Positions 1 to 64,000 of a DNA stretch of 64,000 nucleotides are shown in pieces. The stretch covers positions 66,295,501-66,359,500 of the forward strand of contig CM057469.1 of the NCBI GenBank assembly GCA_030035585.1, in the 5' to 3' direction. This DNA is from Dugong dugon. Lineage: Eukaryota > Chordata > Mammalia > Sirenia > Dugongidae. The stretch's first letter is position 1. Each line of letters opens with the position of its first letter. The translations under genes were made by a program, and so were the position numbers. Under the pieces are notes generated by a model, which saw only the letters and a program-made list of their open reading frames with translations, was not told the DNA's origin and ran no database searches.

Positions 1-1395
1 AAGCACCAATCACACCACATTCCCAGAGCGCTCACCATTGCAGGCATTCTGGCCCCATTCAGGGTCCTTGGTGACCCTGTACCCTCCCTGGCATTTTTTT
101 TTTTTTTTGATGCCAAATAGACCTACTGCCAATTGTGATTATAAAAGAAAAAAGACTTCTAGTTCCTGAACATTCCTGAACATTTTTCCTTTTGTCTGCT
201 ACAAGTGTGGGGCATAACCAACTCCCTTGCCCAAGCAAGATGAGAGCAAAAGCAATGGCTGGGCTACTTGCCTGTTACTAGAGTTTCAGCCTGAAGCAAA
301 TTATTGTTATTACCAGGTTATAAACCCTTAAAAAAAAATCCCTGAATGGAAATGCTAACAGCTCATTAACTATAATGAGTGCCATCGGATAGGACACGTT
401 CCAGCAGAGGCAAAGCAATTGCATTAACATGGTCTTTCAGCAACCCTAGCATTCCCAATGAGCAGGATCCACACAGCAGACCCCACATCAGGACCAACTA
501 CTCTGCAGATGTGTCTGACTCTTCCTGGCCCTGCATCAGTCCTGGCAAAACCCAGTTATTTATAGGATCTGGCTGCACCTTGAGAAAATGCAACACATCT
601 GCGAACACGCTGGCTGACAAAGCAGGGAAGTCAGCCACTCTAATCACAAACAAGCTGTTTGCTTAACAGTTTGAACCCGTTTCTGGAGACCGATAACCTA
701 AATGAAATTACTTATCCATTGGGGCAGGGTTCAAAGCTCAAGAGATAAATGCAATTGGCTGCTAAAAGGATGCAAGCCAGAGAAAATAAGGGGAAAAGAA
801 CAAAGTTAGATTAACCCCAGGGGGGCAAAAAGTCTCAATGTCATAAAAATTACATGGCATTCTTTTGGAAGATCATCAATTAATTTTAACTCCAAAAATT
901 CAAAGTCGCTATTTAAGGGGATAATGAATAGCTAATATTCTCCCCAGAGGGATCTCCTGGACGGTTTACAAGAGCAAATGCACTGGTGCACCGGACGTTC
1001 CATTGCCCATTGGCCATTACATGTAACGCTAGACTGGGTCCGGCAGAGCCTTGCTGAATTGTGTTATTATATCTCTGTGGATTTGGTTTACATGGTCCCC
1101 TTTGAATTTTGCTGTATGGAACTGTTTATCCTAAGGTCCAGGGCACATCTGCCATATGTAGGGTCCATCATTATTGTTCTTTTCATGAGCTACTTGAGGG
1201 AAAAGTTCTCATTTGAATTTTTTTTAATCTGTGGGAGCAGAGTGTCGAGTTAATCAGTTTATGACACATTATTATCACTGGTCCATGCACATGCCTCCTC
1301 TAATTTGCTTTGATTCCCTTTTTATCTCCTTATCTACTCTCATCCTCCTCTCCTCCCATCCATAAACAGCTATCCTAAGGTGTTCAGTGTGTACA
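1..1395. other. No gene or family recognised
   Basis: About 1.4 kb without a repeat or gene I can name. A T-run lies at 94-108. An open frame at 379-666 has no recognisable motif and composition no different from its surroundings, so I do not call it a gene. Ancient unrecognised repeats are possible. Confidence 0.5.
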
Positions 1396-1959
1396 TTGTT
1401 GTTGTTGTTACATGCGGTCGAGTCAGTTCTAACTTACAGCAACAGAGAACAGAACAAAACACAGCCCAGTACTGCACCATCCTCACAACCATTGTTATGC
1501 TTGAGCTCACTGTTGCAGCCACTGTGTCAGTCCATCTCTTTGAGGGTCTTCCTCTCTTTCACTGACCCTCTACTTTACCAAGCATGATGTCCTTCTCCAG
1601 GGACTGATCCCTCTTCATAACATGTCCAAAGCATGTGAGACATAGTCTCGCTATCCTTGCTCGCTTCTAAGGAGCGTTCTAGCTGTACTTCTTCCAAGAC
1701 AGGTTTGTTCGTTCTTCTGGCAGTTCATGGTATATTCAATATTTTTCGCCAACACTATAATTCAAAGGCATCAATTCTTCTTCAGTCTTCCTTATTCATT
1801 GTCCTGCTTTCACATGCATATGAGGTGATCGAAAACACCATGGCTTGGGTCAGGTGCACCTTAGTCCTTAAAATGACATCTTTAAGTCATTTGATTTCTT
1901 GACTGCTGCTTCCATGGGTGTTGAATGTAGATCCAAGTAAAATGAAATCCTTAACAACT
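1396..1959 (-). mobile_element. RTE LINE, 5'-truncated 3' end
   Basis: The plus strand opens with a GTT-triplet tail and then runs antiparallel to the last ~560 bp of the RTE copies at 5830-6640 and 48940-49555. It covers the region after the YxDD box through the 3' tail. Frames are broken. It is a 5'-truncated insertion of the RTE1_LA-like family typical of elephants. Confidence 0.88.
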
Positions 1960-2004
1960 GCATATATAGATACACGTATCATATACACATCCATATACAT
2001 ACAC

Positions 2005-2215
2005 AGCCCTAGGTGGTGCTAAGGGTTAATCACTTGTCTACTCACTGAAAGGTTAGAAGTTTGAACCCATCCAGAGGTGCCTCTGGAGAAAGACCTGGTA
2101 ATCCGCTTCCAAAAGGTCACTGCCATGAAAGCCCTGTGGAGTGCAGTTCTACTATACACACGTGGGGTTGCCATGAGGTGGAAATGACTCAAAAGCAACT
2201 GGCCTGGTTTCGTTC
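2005..2215 (+). mobile_element. AfroSINE, long form
   Basis: A tRNA-like head is followed by the long-form body (gaggtgcctctggagaaaga, then a segment ending near gaaagccctgtggag) and the RTE-like tail around 2167-2200. Flanking catacat/catacac strings may be a decayed target duplication. Confidence 0.88.
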
Positions 2216-2234
2216 TTATGCATACATGTATGCT

Positions 2235-2671
2235 TAACAGACCTCATTTCTTCAAGCAATTTTAGGTTTACAAAAAAAAAAAATGTATAGAAAGTAAAGC
2301 TCCCATATACCCTCTTCCCCTTGCACTGTTTCTCCTATTAGCGTCTTGCCTTCCTGTGGTAAATTTGTTACAAGTGATGAACCAATATTGATCATTATTA
2401 TTAACTAAAGTCTATAGTTCACATTAGGCTTCACTCTTTGTGTTGTAGGGTCCTATGGGTTTTGCCAAACGTTTAATGTCATGTGTCCACCGTTATAGTA
2501 TCATACAAAATAGTTTCACTGCCCTGAAAATGCCCTGGGCTTCATCCTTTCCCCCTCCCACTGAATCCCTGGCAACTAATGATCTTTTCACTCTCTCTAC
2601 AGTTTCACCTTTTTGAGAACGTCATACAGTTGGAATCATGTAGCTTTTTCACACTGGTTTCTTTCACTGGT
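2235..2671 (-). mobile_element. L1 3' end (L1MA-like), part 1
   Basis: Read on the minus strand this is the 3' UTR of an old L1M-type LINE. The plus strand shows the usual run of short phrases (cctggcaactaatgatcttt, gttggaatcatgtagctttt) that precede the conserved ORF2 end. It is split from part 2 (2803-3105) by an RTE tail insertion. Confidence 0.75.
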
Positions 2672-2802
2672 TTTTGTTAGGTGTCACCGAGTCGGTTCTG
2701 ACTCATAGCGATCCTGTGTACTACAGAACGAAACGCTGCCTGGTCCTGTGCCATCCTCACAATCCTTGCTATGTTTGAGCTCATTGTTGCAGCCACTGTG
2801 TC
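2672..2802 (-). mobile_element. RTE LINE, short 3' tail copy
   Basis: About 130 bp matching the RTE 3' end in reverse (gtcaccgagtcggttctgac, then gttgcagccactgtgtc). It interrupts the L1 3' end exactly between ttctttcact and tatgcattta, so it postdates that L1. Confidence 0.85.
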
Positions 2803-3105
2803 TATGCATTTATGATTCCTCCAGGTCTTTTCACGGCTTGATAGCTCATTTCCTTTTATTGTTGAATAGTACTCCACAGTTTGGATGTACCACAGTTTGT
2901 TTATCCATTCACCTATTAAAGGATATCTTGATTGCTTTCAGTTTTTGGCAATGATGAATAAAGCTGCCGTAAACATTTGGGTGCAGGTTTTGGGTAGACA
3001 TATGTTTTCATCTCATTTAGATAAATACCTAGAAGCCTGATTGCTGGACTGAATAGTGAGCCTATGTTTACCCTTGTAAGAAACTGCCAGTTCACTGTAA
3101 ATTTT
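2803..3105 (-). mobile_element. L1 3' end (L1MA-like), part 2
   Basis: Continuation of the L1 begun at 2235, now in the carboxy-terminal ORF2 region read in reverse. Diagnostic phrases are gtttgtttatccattcacct and ataaagctgccgtaaacatt. The copy is truncated toward its 5' side near gtaagaaactgccag. Confidence 0.78.
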
Positions 3106-3424
3106 GCTTGTCTGGATGATCTTGTTCTGTGTCTATGCATTTTTCTTTTTGCTCGTAATCCTCTTACCCAGAATTCCTTTTATTCCTGTTACAATCTTGT
3201 CCACTTGGATTTTCACTGTTTGCAAGTTTTAATATCAGAGATAGAATATTGTGCTCTAATTTTTCATTTAGCATTCCTAGCATGAATTTTTTGTTTTTGT
3301 TTTTTTTGTAGACTTTAATGGTCTTTTCTTAATCTCCCTGCACCCCTAGCAGGTGACCACTGATAACAGTAAGGTCAGGGGCTCTATCTTCACACATTTC
3401 TCCATATGAATTTTTTTCTTTCTG
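3106..3424. other. Unassigned
   Basis: AT-rich stretch with T-runs near 3290-3310. No gene or family is recognised. It may be old L1 sequence too decayed to place by eye. Confidence 0.4.
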
Positions 3425-3735
3425 ACCTGGTTTTATTAAGCTAGATTTCATAATACGTTTCTCTGCAGTTTGTATTCTTATTTAATGATATTTCATAGTT
3501 ATCTTTCCAGGTTAGTAGATCCAGATCTAGTATATTCTCTTTAATAGTTGCATAATATTTCATGAGAAGGATGTTCAACAATTTATTCAACCACTCCCCT
3601 ATTTATGAAAATTTAGGTTGTGTACCATTTTTCATCACAACAATACAGCAATAAATATTTGTGTACATGAAGCCATACATACCAGTGTTTTTATTTCTAT
3701 AGGATAGATTCCTAGGAGTATGCATTCAATTTTTA
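3425..3735 (-). mobile_element. Old L1M 3' fragment
   Basis: Reverse-oriented LINE-1 tail: the plus strand has tagttgcataatatttcatg, the ccactcccctattta phrase and ataggatagattcctaggag, all typical of the L1 ORF2 end and 3' UTR on the opposite strand. It is heavily diverged. Confidence 0.6.
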
Positions 3736-3841
3736 CTTATATAACATAATACCATTTATTGACACAAAAGAGGAGGAAGGAGAATTTACTTATATAAATA
3801 TTATGTTATAGATCAGACTCTATTTCTAACCTTTTTTCACT

Positions 3842-6283
3842 ATGCATTTCAACTTCTATCCTGAAGTACATGCTGTCAGTGATAGGATAATATCCATATG
3901 TCTACAAGGAAGACCAGTTAATACGACTATTACTCAAATTGACTCAACAACCACTAGTGCCCAAGTTGAAGAAACTGAAGATACTTACCAAATTCTGCAG
4001 TCTGAAATTGATCAAACATGCCATCAAGATGCATTGATAATTATTGGTGATTGGAATGCGAAAGTTGGAAACAAAGAGAAGGATCAGTAGTTGGAAAATA
4101 TGGCCTTGGTGATAGAAATGACACAGAGATCACATGATAGAATTTTTCAAGACCAATGACTTCTTCATTGCAAATACCTTTTTTCCAACAACATAAACAG
4201 CTACTATACATGGGGATCTCACCAGATGGAATACACAGGAATCAAATCGACAACATCTGTGGAAAAAGATGATAGAGAAGCTCAATATCATTAGTCAGAA
4301 CAAGGCCAGGGTCTGACTGTGGAACAGACCATCAATTTCTCATATGCAAGTTCAAGTTGAAGCTGAAGAAAATTAAAACAAGTCCACAAGAGCCAAAATA
4401 CAACCTTGAGTACATCCCACCTGACTTTAGAGACCATCTCAAGAATAAATTTGACACATTGAACACTAACAATGGAAGACCAGATGAATTTTGGGATGAC
4501 ATCAAGGATATCGTACATAATGAAAGCAAGAGGTCATTAAAAGGACAGGAAAGAAAGAAAAGACCAGAATAGATGTCAGACGAGACTCTGAAACTTGCTC
4601 TTGAACATAGCGTAGTCAAAGCAAACAGAAGAATAATTAAGTAAAAGAGCTGAACAGATTTCAAAGGGCAGCTCAAGAAGACAAAGTAAAGTACTATAAT
4701 AACATATGCAAAGACCTGGAGTTAGAAAACCAAAAGAAAACATACTCAACATTTCTCAAGCTGAAAGAACTGAAGAAAAAATTCAGGCCTCGAGTTGCAA
4801 TATTGAAGGATTCTACAGGAAAATACTGAATGACACAGGAAGTATCAAAAGAAGATGTAAGAAATACACAGAGTTGCTGTACAAAAAGAATTTGTCAATG
4901 TTCAACCATTTCAGGAGGTAGCATGCGATCAAGAACTGATGGTATTGTAGGAAGAATTCCAAGCTGCACTGAAGGCATTGGCAAAAAAAAAAAAAAAAAA
5001 CAAGGCTCCAGGAATTGACAGAATACTAATTGAGATGTTTCAGCGAACGGATGCAGCACTGGAGGTGCTCGCTCATCTATGCCCAGAAATCTGGAAGACA
5101 GCTATCTGACCAACCAAAAGGAAGAGATCTATATCTGTGCCCATTCCAAAGAAAGGTGATCCAACAGAATGTGGAAATCATTGAACAATATTATTAATAT
5201 CACACACAAGTAAAACTTTGATGAAGAGAATTCAAAAGCAGTTGCAGGAGTACATTGACAGGGAACTGTCAGAAATCCAAGACAAATTCAGAAGAGGATA
5301 TGGAATGAGAGATATCATTGTTGATGCCAGATGGATCTTGGCTGAAAGTGGAGAATACCAGAAAGATGTTTACCTATGTTTTATTGACTATGTAAAGGCA
5401 TTCGACTGTGTGAACCATAACAAATAATGGATAACATTGCAAAGAATGGGAATTCTGCAAATGCAGAACTTGTACATAGACCAAGAGGCAGTTGTTCAAA
5501 CAGAACAAGGGGACAATGCATGGTTCAAAATCAAGAAAGGTGTGTGTTAGAGATGTATCTTTTCACTGTACTTATTCAATCTGTATGCTGAGCATATAAT
5601 CCAAGAAGCTGGACTATATGAAGAAGAAACGGGCATCAGGATTGGAAGAAGACTCATTAACAACCTGTGATATGCAGATGACATAACCTTGCTTGCTGAA
5701 AGTGAAGAGGACTTGAAGCACTTACTGATGAAGATCAAAGACTACAGCCTTCAGTATGGATTACACCTCAACATAAAGAAAACAAAAATCCTCACAACGG
5801 GACCAATAAGCAACATCATAATAAACGGAGAAAAGATTGAAGTTGTCAAGGATTTCATTGTACTTGGATCAACAATCAATGCTCATGGAAGCAGCAGTCA
5901 AGGAAATCAAACTACATATTGCATTGGGCAAATCTGCTGCAAAAGGCCTCTTTAAAGTATTAAAAAGCAATGATGTTACTTTGAGGATTAAAGTGCACCT
6001 GACCCAAGCCATGGTATTTTCAATCACCTCATATGCACGTGGAAGTTGGACAATGAACAAAGAAGACCAAAGAAGAATTGATGACGTTGAATTATGGTGT
6101 TGGCAAAAAATATTTAATATACCACGGACTGTCAGAAGAATGAACAAACCTATCTTGGAAGAAGTACAGCCAAAATGTTCCTTAGAAGCAAGGATGGTGA
6201 GACTTCATCTCATGTACATTGCACATGTTATCAGTAGGGACCAGTCCCTGGAGAAGGCCATCATGCTTGGTAAAGTAGACTGA
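3842..6283 (+). pseudogene. RTE endonuclease/reverse transcriptase ORF remnant
   Basis: This is what remains of the single RTE polyprotein (apurinic-type endonuclease then reverse transcriptase, used for target-primed reverse transcription). The endonuclease motif GDWNAKVG is at 4046-4069. RT motif A reads FIDYVKAFD at 5380-5406. The catalytic box reads YADD at 5671-5682, preceded directly by a stop at 5668-5670. A thumb-like region (SLQYGLHLNIKKTKI) follows. At least eight frame changes or stops separate the open pieces (3842-4090, 4357-4572, 4706-4921, 5218-5427, 5689-5955, 5837-6283), so no active protein can be made. Catalytic residues survive although the frame does not, as expected of a dead copy of a once-active element. 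Confidence 0.88.
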
Positions 6284-6642
6284 AAAAAGCCCCCTAACAA
6301 AAGCTGTTGTTATCAAGTCAATTCCAACTCATAGTGACCCTACAGGATGGAGTAGAACTGCCCCATAAGGTTTCCAAGGAGCAACTAGTGGATTTGAACT
6401 GCCACCTTTTGGTTAGCAGTCAAGCTCTTAACCACTGTATCACCAGGGCTCCTGGTAAAGTAGAGGATCAGTGAAAAAGAGGAAGACTCCCAACAATATG
6501 GATTTACACAGTGGCTGCAGCAAAGGACTTAAACATAGCAATGATCGTGAGGTTGGCACAGGACTGGGCAATGTTTCATTCCGTTGTATATAGGGTTGCT
6601 ATGAGTTGGAACCAACTCAATGACACCAAACAACAACAACAT
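3855..6642 (+). mobile_element. RTE LINE copy 1, 5'-truncated
   Basis: Aligns by eye along its length with the copy at 46394-49560, starting at the shared tatcctgaagtaca phrase, so it lacks roughly the first 600 bp. It ends in the family's CAA-triplet tail after gttggaaccaactcaatgac. A short-form SINE interrupts it at 6280-6452. It carries endonuclease and reverse transcriptase remnants (see the pseudogene entry). Confidence 0.9.
6280..6452 (-). mobile_element. AfroSINE, short form, inside RTE copy 1
   Basis: Reverse SINE with the short body (actgccccataaggtttcca) and tRNA-like head at its right end. It is flanked by a perfect 12-bp target duplication, tggtaaagtaga, at 6268-6279 and 6453-6464. 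The RTE sequence resumes directly afterwards, so the SINE is younger. Confidence 0.95.
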
Positions 6643-6939
6643 TATATTTTTAAGATCTAGCAAAGTCAAAATTTGTAGACCTAATCTATTGATTCTAACA
6701 GCCGCATAATACCCCACAGTGTGACCCCATTTCACTAGACGTATCATTCTCCAGCTAACTTTATACAGTAGCAGCACAATGTGTGAAGTACTTTTGAAAT
6801 ACTATTGAAAGGTTAATTCACTTAAAAATAAAGCACCAAATAGAAAATAAATAATTCCAGCTTTTTCAAACTCTCAGCAATTTTGATTTGGGACAATTGT
6901 TCTGACCAACCAGGACACAGGAAAAATGGGAGGCTATTC
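6643..6939. other. Unassigned, possibly L1 remnant
   Basis: Begins where the RTE tail ends. Phrases near 6690-6740 faintly resemble the L1 3' end in reverse, perhaps the far side of the L1 fragment at 3425 split by the RTE. This is too weak to call. Confidence 0.3.
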
Positions 6940-7254
6940 CTTAGGCCGATTCTTCAGACATAGATTAGACTGGACTATAAGACATAAAATGATACTCGTG
7001 AAGAGAGTGCCTCTTAGCTCAAGCAGATACACGAGACTAAATGGGCAGCTCCTGTCCGCAGGTGAGATGAGAAGGCAGAGAGAGTCAGGAGCTTGTTGAA
7101 TGGACACGGGAAATCAGGGGTGGAAAGGAGGAGTGTGCTGTCACGGTACAGGGAGAGCAACTAGGGTCACATAACAATGTGTGTGTAAGTTTTTGTATGA
7201 GAAACTAACTTGAATTGTAAACTTTCACTTAAAGCACAATTTAAAAAAAAAAAG
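6940..7254 (+). mobile_element. L1 3' UTR end, old copy
   Basis: Collinear with the 3' UTR ends at 25140-25397 and 33735-34057: the block around gaatggacacgggaaatcag, then tcacataacaatgtgt, then gtaaactttcacttaaagca and an A-run. It is 5'-truncated to about 315 bp and clearly diverged from the other two. Confidence 0.82.
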
Positions 7255-7276
7255 GAAGCTAGTGAAGGGGTGAGTC

Positions 7277-7480
7277 GTATTTGTTGAGAACCTACTATGT
7301 GCCAGGCACTTTCCAAAGATCTTATTTGACTCTCAATACAAACCTGGGAGCTGTTATTTCACCCACACTCCAGATTAGGAAACTGAGTGATCGAATGGTG
7401 AAGTGAATTCCCTACGCTTGTGGTGGGGCTGGGATTCAAACCCAGGTCTGCCTAGCTCTGGAACCACAGCCCTTCCCACT
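7277..7480 (-). repeat. MIR SINE
   Basis: Ancient mammalian MIR in reverse: tactatgtgccaggcact near 7297, the gaaactgagtga block near 7380 and gggattcaaacccaggtctg near 7430 are consensus landmarks. Confidence 0.88.
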
Positions 7481-8000
7481 ACTTCTTCAACCCAGACCGA
7501 TTTCTCACTGTTTACAGAAAAGGCCTCATAAGTAGCAGGAGGTATGAATCAGAGGAAGGCACAGAAGTATCACAAGCTATTCAGTTCATGGTTTCATCCA
7601 AGGATCCTGAGAATACTGAAAATTAATATTCTTCCCAACAAAGATAAATGGTTTAAAATTTATGTTCCAAGAGGCTCTAAATTTCTAGCAAATTTGTAGA
7701 GCTTTTGTGAGAAGATGCTAGCGGTAACCTGAATAACCTGATTAGGGTTGAATTCAGAGTTTTCCTGGGCCAGAGAAGAGGCAAGCTCAACTAGCAAAGA
7801 AAGACCACTAGGGAGTTGTGTGAAATAGGGTTGCCTCATTAGGATAGAGCTGAACATGGAAGGAGGATAAAAGGAATGCTCTGGGACAAGCAGATTTCTT
7901 CCTGAGGTCCTAGGACAGCCACAGGGCTCCTTTTCTGGCACTGAGGTTTATCTTCCCAAATATATGGGACCGAATTGATAACATGCTGTGGTCATTTGTA
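7481..8000. other. Unassigned
   Basis: No recognised repeat or gene. Reverse-strand open frames in the region lack motifs. The sequence ends at the left target duplication of the next SINE. Confidence 0.45.
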
Positions 8001-8012
8001 TGGAAGGAATAT

Positions 8013-8217
8013 AAACCAGTTGCTGTCAAGTTGACTGCGACTCATGGAGACATCATATGTGTCAGAGGAGAACGGTGTTCCATAAGGCTTTCAATGGCTG
8101 ATATTTTGGAAGTAGATTGTCAAAGCTTTCTTCTGAGGTGCCTCTGGGTAGACTTGATCCTCCATCCTTTTGGTTAGCAGCCAAATACATTAACCATTTG
8201 CACCACTAAAGGACTCC
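8013..8217 (-). mobile_element. AfroSINE, long form
   Basis: Reverse long-form SINE (tgaggtgcctctgggtagac marks the body). It is bounded by a perfect 12-bp target duplication, tggaaggaatat, at 8001-8012 and 8218-8229. Confidence 0.95.
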
Positions 8218-8229
8218 TGGAAGGAATAT

Positions 8230-8764
8230 GGGAACCACCGAAAAGCCATTCAGACAGCATCAGTTGCTAGGAACATATGCCTGGCAATAGATAAAGCACA
8301 ACAGGAGAACATGGAATGATTATACTACCGGACAACAACTCAAGGAATGTTACTATTTGCATAATTTTCTGCCCAAGACCCAGAGACAAAACAGAAACTG
8401 TGATATCACTTAGAATTTTTCAAGAGCACTAAGACCCAGTGTCTCATGAGTGCAGATTGCTGTGATGTCATCTTAGCAAGACAGATGTCCACAGGCTCAG
8501 TAAGCCACTAGGTGAGCTAGCTGGCTGCTAAATGGACAACCAAACCAGTTATAGTTTCTGAGGAGGATGAGCTAGTGGAAGAGAAAATGGGGGAATCCTA
8601 AATGAGCAAGGGGCACATGAAACTCAAATCATTTGACAAAACAAACATTGAAGAATTTTCAAAGAGCTCACAGGCCCCTGTAGGAAAAGAGAAGTACAAC
8701 AAACCGTACAATGTGGACAGACGTGCATAAGCTGTACATCAAACAACAAATATGAATTAATTCT
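8230..8764. other. Unassigned
   Basis: No recognised family, coding motif or RNA. Sequence composition is ordinary. Confidence 0.45.
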
Positions 8765-8850
8765 TCCCGGGAGAGTTGAGGAAAGACCTCACAGAAGAGA
8801 TGGCACTTGGCCTGGGCCTTGAAGTATGGGCAGAAACTAACAGACACCTT
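8765..8850 (-). repeat. Possible L2 3' fragment
   Basis: The phrase around ggaaagacctcacagaagag followed by cttggcctgggccttgaag looks like the reverse of the L2 region gctcaaatgtcacctcctca and its surroundings. It is short and diverged. Confidence 0.4.
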
Positions 8851-8851
8851 A

Positions 8852-9310
8852 ATAGTCAACATTTATTGAGAACTTGGAGTTCCTGGGTGGTACAAACAGT
8901 TAACATGTGCTTGGCTGCTAATGGAAAGGTTGGAGGTTCCAGTCCACCCAGAGGTGCCTCAGAAGAAAGGCCTGGCAATCTACTTCTGAAAAATCAGCCA
9001 CTGAAATCTCTATGGAGTACAGCTCTACTCTGACACACATGGGGTTGCCATGAGTTGGAGTTGAGTCAACAGCAACTAGTTTGGTTTTTGGTTTGGTTTT
9101 TATTGTGAGCTTACTAGTTGCCCTAGACTGTTCTAACAGCTTTGTGTGTGTATTTCCTTAACCTTCACCATAATCTTATGAGGAAGGTGCTAGAGATGAG
9201 GAAAATGAGGCTCAGCGTGGTTAATTAGCTCACTCTAAGTCATACAGCTAAGTAAGCAGTAGAACAGGAAATTGAATCTAGGTCTTTTTTACTCCAAACC
9301 TTGGGTTCCT
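8852..9310 (-). repeat. MIR split by a SINE
   Basis: The reverse MIR starts at 8852 (tcaacatttattgagaactt), is interrupted at 8876-9098 and resumes at 9099 (tattgtgagcttactagttg) to about 9310. Joining the two sides at the duplicated target restores a normal MIR order. Confidence 0.78.
8876..9098 (+). mobile_element. AfroSINE, long form, inside MIR
   Basis: tRNA-like head from ggagttcctgggtgg, long body (gaggtgcctcagaagaaagg) and a shared RTE-type tail. The imperfect target duplication is tttattgagaactt at 8862-8875 and tttattgtgagctt at 9099-9112. Confidence 0.92.
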
Positions 9311-9703
9311 TCTATGCCCCCACGTCCGGATTCCCTCTATCTTTTCCAAATGATGGGGGTGGGGTCCTGTAGACAGACAAGATGGCCTTTTTTAAAAAGC
9401 CTTAGCAGCATGCAAGTTGCCTGGCCTTTCCATGAAGACCACTAGGGGGTGATGGAGTAGGGAAAAGAGGGAGGGGACAGGATGGAATGTGGGGAGAGGA
9501 GGCTACAGTGAGCAGGAAATTCTAGAGCCGGGAGTGGAGGGATTGGCTTTCTTTAAGAGCTGAGAAATGGTTTTAATTCTCCTGGAATCCATATTTCTAG
9601 GGTCCTTGGAGTTGGGGTGACCCACCCAGGCCATTGCCCTTAGATGTCCTTTTGAACAGTGAGCCTTGAGAAAACTGGTTTCCTAAAGTCAGCTTTAGGT
9701 CAA
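9311..9703. other. Unassigned, with CTCF-like core
   Basis: No repeat recognised. GC content is somewhat higher than the surroundings. Contains ccactagggggtga at 9439-9452, close to the CTCF binding core. Confidence 0.4.
9439..9452 (+). promoter_or_regulatory. CTCF-like motif
   Basis: The string ccactagggggtga matches the CTCF core apart from its last positions. Matches this good occur by chance in large genomes. Nothing else in the sequence shows occupancy. Confidence 0.2.
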
Positions 9704-9710
9704 ACAATAA

Positions 9711-9925
9711 AAAAAAAACCCACTGCCACAGAGTCGATTTGACTTACAGCAATCCTGTAGAGTACAACTGTCCCATAGGGTTTTCAAGGCCCCATGGGGT
9801 TTCCAAGGCTGTAACCTTTACGAAAGCAGACTGACACATCTTTGTCCCGTGGCGTAGCCTGGTGGATTTGAAGTGCCATCCTTTCAGTTAGCACTGAGCC
9901 CTTACCCACTGCACCACCAGAGCTC
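9711..9925 (-). mobile_element. AfroSINE, middle form
   Basis: Reverse SINE of the form carrying gaaagcagactgacacatct (reverse of the agaaagatgtgg box). It has a local duplication, with two ccatagggttttc/ccatggggtttcc runs near 9775-9805. The flanking caataa strings are a weak target duplication. Confidence 0.9.
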
Positions 9926-9930
9926 AATAA

Positions 9931-10570
9931 TCTAGCTTAATTTGTTAAAAAAGAAAAAAAAAAATGTTCTCCTTGGGCCTTTTGAGCAATTTACCTATGT
10001 GCAGTCAATTTCGAGAAACACAAACTCCAAGGTCAGACTAGAAGCTGTGTTTTGGAATAAATTGTTACTGTGAAAACACTGTTCTGGTCCCTCTTCCATG
10101 ACAACACCGATGAGATGGGGTATGAGAGTCTTCGGAGGTTTTCTCATCTTCAGAACATACCCCAATGTGCAAATCATATATTCAATAAACTTCAACCGAT
10201 TTCTATTATTGGCTTAATAGGAGCCATCATAAGTTTTTAAACTGATCAGTGCTTCAGAAAGACAGAAAAGGAGTAAAAGAGTATATGACACCAAATTAGA
10301 GACCAATTAAGTAGTCCCAGCAATGAGTCAGAAAACTGGAAAGATTTGCAATAGCGTTGAGAAGTAGAATTGGCAGGGACGTGCTATGCATTCAGTGTGA
10401 TGGTAGTAAACGGATGGCAGGTAGGGAAGAAGGAAGCTTCTCAGATGGCTGTGTAGTTTCGATCTTTGCCAGTGAGGTGGATGAGGAAGCCATGGAGCGA
10501 GGAAGAGCAAGGCTGAAGTTTAGATCATGAATTTAGAATTGAGTTTGAAGGACCAGCGGCCACTCAGCTA
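9931..10570. other. Unassigned
   Basis: About 640 bp without a recognised repeat, with an A-rich run near 9948-9964. The reverse open frames at 9995-10195 and 10328-10510 show no motif. Confidence 0.45.
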
Positions 10571-10580
10571 GATAGCCAGT

Positions 10581-10778
10581 TGTTGTTAGTTGCTGTCGGG
10601 TCAATTCCAACTCATAGAGACTCCATGTGTTCAGAATAGAAATGAGCTCCATAGGATTTTTAAGGCTATGACCTTTCAGAGGCAGATCACCAAGCCTGTC
10701 TTCCAAGTCACCTCTGGGTGGGTTTGAACCACCAATCTTTAGGTTAGTAGTTGAGTGCTTAACTGTTTGTGCCACCCA
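10581..10778 (-). mobile_element. AfroSINE, long form
   Basis: Reverse SINE with tcacctctgggtgggtttga in the body. A near-repeat, gatagccagt at 10571-10580 and gatggccagt at 10779-10788, is the probable target duplication. Confidence 0.92.
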
Positions 10779-10904
10779 GATGGCCAGTAGGCAGTTAGAA
10801 ATCTCATCGAGGAGAGCTCACTGGGCTGGAATAGCACAGAAGGAAAGAGCGTGCAGAGCAGGAAATGAGGATAGTATGCTGGGGAACCTGTCTAAGGGAA
10901 GAGC

Positions 10905-11210
10905 AGACTTCTGTCCCATTCATTGCTTGTGCTATTTGCTCTTTCAGAAATGCTATTCCTGTTTCCTGAGCCCGTATCCCTAAAGACCCAGCTCAGATGA
11001 CACCTCTTTCTAGAAAAAGTTTAACCCCCAACCTGAGTTTGCTTCCCCATAGCATCCTTAATCATAGCTGTGATCACACCGATACAATTCTGTAATTGCC
11101 TGTAATCCTGTTGAGTGTGACGGCAAGATGCTGTTATCATCTCTCTGTGCAGCATATAGAAGGTGCAGTACAAACAGTGGCCAAATGAGTAAATAAATGA
11201 GTGAAGGGTC
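10905..11210 (+). repeat. L2 LINE 3' end
   Basis: Landmarks in order: agacccagctcagatgacac near 10985, ctgtaattgcctgtaatcc near 11091, and a final aaatgagtaaataaatgagt near 11185. This matches the L2 3' region on the plus strand. Confidence 0.7.
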
Positions 11211-11288
11211 TGTGAAGAAGACAGAGAAGGAGCTGTCAGAGGAAAGAGGAGAACCAGGAAATGGTAGTTTTGTGAAATCCAAGAGGAA

Positions 11289-11332
11289 AACTTTCCACAG
11301 TCGGAATCCGCTCAACAGCACCCAACAACAAC
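11289..11332 (+). mobile_element. RTE tail, very short copy
   Basis: Only the last ~40 bp of the RTE 3' end are present (gtcggaatccgctcaacagc and the CAA-triplet tail). It is an extreme 5' truncation, directly followed by the tRNA-Gly SINE. Confidence 0.7.
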
Positions 11333-11345
11333 GTCAAGAATATGA

Positions 11346-11659
11346 GGCACTGGTGGTTCAGTAGCAGAATTCTCCCTTTCCATGCAGGGGTTTGATTCTC
11401 TGCAATACACCCTACCTACAGCCACCACTTGTCGTCAATGGAGGCAGGCATGCTGCTATGATGCTGAACAGTTTTCAGCAAAGCCTCCAGACTAAGATGG
11501 ACTAGGAAGAAAGGCCCGGTGATCTACTTCCCGAAATCAGCCAATGAAAACCCTATGGAACACAACAGTCCCATCTGTGCAGAACTGGGCAATATTTTGT
11601 TCTGTTGTGCATAGTGTTGCCTTGAGTCAGGGGCTGACTCTACAACAGCTAACAGCAAT
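11346..11659 (+). mobile_element. tRNA-Gly-headed SINE with RTE-derived body
   Basis: The first ~65 bp resemble tRNA-Gly(GCC): tggtggttcagtagcagaat (A box region) and gtttgattctctgca (B box region). The body from about 11440 matches the RTE 5' region (tccagactaagatggactag, then tctacttcccgaaatcagcc), and the last ~80 bp match the RTE 3' tail. A 13-bp target duplication with one mismatch flanks it: gtcaagaatatga at 11333-11345 and gtcaagaatgtga at 11660-11672. This is a separate family from the AfroSINEs. A second copy lies at 53448-53785. Confidence 0.85.
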
Positions 11660-11741
11660 GTCAAGAATGTGACTTCAGGCACTGAAGCAGACATTTAGAA
11701 ATATTAATTCTGGATTACCACTTAATTGCTTAGGAAAAAGG

Positions 11742-11900
11742 AAAACAACCCATCGCCTTTGAGTCGATTTCGACTCATAGCGACTATATAGAGTAGAGCA
11801 GAACTGCCCAATAGGGTGTCCAAGGAGCAGCTGGTGGATTCCAACTGCCAACCTTTTGGTTAGTGGTCACAGCTCGTAACCACTACGCCAGCAGGGTTCT
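11742..11900 (-). mobile_element. AfroSINE, short form
   Basis: Reverse short-form SINE (actgcccaatagggtgtcca; right end accactacgccagcagggtt). No clear target duplication is visible. Confidence 0.92.
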
Positions 11901-12313
11901 AACTTTTGTATGCTCCTTTGTAAACTTGTACTGTACCGGCCTTAGTATTCCTCATCATGAGTCTGTTTCCCAGGAAAAACAGTAGACCTGCACACTAGTC
12001 CTTCTACGTGCCCTGCGCAGCCCTCACTGTGAACAGCGAGAATTGATTATGAAATACTTCATCAACTGGGAACTACATGCGTCTAAAGCTGCAAAGTACA
12101 GTTGGGCAGGAGGAAAATGGGGGCTGAAGTGCAGCCTGAGCTCTGTGCATCCAGTCGTGTGACCTAACCCGAGCTGGGTCAGCCCAGGGGAAAGGGCTCA
12201 TTTTCCTAACTAGTGCAAAGGCTTACCTTGTTTACCTAACCTGGGCCTGAGGGAATGCCCTTTTCCTACGTCACTCAGAGGCACCATGTTCGCTTCTTTC
12301 CAGATTTTAAACA
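11901..12313. other. Unassigned
   Basis: About 410 bp without a recognised repeat. No splice-bounded open frame stands out. Confidence 0.45.
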
Positions 12314-12450
12314 GGGAGCCCTGGTGGCACAGTGTTTAAGAGCTACGGCTGCTAACCAAGAGCTCAGCAGTTTGAATCCACCAGTTGCTCCTTGGAAACC
12401 CTATGGGGCATCTCTACTCTGTCCTGTAGGGCCAACTATGAGGAATCACC
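12314..12450 (+). mobile_element. AfroSINE, short form, 3' end worn
   Basis: Head gggagccctggtggcacagt and body ccttggaaaccctatggggc. The tail decays after gtcctgtagggcc. The target duplication is not clear. Confidence 0.9.
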
Positions 12451-12602
12451 TTGGGTAATGGGTTTTATAGTCCCGTTTGCATGAAGATTTTTAGGCACGT
12501 CTCCCTGCGCCAGCAAAGGCTTTATTTGTCCCCTGAAAATGCTCAACAACTGCTTTTCATTGATGGAACCAGAGGCTGGACAAATGTTAATGGGAGGATT
12601 AT

Positions 12603-12790
12603 TTTTTTCTTTTTAATTTTATTGTAGTGAGACATATTATCTCATAAAATTTGCCCACTTTAATTGTTTTTAAGTGTGCAATCCAGTGGCATTAATTGTA
12701 TTTACAGTGTTGTGCAACATTCTTGTGACTATCTACTATCTACTTCGAGCACTTTTCATCACCCAAAACAGAAACTCAGGAAGATCTTTT
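12603..12790 (-). mobile_element. L1M 3' UTR fragment
   Basis: Reverse L1 3' UTR: the plus strand has attgtagtgagacatattat, aagtgtgcaatccagtggca and tcatcacccaaaacagaaac. The same phrases recur in the L1 fragment at 45345-45768. Confidence 0.72.
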
Positions 12791-14060
12791 TCATATAGGC
12801 ACCAAGAAACCATCAACAGAAAGAGCATGGACCGCCTGGCGGCCTAGCTTCATTTGTCCTGGGACCATTTCTTTTCCCCCCACCCATACACCAAACCATA
12901 ATTCTTTTCATAGTGAAAACATCAAAGACTTTTACATATTAATTTAAAATAACTCATTCATATTGTGAAATGCTTTTGATTTTTTTATTAGTCAGTTAAT
13001 AATAGACATTATTCACCAACAATGAGGTAAGTACTCTCAAGAAACAGCCAAGATAAAAACCCAGTATTCAAGTACATGTTTTTTTAATTATCCAATAAAA
13101 TTATAAGATATTTCTTACTATTACTGTTTACAGTTGGAAAGCTTGATAATGTACCAGAGGCCAATAGCTGTCAATCTTTCTTACAGGTCCTCAAAGCAGA
13201 TACTAGAGCAGAAATCACAGTCAGACTTGTTTCTTAGGCATTCTGCCTATCACAGTGCATGAAACTTGCCAGTGCAGTAATATTCTGTTTTGAAGCTATA
13301 AAGAAAGGAGAGCCACCCAGTGCAGTGCTATAATCCGCTACAGTGCATCTAAGAACATACCAGCCTTAATTTTGCTTCATGAGATGAGTTTTATTATTAT
13401 CTGACCAATAAAATGCTCCTTGCATTCTAAATAAATTAATCTGATTGTTCTCCTTAGGAACACATGCTGATGTGTGTAAACACAAAGACAGGGTTTGCTA
13501 AGTTATTGTGGATAGCAGTGGGCAGAAGAGCCATATCAGAAGGCAGCATAACCCATGTTTCACTACGATCAGGTGCTCACGTTGTTTTACTTTTTGATAT
13601 TTTTGGTTTCTTTACTGCAGTGACTAGAGGGCGTCAACTGTAGATCTGACTTAGTTAAGGCAGGCACAGCTCACTGTGTTTCCAGCCAAGCGAAACCAAT
13701 GAACCCTGTTCATTCAGCTGGACCATTTCCTCCAGATTTAGCTCCTTTGCTCAGTCTAGTCCACAGATGACTTCACCCCAGAGCAGAACAAGACCAGGAG
13801 ACAGGCAGCAACAATTCCAAAATTCCATTCCCCAAAACTAAGTGACCGTGTCAGGGAATCCTATAATGATCCTCCCAAAACTGAAGTCACAGATCATAAG
13901 AATCTACATTCACGTATGTCCACTGTAATTATCAATGAACTCCTCCCAAGCTCTGCTGTAAGACCAGTTCCACAGCAAAGGAAAACACTTAGAAACTGTT
14001 AAAAATGTTGCATGCCTCTAAAAGGTAAGTAAATATGATCACCTTCAAAACAACCATATT
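12791..14060. other. Long unassigned tract
   Basis: About 1.27 kb with no recognised repeat, which is unusual here. It is AT-rich with scattered TAATTAAT-like homeodomain cores (near 12940 and 13430). A CTCF-like string, gactagagggcgtc, lies at 13622-13635. No coding signal. Confidence 0.4.
13622..13635 (+). promoter_or_regulatory. CTCF-like motif
   Basis: gactagagggcgtc resembles the agaGGGCGc variant of the CTCF core. Motif only. Confidence 0.2.
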
Positions 14061-14266
14061 TGTTGCTGTTAAGTGCCGTCAAGTTGTTTTTGACTCATAG
14101 TGACCCCATGAGACAGAGTACAACAGTCCCGTGGGGTTTTTTTGGCTGTAATGTTTATAGGAGCAGATCGCCAGGTCTTTCTTTTGTAGAGCTACTGAGC
14201 GGGTTCGCATCGCCTACCTTTAGGTTAGCAGCCGAGCACTTAACCGTTTGCACCACCAGGACTCCT
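14061..14266 (-). mobile_element. AfroSINE, middle form
   Basis: Reverse SINE with ggctgtaatgtttataggag and right end gtttgcaccaccaggactcc. The first bases (tgttgctgttaagtgccgtc) are the reversed RTE-like tail. Confidence 0.9.
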
Positions 14267-15085
14267 ACCACAATATTAGTGATTTAATATTAGTAATTTA
14301 ACATCTAACCACTAAATTAGAATTGTCCGGTTAGAGGTACAGTGTAACGCATCTAAAACATTGTCAGGTTTATTTGCAAGATGAAGAAGAAAACATGTCA
14401 AATGGCTATGCTTTCGGTTTTGTCATTGGCACGTCCCAGACGGGACCCCTAGAATTTTCAAACTCCCCACTCAGGTTACTAACAACTATTACCTGTACGT
14501 CTGTTACTCTTGAGCTAAAAATAAACTAAAAATAAAAGTAAACTAGAAGAGAAGTAATTCTTCTCAATATTCACCTACAACGACTCCCTTTTTTTCTTGC
14601 AAACACTATCTTTTATTTGGTCGCTTTGCCAAGAGGCAATGAAAGATAAGGCGTTCCAGAGCACCTGAGCCAAAGAGACACCAGTGGGACAAATACTAGG
14701 TATCACTCCTCGGTCAGTCACGTACAAAGTAAAGTTATTGTGTCCTCAAACCACAGAGAGTAAAACTCATAGAAAAGAATTCTAAAAGATGGCAGGGAAT
14801 TGCAAACATACTGCCTGAAAAAGGAGAGCTGTGCAGACTAAGAGATGAAGTTGGGACATGGTTCATCTATAAATAAAACAAGTTTCATTATCAACGGTTA
14901 AAACCTAGATCTCCTACTTCACAATCTTCAAAACTGGCAACTCAGTTCCCGGCACATATTAACTAGTGACTTTTCTAATTCGGACTTTGCCGTATCTGGG
15001 GAAAAAGAAATAAAGCTAATGGCTAAAAGTGTTCCCATAAAGTCTTTTCTCTGCTGGAACCTGGAGCCTCACCATCATCCGGCTG
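14267..15085. other. Unassigned
   Basis: About 820 bp, AT-rich, with no recognised repeat or gene. Confidence 0.45.
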
Positions 15086-15426
15086 CACAAGCCCCCAGTC
15101 CTTGAGTTCCATGACACCACTAAGTCCTGTAGCTTTTACCTCCCAAATACCATATTTCATTTAACATAAGAGATCATCAGTTTATCAGACACACTATTGT
15201 CTTATGTACCTCTAAGGATTAAAAAGTATCACCAAATCTAAGCCTGATGCCAATTTCAGAGATGTGAAAATATGAAAACATGTACATTGCAGAATCAATG
15301 TCAACATTGTATCTTGACTCTGTCTGCTTCCTTCCAATCCCAGTGTCACCACCCAAATCCAGGCCTCCTTCATATCTCACCTAGACCTCAGCAGTCATCA
15401 TCTAATTGGTCTCCTTTATTCATTCT

Positions 15427-15430
<4 letters not shown>
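15086..15430 (+). repeat. L2 LINE, part 1
   Basis: L2 phrases run from cactaagtcctgtagctttt (15117) to catctaattggtctccttta (15397). Roughly 15165-15295 does not fit the consensus and looks like an inserted unknown piece. The L2 continues at 17307 after the nested L1 and SINE. Confidence 0.68.
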
Positions 15431-15458
<28 letters not shown>

Positions 15459-17105
15459 GGTGTGTGTGTGCTTTAGGTGAAAGTTTACAGAGCAAATTAG
15501 TTTCTAATTAAACAGTTAATACACAAATTTTTTGTGACATTGGTTGCCAACATGGCACTGTGTCAACACTCTCACCTTCTGCACTCCTGGATCCCTGTTT
15601 CCATTCATCCAGTGTTGCTGTTGCTACTTGCCTTCTCGTTTCTGCTTTTGGGCTGGTGTGTCCGTTAGTTTCATATACACGACTGGACTACGAAGCATGT
15701 TCCTCACGTGTTATTGTTGGCCCTATAGACCTGTCTAATCTTTGGCGGGATGGTGAATCTTAGGAGTGACTTCGGTACTGAGTTAAAAGGGTGTCCAGGG
15801 TCCATACTCTTGGGGTTTCTTCAGTCTCTGTCAGACCAGCAAGCCTGGTTTTTTGTTTTTGTTTGTTTTGTAAATCTGAATTTTGTTCTACATTTTTCTT
15901 CTGCTCTGTCCGGGACCCTCTACTGTGATCCCTGCCAGAGCAGTCGGTGGTGGTAACCAGGCACCATTTAGTTGTTGTGGGCTCAGTCTAGTGGAGGTTG
16001 TGGTAGTGGTGGTCCATTAGGCCTTTGGACTAATCTTTCCCTTGTGTCTTTGGCTTTCTTCATTCTCCTTTGCTCCAGCCAGGATGGGACCAGTAGATGT
16101 AACTTAGAGGGCCACTCTCAGGCTTTTAAGAACCTAGTTGCTACTCGCCACAGTCTGATGTAGAACATTTTCTTTATAGACTATATTATGCCAGTTGAGT
16201 AGATGTCCTCCAAGACTATGATCCCCAGCCCTCAGCCTAGTAGCTTGGTCCTCAGGGCATTTGGATGTGTCTATGAAACTTCTATGACTTTGCCTTGGTC
16301 AAGCTGTGCTGACTTCCCCAGTACTGGGTCTTATCCTTCACCAGAGTTACCACTTATCTAACTATCTAGTTAGTGTTTTTCCCTCCCCACCCTCATAACC
16401 ATCAAAGATTGTTTCTTTCTGTCTAAAAATATTTTCACAAGTTTTTATAATGGTGGTCTCATATAGTATTTGTCCTTTTGTGATTGACTTATTTCACTTA
16501 GCATAATGCCCTCCAGATTCATCCATGTTGTGAGATATTTTGCAGATTCATCATTGTTCTTTATCATTGCATAGTATTCCATTGTGTGCATATACCATAA
16601 TTTGTTTATCCATTCATCTGTTGATGGACATTTAGATTGTTTTCATCTTTTTGCTATTGTGAATAATGTTGCAATGAACAAGCGGATGCATATGTCTGTT
16701 CGTGTGACAGCTCTTATTCCTCTAGGATATATTCCTAGGAGTGGGATTGCTGGATGGTATGGTATTTCTACTTCTAGCTTTTTAAAGAGGCGCCATATTG
16801 TTTTCCAAAATGATTGTACCATGTTACATTCCCACCAGCAGTGCTTTAACTGTTTCAGTCTCCTGCAACATCTCCAACATTTGTTATTTTCTGTTTTTTT
16901 TATTAGTGCTAGGAATGTCAGGGTGAGATGGTATCTCATTGTAGTTTTGATTTGCATTTCTCTGATGGCTAGTGATTGTGAGCATTTCCTCATGTGTCTC
17001 TTAGCCGCTTGAATGTCTTTTTTGGTGAAATGTCTGTTCACATTCTTTGCCCATTTTTTAATCATATTATTTGTTTTTTTATATAGAGGTATCGGATTTT
17101 CCTTC
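15431..17105 (-). mobile_element. L1 LINE, 5'-truncated, inside L2
   Basis: Reverse L1 with its A-tail seen as a T-run at 15431-15458. About 1.1 kb of 3' UTR runs to ~16560, then the ORF2 carboxy end to 17105. The 3' UTR matches, in reverse, those at 24480-25397 and 33053-34057, so it belongs to the same lineage. It separates two halves of an L2, which dates it after the L2. Confidence 0.92.
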
Positions 17106-17107
17106 AT
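16643..17107 (-). pseudogene. L1 ORF2p carboxy-terminal remnant
   Basis: Open for 154 codons in reverse. This is the ORF2p carboxy-terminal segment downstream of the reverse transcriptase, including the cysteine-rich motif CX3CX7HX4C intact at 16826-16879. Downstream comes the conserved [15 protein letters not shown] block. The endonuclease and RT are absent, so the fragment cannot mobilise. The open frame survived mainly because it is young enough, not because it is selected. Confidence 0.88.
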
Positions 17108-17136
17108 TCATTACTGACCCCTCCTATCCATTTTCC

Positions 17137-17300
17137 TTGGAAACCCTGGTGGCATAGTGGTTAAGAGCTATGGTTGCTAACCAAAGTGTTGGCAGTTCAA
17201 ATCCACCAAGCGCTCCTTGGAAACTCTATGGGACAGTTCTACTGTCTTATAGGGTTGCTATGAGTCGGGATCGACCCAATGGCAACAGGTTTGGTTTTTG
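17137..17300 (+). mobile_element. AfroSINE, short form
   Basis: Starts ttggaaaccctggtggcata and ends in the gtttggtttttg tail. tatccatt at 17125-17132 and 17303-17310 is the target duplication. It lies in the L2 just right of the nested L1. Confidence 0.93.
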
Positions 17301-17306
17301 TTTATC

Positions 17307-17790
17307 CATTCACCACTCTGTTGCCAAAGTGACAATTGTTACCATATAAGTCTGATCATACAATACAAATCTGATCGATCTTGGCTGCAAAGACTTTAGT
17401 AGCTTCCCCATAAAAATATAAACCCTTAGGGTGGCCTACAAGACCCTGAATAATCTGAATTCTACCATCTCTCCAAGTCTCATCACTTGCCAGCTTCTCA
17501 ATTTCTAACCTCCAACGGTATTCAACTGTTCTTGGTTCTTTAAACATCATGATCTCATCCACCTCTCAACCACTAAGTACTCTGCCTCCTCTGCGGGCTC
17601 ATGCTCCTTCTCTTCACCTGCTAACTCCTGCTTATCCGCCTTATCCACCTTGTCCGAAAAAGCCCTCCCCGACCACTCTTTCCTAAGAACAGGTGTGGCC
17701 CCTATTACACGCCCCCATAGCATGCTTCACTTCACCTGCAGAGCACTTGACAGACCTATAATGACTTAATTATAAGCTTAATTATATGCC
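17307..17790 (+). repeat. L2 LINE, part 2
   Basis: Continues part 1: ccactctgttgccaaagtg, then gggtggcctacaagaccctg at 17429, then cttctcaatttctaacctcc and the later 3' region. The order is that of L2 on the plus strand. Confidence 0.78.
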
Positions 17791-17869
17791 TTAATTATGT
17801 GCAGTTTTCCAACTCGAAGTTCTACGATGACAGAGGTTCATTTTTATCGGAACTAACAATTCGGAAAAA

Positions 17870-18010
17870 GAGGGTGAGAATAGTTGCACAACTTAAGAAT
17901 GTAATAAATGTCACTTGAATGTACATGTAGAAATTTTTGAATTGGTGTATGTTCAGCTGTGTATATTCTCAACAACAAAAAATAAAATAAAATAAATTTT
18001 TTAAAAAATA
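17870..18010 (+). repeat. L1 3' terminus, lineage-specific type
   Basis: Contains gttgcacaacttaagaatgt, the ttgaatgtacatgtagaa phrase and gctgtgtatattctcaac, ending in AAAAT repeats. A close relative is at 58720-58835. Both resemble old L1M 3' ends. Confidence 0.55.
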
Positions 18011-18183
18011 AAGAATGTGTATATTAAATGATGAAAGTCAGGACAGAAACTGCTAATTTTTAAAAATTAGTGCTGGAACTACTAATTAAAAAAAAAACAA
18101 AACTTTTTTTTTTAGGCTTAGCAAACCCAAAGCAACACTAGTTGAAATGTGGCATTCTTATTTAATATAACTGATGTACCAAG

Positions 18184-18387
18184 GGAGGAGCCCTGGTGGC
18201 GCAGTGGTTAAGTGCTCAGCTGCTAACCAAAAGGTTGCTGGTTCGAACCCACTAGCTGCTCTTCAGGAGAAAGATGTGGCAATATGCTCTCATAAAGATT
18301 ATAGCCTTTGAAACCCTACGAGGGAGCTCTACTCAGTCCTACAGGGTCACTGAGTCAGAATCAACTTAATGGCAACAGGTAATCAGG
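18184..18387 (+). mobile_element. AfroSINE, middle form
   Basis: Well-preserved head (gagccctggtggcgcagtgg) and the diagnostic aggagaaagatgtggcaata box. Target duplication tgtaccaag at 18175-18183, tgtatcaag at 18388-18396. Confidence 0.95.
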
Positions 18388-18415
18388 TGTATCAAGTGAT
18401 TTTCAACACTACTCT

Positions 18416-18571
18416 AAACCAAACCCAAACCCATTGCCGTCGAGTCAATTCCGACTGATAGTGACCCTATAGAACAGCCCCATAGAGTTTCCATGGGCCA
18501 GCTGGTAGATTTGAACTGCCAGCCTTTTGATTAGGAGGCCAGCTCCTAACCACTGCACTACCAGGGCTCTG
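18416..18571 (-). mobile_element. AfroSINE, short form
   Basis: Reverse copy. Target duplication acactactct at 18406-18415 and atactactct at 18572-18581. It sits only 28 bp from the preceding SINE in opposite orientation. Confidence 0.95.
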
Positions 18572-18581
18572 ATACTACTCT

Positions 18582-19164
18582 GCATCGTCTATATCTTAGA
18601 CCACCAAAATATGTGCAGACAGAACTTTATACAGATTTTTACACATTTTTAAGCAGAAATCTAAGATTTCTGCTGAAAATGGAAGATGTCCTTAATGCTT
18701 ACACGAGCATCACAAGAACAGAGAAACTAAAAACGCAGGCTCCGAGGTAACTACGTGGATTTAAATACCAGCTCCATCTCTACACACTGCTATGGAAAGT
18801 GCCTCAAATTACAATGACAAGGGAAAGACTGAAGCTTTGAAGGTATTGGATGATATGTATGACATGCTACCTTTTTTGCCAAAGAGAGAAAATAAGAATC
18901 TATGTCTGTGTTTCTTTATATACATATATATACATATATATACATATAAAGAAACTCAGGAAATAACAGCAATGGTTGCAATATGAGTTTGGGAATGAGG
19001 TGAATAGATGCCAAGATGAGAGAGAGAATTTTTTACTTTTTAATTGAATTTAATTTTTTTAACTTAAAATTATTTTTTTTTATTTGAGACCTCACAAATC
19101 TATCACATTCAAAAAATAAAATAGTTACAAAAGAAGGATGGATAGATAACTTTATAGATAACAC
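18582..19164. other. Mostly unassigned, includes AT hairpin
   Basis: About 18730-18790 has a MIR-like start (ggctccgaggtaactacgtg). The rest to 19164 is not recognised apart from the inverted repeat at 18910-18955. Confidence 0.4.
18910..18955. repeat. AT-rich inverted repeat
   Basis: gtttctttatat at 18910-18921 is matched by its perfect reverse complement at 18944-18955. Between them lie about three runs of acatatatat, themselves near-palindromic. A TA microsatellite has grown at the centre of a 12-bp inverted repeat. Confidence 0.85.
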
Positions 19165-19330
19165 ATTACCTTACTAAGGGTGTAACTTGGAGAAATTTAA
19201 CTATTTTGTGTCTTGGTTTTTTCATCTGTAAAATGAAAATAATGGTAACTACCTTATAAGGCTGAGGCAAGGACTAAGTAAACATTAACGTGGTGCCAGG
19301 TACACAATAGGCGTTTAAAGTTAGGTGTGA
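19165..19330 (+). repeat. MIR SINE fragment
   Basis: Plus-strand MIR core and 3' side: tcatctgtaaaatgaaaata at 19221 and gtggtgccaggtacacaata at 19290 are landmarks. Confidence 0.82.
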
Positions 19331-19402
19331 TGCTGCTGCTGACAACAAAGTGATAATCATGCCAGAAATAAAATGTCATGTCTTTTTAAAAGGATTAACT
19401 TT

Positions 19403-20035
19403 TGATAGGGGATAAAATCAAAACAGAGGCATCGGACCTGTTTATAAAATGACTGAGCTAATTCTAAGAGCTTAATGTAGCCTTTCCCCTATAGACTCCA
19501 CCTTTGTTGCCTAGGAACCAACCCCTATTACTGTTAAGCAAGTAGGTTTCTTTGAGGTCAGTCTAAAGAATATGAATACCTCATGGAAACTCATTTGCTT
19601 CCTGATGGACGCTCTTTGTTCCCAGTCTCCTCTGGAGATTGATGCTCTGAGCAAGGTAACTTTTAACAGACCACTCCTGAAAATTTCGGTCACGTCATTG
19701 CTTTGTAACACTTGACCCCATGCCTTTCAATTATGTCTTTTAGCCAATCAATGTAGTCATGTAACCAATAATGCCAAAGATTATGCTTTACTTTGTCTTG
19801 CCTTTGACTGAGCTCAATCATTGTAAACCAATCAGAATATTGTGTTTTGTTCTTCCTCCTCTAGCCCTATAACCATGTACCCTCCGTTGCTCCCCCTTGG
19901 ATTCATATGTTCCATTTGCTGGGACTTCATGTTCCCCGATTGCAGTGTTCTTTTGTGCTGCAGCTGTCTCTAGTCCCTCAATAAAAACGCTTTCCTTTCA
20001 ATTTTAACCAGGCTTCGTGATTTTGCTGTACAACA
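19403..20035 (+). promoter_or_regulatory. ERV 5' LTR
   Basis: 633 bp, starting tgatagggga and ending gtacaaca. Three CCAAT-type boxes are visible (near 19743, 19765 and 19829), with a polyadenylation signal AATAAA at 19980-19985. A canonical TATA box is not obvious. The paired 3' LTR has the same order of landmarks. Confidence 0.88.
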
Positions 20036-20040
20036 TTACT

Positions 20041-20058
20041 TGGTGTCAGATCCATGTT
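20041..20058 (+). other. ERV primer-binding site
   Basis: tggtgtcagatccatgtt starts 5 bp after the LTR's CA. The tggtgtcag start is that of sites complementary to tRNA-Leu 3' ends. The remainder is diverged, so the primer assignment is tentative. Confidence 0.55.
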
Positions 20059-20880
20059 ATTTCAAAGACTTCCTGCTTTCTATGATCCCGGGGATATACG
20101 CGGGCTCCGCCAGCAGAGGCTTTTGGTTCACCATCTCCCTGGATTTCCAGAGGTAGAGGTCATATAAGGTACAGTCTCTTGAACCAGAGCTCTGCCTTCA
20201 CTGCATAGAGCTCTGTGGTTTTTATTGAAGATCTGTCTTTACTTTCATTTTCAATTCACTCTCTGAACATTCTGAGGAGTTGGTTACCAAATTTAGTTTG
20301 GTGGGGCTGTGCCTTCAATATTCCCAGGTCTTGCATAGGGAGATCAAGGTTCCAGCCTGTTAAATCTGAGCTTGCTCACTCTTTCGTAGTGCACTTTTGA
20401 GTTACACACACATTCAGGTTTCAAGTTTCAGTGCACATTCAGTTTTGTTTTTTTTTTGCCTCCCTTGCAAGTTTGGGTTAAATTTTGTTTGACCTAGGTG
20501 TGGTGCACATTTGAGGTTGCTTCTCACAATTTGGCATTATGGAGGTTACTTTAAGGTGTGACAGATCTAAAGTAATGCTCCTCGCAGCTGGGGTGCACAA
20601 TTTGGCATTGTGGAGGTTACTTTAAGAGGTGAGAGATTGAAAGTAAGGCTTCTCACAACCACTTTTTGTTTTTCTGTGTACACATTTGTTCTTTACTTTA
20701 CAGGTTTTTCAGGTTAGCTGACCTCATGGACCAATAAATTATGTAGTTTTTCTGTTTCATTTTAACTTGCTTCTAGTCTGAAAAAATTGTATCTGAGTAT
20801 CATCTTGTATCAAATTAAAAGCCATAGCTAACAATTACCTTTTTTTTATAAAACTGTTTTCACCTGATTTGTAATCTAAA
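20059..20880 (+). other. ERV leader region
   Basis: Non-coding leader downstream of the primer site. Contains a direct repeat of about 71-bp period: cacaatttggcattatggag at 20525 and cacaatttggcattgtggag at 20596, each followed by ttactttaag. No packaging structure can be judged by eye. Confidence 0.55.
20525..20662 (+). repeat. Tandem duplication in ERV leader
   Basis: Two units (20525-20595 and 20596-20662) alike through most of their length, with substitutions and small gaps. A weaker third start (ggtgcacatttg) precedes them at 20503. Confidence 0.75.
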
Positions 20881-21040
20881 CATGGTGCAGTGGTTAAGAA
20901 TTCAGCTGCTAACCAAAAGGTTGGCAGTTCAAATCCACCAGCCACTCCTTGGAAACCTTACAGGGCAGTTCTACTCTGTCCTATAGGGTTGCCATGGGTC
21001 AGAATCAACTCAGTGGTGATGAGTTTTTTTTTTTTTTTTA
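20881..21040 (+). mobile_element. AfroSINE, short form, inside ERV
   Basis: Starts within the head (catggtgcagtggttaagaa; the first bases are lost) and ends in a T-rich tail. It interrupts the retroviral interior. Confidence 0.9.
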
Positions 21041-24000
21041 CTCTAAGAAACTTTAACATAAATTAGTCTATTTGAAAAGTACCCTGACCACTTCTATGTT
21101 AGCAGGCAACTGGACTGAACTCATGCTACTGGCATTTGAAAAGGTGGAGGCATAGCCCCACAAATAACTGACGGCTTTGCCAGCTTTGCCTAAATCTTCC
21201 AACTTTCAGAAATAAAAAAATTGTATGTCTCATGTTTTTAGATACCATTACACAAGTGACTATAATTTTTATAACACTTGATACCAAGATAAAGCAAAGG
21301 TTTGAGTCTGAAGTAATCATTATTGAGACCCTTGCCCAAGCCTGACTATAGATAAGTCCCCTCAAAAACCCAACAAACTATTTTATATTAATGATGTAAT
21401 ATATTAATATACACCTTTGTAAACTTTTGCCTACAAGCCTTGATGAAAATTGATGAAATTAAGGTCTTTTATTTATTTATTTATTTTAGAAGCACATAGA
21501 AACTATAACATAAGCTGTAGCTAACAGTCAGCCTGGCCATACAACCTGGCCACTAACAACCCTCAGGCTAACATACAAATCAAGCACCCATGAGGACAAA
21601 ATATCCAGGTAAAAATCAGTTCTGCCCCTGGTAAGTTTTTGTTATTCATGTAGATAGTCATCAAAAGGCCCTTTCCAACCAAATAAAAACCTTTTTTCAA
21701 ACAAAAGAAATAAATAATAAAAGTTTAAATAGAGATATAGACTGTTTAGACAAGCTTTATTTCAACAGTGATTACATTTTGTAATATACAGACTTAAATT
21801 AATTTCCAGAATTTTTTTTATAAGAATACAGTAACAATTTATTAGCACACAGAAGAAATGAAACTTCTAGATCTCAATATGCATATAGGATTTTATATAA
21901 TAAACATGATGAACATATACTTCCAGAAGTAAAGGATCTGCTATTAAGCAACTCTACACCCCTGCACCCACAGGGCTGCAATCTATCAATAACTCATCCT
22001 CATCCTATAAGAGGGTTAAGCATGATTTATGTGGCATAGCATCAAGGCACTTGGCTTTAATTAAAATAATTTCCAGAATTTTCTGAGTAGCTTACTGATA
22101 TTAAATAAACTGGATTGGTAGATGTTCATTATAATTAAAATTTATAGCTCTTACTTTTTAGGCCACAGGAAAAAAAAATTCATTTTTCTAAGAAAATTAA
22201 AAGGTTTGTTAAAAAGAAAATTTATTTGGTGTGGTTAAAGTTCGTATTCACCATGGCTAAACGTTTAATGAGTTGGTTTATAAAGAATTTTAAGAGCTTT
22301 AATGTTAAATAACATATATGCTAAGAATTGAGTTTCTCACTGTTAAAATAACAAAATTTTCATTAAAACTAAAGAATTAATTTTATTTTTATGCAATCTG
22401 CCTCAAAAGCAAAAGTTCAACAGAATAAATTCCTAAATCAAAAGCAAAGCCACAGGGCTTTGGAAAAACTAAGACTTTTACCCTTAAGATCTTTAATTAA
22501 GTAAGTTAAATATTGTTTCTCAATGGCCTGTGATAAACTCCTGACAACTCTGAAACTTCGTAAAAAGCCACAAAAGATTTATTTCTTTTTCATAAAGGAA
22601 AAGGTGCTAAAAAGGTTTATTTAATATGTTAAAAGTTACATAAAATATGTTTTCAAATCAAGAGAAATGTCAAATTTTCTTTAAGTTAAAATTTTATATG
22701 TTAAATGTTTCCTCTTACATTTTTTGCCTGATATTAGACAATAAGCTCCTTCTATTATATCATAATTCTATTATCCTTTCAATATTAACTTGATTACGAC
22801 TTTATTTCTTTTAAAATCTAGCATCATCAAAGCCAATGGTTTCACCCCTGGAGTTTTTATTATTCTTGGTGTATCCTGACTTTTTAAAAATGAGGTTAAT
22901 CATTATGCTTAAAGATAGTTTCATCTAGAGTTTTTTATTTGACTTTATTTAACTTTGCATTACTTTTGTATTCAATTACCATCAAGTCTTTTCACTGTTA
23001 AAAACTATTATTATAAGCTAACCATAGGTATTTTTAGGTTTTACCTTACTGATTCACTGAAAATGCAACAAAAATGGACTATATCAGACTCATAAAGAGG
23101 ACTATAATATTTTGAATATAAGTGTCATTGAACTGAATCAAGATTTTTAAAACTTTTGTGTAGAAATTGACAGTCTTTTTCAAGGTGCTGCTGATCCAGA
23201 ATAACATGAAAACAAAATTGGCTAAATAAAACTAAGTAAACTAAAAAAATTACTATAAGATTTACATAAGAATATCACTAATATATAACGTTCTATTTTC
23301 TAGACATAAAAAATCAATTTTTCTCTCTTCCTTCTTTCCATTTTTATATAAGAATCAGCTATTTCAGGAACTAATAACACTATACTGGTTACAGAACAAC
23401 ATATGAGTTAAAAACTGTTATGGCTCACGTCAAAGTTCTAACTAAAATATATTCAGAAATGCCACAGACTCCAAGAAATAAATACTGAAATAACTATACG
23501 AGAGAAGTATCATCTCAAAACCAAATGGCCCTCCCTTACATTACTTATACCAACTCTAATATTGTTAAGATATTATCAGTCTTTAATCCAATACTCTAAG
23601 GAATGTTTTCACATGTTAAAAGAGTCTTTGATGACCAAAACTAAAATTCCAAAATCTGCCTGATATTATTCCAGGGGACCATATATATTAGAAAAAACAT
23701 CAGTTAAAACGTTCCCTGGAACCTTGTTGGAAAGGACTGTATGTAGTTTTCCTTACTAATCTTTATACCACTAAATTACAGAGAGTTAAGCCTTAGATAT
23801 ACGTCTCCCAATAAAAGAAGACCGCAGATCCTGTTTAAACAGTCAACAAAAGGACTCAAACTGAAATTCAGTTGCCCAGTAGACAGAAGCAAACAACTAT
23901 AACAGAAGCAAACAGTTCCACCCAAGATCACAGAACAAGACTTCATACAAGCAGCTAAAAATTTTGGACTGTGCTTTATAATGTTTACTTTCCTACTTAT

Positions 24001-24249
24001 CTTAATTATCCTTTACCAGCTTAGTATTCTCCCCTAGTAAGATATGCAGTATAGAAACCCCGGAAGTAGTTGTTCTTTATTTAATACTTACAACTTTTAA
24101 AGTGGCACTGTTTTATCAGCTGGGATTTATAGACTGGTAAATTGCCACCAGTAACTTTCTAATTTACATCCACTCCTTTCTTTACCACAGATATACAGGT
24201 TATTAAAGTACTTGAATTTCTATTTCTATTGGCATAGGTGATTCTTATA
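21041..24249 (+). other. ERV interior, no intact gene
   Basis: About 3.2 kb of very AT-rich sequence between the leader and a nested L1. I could not identify gag or pol motifs. Stops occur in every frame at short intervals, so genes are deleted or decayed past recognition by eye. A TTTA microsatellite lies at 21468-21487. Confidence 0.5.
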
Positions 24250-24263
24250 GAATTACATTTAGA

Positions 24264-25397
24264 CAGCAAAAAGATGGAAACAACCTAGATGCCCATCAAC
24301 AGATGAATGGATACACAAACTATGGTACATACACACAATGGAGTATTATGCAACAATAAAGAACAATGACGAATCTGTGAAGCATCTCATAACATGGATG
24401 AAACCGGAGGACATTATGCTGAGTGAAATAAGTCAATCACAGAAGGACAAATATCGTATGAGACCACTACTGTAAAAACACATGAACAGGTTTACACACA
24501 AAAAGAAGCAATCTTTGTTGGTTACGAAGGATGGGAGGGGTGGAGGGGAATACTAAATAGACAATAGATAAGTGGTAACTTTTGTAAAGGGTAAAACAGT
24601 ACACAATACTGGGGAAGACAGAACAACTTGTACAAGGAAAGGTCATGGAAGCTCCATAGACACATCCAAACTCCCTGAGGGGCTGAATTGCTGGGGATCA
24701 TGGTCTCGGGGAACATCTAGCTCAATTGGCATAATACAATTTATAAAGAAAACGTTCTACATTCTACCTTGGTGAGTAGCATCTGGGGTCTTAAAAGTCT
24801 GTGAGAAGCCATCTAAGATACTCCACTGGTCTCACCCCTTTGGGAGGAAGGGAGAATGAAGAAAACAAGATACAAGGAAAAGATTAGTCCAAAGGACTAA
24901 TGGACCACAACTATCACAGCCTCCACCAGACTGAGTCCAGTACAACTAGATGGTGCCTGGCTACCACCACTGACTGCTCTGACCGGGATCACAACAGAAG
25001 TTCCTGGACAGAGTTGGAGAAAAATGTAGAACAAAATTCTAACTCACGAAAAAAAAGACCAGACTTACTGGCCTGACAGACTGGAGAAACCCTGAGAATA
25101 TGGCCCCCGGACACCCTTTTAGTTCAGTAATGAAGTCACTCCCGAGGTTCACCATTCAGCCAAAGATTAGACAGCCCCATAAAACAAAACAAGACTAATG
25201 GAGTACAACAGTCCAGGGACACGGACTAGAAGACAGGAGGGGACAAGAAAGCTGGTAACAGGGAACCCAAGGTTGAGAAGGGACAGTGTTGACATGTTGT
25301 GGGTTGTTAACCATTGTCATAAAACAATATGTGTCCTAACTAATGAAAAACTATTTGTTCTGCAAACCTTCATCTAAAGTACAATTTAAAAAAAAAT
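24264..25397 (+). mobile_element. L1 LINE, 5'-truncated, inside ERV
   Basis: The last ~200 bp of ORF2 (atggaaacaacctagatgcc) plus the whole 3' UTR and a short A-tail. A perfect 14-bp target duplication, gaattacatttaga, lies at 24250-24263 and 25398-25411. The 3' UTR is collinear with that of the full-length copy ending at 34057. Confidence 0.97.
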
Positions 25398-25411
25398 GAA
25401 TTACATTTAGA

Positions 25412-26151
25412 TTACCTTATTACTATACCAGGAAATTTCCCTCCATGGTGTTAATTCTTTATGTCCTCACTAGATGTCATGACACCTGCGTAACTCTTAT
25501 AGCCTTTAAACCAAAACCAAACCAAACCCGTTGCCTTTGAGTTGATTCCAACTCATAGAAACCCTATAGGACAGAGTAGAACTGCCCCATAGGGTTTCCA
25601 AGGAGCCCCTGGTGGATTCAAACTACCTTTTGGTTAGCAGCCATAGCTATTAACCACTACGCCACCAGGGTTTCCACTTCTACTATAGGAACTGGAAATT
25701 CTGCTTCATCTCATGCTTATAAAATTATGTATCAACAATGCATTTGAGAGCCCAAACAAGAGAAGTTTCATGACTTAGTCATTTGAAAGTAGGTCAGGCT
25801 ATTCCTCCAATTTCACCACACCTTATCCATTGCCCACATCAAGGTCACTGAAGATGGCTGCTCAGCAATAGCAGAGTGAAGATAATTGAAGTTGCCCAAC
25901 TGCCAGAAAAACCTTGCAGAAGATGAGTTACTCCTTTGTGGGTGACAAGATCAGCTCACCTTGAAGATAAGAACACCCCTATATCGAAGGAAAAATATAT
26001 AGTGGGGTCCAGTCATTTCTAATGTGTATCGTCTAGGGACTCAAATGCTTGCTAGTTCAAGCAGCTATTAAAGACAATTTAAATTCAAGCGCACGCAGAA
26101 AAGAGTATGCCCATAAGTGTGATCAAAGGATGTTCTTTGAAATCCTTGATT
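25412..26151 (+). other. ERV interior, 3' part
   Basis: Retroviral sequence between the nested L1 and the polypurine tract, with a SINE at 25508-25676. No open envelope-like frame remains. Confidence 0.5.
25508..25676 (-). mobile_element. AfroSINE, short form, inside ERV
   Basis: Reverse copy with an A/C-rich tail at left (aaaccaaaccaaacccgttg) and head at right (ccactacgccaccagggttt). It is well preserved. Confidence 0.94.
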
Positions 26152-26163
26152 AAAAGGAGGGAA
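26152..26163 (+). other. ERV polypurine tract
   Basis: aaaaggagggaa directly abuts the TG of the 3' LTR, the expected place for the plus-strand primer of reverse transcription. Confidence 0.8.
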
Positions 26164-26618
26164 TGACAAGGGATAAAATCAAAACAGAGGCATCTGACCT
26201 ATTTGGAAAATGATGGCGCTAACTCTAAGAGCTCAATGTAACCTTTTCCCTAGACTCAACCTTTGTTGCCTAGGAACCAACCCCTATTATTGTTAGGGAA
26301 ATAAATTTCTTTGAGGTCAAGCTAAAGAACGTGAATACTCCATGGAATTCATTTGTTTACTTATGGAAACTCTTTGTTCCCAATCTCCTCCAGATACTGA
26401 CACTTTGAACTAGGTAACTTTAAACAGTACCACTCCTGAAAATTTATATCAGGTCATTGCTTTGTAACCAACATGAAGCTCCCCCTTAACCCTATGTCTT
26501 TCAGTTATATCTTTTAGCCAATGTATTCACGTAACCAGTAATGTCAAAGATTATCTTTACTTTGTCTCATCTTTGACTGACCTCAATCACTGTAAATCAA
26601 TCAGAATATTGTGTTTTG
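26164..26618 (+). promoter_or_regulatory. ERV 3' LTR, part 1
   Basis: Starts tgacaagggataaaatc and follows the 5' LTR to cagaatattgtgttttg, where the full-length L1 is inserted. A small insertion (aaccaacatgaagctccccc) relative to the 5' LTR lies near 26467. Confidence 0.9.
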
Positions 26619-27773
26619 GAGGTGGAGCCAAACCTGGTGCCCTAGACAGATGCACCATACTGTCCTTCTGCAGCAAAGACCCAAGAAACTAAGTAAAACA
26701 GATACGAATGTCAATCCTGGAACCCTAAGCATCAGATGAAGGGATAAAGAGATCAAACACTGAATGGAAGAAGAAACTGACGGAAAACAGAGAATAAGGA
26801 GAGATACAGAGTGGAGGTCCCCTGACAGCTAGCTTAGCCATCTTGGAGCACAGCCATCAACAACCCCAAACAAGGAGTATAGAAAGGCAACTTCACAGAG
26901 CTCCCAATAGGAGACAGAGCACCCAATAACCAGAGAAACCCACTTTCCCACCCCTCACGCTTTTGCCCCGTACACCACCTCCACCACTCTTGAAAGGCCC
27001 TCTAAGCCAACTTGTCTAGCAAGCTACTGGCCCACTGCCAGCATAGGTCCACCCCACCCTGACCTGCCATCTCCTGCCACACCATTTTTTTCTTTTTTTC
27101 TCCTCTTTCTTCCTTTCCTTCCTCCCTCCCACCTATCCCTGTACCCTACCACTACCCCTTCCCCTGAGTTATGCCATACTACCTTGGCTAGAGAGTCACC
27201 AGCTTACCAACAGCCCAGGTCCACCCAGCCCCCAACTGGCTAGCTCTGGCCATGCCATGTTTTAATTCTTTTTCCCTTTCTTCCTTTTCTTTCTCTCTCT
27301 CACCTAGCCTGTACCATACCTCTACCCCTTCCTGCAGTGCCACAGTGCAGCACTGTGGCTATACAGCAATCAGCCTGCCACTTTCTACCTCCCACCTAGC
27401 CGCATATGCCACCTCTCCCCAATTCCACTGGCCTCCAGGTGCTGTGCTTCCCCTCCTCTCCTGCCGCTTGATCAACTGTTGAATGGAGGGAAGTGAGCCT
27501 GTACCTCTTCCTGTTCAATACCCCCAACTATCTGGTGAAGGGCTGTGAATGCTCCCACACTGATGGAACAACATCAAGAGGGAGACAGCACCTGCCTAGT
27601 CCACTCTCAGCCACCTCACCTAACCAGTGTATGGTGAGGCGGGCTCACCCTGCCTGCCGCTGCCATGTCCATCTGGGCAAGGTGGTAAAAGCTATTGTGC
27701 CCACAGACAAGCAAGAAGCAAAGCACACCTGGCCCTCCTTCCCTTACATATCAAAACAAAACAAAGAAGCAGG
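26619..27773 (+). promoter_or_regulatory. L1 5' UTR with internal modules
   Basis: C- and T-rich. Two successive modules start with a pyrimidine run (27083 and about 27255) followed by cccacctatccctgtaccct / cacctagcctgtaccatacc and an accnctaccccttcc phrase, about 172 bp apart. L1 5' UTRs hold the internal promoter. The open frames here (27252-27482, 27493-27777) are incidental. Confidence 0.65.
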
Positions 27774-28910
27774 ATGAAACAAATGAACATACAATCAATA
27801 AATAAAGAAAAGAATACATTAATGTCTCAGAGACAGCAGACAATACCAAAACATAAAAAGGCAGGAAAGATACTCCAGCAAGTGACCAAAATAAAGAACC
27901 AGATAACCTTCCCATAGAAGCAAAAGCAAGTACCTGATATGGAATTTGAAAGACTCATATTTAGGGCTTTATAAGAGATTAGGAAGAGACCAAGGAAAAC
28001 ACAGACAAAACCATGGAAAACACAGACAAAACCAAAAAAACATAGCCAAAATCAAGAAAAACACAGACAAAGCAATGGAAGAATTCAGAAAAATAATACA
28101 AGAACAAAATGTCAAAATAAATAAATAATTAGAAATCATACAAAACAGTAACTAGAAATCTAAAATATAAACAACAGAATTTCAGAAATGGACAATTCAA
28201 TAGATGGTTATAGGAGCAAATTTGAAACAATGGAAGAAAGAATCAGTGATACTGTAGACTTATCCATGGATGCCACTTTGTTAAAGGAAAAATCAGAGAA
28301 AAGAGTGAAGAAAACCTAAAAATTAACTAGGACACAATCAAGAGCAAAAATATGTGCATGATCAGAGTTCCAGAACAGGAAGAAAAAATGGAAAACACAG
28401 AGATGCTTGTTGAAAATTTGCTGGCAGAAAACTTCCCATGTATCACGAAAGACCAAAAACTGCCTATCCAAGAAGCTCAACAAACCCCATATAGAATAGA
28501 CCCCAAAAGAAAGTCATCAAGACATAACGTGATCACACTTGCCAAAACCAAAGACAAAGAAAGAACACTGAGAGCAGCTCGAGCAAAACAAAAAGTCACT
28601 TACAAAGGGGAAACAATAAGACCAAACGCTGATTATTTGGCAGAAACTATGCAAACAACAAGACAATGAGATGACATATATAAAACCTTGAAAGAAAAAA
28701 GCTGCTAACCAAGTATAATATGTCCTGTAAAACTCAAATACAATGATGAAATTAAGACATTTCCAGATAGGCAGAAATTAAGGGAATTTGTAAAAACCAA
28801 CCAAACTTATAAGAAATATTAAAGGGAGTTCGTTGGTTAGAGAACCAACAACATCAGACAACAACCAGAGTCTAGGACACAGGACAGCATCAGCCAGATA
28901 ACAACCAAGA
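27774..28910 (+). pseudogene. L1 ORF1p remnant
   Basis: ORF1p is the RNA-binding trimeric chaperone of L1. A lysine/glutamine-rich coiled-coil-like part lies at about 27774-28130. The conserved RNA-recognition and carboxy-terminal domain lies at 28352-28669, with IRVPEQEE, ENFPC, RIDPKRKSSRHNVITLAK and AARAKQKVTYKGETIRPNAD. It is followed after a stop by a KTFPDRQKLREF-type tail near 28750. The frame changes at least twice and stops interrupt it. Confidence 0.85.
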
Positions 28911-29292
28911 TGAAGAACTCTCAATAATAAAACAAAGCTAAAATATTAAAACAGGGAAACAGAGACATCAATCTGTAAATGACTACAATGTCAAAACAAT
29001 AAAAGGGGGAATAAACAGTATAGGTATAGAACTTTCAAATTGAGGGGAAGTCAAGGCAATATCAAGTAATAAAAGACTGGTTCAAACTGAGGAATATAAG
29101 GGTAAATTACAAGGTAACCACAAAGAAAGTTAACAAAGTTACTCATTAGAAGAAAAACATAAAGTCTCAGTAAACCCAATATCTATAATAACAAAAGAAA
29201 AGAAAATCCACAGACAAAAGGAACTCAGCACAGGAAAGTAAGAGGAACAAAGAAAATGTCAGCACTACAAAAAAAAAAGAAAAGCACGACAA

Positions 29293-32200
29293 TATGAAAG
29301 CAATAAACTCATACCTATCAATAATCACACTGAATGTAAATGCACCTCAAGAGACAGAGAGTGGCAGAATGGATTAAAAAGCATGACCCATCAATATGCT
29401 GTCTACAAAAGACACACCTTAGACACAAAGACATAAATATATTAAAAATCAAAGGATGAAAAAAAATCAAGAAAACAGTAATCAAAAAAGGGCAGGAGTG
29501 GCAATATTAATCTTAAATGAAATAGACTTAAAGGAAAAATCAACCATAAAAGATTAGGAAGGACATTACATAATAATTAAAGGAACAATCCACCAAGAAG
29601 ACATAACATTAGTAAATATCTACACACCCAACAACAGGGCTCCAGACTTCATAAGACAAACTCTAACAGCACTGAAAAGAGAAACAGACCATTCCACAGT
29701 AATAGTAGGAGACTTCAACACACCACTCTCTGTAAAGGACAGAACATCTAGAAAGAAACTTAACAAAGTTACAGAAGATCTAAAGGCCTAAATCAACCAA
29801 CTTAACCTCATAAAAATGTATAGAACACTCAACCCAACAGCAGCAAAGTATACATTCTTTTCCAACATACATGGAACATTCTCCAGAATAGACCGCATTT
29901 TAGTCCACAAAGCAACCCTCAATAAAATTCAAAACATCAAAATAAAACAAAGCATTCTCTCTGTTCACAACACAATAAAAGTAGGAATCAATAATAGGAA
30001 GAGCAAGGGAACAAAATCAAACACATGGAAACTGAATAACAGCTTGCTTAAAAACCACTGGATAAAAGAAGAAATCAAAGAGGGAATAAAAAATTCCCAG
30101 AATTAAATGAGAATGAAAACACATCATAACAAAACCTTTGGAACACAGCAAAGACAGTGCTAGCAGGTCAATTTATGGCAAGAAATGCACACATCGAAAA
30201 AGAAGAGCAGGCCAAAATCAAAACGTTAGCCCTACAGCTGGAACAAATAGAAAGAAAATAGCAAAATGAGCTCACAGCCATTTGAAGAGAAATAATAAAG
30301 ATTAGGGCAGAAATAAATGAGATAGCGAGCAGAAAAATAATAGAAAGAATCAGCAAGACCAAAAGTTGGTTCTTTGAAAAGATCAACAAAATCAACAAAC
30401 AACTGGCCAAACAGACAAAAGAAAAACAAGAGAGGAAATAAATAATCCAAATGAGAAATAAGATGAGTGACATTACAACAGACTCAACTGAAATAAAAAG
30501 CTCATAACAGAATACTATGAAAAATTATACTCCAACCAATTTGAGAACTTAGAAGAAATGAACAAATTTCTATAAACACACTACCTACCTAAACTAAAAC
30601 AAGCTGAGATATGAAATCTGAACAGACCCATAACAAGAGAAGAGATTGAAGTGGTAATAAAAAGAAAAAACTCCCAACAGAAAAAAACCCTGGCCCAGAT
30701 GGTTTCACAGGAGAATTCTACCAAACAATTCAGAGAAGAGCTTACACCAGTACGATTCAAACTATTTCAGAGCATTGAATAGGAAGAAATACTTCCAAAT
30801 TCAGTCTATGAAGCCAGCATAAGCCTGATACCAAAACCAGGCAAAGACACCACAAAAAAAGAAAATTACAGACCAATATCTCTCATGAATATAGATGCAA
30901 AAATTCTCAACAAAATTCTAGCCAATAGAATTCAGTATCATATCAAAAAATAATACACCACGACCAGGTAGGATTCATACTAGCTATGCAAGTATGGTAT
31001 AACATTAGAAAATCAATCAATGTAATCCACCACATAAATAAAATAAAGGAAAAGAATCACATGATCATCTCAATTGATGAAGAAAAAGCATTCAACAAAG
31101 TCCAACACCCATTCCTGACAAAAACTCTCAATAAAATAGGAATAGAAGGGAAATTCCTCAACATAATAAAGGGCATCTATACAGAACCAACATCCTACAT
31201 CATTCTCAATGGAGAGAGACTAAAAGCATTCCCCCTGAGAACCAGAACAAGACAAGTATGTGCTTTATCCTATTTCACCTTGTGCTGGAAGTCCTAGCTA
31301 GAGCAATAATGCAAGAAGAAGAAATAAAGGTGTGCAAATTGGAAATGAAGAAGTAAAACTATCCCTATTCACAGACGATATGATCCTATACATAGAGAAC
31401 CCCAAAGATTCCACAAGAAAACTACTGGAACTAATAGAAAGATTCAGCAGAGTAGTAGCATACAAGATCAACATACAAAATTCAGTTGGATTCCTCTACA
31501 CCAACAAAGAAAATTTTGAAACAAAATCAGGAAAACATATCATTTATTTTAGCCCCTAAAAATATAGAATACTTAGGAATAAAGCTAACCTGGGACATAA
31601 AAGACTTATACAAAGAAAACTACAAAATACTATTGCAAGAGACCTACATAAATGGAAAAACATACCATGCTCATGGATAGGAAGACTCAACATTGTGAGT
31701 CGGTCTGCAGATATAATGCAATCCTGATCCAAATGGCAATAGCATTCTTTAATGAGATGGAATAACTAATTATCAACTTTATATGTAAAGGAAAGAGGTC
31801 CTGGATAAACAAGGCAATATTGAAGAAAAGAACAAAGGGGGAAGATTTGCACTACCTGACCTCAGAACCTACTATACAGCCACGGCAGTCAAAACAGCCT
31901 GGTACTGGTACAATGACAGACACAGAGACCAATGGAACAGAATCAGGAACTCAGATGTAAATCCATTCACCTGTGGTCAGCTGATTTTTGACAAAAGACT
32001 AAAATCCATTAAATGTGGAAAAGACAGCATTTTTAACAAATGATGCTAGCAAAACTGGATGTCCATCTGTAAGAAAAATGAAACAGGACCCATACCTCAC
32101 ACCATACACAAAAACTAAGAATGGATCAAAGACCTAAGTATAAAACCTAAAATTATAAAGATCATGGAAGAAAAAATAGGCACAATACTAGGGGCCCTAA

Positions 32201-33052
32201 TACATGGCATAAATACAATACAAACCATAACTGACAATGCACAAATACCAGAAGATAAACTAGATAACTGGGAGCTCCTAAAAATTAAACATTTGTGCTG
32301 ATCAAAAGACTTCACCAAAAGAGTAAAAAGAGAACCTACAGACTGGGGGAAAAATTTGGCTACAACATATCTGACAACCGTCTAATCTGTAAAATCTATA
32401 GAATACCTCAACACCTTAACAATAAAAAGACAAATAACCCAATCAAAAAAATGGGTACAAAATAGGAACAGACACTTCACTGAAGAAGACATTCAGGGAG
32501 CTAACAGACACATGAGGAAATCCTCACAATCGTTAACCATTAAAGAAATGCAAATCAAAACTACAGTGAGATACCATCTCACTCCAACATTACTGGCACG
32601 AATCAAAACAGAAAACAACAAATGTTGAGGAAGGTTGCAGGGAGATTGGAATGCTTATGTACTGCTGGTAGGAATGTACAATGGTACAAACACTGTGGAA
32701 AACGATATGGCGTCTCCTTAAAAAGCTAGAAATGGAAATACCATACGATCCAGCAATCCCACTCCTAGGGATAAGAGGAATAAGAGCCATCAAACAAATA
32801 GACATATGCACACCCATATCTGTTGCACCATTATTCACAATAACAAAAAGATGGAAACAACTTACGTGCCCATTAACAGATTTATGGATAAACAAACTAT
32901 GGTACATACACACAATGGAATACTACAAAACAATGAAGAACAATGATGAATCCATGAAATATCCCACAACATGGATGAATCTGGAAGGCATTATGATGAG
33001 TGAAATAAGTCAATCGCAAAAGGACAAATACTATATGAGACCACTATTATAA
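29293..33052 (+). pseudogene. L1 ORF2p remnant
   Basis: ORF2p supplied endonuclease and reverse transcriptase. The endonuclease start (SICCLQKTHLRHKD) is near 29395. The GDFNTPLS motif is at 29708-29731 and RIDRILVHKA is near 29885. RT begins with [20 protein letters not shown] near 30860. The catalytic box reads FTDD at 31368-31379 instead of the usual FADD. The carboxy end ([13 protein letters not shown]) lies in 32681-33052. Many stops and frameshifts separate these, and the cysteine-rich motif is damaged near 32620. It is inactive. Confidence 0.88.
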
Positions 33053-34057
33053 AAACTCAGGAAAAGGTTTCCACAATCTTGGAAACAATCTTTAATGATT
33101 ATGAGGGAGGGGAGGGGAGGGGAGGAGAAATCACTAACTAGATAGTAGACAAGTGTTAACTTTGCTGAAGGGAAATACAACACACAGAATAGGGGAAGCC
33201 AGCACAACTTGGCCAAGACAAAGACATAGAACCTTCCTAGACACATCCAAACACCTTGAGGGACTGAGTTACTGGGGCTGAGGGCTGAGGACCATGGTTT
33301 CAGGGGACAACTAGGTCAATTGGCATAACATAGTCCATAAAGAAAATGTTCTACATTCTACTCTGGTGAGTAGCATCTGCAGTCTTAAAAGCTTGGGAGA
33401 GACCACCTAAGATACATCTATTGGTCCCAGTATGTTTGAAGCAAAAGAGAATGAAGAAAACCAAAGACACAAGGGAAAGATTAGTCCAAAAGACTAATGA
33501 ACCACAGCCTCCACCAGCCTGAGCCCAGAAAAACTAGATGGTGCCCAGCAACCACCACCAACTACTCTGACAGGGATCACAATAGAGTGTTCGGAGAGAG
33601 CGGGAGAAAAATGTAGAACAAAATTCAAATTCACAAAAAAAACACTAGACTTACTGGTCTAACAGTGACTGGAGGAACCCTTGAGACAATGGCCCCTGGA
33701 CACCCTGCTAACTCAGAACTGAAGCCACTCCCAAAGTCCACCTTTTAGCCAAAGATTAGATAGGCCTATAAAGCAAACAAGAACACACTTGAGGAATGTT
33801 CTTCTTAGTTCAATCAAGTATACAAGACCAAATGGGCAACATCTGCCCAACAGCAAAGCTGAGAAGGCAGGAAGGGCCAGAAAAACTAGACGAATGGACA
33901 CAGGGAACCCAGGGTGGAAAAGGAAAAGAGGAGAGTGCTGACACATTGTGGGGATTGCAACTAATGTCACAAAACAATTTGTCTATCTCAGTTTTGAATG
34001 AAAAACTGATTTGCGCTGTAAACTTTCACCAAAAACATAATTTAAAAAAAAAAAAAA
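33053..34057 (+). other. L1 3' UTR and A-tail
   Basis: About 1 kb, collinear with the 3' UTR at 24480-25397 and with the reverse copy 15431-16560. Contains a G-run at 33105-33122 and ends in an A-tail from 34044. Confidence 0.85.
33105..33122 (+). other. G-rich run, possible quadruplex
   Basis: Four runs of three or four G separated by single A. The same place in the truncated L1 (24529-24548) holds gggaggggtggagggg. G-rich tracts at this position are known from L1 3' UTRs. Confidence 0.6.
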
Positions 34058-34253
34058 GAATGTTGTGTTTTGTACTTCCTCCTCCAGCCCTGTAATCGTG
34101 TGCCTGCTGTTGCTCCCCCTTGGAGGAGTGTGTTCCATTTGCTGGGACTCCAATCTTCCCCCTTGCAATGTTCTTTTTGTGCTGCAGCTGTCTCTGTTCC
34201 CTCAATAAAACTCTTTCAGTTTTAACCAAGCTTCATGATTTTACTCTACGACA
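34058..34253 (+). promoter_or_regulatory. ERV 3' LTR, part 2
   Basis: Starts with the duplicated L1 target and matches the end of the 5' LTR (cttcctcctccagccctgta, gctgcagctgtctctgttcc). The polyadenylation signal AATAAA is at 34204-34209, and it ends ctacgaca at 34253. Confidence 0.92.
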
Positions 34254-35273
34254 CTTTTTAAAATAACTCATGCTTGATCTCTGTGTAGTTTTTATCCAGA
34301 CTAGCATCCAAGACTGATCTTTATTAACCATCTTAACCATAAAGATTCAAAATCCCAGGACAGGAAAACAATCCCAGCACCAGCTAAAAAGGTTGATGAT
34401 CAAGAACTGACATTGAGAACAAATACTATCAAGTAAGTGTATTTTCTCCTCAATTGTAGGATAAAAGTTTATTATCTGCAAATGCAATAGAAGAATCATA
34501 TGTAATGTGTCTATAAGCTACAGCAAAGAAATTACTCTTCTCGTTTGCCACCTAAATTATATCTGGCTGTTTGTAAGAGAACAAGTGTTCTCCGGGTAAA
34601 CATTCCCTGGGCACACAATGTAGCCATTTCATATCACAGAGTCTTCAGCTGAACATCATGTGCCTAGCTGGTTATTTGGGATTTGCCATGAATTTTCCCA
34701 CAGAAACATTTCCAAGACATGGTTTTAGTATTTCATACTAATTGTACTATGGCATGCTATTACACACTGCGGATTAATAGGTTTTATGTACTCTGGTATG
34801 ATGTGAAACACTGTGGATTAAACAGGCTTTATGGGTTAACTTGAGAACCTGGACACACTTTCTAATGCAGCTTCTATGAGAAAATAGCTTCCAGGGCATG
34901 GGAAGCCCAGAAGCAATGAAAATACAAGTTGCACGTCTCTGTCCACTTTCTTCCTGTCTCCATCCCACCAGCCCTGCCCACTTCTCGCAAGGCTGCAGCC
35001 CAGGGCCTCCATGTGGAGGCACCTCCTTCTCTCTCCCATCAAACCCCTCAGTAATCAGCTGGAACTCCTTGCCCAACCCCCACCCCGACAGCTCAGGTGG
35101 CAACATATCTCTTCACCTTTTACCTCTCGAACTTTAACAAAAACACTAATGAAATTATTCTGACCCTCATCCAACACTGGTAGACCTTACCCTCTTGGTG
35201 GTCTTCCCCCATCCCCACCAGTTCCCTTCTGCCTTCGCTTACTCCTACTTAGACCCATCCTTGACTACTCTCC
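34254..35273. other. Unassigned
   Basis: About 1 kb. The first 600 bp are AT-rich. 34860-35110 is GC-richer with overlapping open frames on both strands (34774-35106 minus, 34898-35137 plus) but no recognised domain, and the frames shadow each other. Not called as a gene. Confidence 0.45.
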
Positions 35274-35282
35274 TACCTTATG

Positions 35283-35489
35283 TTTGGGAGCCCCTGGATG
35301 GTGCAAATTATTAACCCGCTTGGCTGCTAACCAAAAGGTTGGAGGTTCCAGTCCTCCCAGAGGTGCCACCAAAGAAAGGCCTGGTGATCTACTTCCAAAA
35401 AATCCACTATTGGAAACCCTATGGAGCAGAGTTCTACTCTGACACACATGGAGTCATCATGAGTCAGAATCGACTGGATGGCTACTGGT
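35283..35489 (+). mobile_element. AfroSINE, long form
   Basis: Long body (gaggtgccaccaaagaaagg). Target duplication taccttatg at 35274-35282 and 35490-35498. Confidence 0.95.
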
Positions 35490-35499
35490 TACCTTATGC

Positions 35500-35669
35500 T
35501 TTAAACCATTACCAAAAGGGAAAATCTGTTTCCCAAACTCTCGCTTCTCTGTCTCACCTCCATAGTTTTGCTCAGGCGATTGCTCCCTTCCCTCCAGGGC
35601 CTCTCTCCAATCTATACTTTCAGGAATTCTACCAATCCAAAGCCCAGCTCAGATCTACCACATTCATGA
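35500..35669 (+). repeat. L2 LINE, part 1
   Basis: ttttgctcaggcgattgctc near 35568 and aaagcccagctcagatctac near 35639 are L2 landmarks. It continues at 36296 beyond the LTR. Confidence 0.65.
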
Positions 35670-36295
35670 TGTTAGGGGACCCTAGAGGCTGAAGACACCT
35701 AATTAATTAGTACTCCAGCGGTTATCAGGCCACGTCTAGTCACCTCCCCCACTATATTACTCACTCCCTCTAAGTTGTTTTGCAGACCCTCTGGAGAGCC
35801 CCGGTTGGGTCCAGATCTAACCTGTTCAGAATGGCCAGACATGCACAGAACAGACAAAGATGACCGACAGACAACCCCGGGCTGCCAGGCATGCTCAGTA
35901 ACACAAGAGAATACATGTCAAGGAACTAAAAGACTCATGTCAAGGAACCAAAAATCAGTGGATATACGTCATCGGCAGTAGCAGAGCCCATTTCAAAAGC
36001 GAAGAGTCCATCAGCCACTTCCGGGCCAAGTCTTAAACCCACCTTATAATAAATAATCAATAGAAACTATGAGTAGTTAAAACTTTCTGATGCTGCCCAC
36101 CGCCTTGCTCCACCCCTATATGAATATGTACAAGTATAAAATGTGATTTCTCACTCAAAATCAAGGAACTCAATCTGAGGTCTATACCTCTGAGTTCCCG
36201 CTTGCTAGCCTGCGAAACAAACTCTTCCTCTGAAAAACAGCATCTGAGAGACTGGCTTCTTGCAGGCTGGGCACGGACTCATTGGTCCGGTTTCA
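35670..36295 (+). mobile_element. Solo LTR of an ERV1-like retrovirus
   Basis: 626 bp starting tgttaggggaccc and ending ccggtttca. The flanking atga (35666-35669) and gtga (36296-36299) fit a 4-bp target duplication. TATA-like tataaaat is at 36135-36142. A U5-like end contains gagttcccgcttgctagcct. It differs from the provirus LTR at 19403. A solo LTR results from recombination between the two LTRs of a provirus. Confidence 0.72.
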
Positions 36296-36520
36296 GTGAC
36301 ACTTCCTAGAAGAGCTGGCCTGGCTAGTTCCTTAATTGCACCCACCACTTCCTGCCTTGGACTATGAACACTTATTCCCATGTCTTCCTTTCTTCTTTCC
36401 TTCCTTCCTTCCTGAGTTTAAGCTCCTGGAGGGCAGGTATAGGTGATCATCTCTGGACCCCTACCCTACTCCCAACACACACAACACAGCACCCAGCTTA
36501 CAGCAAACACTAGTGAGTGA
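36296..36520 (+). repeat. L2 LINE, part 2
   Basis: cacttcctagaagagctggc continues the L2 of 35500. It ends with gagtttaagctcctggaggg and a caaacactagtgagtgaatg tail. A TTCC microsatellite lies at 36383-36413. Confidence 0.65.
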
Positions 36521-36754
36521 ATGCAATCATAAGGGTCTGTCAAAAAAGAGGCAGAAGGACATTACAGAACATTATCTGTAACCTATGTTTAAAAAGGTGT
36601 GAGTACCTGGGCAGAAGCCAAGTACTATGGGAAAATAATCCAGGGGTGAACAACAGAATGTTCAAACAGATCCAACAGTTCTCTTCTGGACTCATTAGCA
36701 TTTGAAGACAGAAGAGAAAACGCTCCATTTCACCATCTGAGGGAAATAATAGGC
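36521..36754. other. Unassigned
   Basis: No recognised feature. Confidence 0.4.
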
Positions 36755-36944
36755 AAGAGTCATTGTGCACCAGTTAGATGCCCTGCCCCACGGTAAGCAC
36801 TTCCTGATCATCCCGCCATGTCATTCTCATAACAAGCCTATCATTATCCCTACTTTACAGATAAGGAAAGTGAGGCACACAGCCGTTACTTAACTTGCCC
36901 AGAGTCACACAGCCAGCAGGGCTGAGGTAGGATTTTCACCTCGG
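36755..36944 (-). repeat. MIR SINE
   Basis: Reverse MIR: tttacagataaggaaagtga at 36855 and agtcacacagccagcagggc at 36903. Confidence 0.88.
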
Positions 36945-36957
36945 TAGCGTCTTTCCC

Positions 36958-37125
36958 GGAGCTCTGGTGGTGCAGTGGTTAAGAACTCAGGCTGCTAACC
37001 AAAATGTCAGCAATTCATATCCACCAGCCGCTCCTTGGAAACCCTGTGGGGCAGTTCTACTCTGTCCTATAGGGTGGCTATGAGTCAGAATGGACTCAAG
37101 GGCAATGGGTTTGGTTTGGTTTTTT
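36958..37125 (+). mobile_element. AfroSINE, short form
   Basis: Target duplication tagcgtctttccc at 36945-36957 and tagtgcttttccc at 37126-37138. Body ccttggaaaccctgtggggc. Confidence 0.94.
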
Positions 37126-37138
37126 TAGTGCTTTTCCC

Positions 37139-37484
37139 TGGTCCAAACTCAATTACTATATTCTACTTCCTGTTTACTGTGACTTTTTTTGCAACCTATC
37201 TGTAGGTTGTGGATGTCACCAACTACAGAGGGATAAAGACAAATGGCTCTTACAAATGCGCATTTCTAAGCTGAGTCTACCTCCCCATACACCTGCACCC
37301 CAGCCCTCAGCTCTGGGCGACTTGCTTTCTGTCTCTCAGAGCAAACCCGGGAGTTCCCAATAAACTGGAACAGAGTTATGTTAAATGACAGTCAAATCCA
37401 CACAGCCAAAGTAAAGGACGCTGGTGCAAACACAGGCTGAAGACACTCACTACCAATCCGTGCTTGGGCTCCCCCAAGCACTGT
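37139..37484. other. Unassigned
   Basis: Ordinary sequence with no recognised repeat or gene. Confidence 0.4.
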
Positions 37485-37675
37485 GGGGTGAGAGCCTGGA
37501 CTCCCAGCCACTGGGACGCCAGGGTCTGAACACTGCTCCGCAGCCGCCAGCAGTGTAGTGAATTCCTCACCTACTACGTGGGGACATCACCACCTACCTC
37601 ACCAGGTGGTTGAGGGAATTAACTTAAAATAATGTACACAGTAAGCACTCAGTCAATGATATTATTAAAGGTAAC
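37485..37675 (+). repeat. MIR SINE
   Basis: Plus-strand MIR, quite diverged: gagcctggactcccagccac at 37491 and a 3' side with acagtaagcactcagtcaat near 37638. Confidence 0.65.
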
Positions 37676-37961
37676 CTTTCCCTCGTTTGCTCTCCTGCAG
37701 TTTTCATCACTTACAGAGGATCACCATTTTTCCTCTTTGAAAATATGGTTTTTTTGAGATGCATATAAGTTTGTAAAATGCAGAAGAAAAGAATATGGTG
37801 AGATCAGGAATTGGTTTTTTTTTCTCTTTTCTCTGTTGAAACATCCTTTCCCCAAACCCACACTCAAGGAATTATTTTGATGTTCAAAGTGACACCGCAG
37901 TGCATTATAAACAAAAAGCGTACCAAGAAAATAACGAAGTCCTTGCCCTGGGGTGTTACAT
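37676..37961. other. Unassigned
   Basis: No recognised repeat. Small T-runs. Confidence 0.4.
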
Positions 37962-38152
37962 TGTTGCTGTTGTGTGCCTTCGAGTTGATTCAGACTCATA
38001 GCGCCCCTATAGGACAGAGTAGAACTGCCCCCATAGGGTTCCCAAGGCTGTGATCTTTATGAAAGCAGACTGCCACATCTTTCTCCTGCAGAGCGGCTGA
38101 TGGGTTTGAACCGCAGCCGAGTGGTTAACCACTGGGCTACCAACAGCTCCTT
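37962..38152 (-). mobile_element. AfroSINE, middle form
   Basis: Reverse copy: gaaagcagactgccacatct at 38061 and ccgagtggttaaccactggg at the head end. Confidence 0.93.
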
Positions 38153-38973
38153 TAGTTTACAATCAGGTTGTTAATATTTGCAAAGCACCTCATTGCCTTA
38201 GCAGCTAGTTAACATCTTGGGTTTCTTCTCTCAAAATCCAGCCCATTGTTCACCCTGTCTGTGAGAGCTATCAGAAGCTCTAACCCACACTGTGCTACTG
38301 CCTGCATCTTCCTGCCAATAAAACTGCTTAAACCACCAAACCCATGAATTTTGTATAAACTGAGGAACATTTCCACAGATAACTGGGCCTGTTAAATAAA
38401 AGTTTTTGCTCTCTCTAAAGAAGTTCATAACCGGACTTCCCTCCTCTGTTGGTCTGGACACCCACCGACAGCAAATCCTCTTCTCCCTGTTTCAGACCTA
38501 CTCTTGCTGAGAAAATGGGTGTCCGGTGTGTCTCCAAAACATTCCCAGCACCATGGTTCTAGCTTCTGCACCAGGCAGATTTTAAGATCAGATGCCCATC
38601 AGCCTTGGGGAGTCAGAATTAGAACCTCAGTTTCATTTTGTGCTATTACCCTCACTGGTAAGAATTCTTACATTTGAGATGTCCGCAGTGTTTTTGTTCT
38701 TTATTAATGATCTTACTACGGAAGCTTGTTAATAAGCCCCAAGTCAGACACCTGCTGGAGTCTCCCAGACTTACCCAGCTGGAACCACAGAGCAGAGAGC
38801 AAGTGGGAAGTGGCTCCCTCTTTACTTGTAACTCTGGGATGGATGGCACCTGGGCTACAGATAGAGGGGTTGTGGACTCAGTCTTGATCCTCAGAGCTGC
38901 TTGCTGCTTGCCAGCAACTGGGTTGGGATGATGAATGCCAGGACCACGGGCAAATGAGCACTTCCTAATTTTC
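38153..38973. other. Unassigned
   Basis: About 820 bp without a recognised family. The open frames on both strands at 38652-38975 overlap each other and have no motif. Confidence 0.45.
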
Positions 38974-38981
38974 ATTGCACC

Positions 38982-39349
38982 CAGAGGCGGATTATCCGAT
39001 AAACAAGGTAAGCACGGGCTTACTTGTGCTTACCTACCAATCTGTAGTGAACAATTTCACAACATGAAAACCATGTGAAATTCTTCATTACAGTTTAGTA
39101 AGTAAGCACAAGTAAGCCTGTGCTTACTTGTGCTTACTGGTTCATCAGCCCCTGTCAGAGATTATAAATTTGAAAAGAGGCTTTGATTCTGTAGGAGGGT
39201 ACTGGGGGCTTGGGAGAGAAGCAGATGCCAGCCATACCTAGAAGCAGAATCTTTGATTTGGTGAAAAAAATGTGAAATTGTTCACTACATATTTGTGATA
39301 AGCACAAGTAAGCCCGTGCTTACCTTGCTTATTGGATAACCCGCCCCTG
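38982..39349. mobile_element. hAT-type DNA transposon, non-autonomous, three termini
   Basis: 368 bp bounded by CAGAGGCGG and CCGCCCCTG. The outer ~51 bp ends are inverted repeats with four mismatches, and a further identical block (tgtagtgaacaatttcaca, 39041-39059, versus its complement at 39271-39289) extends the inverted repeat to nearly 80 bp. The 8-bp target duplication attgcacc (38974-38981) / attgctcc (39350-39357) has the length that hAT transposases make. Inside, 39074-39154 is a second, diverged right end closing in cagcccctg. There is no coding capacity. The autonomous partner may be related to the remnant at 42065-42367. I do not recognise the family name. Confidence 0.85.
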
Positions 39350-39357
39350 ATTGCTCC

Positions 39358-40243
39358 CTTCCATTCTTGCGTGAAATGGAAAGGGATGTTCTTTTCAGTA
39401 TTCTTTTCGAATGAGAGGAGAGCCATTTTTGAGTATGTAAGTACCTCAGGCGGATTTCCATTGAGGATAACCTAATTTGTTCATTCGAGAGGATAAACTC
39501 TCCCTATCTACATGTACATTACTGTTGTCCTGGTTTCCCTTGTTAAATTATACATAAAAGGCCCAAACCCATACCAAGCCAATTTCAGAAATAAAAATAT
39601 TTTCAGAACATGAATCTTAATGAGATTCTCATTTACATTTGTGCCCGAGAATGTGCATCATGTTAGATACTTCTTTATATTTTCAGCAATTTGTCATCCT
39701 AAATGCATTTTTACAAGATGGTTGTAAAATGCATCTTCTTATAATGCATTTGTTCACCACCTTAGACCTGCCTGTGGCCTTTTTAGACCTGGACTATTTT
39801 TGGTGACCTAAGATACAATGTGTAACAAAAAGAGGTTTTTCAGATGGATACACCATTTCATGGGTTCACCCTTACAAAATAAACTCCTTCGCAGGTCTTT
39901 GGCTTTCCCTATGCCTACTTTTCCTCTATAATACAGTCTTTTCAAACGTGAACAAATCTGTAAGCAAGTGCTTCCTAAGGCGTAGTTCTTAGAACAGTAT
40001 TCCTACAAGATCCTCCTCCAGGGAAGGCAGTGGGTACAGCTGGGAAACCCTGCGCCTTCTTCCCTTCCAAGGTTTACCAATCACATTAAGGCCTGCAGCC
40101 AAGAAACCTGCTGAACTTGGCCTTGCCCAGCATTTTGCAAATTTATCTGCCTGTGGAACCCTTTTCCAAACAAGACTTATTCATATGCTGGGGAACTTGT
40201 GTTTCTAAGGTTACACTGGGGAATCATTGGTTTAAACCACCTA
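39358..40243. other. Unassigned
   Basis: About 890 bp. 39980-40240 has the flavour of an old DNA-transposon remnant (ctgtggaacccttttccaaa, then gaatcattggtttaaacc) but I cannot name it. Confidence 0.4.
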
Positions 40244-40254
40244 ATATATGGAAT

Positions 40255-40425
40255 GGAAACCCTGGTGGCATAGTGTTTGACAGCTATGGCTGCTCACCGA
40301 AAGATCAGTGGTTCGAATCCACCAGATGCTCCTTGGTAAACCCTGTGGGGTAATTCTGTTCTGTCCTATAGGGTCGCTGTGAGTTGGAATCAACTCAATG
40401 GCAGCAGGTTCGGTTGGTTTTTGGA
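40255..40425 (+). mobile_element. AfroSINE, short form
   Basis: Target duplication atatatggaat at 40244-40254 and atacatggaat at 40426-40436. Head ggaaaccctggtggcatagt. Confidence 0.94.
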
Positions 40426-40436
40426 ATACATGGAAT

Positions 40437-40961
40437 AATTCTAGGTCAAATAGAAGTGACATAAGTCGAGATGCAGCATAAAAAAAATTTTTTTACAGAA
40501 TTAAGAAGTGACCCTAATTGTTGTTTGTGAATTTCATAAATCCACTGTGTTTAAAAAAAATAGATAAAATAAAGACGCTTTAAATAACTAGGTGAATGAA
40601 CACAGTGTCAGAACCCTGAAACTATACTGAATAGGAAGGCTCTGGGAACATCCCTCTTCCCCACAGGAACTGTAGCCCAACGTCTGGGCCCTCTGCACCC
40701 CGTTCCTCTTTGCTGAATGAGCATCTCCATCAGCCCCCACCACACCTGGAGTATTTACAATGGTCCTCTAGACTGAGACTGCTGCAGTGCTCTTGGAAGT
40801 GAAAACGCTCGGGAGAAAGGGCCCCCCAGTCCAAACCTGTTCTGCCCCTTGAGCCCCAGTCTGGACCTCAAAAATAATTATGCCCCGACGGGCTGTATGC
40901 TGCCAGATCTGCTGGTTGAAAAGCCCCACGTGCACTTTCTTTCTCCTGCAGCGGAGCTGAC
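40437..40961. other. Unassigned, GC-richer end
   Basis: AT-rich to about 40600, then GC-richer. ctttctttctcctgcag at 40935-40951 looks like a splice acceptor. No coding exon can be supported behind it. Confidence 0.4.
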
Positions 40962-41054
40962 GGAGGACAACGCACACAAACCCCACCCTCCAGGAGGACA
41001 ACGCACACAAACCTCACCCTCCAGGAGGGCAGTGCACACAAACCCCACCCTCCA
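40962..41054. repeat. Minisatellite, 31 bp x 3
   Basis: Three abutting units starting ggaggacaac, ggaggacaac and ggagggcagt, each ending accccaccctcca or acctcaccctcca. Units 1 and 2 differ by one base; unit 3 by three or four. Confidence 0.95.
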
Positions 41055-41397
41055 GCACAAGCCAGCACACCAGCAGCCTCAGGGCTGCTCACACAGGGTC
41101 CTTCTGGGCCAGTTTTCACTCAATAAGAGCATTTTATAAGAGGAACTCAGGTGTGTCAAGCAGCTGGCTGACAGGAAGTGGGGAGTAGCCAAATGGAAGG
41201 AGTTGTGTTCAGTCCTCCTCGATTAGAGAGATTCCTGAGAAAGTGAGACAGAAGCCCTGACATTAAAACATGGAACAAATTGCCCATGGATCCCTCTGCC
41301 CATTCATGGTCAGGGCCAGATAAGGGCCCTAAACATTGATAATCTATGGTGCCTCCTCCTCTATTTATTCACATTCGAATGGGATATGTGAGTTAGA
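41055..41397. other. Unassigned
   Basis: No recognised repeat or gene before the TG microsatellite. Confidence 0.4.
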
Positions 41398-41430
41398 TGT
41401 GTGTGTGTATGTGTGTGTGTGTGTGTGTAT
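41398..41430. repeat. TG microsatellite
   Basis: Two TG runs interrupted by a single tatg. Confidence 0.95.
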
Positions 41431-41471
41431 TAGCTACCCATGATGTAACCTCTTTTTAAATTAAAAAAAAG

Positions 41472-41632
41472 AAAAACCAAACCCATTACCCTTGAGTAGA
41501 TTCTGACTCATAGCAACTCTATAGGACAGAGTAGAACTGCCCCATAGAGTTTCCAAGGAACACCTGGTGGATTCCAACTGCCGATGTTTCGGTTAGCAGC
41601 TGTAACACTTAACCACTATGCTATCAGGGTTT
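41472..41632 (-). mobile_element. AfroSINE, short form
   Basis: Reverse copy with an A-rich tail from 41461. Target duplication cctctttttaaa at 41449-41460 and cctcttttaaaa at 41633-41644. Confidence 0.94.
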
Positions 41633-41644
41633 CCTCTTTTAAAA

Positions 41645-42064
41645 TGTGAGTATAATATCAGCAATTTAATGCAAAAGTGGTGTGTGCCATTTTTAGTGGA
41701 ATGGGATGAACTGTATTAGAAAATTTTCAGTGAATGCGGGTTACTAAGATTTTTACTATATACTGCACATTCTACCAAAAGAATATTCCACACATTCCAC
41801 AACAAACAAAATGAGTCAGTGAACTTAGTTGTTTTAACAAGCAATGTAAAATTCTATTGATCTCCCATAATGAAAAACTGACTTTCACCAATTTTGCTTT
41901 AAACAGCTCATACTTTAGTTTTTATGCTTGGTTTTGTAATAAATACTACAATTATAAATGAACAAATGAAAAGATGTCATAAAAGAAAATTTAATGATCA
42001 GAAAACAAATATTACAATAAATTACTATTTTTTTTGATCAATCTTTATCTCTAACATCTTATAA
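41645..42064 (-). other. AT-rich tract, possible hAT element 3' UTR
   Basis: About 420 bp directly downstream, in the minus sense, of the hAT transposase carboxy end. It may be the untranslated 3' part of that element. I could not find its terminal inverted repeat. Confidence 0.35.
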
Positions 42065-42367
42065 TTAAAAACGTTTCTTTCTCTTCTTTGCTTTTACAAA
42101 TTCTTCAGTGATTTCATCACAGTTAATCTCTCCAACAATATCTACTTCCAGACATAATAAGGATAATGAATCAAGTCTTTCTTGAATCATTGTTGTGCGC
42201 TGGCTGGCTTTTCCTTGTGTCCTGTCTGCTTGGCATCTATGGGCCTTTGCTTTGGACAGCTGGTGCCCATTTTGTTGATGCCCTAAGTACTTGCTTACCT
42301 TGTTTATTGGGTAATCAATCTCTGTTCTTGGCTCCCTATAGCACTCTTTCTTTCTGACTCCGCTCAC
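42065..42367 (-). pseudogene. hAT transposase carboxy-terminal remnant
   Basis: A reverse frame of 100 codons whose last 41 (42068-42190) read like the carboxy end of hAT transposases: MIQERLDSLSLLCLEVDIV, then NCDEITEEFVKAKKRKKRF and a stop. In the family this segment (typically (S/T)M-QERL--LALLSIE-) completes the RNase-H-like catalytic fold and dimer interface. The upstream part of the frame has no transposase similarity and includes a stretch like the terminal inverted repeat (42293-42316). So most of the gene, including the DDE residues, is missing by internal deletion. Host domestication is not indicated: no intact gene remains. Confidence 0.65.
42286..42324 (-). repeat. hAT terminal-inverted-repeat-like sequence
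   Basis: gcttaccttgtttattgggt at 42293 and the following bases match the right end of the transposon at 38982-39349 at 21 of 24 positions and the complement of its left end at 22 of 24. It continues to caatctctg, where the outer transposon has ccgcccctg. Confidence 0.65.
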
Positions 42368-43052
42368 TAAGGCATAGCAGGTGACACGGATCCAATGAAG
42401 GGATTCTGCATAAATTTGTTTTGTATCCCCTCAACACTTAGCAGAGGACTAAGGAGAAGCTTCAAAAATACTAATTAATTAATGTATTGATCAACTGATG
42501 ACGCTTCTAAAGGTATTGCTATCCAAGAGAAGCTGGACTCACAATGTAAGCACCTTGTTTCTGTTTTATCTCAGGGGATTATTTTCCATTTCAAGGAAGC
42601 TTCACAGTTTGAACTGGACTGTGAAAAATGAACCAAAACAGGTTGGCAAATAGTTTCAAATTCTATTCCACCCACAAAATTTGCATTGCTCCTTTTGATA
42701 TTTGTCAGACACCACCAGGCCCTTTCTATCAAAAGCCTCAAACTGTGTCGGTATGCATATTTGCATTGCTACCTAATGATTGTGAATTTTATGAATTTTT
42801 ACAGAAACTTTTCAAAGGAATAAAATGATAGGAGAAATATATTTCATTTAAGCCCACTAATTGATTTTTTTCAAGTTCTCCTTAGGATTTAAGCACAGGC
42901 TTAATTTCATCCCTAAGAATTTCTAGTACCAGATTAGATACAGCATTAAACAAATGAGTCTATCTTGGGAAATGTCACTGTAATCAGCCATATCAAGACC
43001 CAGAATCTACTATGTACTTAAAAGGCATGTATTTGAACTGGCTAAGAGCACC
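42325..43052. other. Unassigned, two octamer motifs
   Basis: No recognised repeat. ATTTGCAT, the POU octamer, occurs at 42679-42686 and 42759-42766, the latter within tatgcatatttgcat. Confidence 0.4.
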
Positions 43053-43108
43053 CGGGGCCACTATGAGTCAGAACCAACTCAACAGCAACTAACAACAACA
43101 ACAAATAT
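43053..43108 (+). mobile_element. RTE tail, very short copy
   Basis: About 55 bp of RTE 3' end (actatgagtcagaaccaact) with a CAA-triplet tail. It is severely 5'-truncated. Confidence 0.8.
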
Positions 43109-43824
43109 CTTCAAAGTAAAAAAAAATTATCCAGTGTGATTCCGGTTAAGAATTTGTAACAGACATTCATGCTTCTCATACTTTTACAGAAAGTGAAAGT
43201 GATACTTAATTATAAAAAAAAAAATCCTCAGAATCTACATATGTAAAATAACTTCTCTTTTTCTGTTAGTTTCAATCCTCCAAGGAGTGAAGAACTAACA
43301 GAGATCTTTTGGCTGTTGGTTCCAAGAAACGAAAGTGTTGTTTTCTGTTCAGAATAAGTAATTCCTGATATACTATCTAAACGGCGATACTATTTAGAAA
43401 AATTACGTTTTAATCGTGGCTCAGAAACGGCATTCGATTTTAAAGTATGTGAATGTTTTTGGTTTAACCACTAATCATGCTCTGTGTTTTTCTCCAGGTT
43501 GTGCTAAACTCCTTGACGACAGTATGTCACATGTTGTCTTTGAATTTTTGTGACTTTAAGTCCAGGACTGCTCATTCAATCTCTGCTCCTCCACGAATAT
43601 TTTAGGACAGTTTGATGAGACACGCTATCTACCATCTAGCCAAGCAAAAGCAAGGTTATTGATGGGACATCACATCATTAAGATTTACCCTTAAAAATCC
43701 GTATGGTCAGGAAAATGGGGCTGCTGCAGGTGGATGTTTGTGCTGCCACCTTTTGGATTTATAGGGAAATACACCACAGGGAGAGGGGAACAAAACTCTG
43801 TTGCATAGTACAGTATTTATGTTA
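43109..43824. other. Unassigned
   Basis: About 715 bp, AT-rich, no recognised repeat or gene. Confidence 0.45.
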
Positions 43825-44020
43825 GGGGCCCAGTGTTTCTTAAATGGGGAGACAGGGGCTCACAGACCCTTTGGAGAATATTATGAAAGCTTTGGACCCT
43901 CTCCCCAGAAAAAAGCATACACACAAACATTTTTTCTAGACACATCTGGGGTTCCCTAGACAGCTTGAAGCCTATCCACATACCCTTTTCCAGACAACAA
44001 ATGTAGTAGAGCACCCTCAT
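43825..44020. repeat. Possible hAT-Charlie-type MER fragment
   Basis: cagtgtttcttaaa start, then cacagaccctttggagaata and ggaccctctccccagaaaaa, in the order of a common eutherian MITE that opens with cagtggttctta. Family not named with certainty. Confidence 0.5.
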
Positions 44021-45344
44021 TTTTTGTGCTATGACAAAAATTCTGGAAGAAGGTGGGCACTTTGAAAGAATAATTAGAATGTGAGTTTATTCAGAAGAAA
44101 AATTTTGGCTTCAACTGATTTTTAGATCAAAATTGATTATGTATTGAAAGAAGTAGGGGGGGAATACCTCTAAACTTTCCCCTGCAGCAGAAAATGTTTG
44201 GACTTCATTTCAAACTTAATTTAATCAATGAAAAAGTCTCTCCAGGAAGTGTGGGTGGTATTTCCAATGGAAACATTATGATTTTGACACCTCCATTGTT
44301 GATATCTTAAATCCTCCCACAGTGGAGTTTGGATCAGGTGGCAAGGTCTGGCTGTCTGTTTATTTGTTTAGCTTATAGAAATGTCTTCTGTATTTCTACA
44401 AATATTTTAGCAGCACAGGTTGCACGGAGCAGCAGGCTGCCTCTAAGTTGTTTTGAGCTCAGCCTGGTGCTCTCCAGTCTATCCCCATCCCTCCCCAAAA
44501 TGGAGCCATTCCTCCCATGTGCCCCCCCGAGGGAGAGGGATGGCTGAGTCCTTGGAGCACCTGAGAAGCTGTTTGCCCTAATGCACCCAGTCTTCCTCCT
44601 AATGGGGTGAATGGCAGACACCTAAAGCGGTATCGATCAGCCCAGTCGACCCAACACTCTGGTCCTTTTCACCTGTCAATGTGACCAGCATATTAACCAG
44701 TAGTGCTCAGGCCCCATGCACTTCCCCTTCGTGAAATACACTCTCTATGAACCCTCCCTTGTACCTGCTGTGCACTTAGGGTAAGCTGTTCTCTGAACAT
44801 ACAGTAACCAAATCTGGTCACTCATTTGCCTTGAGAAACAAGAAGGTCTCCCTTTTTGCTTTTTGTTCTCGTTGACTTTGATTTTTATCTTTGCTGTTAC
44901 TCTCATAACTTTCACATAGCCTGTTAGTCCATCAAAATGCAATATTTTTATCTTGAAATTATCATTTTATGGAGGATAAGAAGAGCCGGAGTGCACTGTG
45001 AGCGTTATTGCCAGTTAACAGCAATTTGACCAACTTCTTGACTGGGGAAGCAGCCAGCCCCAAGCGTGTTGCTGCTACTGGGTTGCTTCAGGAGTTCTTG
45101 CATTTTATTAATGTAATGAAATGTAGCTCTTACACTTACCTACAGTATGCAATTACAAATGCATATTATTGATATGATCAGTGTGATGCTTGAACTTACT
45201 TTTCCATTAAAAGAAATTGCAGTTTATACGTTAATCATACAGAGAATTAATGGTGGCTTATACAAGCCTGTCTATAAGTAGATATTCTAGAAGCAGTTAT
45301 ACTCATAGTAGTCTTCTCATTGGTAACAGGTTTTGTTTTAAAAG
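44021..45344. other. Long unassigned tract
   Basis: About 1.3 kb free of recognised repeats. The open frames at 44329-44621 overlap on opposite strands and lack motifs. Confidence 0.45.
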
Positions 45345-45768
45345 ATTGTTTTTTTTTTATTGTGGGGAAAAATGCATTTAACAAAACATTTTCCATTTCT
45401 ACCTTTTTTATGTGTACAATTCAGTGACCTTAATTACATTCAGTATGTTGTGCAACCACCACGATTATCCGTTTCCAAATTTTTTCATCACCTTTAACAG
45501 AAACTCGGTGCTCCTTAAGCAGTAACTCCCCATTTCTCCCTCCATCCACTCTTGGTAATCGCTGATAAACTTTGGTAAACTTTTGGCATTTGCCTATTCT
45601 AGATATTTCATATAAGTGAGATCATACAATATTTGTCCTTTGGTGTCTGACTTATTTCACTCAGCATAATGTTTTCAAGGTTCATCCATGTCGTAGCATG
45701 CATCAGAACTTACTTCTCGTTATGGATGAATAATATTCCATTGTATGACTATACCACATTTGTTTATC
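45345..45768 (-). mobile_element. L1M 3' end
   Basis: Reverse L1: tatgtgtacaattcagtgac, then gagatcatacaatatttgtc and tcactcagcataatgttttc on the plus strand. Confidence 0.82.
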
Positions 45769-46059
45769 AAAAGATGATTTTAAATGCATTTGTTCATAAG
45801 CATAAAGTGATACTATACAAGGGGATAAGGTGAACACATTTATATAAACTAGGTTTTATAAGGCAGCAGTGTTGAACATGCCATCAGTTCTGGCTCTTCT
45901 TGCTTCTTTTCAGTTGTTAGAAAGTTTCATCCAAAGTTACTTTTTGACTTTCCTCTTTTCATCATTAAATATGTTTACAACAAGGACTCCAAACTCAACT
46001 TGTCCAGGACGAAACCACAGTGGTCTGCTTCCAGGGTCCCCACCACGGGGGACAGCACC
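45769..46059. other. Unassigned
   Basis: Short tract between the L1 and L2 pieces. No feature recognised. Confidence 0.35.
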
Positions 46060-46387
46060 ACCACCCTCCAGCTCCCCAAACCAAAACCCCAGGAGTCATC
46101 CCTTGCCTTCCCCATGTAATCCACCACCAAGGCTTGTTTATTTTACCCCCTAAGTGTCTCCTGAATCTCCCTACTTCTCCCCATGTCCATTGTCAAATTG
46201 TCCATTGTTGTATCTCACCTGGGCCCTGCAAGGGTCCTATACCCCATCTCCTACATCTACCACAGGTCCATCTCAAATCCATTTTCCATGTTGCAGCAAA
46301 TCATGCCTCCTTCCCCCACTGATCTTGAGATAAACAACAAACCCCTCTCCATGGCCACAAGGGCTTCGGGCATGGTTTGACCTCATC
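46060..46387 (+). repeat. L2 LINE, part 1
   Basis: aaccccaggagtcatccctt, then cctcctgaatctccctactt-like phrases, and ctccatggccacaagggctt follow the L2 order. It is interrupted by the RTE at 46394. Confidence 0.72.
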
Positions 46388-46393
46388 TAGCAC

Positions 46394-49300
46394 CGGAAGC
46401 ATCTATCAGTTTCTTGTAGTGTGGGGGCTTGTGTGTTGTGGTAATGCTGGAAGCTATGCCACCTGTATTCAAATACCAGCAGGGTCACCCATGGCAGACA
46501 GGTTTCAGCTGAGCTTCCAGACTAAGACAGACTAGGAAGGACATGGTGGTCTACTTCTGAAAAGAATTAGCCAGTGAAAACCTTATGAATAGCAGCAGAA
46601 CACTGTCTGATACAGTGCCAGAAGATGAACCCCTCAGGTTGGAAGGCACTCACAAGACTACTGGGGAAGAGCTGCCTCCTCAAAGTAGAGCCTGCCTTAA
46701 TAACATGGATGGAGTCAAGCTTTCAGGACCTTCATTTACTGATGTGGTACAACTCAAAATGAGGAGAAACAGCTGCAAACATTCATTAATAATCAGAATG
46801 TGGCATGTAAGAAGTATGAAGCTAGGAAAATTGGAAATCATCAAAAATAAAATGGAACACATAAGCATCAATATCTTAGACATTAGCGAGCTGAAATGGA
46901 CTGGTATTGGCCATTTTGAATTGGACAATCATATGATCTACTATGCCAGGAATAACAAGTTGAAGAGGAATGGAGTTGCATTCATCGTCAAAAAGAACAG
47001 TTTAAGATCTATCCTGAAGTACAACACTGTTAGTGATAGGATAATAGACATATACCTATAAGGAAGACTAGTTAACACAACTATTATTCAAATTGGCACA
47101 CCAACCACTAAGGTGAAGAAACTGAGCATTTTTACCAACTTCTGTAGTCTGAAATCGACCAAACATGCAATCAGGATGCATTGATAATTATTGGTGATTG
47201 GAATGCGAAAGTTAGAAAGGACGGATTGGTAGTTGGAAAATATGGCCTTGGTGACAGAAACGATGCAGGAGATCGCACGATAGAATTTTGCAAGACCAAC
47301 GACTACTTCACTGCAAATACCTTTTTTCAACAACGTAAATGGCAATTATACATGTGGACCTTGCCAAATGGAATGCACAAGAATCAAATCAACTATATCT
47401 GTGGAAAGAGACAATGGAAAATCTCAATGTCATCAGTCAGAACATGGCCAGGGGCCTACTGCAGAACAGAACATCAATTGCTCATATGCAAGTTCAAGTT
47501 GAAGCTGAAGAAAATTAGAGCAAGTCCATAAGAGCCAAAGTACGACTTTGAGTGTATCCCATCTGAATTTAGAGACCATCTCAAGAATACATTTGATGCG
47601 TTGAATACTAATGACCAAAGTCCAGATGAGTTGTGGGGATGACATCAAGGACATTACACATGAAGAAAGCAAGAGGTCATTAAAAAGACAAGAAAGAAAG
47701 AAAAAACCAAAATGGATGTCAGAAGACACTCTGAAAGTTGCTCTTGAACACAGAGCAAATGGAAGAAATGATGAAGTAAAAGAGCTAAACAGAATTATTA
47801 TAATGACATATGCAAAGACCTGGAGTTAGAAAACCAAAAGGGAAGAACACACCCAGCATTTTTCAAGCTGAAAAAACTGAAGAAAAACTTCAAGCCTTGA
47901 CTTACCTTGAGTTCTATGGGGAAAATATTAAATGACACAGGAGCATCAAAAGCACATGGAAGGAACACACAGAGTCACTACACCAAAAAGAACTGGTTGA
48001 CGTTCAACCATTTCAGGAGGTAGCATATGATCAGGAACCAACTGTACTGAAGGAAGAGGTCCAAGCTGCACTGAAGGCATTAGCGAAAAACAAGGCTCCA
48101 GGAATCAACAAAATACCAATTGAGATGTTTCAACAAACAGATGCAGTGCTGTAAGTGCTCACTTGTCTATGCCAAGAAATTTGGGAGACAGCTACCTGAC
48201 CAACCAACTGGAAGATATCATGTTTATGCCTATTCCAAAGAAAGGCGATCCAACAGAATGTGGAAATTATTGAACAGTATCGTTAATATCACATGCAAGT
48301 AAAATTTAGCTGAAGATCATTCAAAAGCGGCTGCAGCAGTGTATCAACAGAGAACTGCCAGAAATTCAAGCCAGATTCTGAAGAGGATGTGGAACAAGGG
48401 ATATCATTACTGATGTCAGATGGATCCTAGCTGAAAGCAGAGAACACCAGAAATATGTTGACGTGTGTTTTATTGACTATGCAAAGGCATTCAACTTTGT
48501 GGATCATAACAAATTATGGATAACAGGCAAAGAATGGGAATTCCAGAACACTTAATTGTGCTCATGAGGAACCTGTACATAGACTAAGAGGCAGTGATTC
48601 AAACAGAACAAGAGGACACTGAAAGTTTAAACTCAGAAAAGGTGTGTGTCAGGGTTGTATCCTTTCACCATACTTATTCAGTCTGTATGCTGAGCAAATA
48701 ATCTGAGAAGCTGGACTACATGAAGAAGAATGCAGTATCAGTATTGGAGAAAGACTCATTAACAACCTGCGTTATGTGGATGACACAACCTTGCTTGCTA
48801 AAAATGAAGAGGACTTGAAGCGCTTACTGATGAAGATCAAAGACCACAGCCTTCAGTATGGATTACACCTCAGCATAAAGAAAACAAAAATCCTCACAAC
48901 TGGACCAATAAGCAACATCATGACAAATGGAGAAAAGATTGAAGTTGTCAAGGATTTCATTTTACTTAAATCCACAATCAACACCCATGGAAGCAGCAGG
49001 CAAGAAATCAAAAGATGCATTGCATTGGGCAAATCTGCTATAAAAGACCTCTTTCAAGTGTTAAAAAGCAAAGTTGTCGCCTTGAAGACTAAGGCGTGCT
49101 TGACCCAAGCCAGGGTGTTTCAATTGCTTCCTACGCATGCGAAAGCTGGACAATGAACAAAGAAGACTGAAAAAGAATTGACACTTTTGAATTGTGGTGT
49201 TGGTGAAGAATATTGAATATACCATGAACTGCCAAAAGAACGAACAAATCTGTCTTGGAAGAGATACAGCCAGAATGCTCCTCAGAATCAAGGATGGCAA

Positions 49301-49560
49301 GACTTCACCTCACATACTTTGGACATGTTATTAGGAGGGATCAGTCTCTGGAGAAGGACATCATGCTTAGTAAAGCAGAGGGTCAGTGAAAAAGAGGAAG
49401 ACCCTCAATGAGATGGACTGACAAAGTATCTGCAACAATGGGCTCAAACATAGCAAGGATTGTGAGGGTAGTGCAGGGCCAGGCAGTGTTATGTTCTGTT
49501 ATACATAGGGTTGCTATAAGTCAGAACCAACTCAGCAGCACCTAAAAACAACAACGACAA
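46394..49560 (+). mobile_element. RTE LINE copy 2, near full length
   Basis: 3.17 kb. The 5' end matches the internally deleted element at 60335-60735 to within a few bases, so it is essentially complete. It ends in CAA-triplet tails after gtcagaaccaactcagcagc. tagcac at 46388-46393 and cagcac at 49561-49566 are a probable decayed target duplication. L2 sequence flanks both sides. Confidence 0.92.
46585..49300 (+). pseudogene. RTE endonuclease/reverse transcriptase ORF remnant
   Basis: The longest open piece (46585-47061, 158 codons) spans a leader and the endonuclease start (ILDISELKWTG region near 46870). GDWNAKV is at 47193-47213. RT motif A reads FIDYAKAFN at 48469-48495, where the usual aspartate is replaced by asparagine. 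The catalytic box reads YVDD at 48773-48784, within a 126-codon open piece (48776-49156) that includes SLQYGLHLSIKKTKI. Stops and frameshifts separate these. The motif A change alone would disable catalysis. Confidence 0.87.
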
Positions 49561-49905
49561 CAGCACTAGGCTCTCTAGTGCATCCCATGGACTGTCTCTG
49601 AATTCCTCAGCCTTGACTTTCCTTCCATCAGAGGGGCTCTGATGCGCGTGCTGCTCCGCTGCTCTTTGCCTGGTTAATTCCTTTTCATTTTGAAGATCCC
49701 AGCTCTAGCTACATTTTATCAAGTAAGTTTTCCCTACTGTGAGCTTTCTTAGTACCTTGTACCTCTTCTTCATATTGCAATTTTTTTTTTTTTTTAGTTA
49801 TGTGATTATTTGATTAATATCTGTCTCCTCCATTTATCTCTAAACTTTATGAAGACAACGTCTCCTTTGGTCCCCACTCTAGATATGCAATGAATGTGCT
49901 GGTCG
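49561..49905 (+). repeat. L2 LINE, part 2
   Basis: Resumes the L2 interrupted at 46388: ctctttgcctggttaattcc at 49661, agcttctc-like 3' region, and actttatgaagacaacgtct near 49845. A T-run lies at 49781-49796. Confidence 0.65.
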
Positions 49906-49934
49906 GTCAGTCGGTGGGCCTGACTGCTCCATGC

Positions 49935-50345
49935 CAGGCTTTATGAGAATCACAGACTCTTGGGCCAGACTTCCTGGTTTTTGAATCCCAGCCCTGCCAT
50001 TTACTGAGTGATTAACTTCTCTATGCCTCATTTTCTCCATCTATAAAAAGAAAAACCAAACCAGCTGCCATCAGGTTGATCCTGATTCATGGTGACTTCA
50101 TATGTGTCAGAGTAGAACTTGCTCCATAGGGTTTTCGGTGGCTGATTTTTTGAAAGTAGACCACCAGGCCTTTCTTCAAACCACCAACCTTTCTGTTAGC
50201 AGCCTAGTGCTTAACCATTTGCACCACCCAGGGACATCCCATCTATAAAAAAAGGGTTATTATAATAGCTTCCTTCTAGGGTTGTTATGAATTTTAAATG
50301 AATTTATATATAAATCACATTGAACAATGCCTGGAACATAGTGAG
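49935..50345 (+). repeat. MIR split by a SINE
   Basis: gggccagacttcctggtttt to ttctccatctataaaa (49935-50049), then ccatctataaaaaaagggtt to tgcctggaacatagtgag (50239-50345). The SINE at 50050-50238 lies between. Confidence 0.85.
50050..50238 (-). mobile_element. AfroSINE, long form, inside MIR
   Basis: Perfect 13-bp target duplication ccatctataaaaa at 50037-50049 and 50239-50251. Right end ccatttgcaccacccaggga. Confidence 0.95.
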
Positions 50346-50348
50346 TGT

Positions 50349-50373
50349 GTATATATATATATATATATATATT
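50349..50373. repeat. TA microsatellite
   Basis: Twelve or so uninterrupted TA units directly after the MIR. Confidence 0.95.
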
Positions 50374-50426
50374 ATCATCATCTCCAATTTTAATGGTGAT
50401 AAAGAAGATTTTCAAAGAGACTAACC

Positions 50427-50493
50427 AAAAACTCAAACCCCTTGCCGTCGAGTCAATTTTGATTCACAGTCACCCTATAGGACCGGGTAAAAG
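50427..50493 (-). mobile_element. AfroSINE tail fragment
   Basis: Only the reversed tail and part of the body remain (cttgccgtcgagtcaatttt). Confidence 0.82.
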
Positions 50494-50934
50494 GCCTCTA
50501 TAATCATTGTGATGTTAAATCTCTTGAGTTCTTAAACTGAACCTTGTGATATATTGACTTTATGGCCAACTGAGGACTCATTCCTTAATCATGTGCAACA
50601 CAGGTCCTTGCTTACCATTAAGAAAATCATTCTTACTCTTATTTCCATTGACTTCATCTGACTTTCCTCATTAGAACTTTCAACCCTCTTGCTGTTTCTG
50701 CACTTACAGATCATAATGAGGTTAATAATGTCCGTATGACACCTCAGAATAAGTCCCAGGATGGCAAACATCCCATAGGCTACAGCTGAGATTAACATGA
50801 CCCCACATAGTCACTAGCCCCCTCGATTGGCACCATGATGCACAGGCAGGTATCTTGCCCTGGAAGTAACCTCTCAGGACAGGTGCTCCCCACTATAAAC
50901 CAAACGCCCTTCATACCTCTCTTGGTCCCCATAC
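50494..50934. other. Unassigned
   Basis: Contains a 69-codon reverse open frame (50589-50798) with a hydrophobic stretch. See the rejected list. No family recognised. Confidence 0.4.
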
Positions 50935-51135
50935 CCACCCGGAATGCCCCCTCCGTCCTGTGGTTTAAATCTGGTCCATTCTCAAAGGCCACTTCAATGC
51001 TTTTGTGAAACCCTCCTAACAATATTCTCTTTCCTCTCCTTTACCACTAAGCTAATTGCAACTGTTTGTAGGCATGTGTTTTTCTTCCTAACTAGATTGT
51101 AAATTCCTCAAGAGCAAGAATTTATTGGAAATTAT
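50935..51135 (+). repeat. Possible L2 3' end
   Basis: cctaactagattgtaaattcctcaagagca-type end near 51088 and the preceding order resemble the L2 3' region. It is diverged. Confidence 0.5.
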
Positions 51136-51298
51136 TGCTTCAGAAAATGATCTTTCTCTACCAACCGAAACTTTTCAAGAATGACCAACTGAATACAGAC
51201 ATATATGCATACATAAATAAATGCCCAAGTAAGAAAGTTATTCGCCTAATGTCCCACATTCTCCCACAATCAGTAGTATTGATTGATGCCATAGTTAA

Positions 51299-51467
51299 AC
51301 CAAACCAAACCAAATCTGTTGCCATTGAGTCGATTTTGATTCATAGCAACCCTATAGGACAGAGTAGAACTGCCCTATGGGGTTTCCCAGGAGCGCCTGG
51401 TGGATTTGAACTGCTGATCTTTTAGGTTAGCAACCATAGCTCTTAACCACTACTCCACCAGGGTTTC
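51299..51467 (-). mobile_element. AfroSINE, short form
   Basis: Perfect 15-bp target duplication tgatgccatagttaa at 51284-51298 and 51468-51482. The body is well preserved, suggesting a relatively young insertion. Confidence 0.97.
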
Positions 51468-51482
51468 TGATGCCATAGTTAA

Positions 51483-51630
51483 GGTACCCAGATTTTTTAA
51501 ATAAAGTTAAGTCCAGCTTAGTTACAAAATCACCATACAGATCGTCTCTAAAATTCACCAACATTAAGGTTTTAGTCCAGATTTCTTAAACCAAATAACT
51601 GGAGTAACTAAAATTGAAATAAGAATTTTT
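51483..51630. other. Unassigned
   Basis: Short tract between two SINEs of opposite orientation. Nothing recognised. Confidence 0.35.
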
Positions 51631-51788
51631 TGGCACAGTGGTTAAGAGCTCAGTCTGCTAACCAAAAGTCAGCAGTTAGAATCCACCAGCACTCCTTGGA
51701 AACCCTGTTGGGTAGTTCTACTCAGTCCTATAGGGTCAATACGAGTCAGAATCGATTGGATGGCAACAGGTTTGGTTTTGGTTTTTTA
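51631..51788 (+). mobile_element. AfroSINE, short form
   Basis: Starts inside the head (ggcacagtggttaagagctc). Tail gtttggttttggtttttt. Confidence 0.93.
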
Positions 51789-51904
51789 AAGGTGAAAATA
51801 CTTCCAGAACACCTCCTTTTACAAGGATGGAAGGGACCTCATCAGGCTCATCAAATCTAAGTGGAAGAAGAGGTTGACATCCTTATTAAAGACTGGCAAA
51901 GAGG

Positions 51905-52155
51905 GAAGAGAAGGCCACCGGTATTCAGTGGGCAGTTGCCCTGTGTCAGCCACCACGCTAGGCTCACTTAAGTAGGTTGTTTCATTTAATTCACAGGCAA
52001 GCACAGCGCTCTAGATCTCATCTCTATTTCACAGATTACAAACCTGACACGTGGGAGGTTCACCTGTGTTGCTAAAGGCACCACAGCTATTAAGTGGCAG
52101 AACTGACACTTGAATCCCAGACTGCCTGACATCCAAGAGCGTGCTTTTTCATGAT
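51905..52155 (-). repeat. MIR SINE
   Basis: Reverse MIR: tatttcacagattacaaacc at 52025 and tggcagaactgacacttgaa at 52096. Confidence 0.8.
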
Positions 52156-52365
52156 ACAGAAGGTCATTGTGAAAACTGTCCCCTCATTGATTTCAATAGG
52201 TAGTTCTTCACAGTGGAGTGACTTTCGAATGCCTTTCCTACCATGTTATAATTATTTTTTTGTTTTCTTTTAATACTTCCTTTCTCTCTCTCTGTCTGTC
52301 TCTTTCTCTAAAAAATTCTAAAATTTATCTCACCTCTAATTTTCTGTTACCTCTCCCCACCCTTA
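52156..52365. other. Unassigned, CT-rich run
   Basis: CT-rich low-complexity run at 52279-52309. Otherwise not recognised. Confidence 0.4.
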
Positions 52366-52770
52366 TTGTTAGGTACTGGCAAGTCTGTTCAGACACATAG
52401 GGGCCCCATAAGACAGAGTAGAACTGCCCCAAAAGCTTTTCTAGGATGTAACCTTTATGGCAAGGAGCTCTGGTGGTGCAATGGTTAAAAGCTTGGCTGC
52501 TAATCAAAAGGTCAGCGGTTCGAACCCATCAGCCTGTCTGTGGGAGAAAGATGTAGCAGCCTGCTTCTATAAAGATTATATCCTTGGAAACCATGGCGCG
52601 GTTCTTTTCTGTCCTATAGGGTCACTATGAGTTGGAATTGATTCAACACAATGGTATTTGTTTGTTTGTTTGTCTTTTAATCTTTATAGGAACAGATCAC
52701 CAGGTCTTTTCTCATGCAGAGCGGTGTTTGAATAGGTGCCAAGTCTGAACAATTGCACCACCAAGGCTCC
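52366..52770 (-). mobile_element. AfroSINE, middle form, split by another SINE
   Basis: Left part 52366-52460 (tail and body to aacctttatgg), right part 52679-52770 (aatctttataggaacagatc to caccaccaaggctcc). Joined at the duplicated target they form one reverse SINE. Confidence 0.9.
52464..52677 (+). mobile_element. AfroSINE, middle form, nested
   Basis: Complete plus-strand copy (ggagctctggtggtgcaatg, gggagaaagatgtagcagcc, TTTG-repeat tail). Target duplication aacctttatgg at 52450-52460, aatctttatagg at 52679-52690. Confidence 0.93.
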
Positions 52771-53447
52771 TTGCCTGCCATTAGGCGTAGCCATCTCCTT
52801 TCTTTGCCTTGCTCTCTTCTAGCTGATCTCCACCTGCCCAGGACACTTTTCCAGGGGCGTGGCATCCCCAACCTTCCAGGAGTTGGGAGCACACTCTATG
52901 CCTCTGATGCCTCCCAAGATGTTCAGGGCCCTTCCTTCATCTGGCATCTTGACACTTGAAAAATCGTGAATAAAATACGCGTGTAAATTTGGTGTTGGTC
53001 GTTGATAACTATACAATTATTTAACAGCGTTCTGTCCTTAGGAGTCAAGTCTACATTGATGATAACAAATGATACCAACCTGATGACTACAGTAATTCAC
53101 TGTCCTATTTAAGATATTATTTGGCAAAGTTAAGGTCAAAACCATGTCATGGAACAAATTAAGGGGGGATGTTACAGTACCTCCACAAACCCTTTTGGCC
53201 TCCATCTCAACTAAGAAACAGAGCTATATTTTATATTCATCCAACTTATTTAAATTTTTTCTTTTGTCACAGCTTTAAAATTTCTCAGAAGAAATTGTCT
53301 GAAACCTGAACTTAATTCAGAACCTCTTAGAAAATATAACCTTTACTTTTTAAATCTCTGATGATAAAAATTTTAAGACTGGGCCAACAGGTTTATCCTT
53401 TTTGTGACTAAAAAGAGTCCATAAGGATCTCACTGCAGGTTTAACCC
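52771..53447. other. Unassigned
   Basis: About 680 bp. aattaaggggggatgttaca at 53157 resembles a polypurine tract followed by an LTR start, but no LTR pair or retroviral interior could be shown. Confidence 0.4.
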
Positions 53448-53785
53448 AATGTTGTTGTTAACTGCTCTTGAGTCGACCCCACGCACAATGAGCAAAACGC
53501 TGTCCAGTCTGCTCCATTCCCATGATCTTCTGGGGATTGGACCATTGTGATCCATTGGGATTTCATTGACCGATTTTTTGGAAGTAGACCACCAGGGCTT
53601 TCTAACCAGTCCATCTTAGTCTGGAAGCTCTGCTGAAATCTGTTCATTGTCATAGCAACACGAAAGCCTCCACTGACAGACGGAGGGTAGCTGTGCGTGA
53701 GGTGCATTGTGCATTGGCCAGGAATCGAACCCGGGTTTCCCGCAGGGAAGGTGAGAGTTCTGCCACTGAACCACCAACGTCTCTT
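53448..53785 (-). mobile_element. tRNA-Gly-headed SINE with RTE-derived body
   Basis: Reverse copy. The head at right retains strong tRNA-Gly character: in sense, ggtggttcagtggcagaact and the B box gggttcgattcctggcc (around 53718-53735 reversed). The body holds in sense tccagactaagatggactgg, and an RTE-type tail with GTT triplets is at left. Same family as 11346-11659, with a better preserved head. Confidence 0.88.
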
Positions 53786-54135
53786 TCGTCCTAATGACAC
53801 CATGCAATTCACATTTATTAGAAGGGAAAAAAAAAAAGTCAATTTAGATTTCTCCAATACAATCCTTGGTTAGAAGGCTCCACCGGCTGGCATTGCGCTG
53901 TGCACACTGGTGACAGCTAGTGCAGTCCCTTGACCCGCAGAGAAAAGACTGCATCTGTTTTTTAAAGGGAAAGACTTTGAAGAGAGAAAAGTTCCTTCTG
54001 AGATGAGCGCAGAGATCTGTTTAACCTGCCCTCTTTGTAATCGTTCTGCCTAGGACAGGAAGAGGAAATAGACACAGCATTTTTAAGGCCCCACAATCTT
54101 CCATTTGACCACCCAGGATATTTGCAAATTCCTAC
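53786..54135. other. Unassigned
   Basis: About 350 bp, no recognised feature. An A-run lies at 53828-53838. Confidence 0.4.
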
Positions 54136-54145
54136 AGGGGAGAAA

Positions 54146-54301
54146 GGAAACCCTGGTGGTGCAGTGGTTAAGAGCTGTGGCTGTTGACCAAAAGGTCAGC
54201 AGTTCAAATCCACCAGCTAGCTCCATGGGAGCCCTATGGGGCAGTTCTACTCTGTCCTGTAGTTGGAATCCTCTCGATGGCAACCAGTTTGGTTTTTTTA
54301 A
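54146..54301 (+). mobile_element. AfroSINE, short form
   Basis: Body intact to ctctgtcctgtag, where about 15 bp are missing before ttggaatcctctcgatggca. aggggaga at 54136-54143 and 54302-54309 is the target duplication. Confidence 0.93.
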
Positions 54302-54309
54302 AGGGGAGA

Positions 54310-57010
54310 GTTACAGTACTCGACTCGCACCCTCTGTCGACCATGAGTGCCATACACTAGACATGATTCCACCTGATTTATACATAACCCAAAGATGAAA
54401 GAAATAATGTCACAATCTGTATGTCGAGGCAATTTTCAAATTCCTTTAAGATGAAAGCAATCACCGGCAAGTCCGCCTCCACTCTGACACATTTATTCTT
54501 CCTCTTCGGATTCAAACCTTCGCAAAAAACTGCTTGTCTCCAGTATTTACATGCTTTACATACCCTAAAAATATGTAGCTTATTAATGACTGATTTTCCA
54601 GCCTCTTCAATAAGCTTTTTTTATTAGCATGACACTCCTTAACTTACAAGTGTCAAACCATCTCCCACTGTCTGTGTCTCCTTTATGATATTTAGTATAA
54701 AGATAGAACAGTATTTATATCCTTCGCAATAAGAGAACAGATTGTTTTAAGGTTATAGAGCTTACACGTGATAAACAAAGAAGGAACCTTACAAAATGAT
54801 ATATATTTTCATTACAAAACTTTAAAACTAAAAGTTCAAAGATATGTTCTCCTCTCTTATATCTTGTCAAAACATGACTTAAGACCCAAAACTAATCTAC
54901 TTTCAATTTTATTCCATATTTCAGCGCTGTCATAGTACTCAGCAGAGAGTATTGGAATACGATCATTTTTTATTTTGTTGATGTTACCGACAGCTTTATT
55001 TCACAAAGCAATCTTATACTATGTCTACCAGTGGCAGGTCACAGAGGTCAAATAGTCTATCCTTACAGGTAGAGAGCTTATTAAACTGCACGTCTATTAA
55101 ACCCAATGGACAACATAAAGATACATTTCAGCAAAATACTTTTAACACAGTTCAGTGAAGATATGGCTCAAAGGGGTAGTAAATACTTTAAACAGAGACC
55201 AATAGGGAATTTGTTATATTTTTACTAGCATCTTCAAAATTATATTTCAAGCAAAGTGGTTAGAATAGAGAGGAACACAAAAGCATCCGGGAAGAACCGA
55301 AGTCTTACAAATCATACCTTGTTGATATTTTCCACGGCAAATGTTAAGGAGCATTGATCGTTCAGCTCAAATCCAAACATTAATAAATTAACAATTCTCT
55401 CACAAAGTTCATTTAAAAGAATCTAGGCATAAATGCCACCAAACTATGAACTGAGATAACAGTTTTTTAAAAAATTATCTTCCTGACTGTTTTTCATTGT
55501 TTTTGGAAAAGAGTTGATCTTTAAATTCTATTTACAATCATATCTATTCACGGTGAAACTTCGCATCTAAGAGGAAAACCTGCAACAGAAGAATGGAGGC
55601 ACAATATAGGAAATATTTCTTTAAATATTACATAATATTTGGTGTGAAAATCTCAATGCGATTGCAAAAAGTTAGAAAGAAACATTTGTTAAATGCATAT
55701 TTGGAATTTTCTGGTGTCTCTGGTAAGTCTTCGGTTTTCACCAGTCAAATCTGTCACTCTTTTAATCACATTGTTTCCTCCTGTATATGTTAACTATATT
55801 TACAAAAAAAAAATTGAAATAACAAGAAAAAAAAATAAGATCCACGAAAGAGAACTTGCTTTCTTATCCTCAAGCACAAACAGCGCTTTTCAACCAAAAA
55901 TAACAGACTGAGCCTGTAACTTTTAATAAGTTCATTGTAAAGACTCTATCTCTTCATCTTGAAATTGGGCCCCTAGACTCTAACCAGGAGATTAGGTCCC
56001 TGGTCTCATACCAAGAATATAAACTACTTGACTGAGGGTTATCAGTAGATTTCCCTGGTAGGATAATTAATAAGATCTAGAAACATAAAACACACTTAAA
56101 GTTTACAATTACCTTCCCTCACAGCTTCACTCTAAACGCACTGTCCTTGCTTCAGGACACAGTGAATCATCTACCTAAATGTATTTGCACCCCATCATTT
56201 TTTAAAGTCACAATCTTTGTAGTGTTAACTTGTCAAGGATCAAAGGGAAGAACAGGCAAGATTCCCAAATCAATCTGCTTGTAGAAACTGTCTCATTTCA
56301 TTTCAAATTACCTGCTGTGGTTGAAGCCAGCTATGGACAAACTGCCTTCCTCCATAAACCATGACAGCACAGGTCGAACTTATGTGATCATTCAGAAGAG
56401 GCAAGTCCTGCCAGCTCTGTCATTAACTGCCTTTAAACGGCTGTGTGGGGTTAAGTGATCTTGCAGGGCAGCCGTGGATATAAATACTGCTCGGACAGTT
56501 TAATGTCAAGAGACAACTCCTCTGGGATTAAAACTGTGTAACCATAGAACAGTTGTCAATACAGGGATTAAGGTACTTTGCTGTCATTACTTGGAGTCAT
56601 GCCTTTACATACGTTTTGTGTACGTGACCCCATAGGAGACTCCGAACGTGGTCCATCTACATGGTACAACGTCTAGAGAGTGTTCTGAGAATAGGAAAAA
56701 TAACTTCCAGTATTCAGGGGTCCACCCTTCCAGAAGCTGTTCTTAGGCATTTACATTTGTCCTTGTGAGGCTGGCCAGAAAATGGAAGTGTACTGTTGTC
56801 TCATCAGCCCTGGGCAAATACCTTGTAGCAGCCCCAGAACCTTGGTCTTTGAGGACTCATGGTCAAAGCGAAGATCAAAAAGACCTAATGCTATCCATAA
56901 AATCAGGGCAGTCAGCTCCAATAACTTGTGCACAAAAATGCCGTGACGTAAGAAATAAGACAGAAATAATTATTCCATTGCCTTTCAAGAGCTCATTCCT
57001 TAGGCTATCT
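54310..57010. other. Longest tract without recognised repeats
   Basis: 2.7 kb in which I recognise no SINE, LINE, MIR or LTR, against an average of one SINE per 2 kb elsewhere. It is AT-rich. Short open frames have no motifs. It could be functional non-coding DNA protected from insertions, or simply old unique sequence. Confidence 0.45.
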
Positions 57011-57021
57011 AAAGATAACAA

Positions 57022-57232
57022 TAAAAAATAAATAAACAGTTGCTGCGGAGTCAGTTCTGACGCATGGTAACCCCATGGGTGTCAGAGTTGAACTGTGCTC
57101 TATAGGGTTTTCAATGACTGATTTTTCGAAAGCACATCACCAGACCTTTCCTCCAAGGCACCTCTGGGTGGACTTGAACCTCCAACCTTTCTGTTAGCAG
57201 CTGAGTGCTTAACCGTCCCACCCAGGGACTCC
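57022..57232 (-). mobile_element. AfroSINE, long form
   Basis: Reverse copy with an A-rich tail at left. Perfect 11-bp target duplication aaagataacaa at 57011-57021 and 57233-57243. Confidence 0.95.
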
Positions 57233-57243
57233 AAAGATAACAA

Positions 57244-57470
57244 GAGCTAATATTTACTGAGTACTTAACTATGGGTCAGACACTATACTAAGTGCTTTGC
57301 ATGCCTGGCCTCATTTAAACCTCACAATGGGGACTCTCCTTTTAGCCCCACTTTACAGAAGAGAAAGCTGTAGACCAGAACACTTCCTAATTTGCCCCAG
57401 GTCACACAGCTGATGGTGACAGAAAATAGGAACAAATATTGTGTCCGGCTCCAGAAATCACACTCCACAG
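57244..57470 (-). repeat. MIR SINE
   Basis: Reverse MIR over its full core: gctaatatttactgagtact, ccccactttacagaagagaa and caggtcacacagctgatggt. Confidence 0.88.
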
Positions 57471-58391
57471 TATGATGCTATCCTGCTCCACTCTAATTAT
57501 GCCTCCTGTGAGAAATTCTACCTGCTTGACTTATAAAGTACTTACGGTATACACTGGCTTAGCTTTCTTCAACACACATTAGCTGAGTATGAAAACAGTC
57601 AGAACCATTAAAAAGGAGGAGTTGCTAAGTTACTCAGAAAGCATGCCTGAGTTACATCATACCGAGATACGAAAGCCTCTGTGGGAAAAGGAAGACTTTC
57701 CAGAGTGTACAAGGCAAGGACGGTTTTAAGGAAATCCATTTCCAAATCCTCAACACTCATGTGTTTGCTTTCCTAAAACTGATCTCCCTGAGAAAGTATG
57801 AGGCCAACTCTCGATTTCTATCCTCTGTTCACAATTGCGGTTCTCCAACCTTACTTTAAAAGGCACATCTCTCTCACCCTCCCACCTCACCTCTCCTCAC
57901 ATGCTGCCCTGCTCCAAGGGTGAAAGCCTCCATGTCTCCAAAGTCTATTTATGAGGCACCTGGAGTTCCCTCCCCAGTTCATCCCGTTAAGAAATGCATT
58001 TCAACCAAAAGCTTTCAATGTTTTAAAAAAATAATAATAATAAAATTTTATAATATATTTATGGTGTTTCGATCTATCTCATACCAATGCTACCTTAATT
58101 AGGAAGAAATAACTTTTAGAATTTCATGGTCACAGGATTTGAAAATAAAATTATTTCAATTTATAGACATAGTTTTGTAGCAGAGAAGTATTGTATGGTA
58201 ATTAATAAGGCTTCCAAGCATAAAAATATATTTCATAGGACAAAATTCTGTGGGGGGAAAAGGAAGGGAAATACAATTTCAAGGAGAAAAAGGAACATTA
58301 TAGAAGAGTTCCTTCGTGTATTTTTCAAATGGATGCTGATAAGTATAAAATCACCATGATATTCATAATGGTTCGGATATGCGCAAACCAA
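57471..58391. other. Unassigned
   Basis: About 920 bp, AT-rich, with a short TAA run near 58030. No gene or family recognised. Confidence 0.45.
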
Positions 58392-58622
58392 GTTTCTTGA
58401 CCTCAGCACTGTTGACATTTTAGGCTGGATAATTCTTTGTCGTGGGGGGCCGCCCTGTGCATTCTAGGGTGTCTTACAGCATCCTAGCCTCTATCCACTA
58501 ATGCCAGTAGCACACATACACACACATACACACACATACACCAGTTATGACCACCACAAATGTCTCCAGACATATCCCCGTGTCCCCTGGCGGGCAAAAT
58601 CTCCCTGGGTGAGAACCCTTAA
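58392..58622 (-). repeat. MER20 (hAT-Charlie) element
   Basis: Reverse MER20: gttgacattttaggctggat, gccctgtgcattctagggtg and ccacaaatgtctccagacat are in consensus order. An ACACAT-type microsatellite at about 58510-58542 has expanded inside it. Confidence 0.88.
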
Positions 58623-58719
58623 ACAAGACAGATAACAGATTTGTTATATATTTTCACAATTCAATATTTAAACCTCGGATAACAACTTTCAGATGTTCAC
58701 CAAAAATTATGAAAAAGAG

Positions 58720-58835
58720 TACTTAGAATGTAATCACCAACACGGAATTGTACGTGTAGAAATTGCTGAATCTGTACGTTTTGCTGTGTATACTCTCAAT
58801 GACAAAAAATAAATAAATTATTTTTAAAAAGAGAG
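58720..58835 (+). repeat. L1 3' terminus, lineage-specific type
   Basis: ggaattgtacgtgtagaaat, gctgtgtatactctcaatga and an AAATA tail. Collinear with 17870-18010. Confidence 0.55.
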
Positions 58836-59026
58836 TACTTAATATTTTTAAATTACTTTCAGGGGTGTATGCGGGCAAGAACATTTCAAGACCTCTGAGT
58901 TCAATAGAAACAGTTGGTGACAAACGTGCTGTGAAAGAAGGAACCTCAACCGAGGCTGGAAGGTCAACTCAGCTCCCACCTCTCGACCATGGGAATCAGT
59001 CAGACCCGTGAAATTTTCAGAAGGGC
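58836..59026. other. Unassigned
   Basis: No recognised repeat or gene. Confidence 0.35.
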
Positions 59027-59098
59027 ATCTAAAGGCGTGACCTCATTCAAATCTAAAGGCGTGACCTCATTCAAATCTAAAGGCGTGACCTCATTCAA
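59027..59098. repeat. 24-bp unit, three perfect copies
   Basis: atctaaaggcgtgacctcat plus tcaa, repeated at 59027, 59051 and 59075 without a mismatch. A fourth start (atctt) follows. The unit includes the beginning of the MIR next to it. Confidence 0.97.
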
Positions 59099-59195
59099 AT
59101 CTTGTAACAACTCAATGAGGATTCTATTTTTAGCCCCACCCTACACGTGAGAAGGCTCTAGAATGCAACAGTTAATAATTTGCCCCAGGCCAATG
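59085..59195 (-). repeat. MIR fragment
   Basis: gacctcattcaaatcttgta, then tttttagccccaccctacac and aatttgccccaggcc in reverse-MIR order. Confidence 0.6.
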
Positions 59196-59339
59196 TTATA
59201 CTTTGAATAACTATCAGTTTAAAAGAAGCAGAGATAACAACAAATATGCCTTACTCCTCAATAATTTTAAAATCATGCCTTTTGAAGAATAAGCATAAAT
59301 TGAGAGACCAAATTGAGGAGAACCTGAAGATTTCTCTGC

Positions 59340-59523
59340 TGTTATTGTTGTGTGCCAAGGAGTCGATTCCAACTCATAGTGATCCTATATGACAGAGTAG
59401 CACTGCTTCATAGAGCTTCCTAGACTGTAATCTTTACAGGAACAGATCTCCTCATGTAGTGTCTGGGTGGGTTTGAACTGCTGACCTTTTGGTTAGTAGC
59501 TGATCACTTACCCATTGCACCAC
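59340..59523 (-). mobile_element. AfroSINE, middle form
   Basis: Reverse copy (gactgtaatctttacaggaa). Its head end, ttgcaccac, is duplicated by the RTE inserted at 59524, beyond which the SINE is not continued clearly. Confidence 0.92.
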
Positions 59524-59727
59524 TTGTTGTTGTTGTTAGGTGCCGCCGAGTTGCTTCCAACTCATAGCGACCCTATATGTTCAATAGCATAAAACACTGC
59601 CCGGTCCTGTGCCATCCTCACAATCGTTGTTATGCTTGAGCCCATTGTTGCAGCCACTGTGTCAATCCATCTTGTTGAGGGTCTTCCTCTTTTTTGCTGA
59701 CCCTCTACTTTACCAAGCACTATGTCC
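59524..59727 (-). mobile_element. RTE LINE, 5'-truncated, inserted in SINE end
   Basis: 204 bp of RTE 3' end in reverse with GTT-triplet tail at left. Perfect 9-bp target duplication ttgcaccac at 59515-59523 and 59728-59736. Confidence 0.95.
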
Positions 59728-59736
59728 TTGCACCAC

Positions 59737-60321
59737 CTAAGAACATTAATTTAATAATTAAACCAGAAAGGTCACAGATCGCATCTTATTACTTTTGAAT
59801 CTGTTGTAGTCTTATGTAACATACTTACCCAGGCTTAAAAGTGAACAAACCAATTTGTTTTATTATAATCATCTCTCTTCATAGAAACCTAGGGGCCTAG
59901 GAAGGGGTGGACCCAGAGGACCTTAGTTGTCCACAGGTTAAACTGCCCGGAGCTGATGTCTCACCACCAGACACACCAGGAGCCCAGCAGGGGGAGAAAC
60001 CAAACTTCCTTATCAGACTGTGACAGGAAAACCTCAACCCCTAAAAATCAATGATAACACTCCTGTCATATTAACTATGTTGTTACTTGATTACATCCAT
60101 CATCTAATATCAGATAGTCACAATAATGATCCTGAAGTGCCAACTAAAATATCAGTGTCTAAATTACATTTTATTTGGTATCTTTCATAACCTTTTTAAA
60201 AAAATGATTCAACCAAGCCATTAAAAAAAAAAAAATTAGGAAATGCAGATAGGCAAAACTGAAAAGATAAGATTACCCATACCCTCATCACTCAGAGGTA
60301 ACAACTGAACACCTCAAGACT
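59737..60321. other. Unassigned, CTCF-like core and L1-like end
   Basis: ccagcagggggaga at 59984-59997 resembles the CTCF core. From about 60190 the phrases cctcatcactcagaggtaac and ttttttctatgcat resemble an L1M/LTR-type old repeat continuing at 60749. Confidence 0.4.
59984..59997 (+). promoter_or_regulatory. CTCF-like motif
   Basis: ccagcagggggaga fits the CTCF core at most positions. Motif only, no other support. Confidence 0.2.
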
Positions 60322-60334
60322 TTTTTCTATGCAT

Positions 60335-60735
60335 GTGGTTTTTGTTGTTAGCTGCCCTTGAGTCAGCTTTGACTCATGGTGACCCCCATACAACAAAACG
60401 AAACTGCCTGGTCTTGCGCCATCCTCATGATCACTGGTATGCTTAGGTTCACTGTTGCAGCCACAGTGTATTTTGAGTGCCTTCCAACCTAGGAGGCTCA
60501 TCTTCCAGCACTGTATCAGACAATATTCTACTGTGATCCATAGAGCTTCTGTTGGTTCATTTTTGAAAGTAGATCACCAGGCCTTTATTTCTAATCTGTT
60601 TTAGTCTGGAAGCTCCCCCGATACCTGTCCACCAAGGATGGCCCTGCTGGTGTTTGAAATACCGGTGGCATAACTTCCAGCATCACAGCAACATGCAAGC
60701 CACCACAGTATGACAAACTGACAGACAGATGGTGG
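60335..60735 (-). mobile_element. Internally deleted RTE (non-autonomous)
   Basis: 401 bp. In sense it has the first ~267 bp of the RTE (ccatctgtctgtcagtttgt to ggaaggcactcaaaatac) joined near 60468 to the last ~130 bp (gtggctgcaacagtgaacct to the GTT/CAA tail). The whole coding region is missing. Target duplication ttttctatgcat at 60323-60334 and ttttctacgcat at 60737-60748, one mismatch. Confidence 0.88.
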
Positions 60736-60748
60736 TTTTTCTACGCAT

Positions 60749-61499
60749 AAAAACACTTTTTTTAGGTACAAAAATAGGATCTGTACATACTCTTTTGGAA
60801 CTCTGTATGTTAAAATTGACAACTCAGGTTCTGTACCAAACCTTGTTTTTCATGAATAAATTCTACAGACAATCCTTTTTATTTTAATGGTACTCTCCAA
60901 TAACAACGTCTACAAGACATGCTGTCTCTTTTGGCCTTATTGAGCTTTGAGTTAGGTTGGGGCATGTATTCTTATCCCAGTTTTATAAATGAGAAAACAG
61001 AGGCCAAGAACGTAAGTGACTTAAACCTCAAGCTCAGTGCTTTTTCTTCTGAACCATGCAGTCTCCAAAAACAAAAGCAAGTGACAGCCGTTGAAGCGTG
61101 CCAAACCTTCATTTTGGGCTGAGCTGCCAAAGCAAAGACAGCTTCATCCATTTGATCCTAGTTAACAAGGCTCGGCTAGCCAAGTGTGCATTTGATATTT
61201 GAATCTTTAAATGAAAAAAGTCGAGATACTCCATGCTTAAATGTTCTAAACACTCTTTCTGGAAAGTGCGATTTGGGCTCTAACATGCTGGAGCTTAGTC
61301 CCTTGTATTAGTGAATACAAGCCAATCCTCGCCTTCTGAAAATTCCCAGTCTGTCCAGGGGATTGGCAACACACGAACAAAGGCTTAAAGACAAGAAGCA
61401 GCATACTGATGAGTCAAGTGTGGTACAATGTGAGCCAAGTACTCAAATGTCCAACAAATAGAACAAAGGAACAGTCAGGGCCAGGAGGCAAAAGGCATT
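60749..61499. other. Mostly unassigned
   Basis: The first ~60 bp may continue the old repeat of 60190-60334. 60955-61065 carries a reverse MIR-like piece (cccagttttataaatgagaa). The rest is not recognised. Confidence 0.4.
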
Positions 61500-61600
61500 C
61501 ATGCAGTTGGTCACACGTATTTGCTGGGCGCCTGCGTGACAGGCAACGTTCTAGGCTCTGGGCACACAGCAACGGTACAGACTAGGCAGCCTGGTGAGGT
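61500..61600 (-). repeat. L2-type 3' end fragment
   Basis: gtatttgctgggcgcctgcg, then gttctaggctctgggcacac: the common LINE2-type end seen in reverse. Confidence 0.5.
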
Positions 61601-61634
61601 AGGAAAAGCATTGAATTCAACCTGGCAGATGTGA

Positions 61635-61775
61635 ACACAAGGCAAATTCTATAATCCCGGGGCCTCAGTTTCCTCATTTATAAAGTGAGGGAAATATCTG
61701 GTCCATTGTATGAAATTAGGTAAGATATTTAAAGCACATGATACAGAGCAGGTGCTCAGCAAATGTTATTAGTGG
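61635..61775 (+). repeat. MIR fragment
   Basis: cctcagtttcctcatttata at 61661 and gagcaggtgctcagcaaatg at 61746, plus strand. Confidence 0.85.
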
Positions 61776-61793
61776 AGCTAATGTTTACTGGGA

Positions 61794-62000
61794 GTCCCTG
61801 GGTTGTGCCAACGGCTAATAAGCTCAGCTGTTAACCAAAAGGTAGAAGGTTCAAGTCTACCAGAGGCACTTTGAAAGAAAGCTCTGGTGATCTAATTCCA
61901 GAAAATCAGCCATTGAAAACCCTATGGAGCCCAGTTCTACTCTGATGTACCTGGGGTTGCCATGAGTTGGAATTGACTTTACTGCAACTGGTTTGGACTT
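61794..62000 (+). mobile_element. AfroSINE, long form
   Basis: Head gggagtccctgggttgtgcc. Long body with ttccagaaaatcagccattg. Tail ttggaattgactttactgca. Confidence 0.93.
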
Positions 62001-62009
62001 TTTGTAAAT

Positions 62010-62460
62010 CTTGACTGAGCATTTACTACGGTCCAGGGACTGAGCTAGTCACATCGCATGTAATTTCTCATTTAATCCTGACAGTTTAGTAAAATACTGC
62101 TATTTTATGGATGATGAAGCTGAGGCACAAAAACTTGTCCAAGCACAAAGAATTCTGACTCATGGTGACTCCATGCGTGTCAGACTAGAGCTGTGCTCCA
62201 TAGGGTTTTCAATGGCTGATTTTTTTGGAAGTAGATCACCAGGCTTTTCTTCTGAGGTACCTCTGGGTAAACTCGAACCTCTAACCTTCAGTTAGCAGCT
62301 GAGCTCCTTAACCATTTCAACCATCCAGGGACTCCCACCAAGATTAGCTTCCACTAATCACATTTGTTGAGCACCTACTCTTAGACCTGTCAAGGGTAAG
62401 AGCCAAGATTCAAATCCAGGTAATTTGTCTCTAGAGCTCATGCTCATAAACACACTAAAC
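62010..62460 (-). repeat. MIR, interrupted by a SINE
   Basis: The reverse MIR starts ttgactgagcatttactacg and runs to gatgaagctgaggcac. After the SINE a stretch near 62395-62455 (gagccaagattcaaatccag) can be its remainder. A second terminal phrase near 62365 (tttgttgagcacctactc) suggests another old piece. Confidence 0.6.
62140..62335 (-). mobile_element. AfroSINE, long form
   Basis: Reverse copy (ctgaggtacctctgggtaaa). The left tail end is worn. Target duplication not clear. Confidence 0.9.
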
Positions 62461-62928
62461 AAAATCTCCTTAATCTTCCCCCATAGTCCCAATCCCATCC
62501 CAACGCTCTACCTTCTGCTCCTTTCCTTTTCTTTGAATGCAATTTTTATTCCAGATTCTAAAGAAGAGGAAAGAAGGACAGAGAAGAGAAAAGTCTGAAA
62601 GGTACTGGAGACTTCCACACTCCTCCCTCATGATCCCACATCTAGTGTCTTTGCACATAACACTTGTTTTCCACCTGCCACTGGTTACCTTTCCTCTCCT
62701 CTGTTGCTTCCAAGAGGGCTTCAAATTTTAATTCCTCTGACCCCTTTCTCACTTATATTTCTTTCTAACCAGCAGAGTTAGAGTTCCTTGACTGGGTCAG
62801 TAACTTAATTAATAAGTGAATCCTTGCTGCGTCTACTTTTGGAGTACAACGTAGAGTTGACGATGTTAGAAGCAGCTCAATGTCAAGTCAATGCCTATAA
62901 TTCTTTTCATTATGAATTTGGGACACAT
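62461..62928. other. Unassigned
   Basis: About 470 bp with no recognised repeat or gene. Confidence 0.4.
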
Positions 62929-62939
62929 ATTCAGTCAGA

Positions 62940-62961
62940 CTCGACGGCAACCAACAACAAC
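62940..62961 (+). mobile_element. RTE tail insertion of 22 bp
   Basis: Only ctcgacggcaaccaacaaca plus ac, which is the very end of the RTE/SINE tail. It lies between attcagtcaga (62929-62939) and attcggtcaga (62962-62972), a 10-of-11 target duplication. Confidence 0.75.
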
Positions 62962-62972
62962 ATTCGGTCAGA

Positions 62973-63371
62973 ATCCCTGCATATTCTGTTCACAGTACCT
63001 CAATAAATATGCATAGCACATATCTCCCAGTCAACATTTACCGGGGTCCTCCCACTGAGATTCCTGCGGGTAGCCCTCCCCAAGGTTGTTTAAGTGAATC
63101 TGAAAGATGCTTCAAAGCTAGGTGACCATATAATTTACCATCCAAACAGGACGCTTTAGAAAGTGAAAGGAGGTACTACCAATATTTATACTGGAACAAC
63201 AGTTATAAACAGGAGCTGTCCTGGGCAAGCCAGAATGTCAACTCAACACCTATGCTTTAAGCCAAACCTTCCCAAATATACTCTCCAAATGTGGTGAAAA
63301 TCTGCTAGCCATTTAGGTCGACACAGATAGGCATAATCTCCTTTTCCTTTATGAGTTAAAAAAAACAAAAA
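62973..63371. other. Unassigned
   Basis: About 400 bp without a recognised feature. Confidence 0.4.
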
Positions 63372-63568
63372 CCTGTTGCATTTGAGTCAATTCCCACTCC
63401 TGGCCACCCCGTGTGTTATAGAGTACTGAGCTCCTTAGGGTTTTCTTGGCTGTGCTGTATATAGAAACAGATTGCTAGGCCTTTCTTCTTCAACACTGCT
63501 GGGTGAGTTCAAACCACTTCCTTTCGGCTAAAAACCAAGAGCAAACCACTTGCAATACCCAGGGACCT
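63372..63568 (-). mobile_element. AfroSINE, diverged
   Basis: Reverse copy with A-rich tail at left (aaaaacctgttgcatttgag), body tagggttttcttggctgtgc and a poorly kept head. Among the more diverged copies here. Confidence 0.85.
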
Positions 63569-63572
63569 GGGT

Positions 63573-63766
63573 ACCTTATGATACAATCTGCAAATATCAA
63601 CTCCAGCCACATTACTTGCTTACACCCACTCATTTTTGGTGATTGACTTTTTGCCATTCAATATGATGCGTGTCTACGTGCCTGACACGTTAATCTCTAC
63701 CTGAGTATGGATAAGGTACATTAGGTACCAAAATGCCAGTCCTGCAAGTGTCAACAATCTAGTCAG
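63573..63766. other. Unassigned
   Basis: No recognised feature. Confidence 0.35.
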
Positions 63767-63769
63767 GGT

Positions 63770-63873
63770 GACATTGTTGTTATATGCCCTTTGAGACGAT
63801 TCTAACTCTTAGCAGCCCTATATGACAGAGTAGAACTGCCCCATAAGGTTTCCTAGGCTATAATCTTTATGGG
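63770..63873 (-). mobile_element. AfroSINE, middle form, interrupted
   Basis: Tail and body of a reverse SINE up to gctataatctttatggg. The rest should lie beyond the window, after the nested copy. Confidence 0.9.
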
Positions 63874-63880
63874 AAAAAAC

Positions 63881-64000
63881 AGGAGCCCTGGTGGCGCCGT
63901 AGTTAAAGTGTTCTGCGGCTAACTGAAATGTCAGTGGTTCAAACCAACAGGTGCACCTTGGGAGAAAGATGTGGCAATCTGGTTCCCTAAAGATTGACAG
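63881..64000 (+). mobile_element. AfroSINE, middle form, nested, cut by window end
   Basis: aggagccctggtggcgccgt head and gggagaaagatgtggcaatc box. Continues past the window. Inserted into the SINE at 63770 at the same internal site as the nested pair at 52366-52770. Confidence 0.92.

Follow-up and report, generated by a model that had tools for sequence, protein, structure and literature searches.

Transposons are normally defined by two ends. The small hAT-type element at 38982-39349 of the window, the 64-kb stretch of DNA analysed here, carries three, which raises the questions of how a third end was acquired and which of the ends have served in transposition.

A three-ended element in the window

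The element has the termini CAGAGGCGG...CCGCCCCTG and lies between two copies of a target site duplication, ATTGCACC (attgcacc) at 38974-38981 and ATTGCTCC (attgctcc) at 39350-39357, which are identical at 7 of 8 positions. The outer left end L (38982-39061, plus strand), defined by a local alignment of 80 columns with the outer right end and recognised in 40 of 40 copies, forms the first arm of a palindrome. The inner end M (39074-39154, minus strand), supported by the genome-wide count of its junction with the spacer, forms the second arm, and the matched arms lie 12 bp apart in this copy. M faces right and ends at 39154, where it is followed not by a target duplication but by a spacer S (39155-39259, plus strand), ~105 bp of probably captured DNA that is preceded by an M terminus in all sampled copies. 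The outer right end R (39260-39349, minus strand) is supported by the count of its junction with S and by comparison with the arms of a stand-alone element described below.

As inverted ends, L and R differ by four mismatches in their first 51 bp; beyond this, an inner stretch is near-identical and includes the 19-bp block TGTAGTGAACAATTTCACA. Scored as an inverted match, L and R reach 118; in 1,967 control windows of equal size, all taken from the same 64 kb, the best score is 85 and the 99th percentile 24. The earlier note on this DNA had described the termini with these inverted repeats, the 8-bp duplication and a third, right-facing terminus without a target duplication, and each of these was seen again here.

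The 14-base motif aagcacaagtaagc is present exactly at two positions (39104, 39300) and as its complement at two more (39018, 39122). It had been suggested to be a subterminal transposase site. Its repetition within the termini stands; as an obligatory site at every outer end it is ruled out, because a second type of outer right end lacks it (15 of 40 copies by script, 16 after one manual re-reading).

The three-ended layout belongs to a high-copy family

The window's own genome (3.16 Gb, 196 contigs) was searched with the whole element, which returned 3,787 first-look candidates. The best 40 were scored, namely the window copy and 39 others, mostly of 81-86% identity, all of which were fetched; as these 40 are the copies closest to the window, divergence and layout are biased toward full copies. 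The order L-M-S-R was found in 40 of these 40. Since the DNA search scored only the best 40 candidates, copy numbers were taken from whole-genome pattern counts: with up to 3 mismatches allowed, the M/spacer junction pattern matched 2,169 places and the spacer-R junction pattern 2,886, and the reversed-pattern control of each matched none. Additionally, a search with the spacer gave 417 candidates, of which the best 40 were scored, and the 39 other than the window were 90-93% identical to it. An M terminus preceded S in 20 of 20 further S copies sampled, in register (at least 16 of 22 bases) in 16 and recognised by eye after a small shift in 4. At E 0.01, neither the ends nor the spacer were matched in a 200-kb random genome sample.

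The consensus of the 40 copies is 370 bp long with the ends CAGGGGCGG...CCACCCCTG, and mean divergence from it is 10.0% at non-CpG sites. A tree built from 260 columns of these copies has a star-like shape and no strong support for any of its 37 inner branches (the bootstrap had not settled), which fits a burst of spread.

Two copies carry additional units. L037 has the layout L-M-S-R'-S-R within a perfect 8-bp duplication, CTTGGGCC. In L012, a damaged second copy of S-R accompanies L-M-S-R between the flanks GTAGGCAG/GTAGGTGG. Duplication of S-R therefore occurs in the composite family, and copies that carry it were still able to transpose. L027 has an extra, partial left end and L076 an extra right end. 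Alternative end types were found at R in 15 of 40 copies by script and at L in 4 of 40, always alongside an alternative R, while M is of type 1 in all 40; this suggests exchange between outer ends only.

The outer ends have been used in transposition

At the outer borders of the 40 composites, identity between the two flanks is 0.566 at length 8, compared with 0.17-0.31 at each of the nine other lengths from 3 to 12. A target duplication matching at 6 or more of 8 positions is present in 18 of the 40, four of them perfect; among mismatched left/right pairs 1.5% reach 6 and none exceeds it. The other 22 fall below 6 of 8 at the exact border, some through decayed or shifted ends. These duplications at the outer ends bear out the earlier proposal that the composite moved as a unit via its outer end, and the identity peak at 8 bp only, together with the CAG...CTG terminal inverted repeats of the 40-copy consensus, agrees with the assignment to hAT elements.

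The hAT subgroups Ac, Buster and Tip100 have subgroup-specific target-site consensus sequences. Here target-site preference is weak (A at position 4, T at position 5), and neither nTnnnnAn nor nnnTAnnn is clear. At ~370 bp, non-coding, and with two junction patterns of more than 2,000 matches each, the family has the properties of a MITE, which would have been mobilised in trans.

A stand-alone palindromic MITE resembles the L-M half

A search with the L-M half as query gave 2,721 candidates, of which the best 40 were scored, and 24 of these places were not among the composites found before. Twenty of the 24 were fetched. The spacer lies beside M in 18 of them (16 by BLAST; for L070 and L076 the first bases were judged by eye), and two, L081 and L087, have neither spacer nor R. 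With L087 as query, 3,785 candidates were found, and each of the best 40, which were scored, covers most or all of the 187-bp query. We aligned 22 copies (20 fetched from this search plus L081 and L087, a set biased toward the query L087), which define a 188-bp palindrome, a separate family resembling the L-M half. This MITE has 8-bp target duplications of its own, matching at 6 or more of 8 positions in 13 of the 20 copies with both flanks readable, six of them perfect. The foldback MITE that the earlier note supposed to have captured a second right end thus exists as an element in its own right.

The two arms of the stand-alone MITE, named A and B, differ at few sites. R is identical to the A arm at 88 of 96 positions and to B at 83 of 95, and its likeness to A stops ~3 nt past the palindrome loop. 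M matches B at 82 of 90 positions and A at 80 of 90. L is close to both (78 of 84 with A, 75 of 82 with B) and shares CCAATAAGC near its tip with A and R. In some composites, the other inner variant is present near the centre on either arm. Judged from these identities, R looks more like an A-type arm left by a second MITE copy that was cut near the palindrome centre. The arm identities of L, M and R, together with the break of R near the loop, lead to the model A-B'-spacer-A', in which the assignment of L and M to A and B, drawn from few diagnostic sites, would be the least secure step.

Origin of the composite

Because the stand-alone MITE exists with its own duplications, the composite is best read as a MITE, ~105 bp of captured DNA and the arm of a second copy. 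The family is likely to be a non-coding hAT MITE family of high copy number whose members have three ends, and in which a MITE, a captured spacer and the arm of a half-copy have moved as one block. In the model that we propose, two pieces would have come to lie with ~105 bp between them: a palindromic MITE of ~188 bp with arms A and B', and a half-copy of a related MITE, reduced to an A' arm by a break close to the centre of its palindrome. A hAT transposase acting in trans may then have used A and A', the two outermost ends, as its pair and so mobilised everything from A through B' and the spacer to A'. This block would have amplified to at least ~2,000 copies without use of the inner B' end (M). 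After or during this spread, the L-M palindrome would have been cut at its hairpin or cruciform centre, possibly by a hairpin nuclease, and the cut centres rejoined with mostly one-sided deletions that differ in most of the copies examined. The unjoined pair of half-copy and MITE was not found among the copies examined.

Alternatively, the parent could have been a two-ended L-S-R element in which a tandem S-R duplication was followed by loss of the first S between the inverted arms, giving L-M-S-R. The extra S-R units of L037 and L012, which come with target duplications, are in keeping with such a history, and a duplication of this kind might have made M. However, an L-M-like MITE with its own target duplications stands alone in the genome, and S comes after M in all 20 sampled copies; moreover, neither the 40 best copies nor the 20 L-M matches that were fetched include an L-S-R lacking M, in searches that favour M-bearing copies. 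We consider this route unlikely, and the joining of a MITE to a neighbouring half-copy remains our preferred reading.

A hAT relative with a DUF4371-type transposase

The window also contains a relative separate from the MITE, a 1,014-bp deletion derivative of a DUF4371-type hAT at 41311-42324 (minus strand, right border proposed), whose proposed flanks GCCAAGAA/ACCATGAA are identical at 6 of 8 positions. Its left end, CAGAGATTGATTACCCAATAAACAAGGTAAGCA, shares 33 of 41 positions with the A arm of the stand-alone MITE. The derivative retains a C-terminal transposase tail (42066-42199) of a kind typical of hAT transposases; a Pfam search with the 44-residue tail gave no match. The tail search returned 824 candidates and the left-end search 1,246, and all of the best 150 and best 40, respectively, that were scored were matching. 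In two places (C15:44466380-44470920 and C25:20900301-20904283), ~4 kb separates a left end from a tail on the same strand. Among 49 DUF4371 matches, eight were placed by eye on the same strand and at most 1.3 kb upstream of a tail match, and two lie downstream of a left-end match.

The relative is widespread in the genome and partly resembles the MITE at its left end; the likeness of the autonomous relative is confined to the outer 33-41 bp, whereas its interior and its proposed right end look different. From these sequence comparisons, the data support a DUF4371-type hAT as the source family of the MITE or a near relative, and its transposase is a candidate mobiliser of these MITEs.

Several other features of this group were observed. 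On C4 (3204385-3204631), left end and tail meet at nearly the position at which they meet in the 41311-42324 derivative, so that this derivative may itself have been copied. A SINE-like insert at ~41460-41640 of the derivative is absent from four aligned relatives; it appears to resemble AfroSINE, a likeness that would fit the afrotherian origin guessed at earlier. Four DUF4371 matches lie in long open frames (665-871 aa, no stops), at C3:59774746, C26:177346547, C3:48158706 and C9:70652720, and are possibly domesticated hAT-derived genes.

Erosion of the palindrome centre

In the window copy, the centre of the L-M palindrome is an 18-bp remnant (39059-39076, overlapping the arm borders) of the 41 bp inferred for the ancestor; missing are the 3-base loop, 13 bases of the left side and 7 of the right. 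Stand-alone copies show the ancestral centre directly, free of indels in 4 of 22. In the composites it is free of indels in none of 56 readable copies, and 55 have lost at least 6 bp there (the count omits L076, L081 and L087, L034 was unreadable, and neither the 56 nor the 22 are a random sample). Losses are one-sided by at least 6 bp in 43 of the 56. When indel events were counted in 10-bp bins along the 370-bp consensus (40 copies), 72 fell at the centre and 17 in the next most affected bin, an A-run near R, with 0-4 in each of the rest. One-sided deletions thus cluster at the palindrome centre, as a break at that point would predict, and the varied one-sided losses are what repair of such breaks would leave. 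The 3-nt loop occurs both as AAA and as TTT, in composites as well as in stand-alone copies, as if the centre had been inverted.

The varied centres could instead be subfamily differences passed on by inheritance, or artefacts of alignment or assembly. Some patterns do recur: a deletion between two ACAT repeats is common to 6 of the 56 composites, and recurring patterns in the stand-alone family include one deletion in 5 of 22 copies, a sample biased toward L087, so that some shared patterns may be inherited. Against this stand the 51 different patterns among the 56 readable composites and the star-like tree with its lack of strongly supported inner branches (bootstrap unsettled). In addition, the left half of the centre survives in some composites and the right half in others, and the ancestor therefore had both halves. 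Taken as a general explanation, inheritance or artefact appears quite improbable, and we return to breakage at the centre.

The centre was also followed by whole-genome pattern matching. A matched-arm centre pattern with 30 fixed bases occurs at 146 places, of which the best four differ from it by a single base and none is exact, and a mismatched-arm pattern at 411 places, 12 of them perfect; for comparison, the spacer-R pattern, also of 30 bases and with 3 mismatches allowed, has the 2,886 places given above. Of 50 listed matched-arm matches, 28 recur in the mismatched-arm listing of 100 places, and because both patterns match there, these places are probably stand-alone copies. The matched-arm match at C1:96050459 sits just before the spacer copy at C1:96050572, where the centre of a composite would be expected. 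At least one composite therefore seems to keep its centre, and the inferred ancestral centre, going by this one place, seems to have existed in a composite.

We put forward, tentatively and with some doubt, that thousands of insertions of one near-perfect palindrome of ~190 bp, most of them broken independently at the centre after insertion, make the family a genome-wide natural record of palindrome repair in a mammalian germline, and that the same kind of breakage created the family, a three-ended transposon whose inner end was left unused. The last point follows within our reading of the outer right end as a MITE arm cut at its centre.

Discussion

The composite family combines features of known kinds of elements with a layout of its own. 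Small hAT MITEs and foldback MITEs are known kinds. Mammalian MER-type hAT MITEs are likewise small, non-coding and high-copy, with 8-bp duplications and CAG...CTG ends. The composite stands apart in the constant order of its three ends and in the thousands of copies that moved although an inner end was passed over. Foldback elements such as Drosophila FB share the two long palindrome arms and the extra end units, which are found here in L037 and L012. In contrast to FB, the third end of the composite lies beyond a captured spacer; the target duplications of the composite are of the 8-bp hAT type. What appears new, as far as the present data go, is a three-ended unit at high copy number together with the erosion of its centre. 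The family may already be catalogued under a name. No account of this family was found in the titles and abstract openings of the open-access papers listed, nor in passages of PMC3183009. A pattern scan of viral contigs gave 0 matches. An Rfam scan of the window at gathering cut-offs gave no match to the element; one tRNA was matched elsewhere, at 53710-53780 (minus strand, 40.6 bits).

The centre deletions resemble centre-break revision of palindromes in mammalian cells, where, according to a review (PMC8701086), most inverted transgene junctions observed by its authors carried asymmetric deletions, believed to stabilise the palindrome. One-sided centre deletions are common to both; those systems are transgenes and reporters, whereas here the process would be read from old germline insertions of a natural element.

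One further explanation of the third end, that it arose by local duplication after a single insertion and is unique to this copy, is refuted, because the layout is common to 40 of 40 scored copies at unrelated places, all with two right ends rather than one, and because the M/S (2,169) and S-R (2,886) junctions recur throughout the genome with control counts of 0.

Taken together, the three-ended layout has been a replicating unit at ~2,000 or more places, and illustrates how ends can be re-paired and flanking DNA captured. Its palindrome half presents many scattered insertions of one starting sequence, so that the outcomes of repair at the centre can be read from them. The stand-alone relative, whose arms are mismatched beside the centre, offers a possible matched comparison, with 4 of 22 centres free of indels versus 0 of 56 in the composites, although these samples are not random. 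If this reading is true, composite palindromes may hold a natural record of the ways in which cells mend palindromes.
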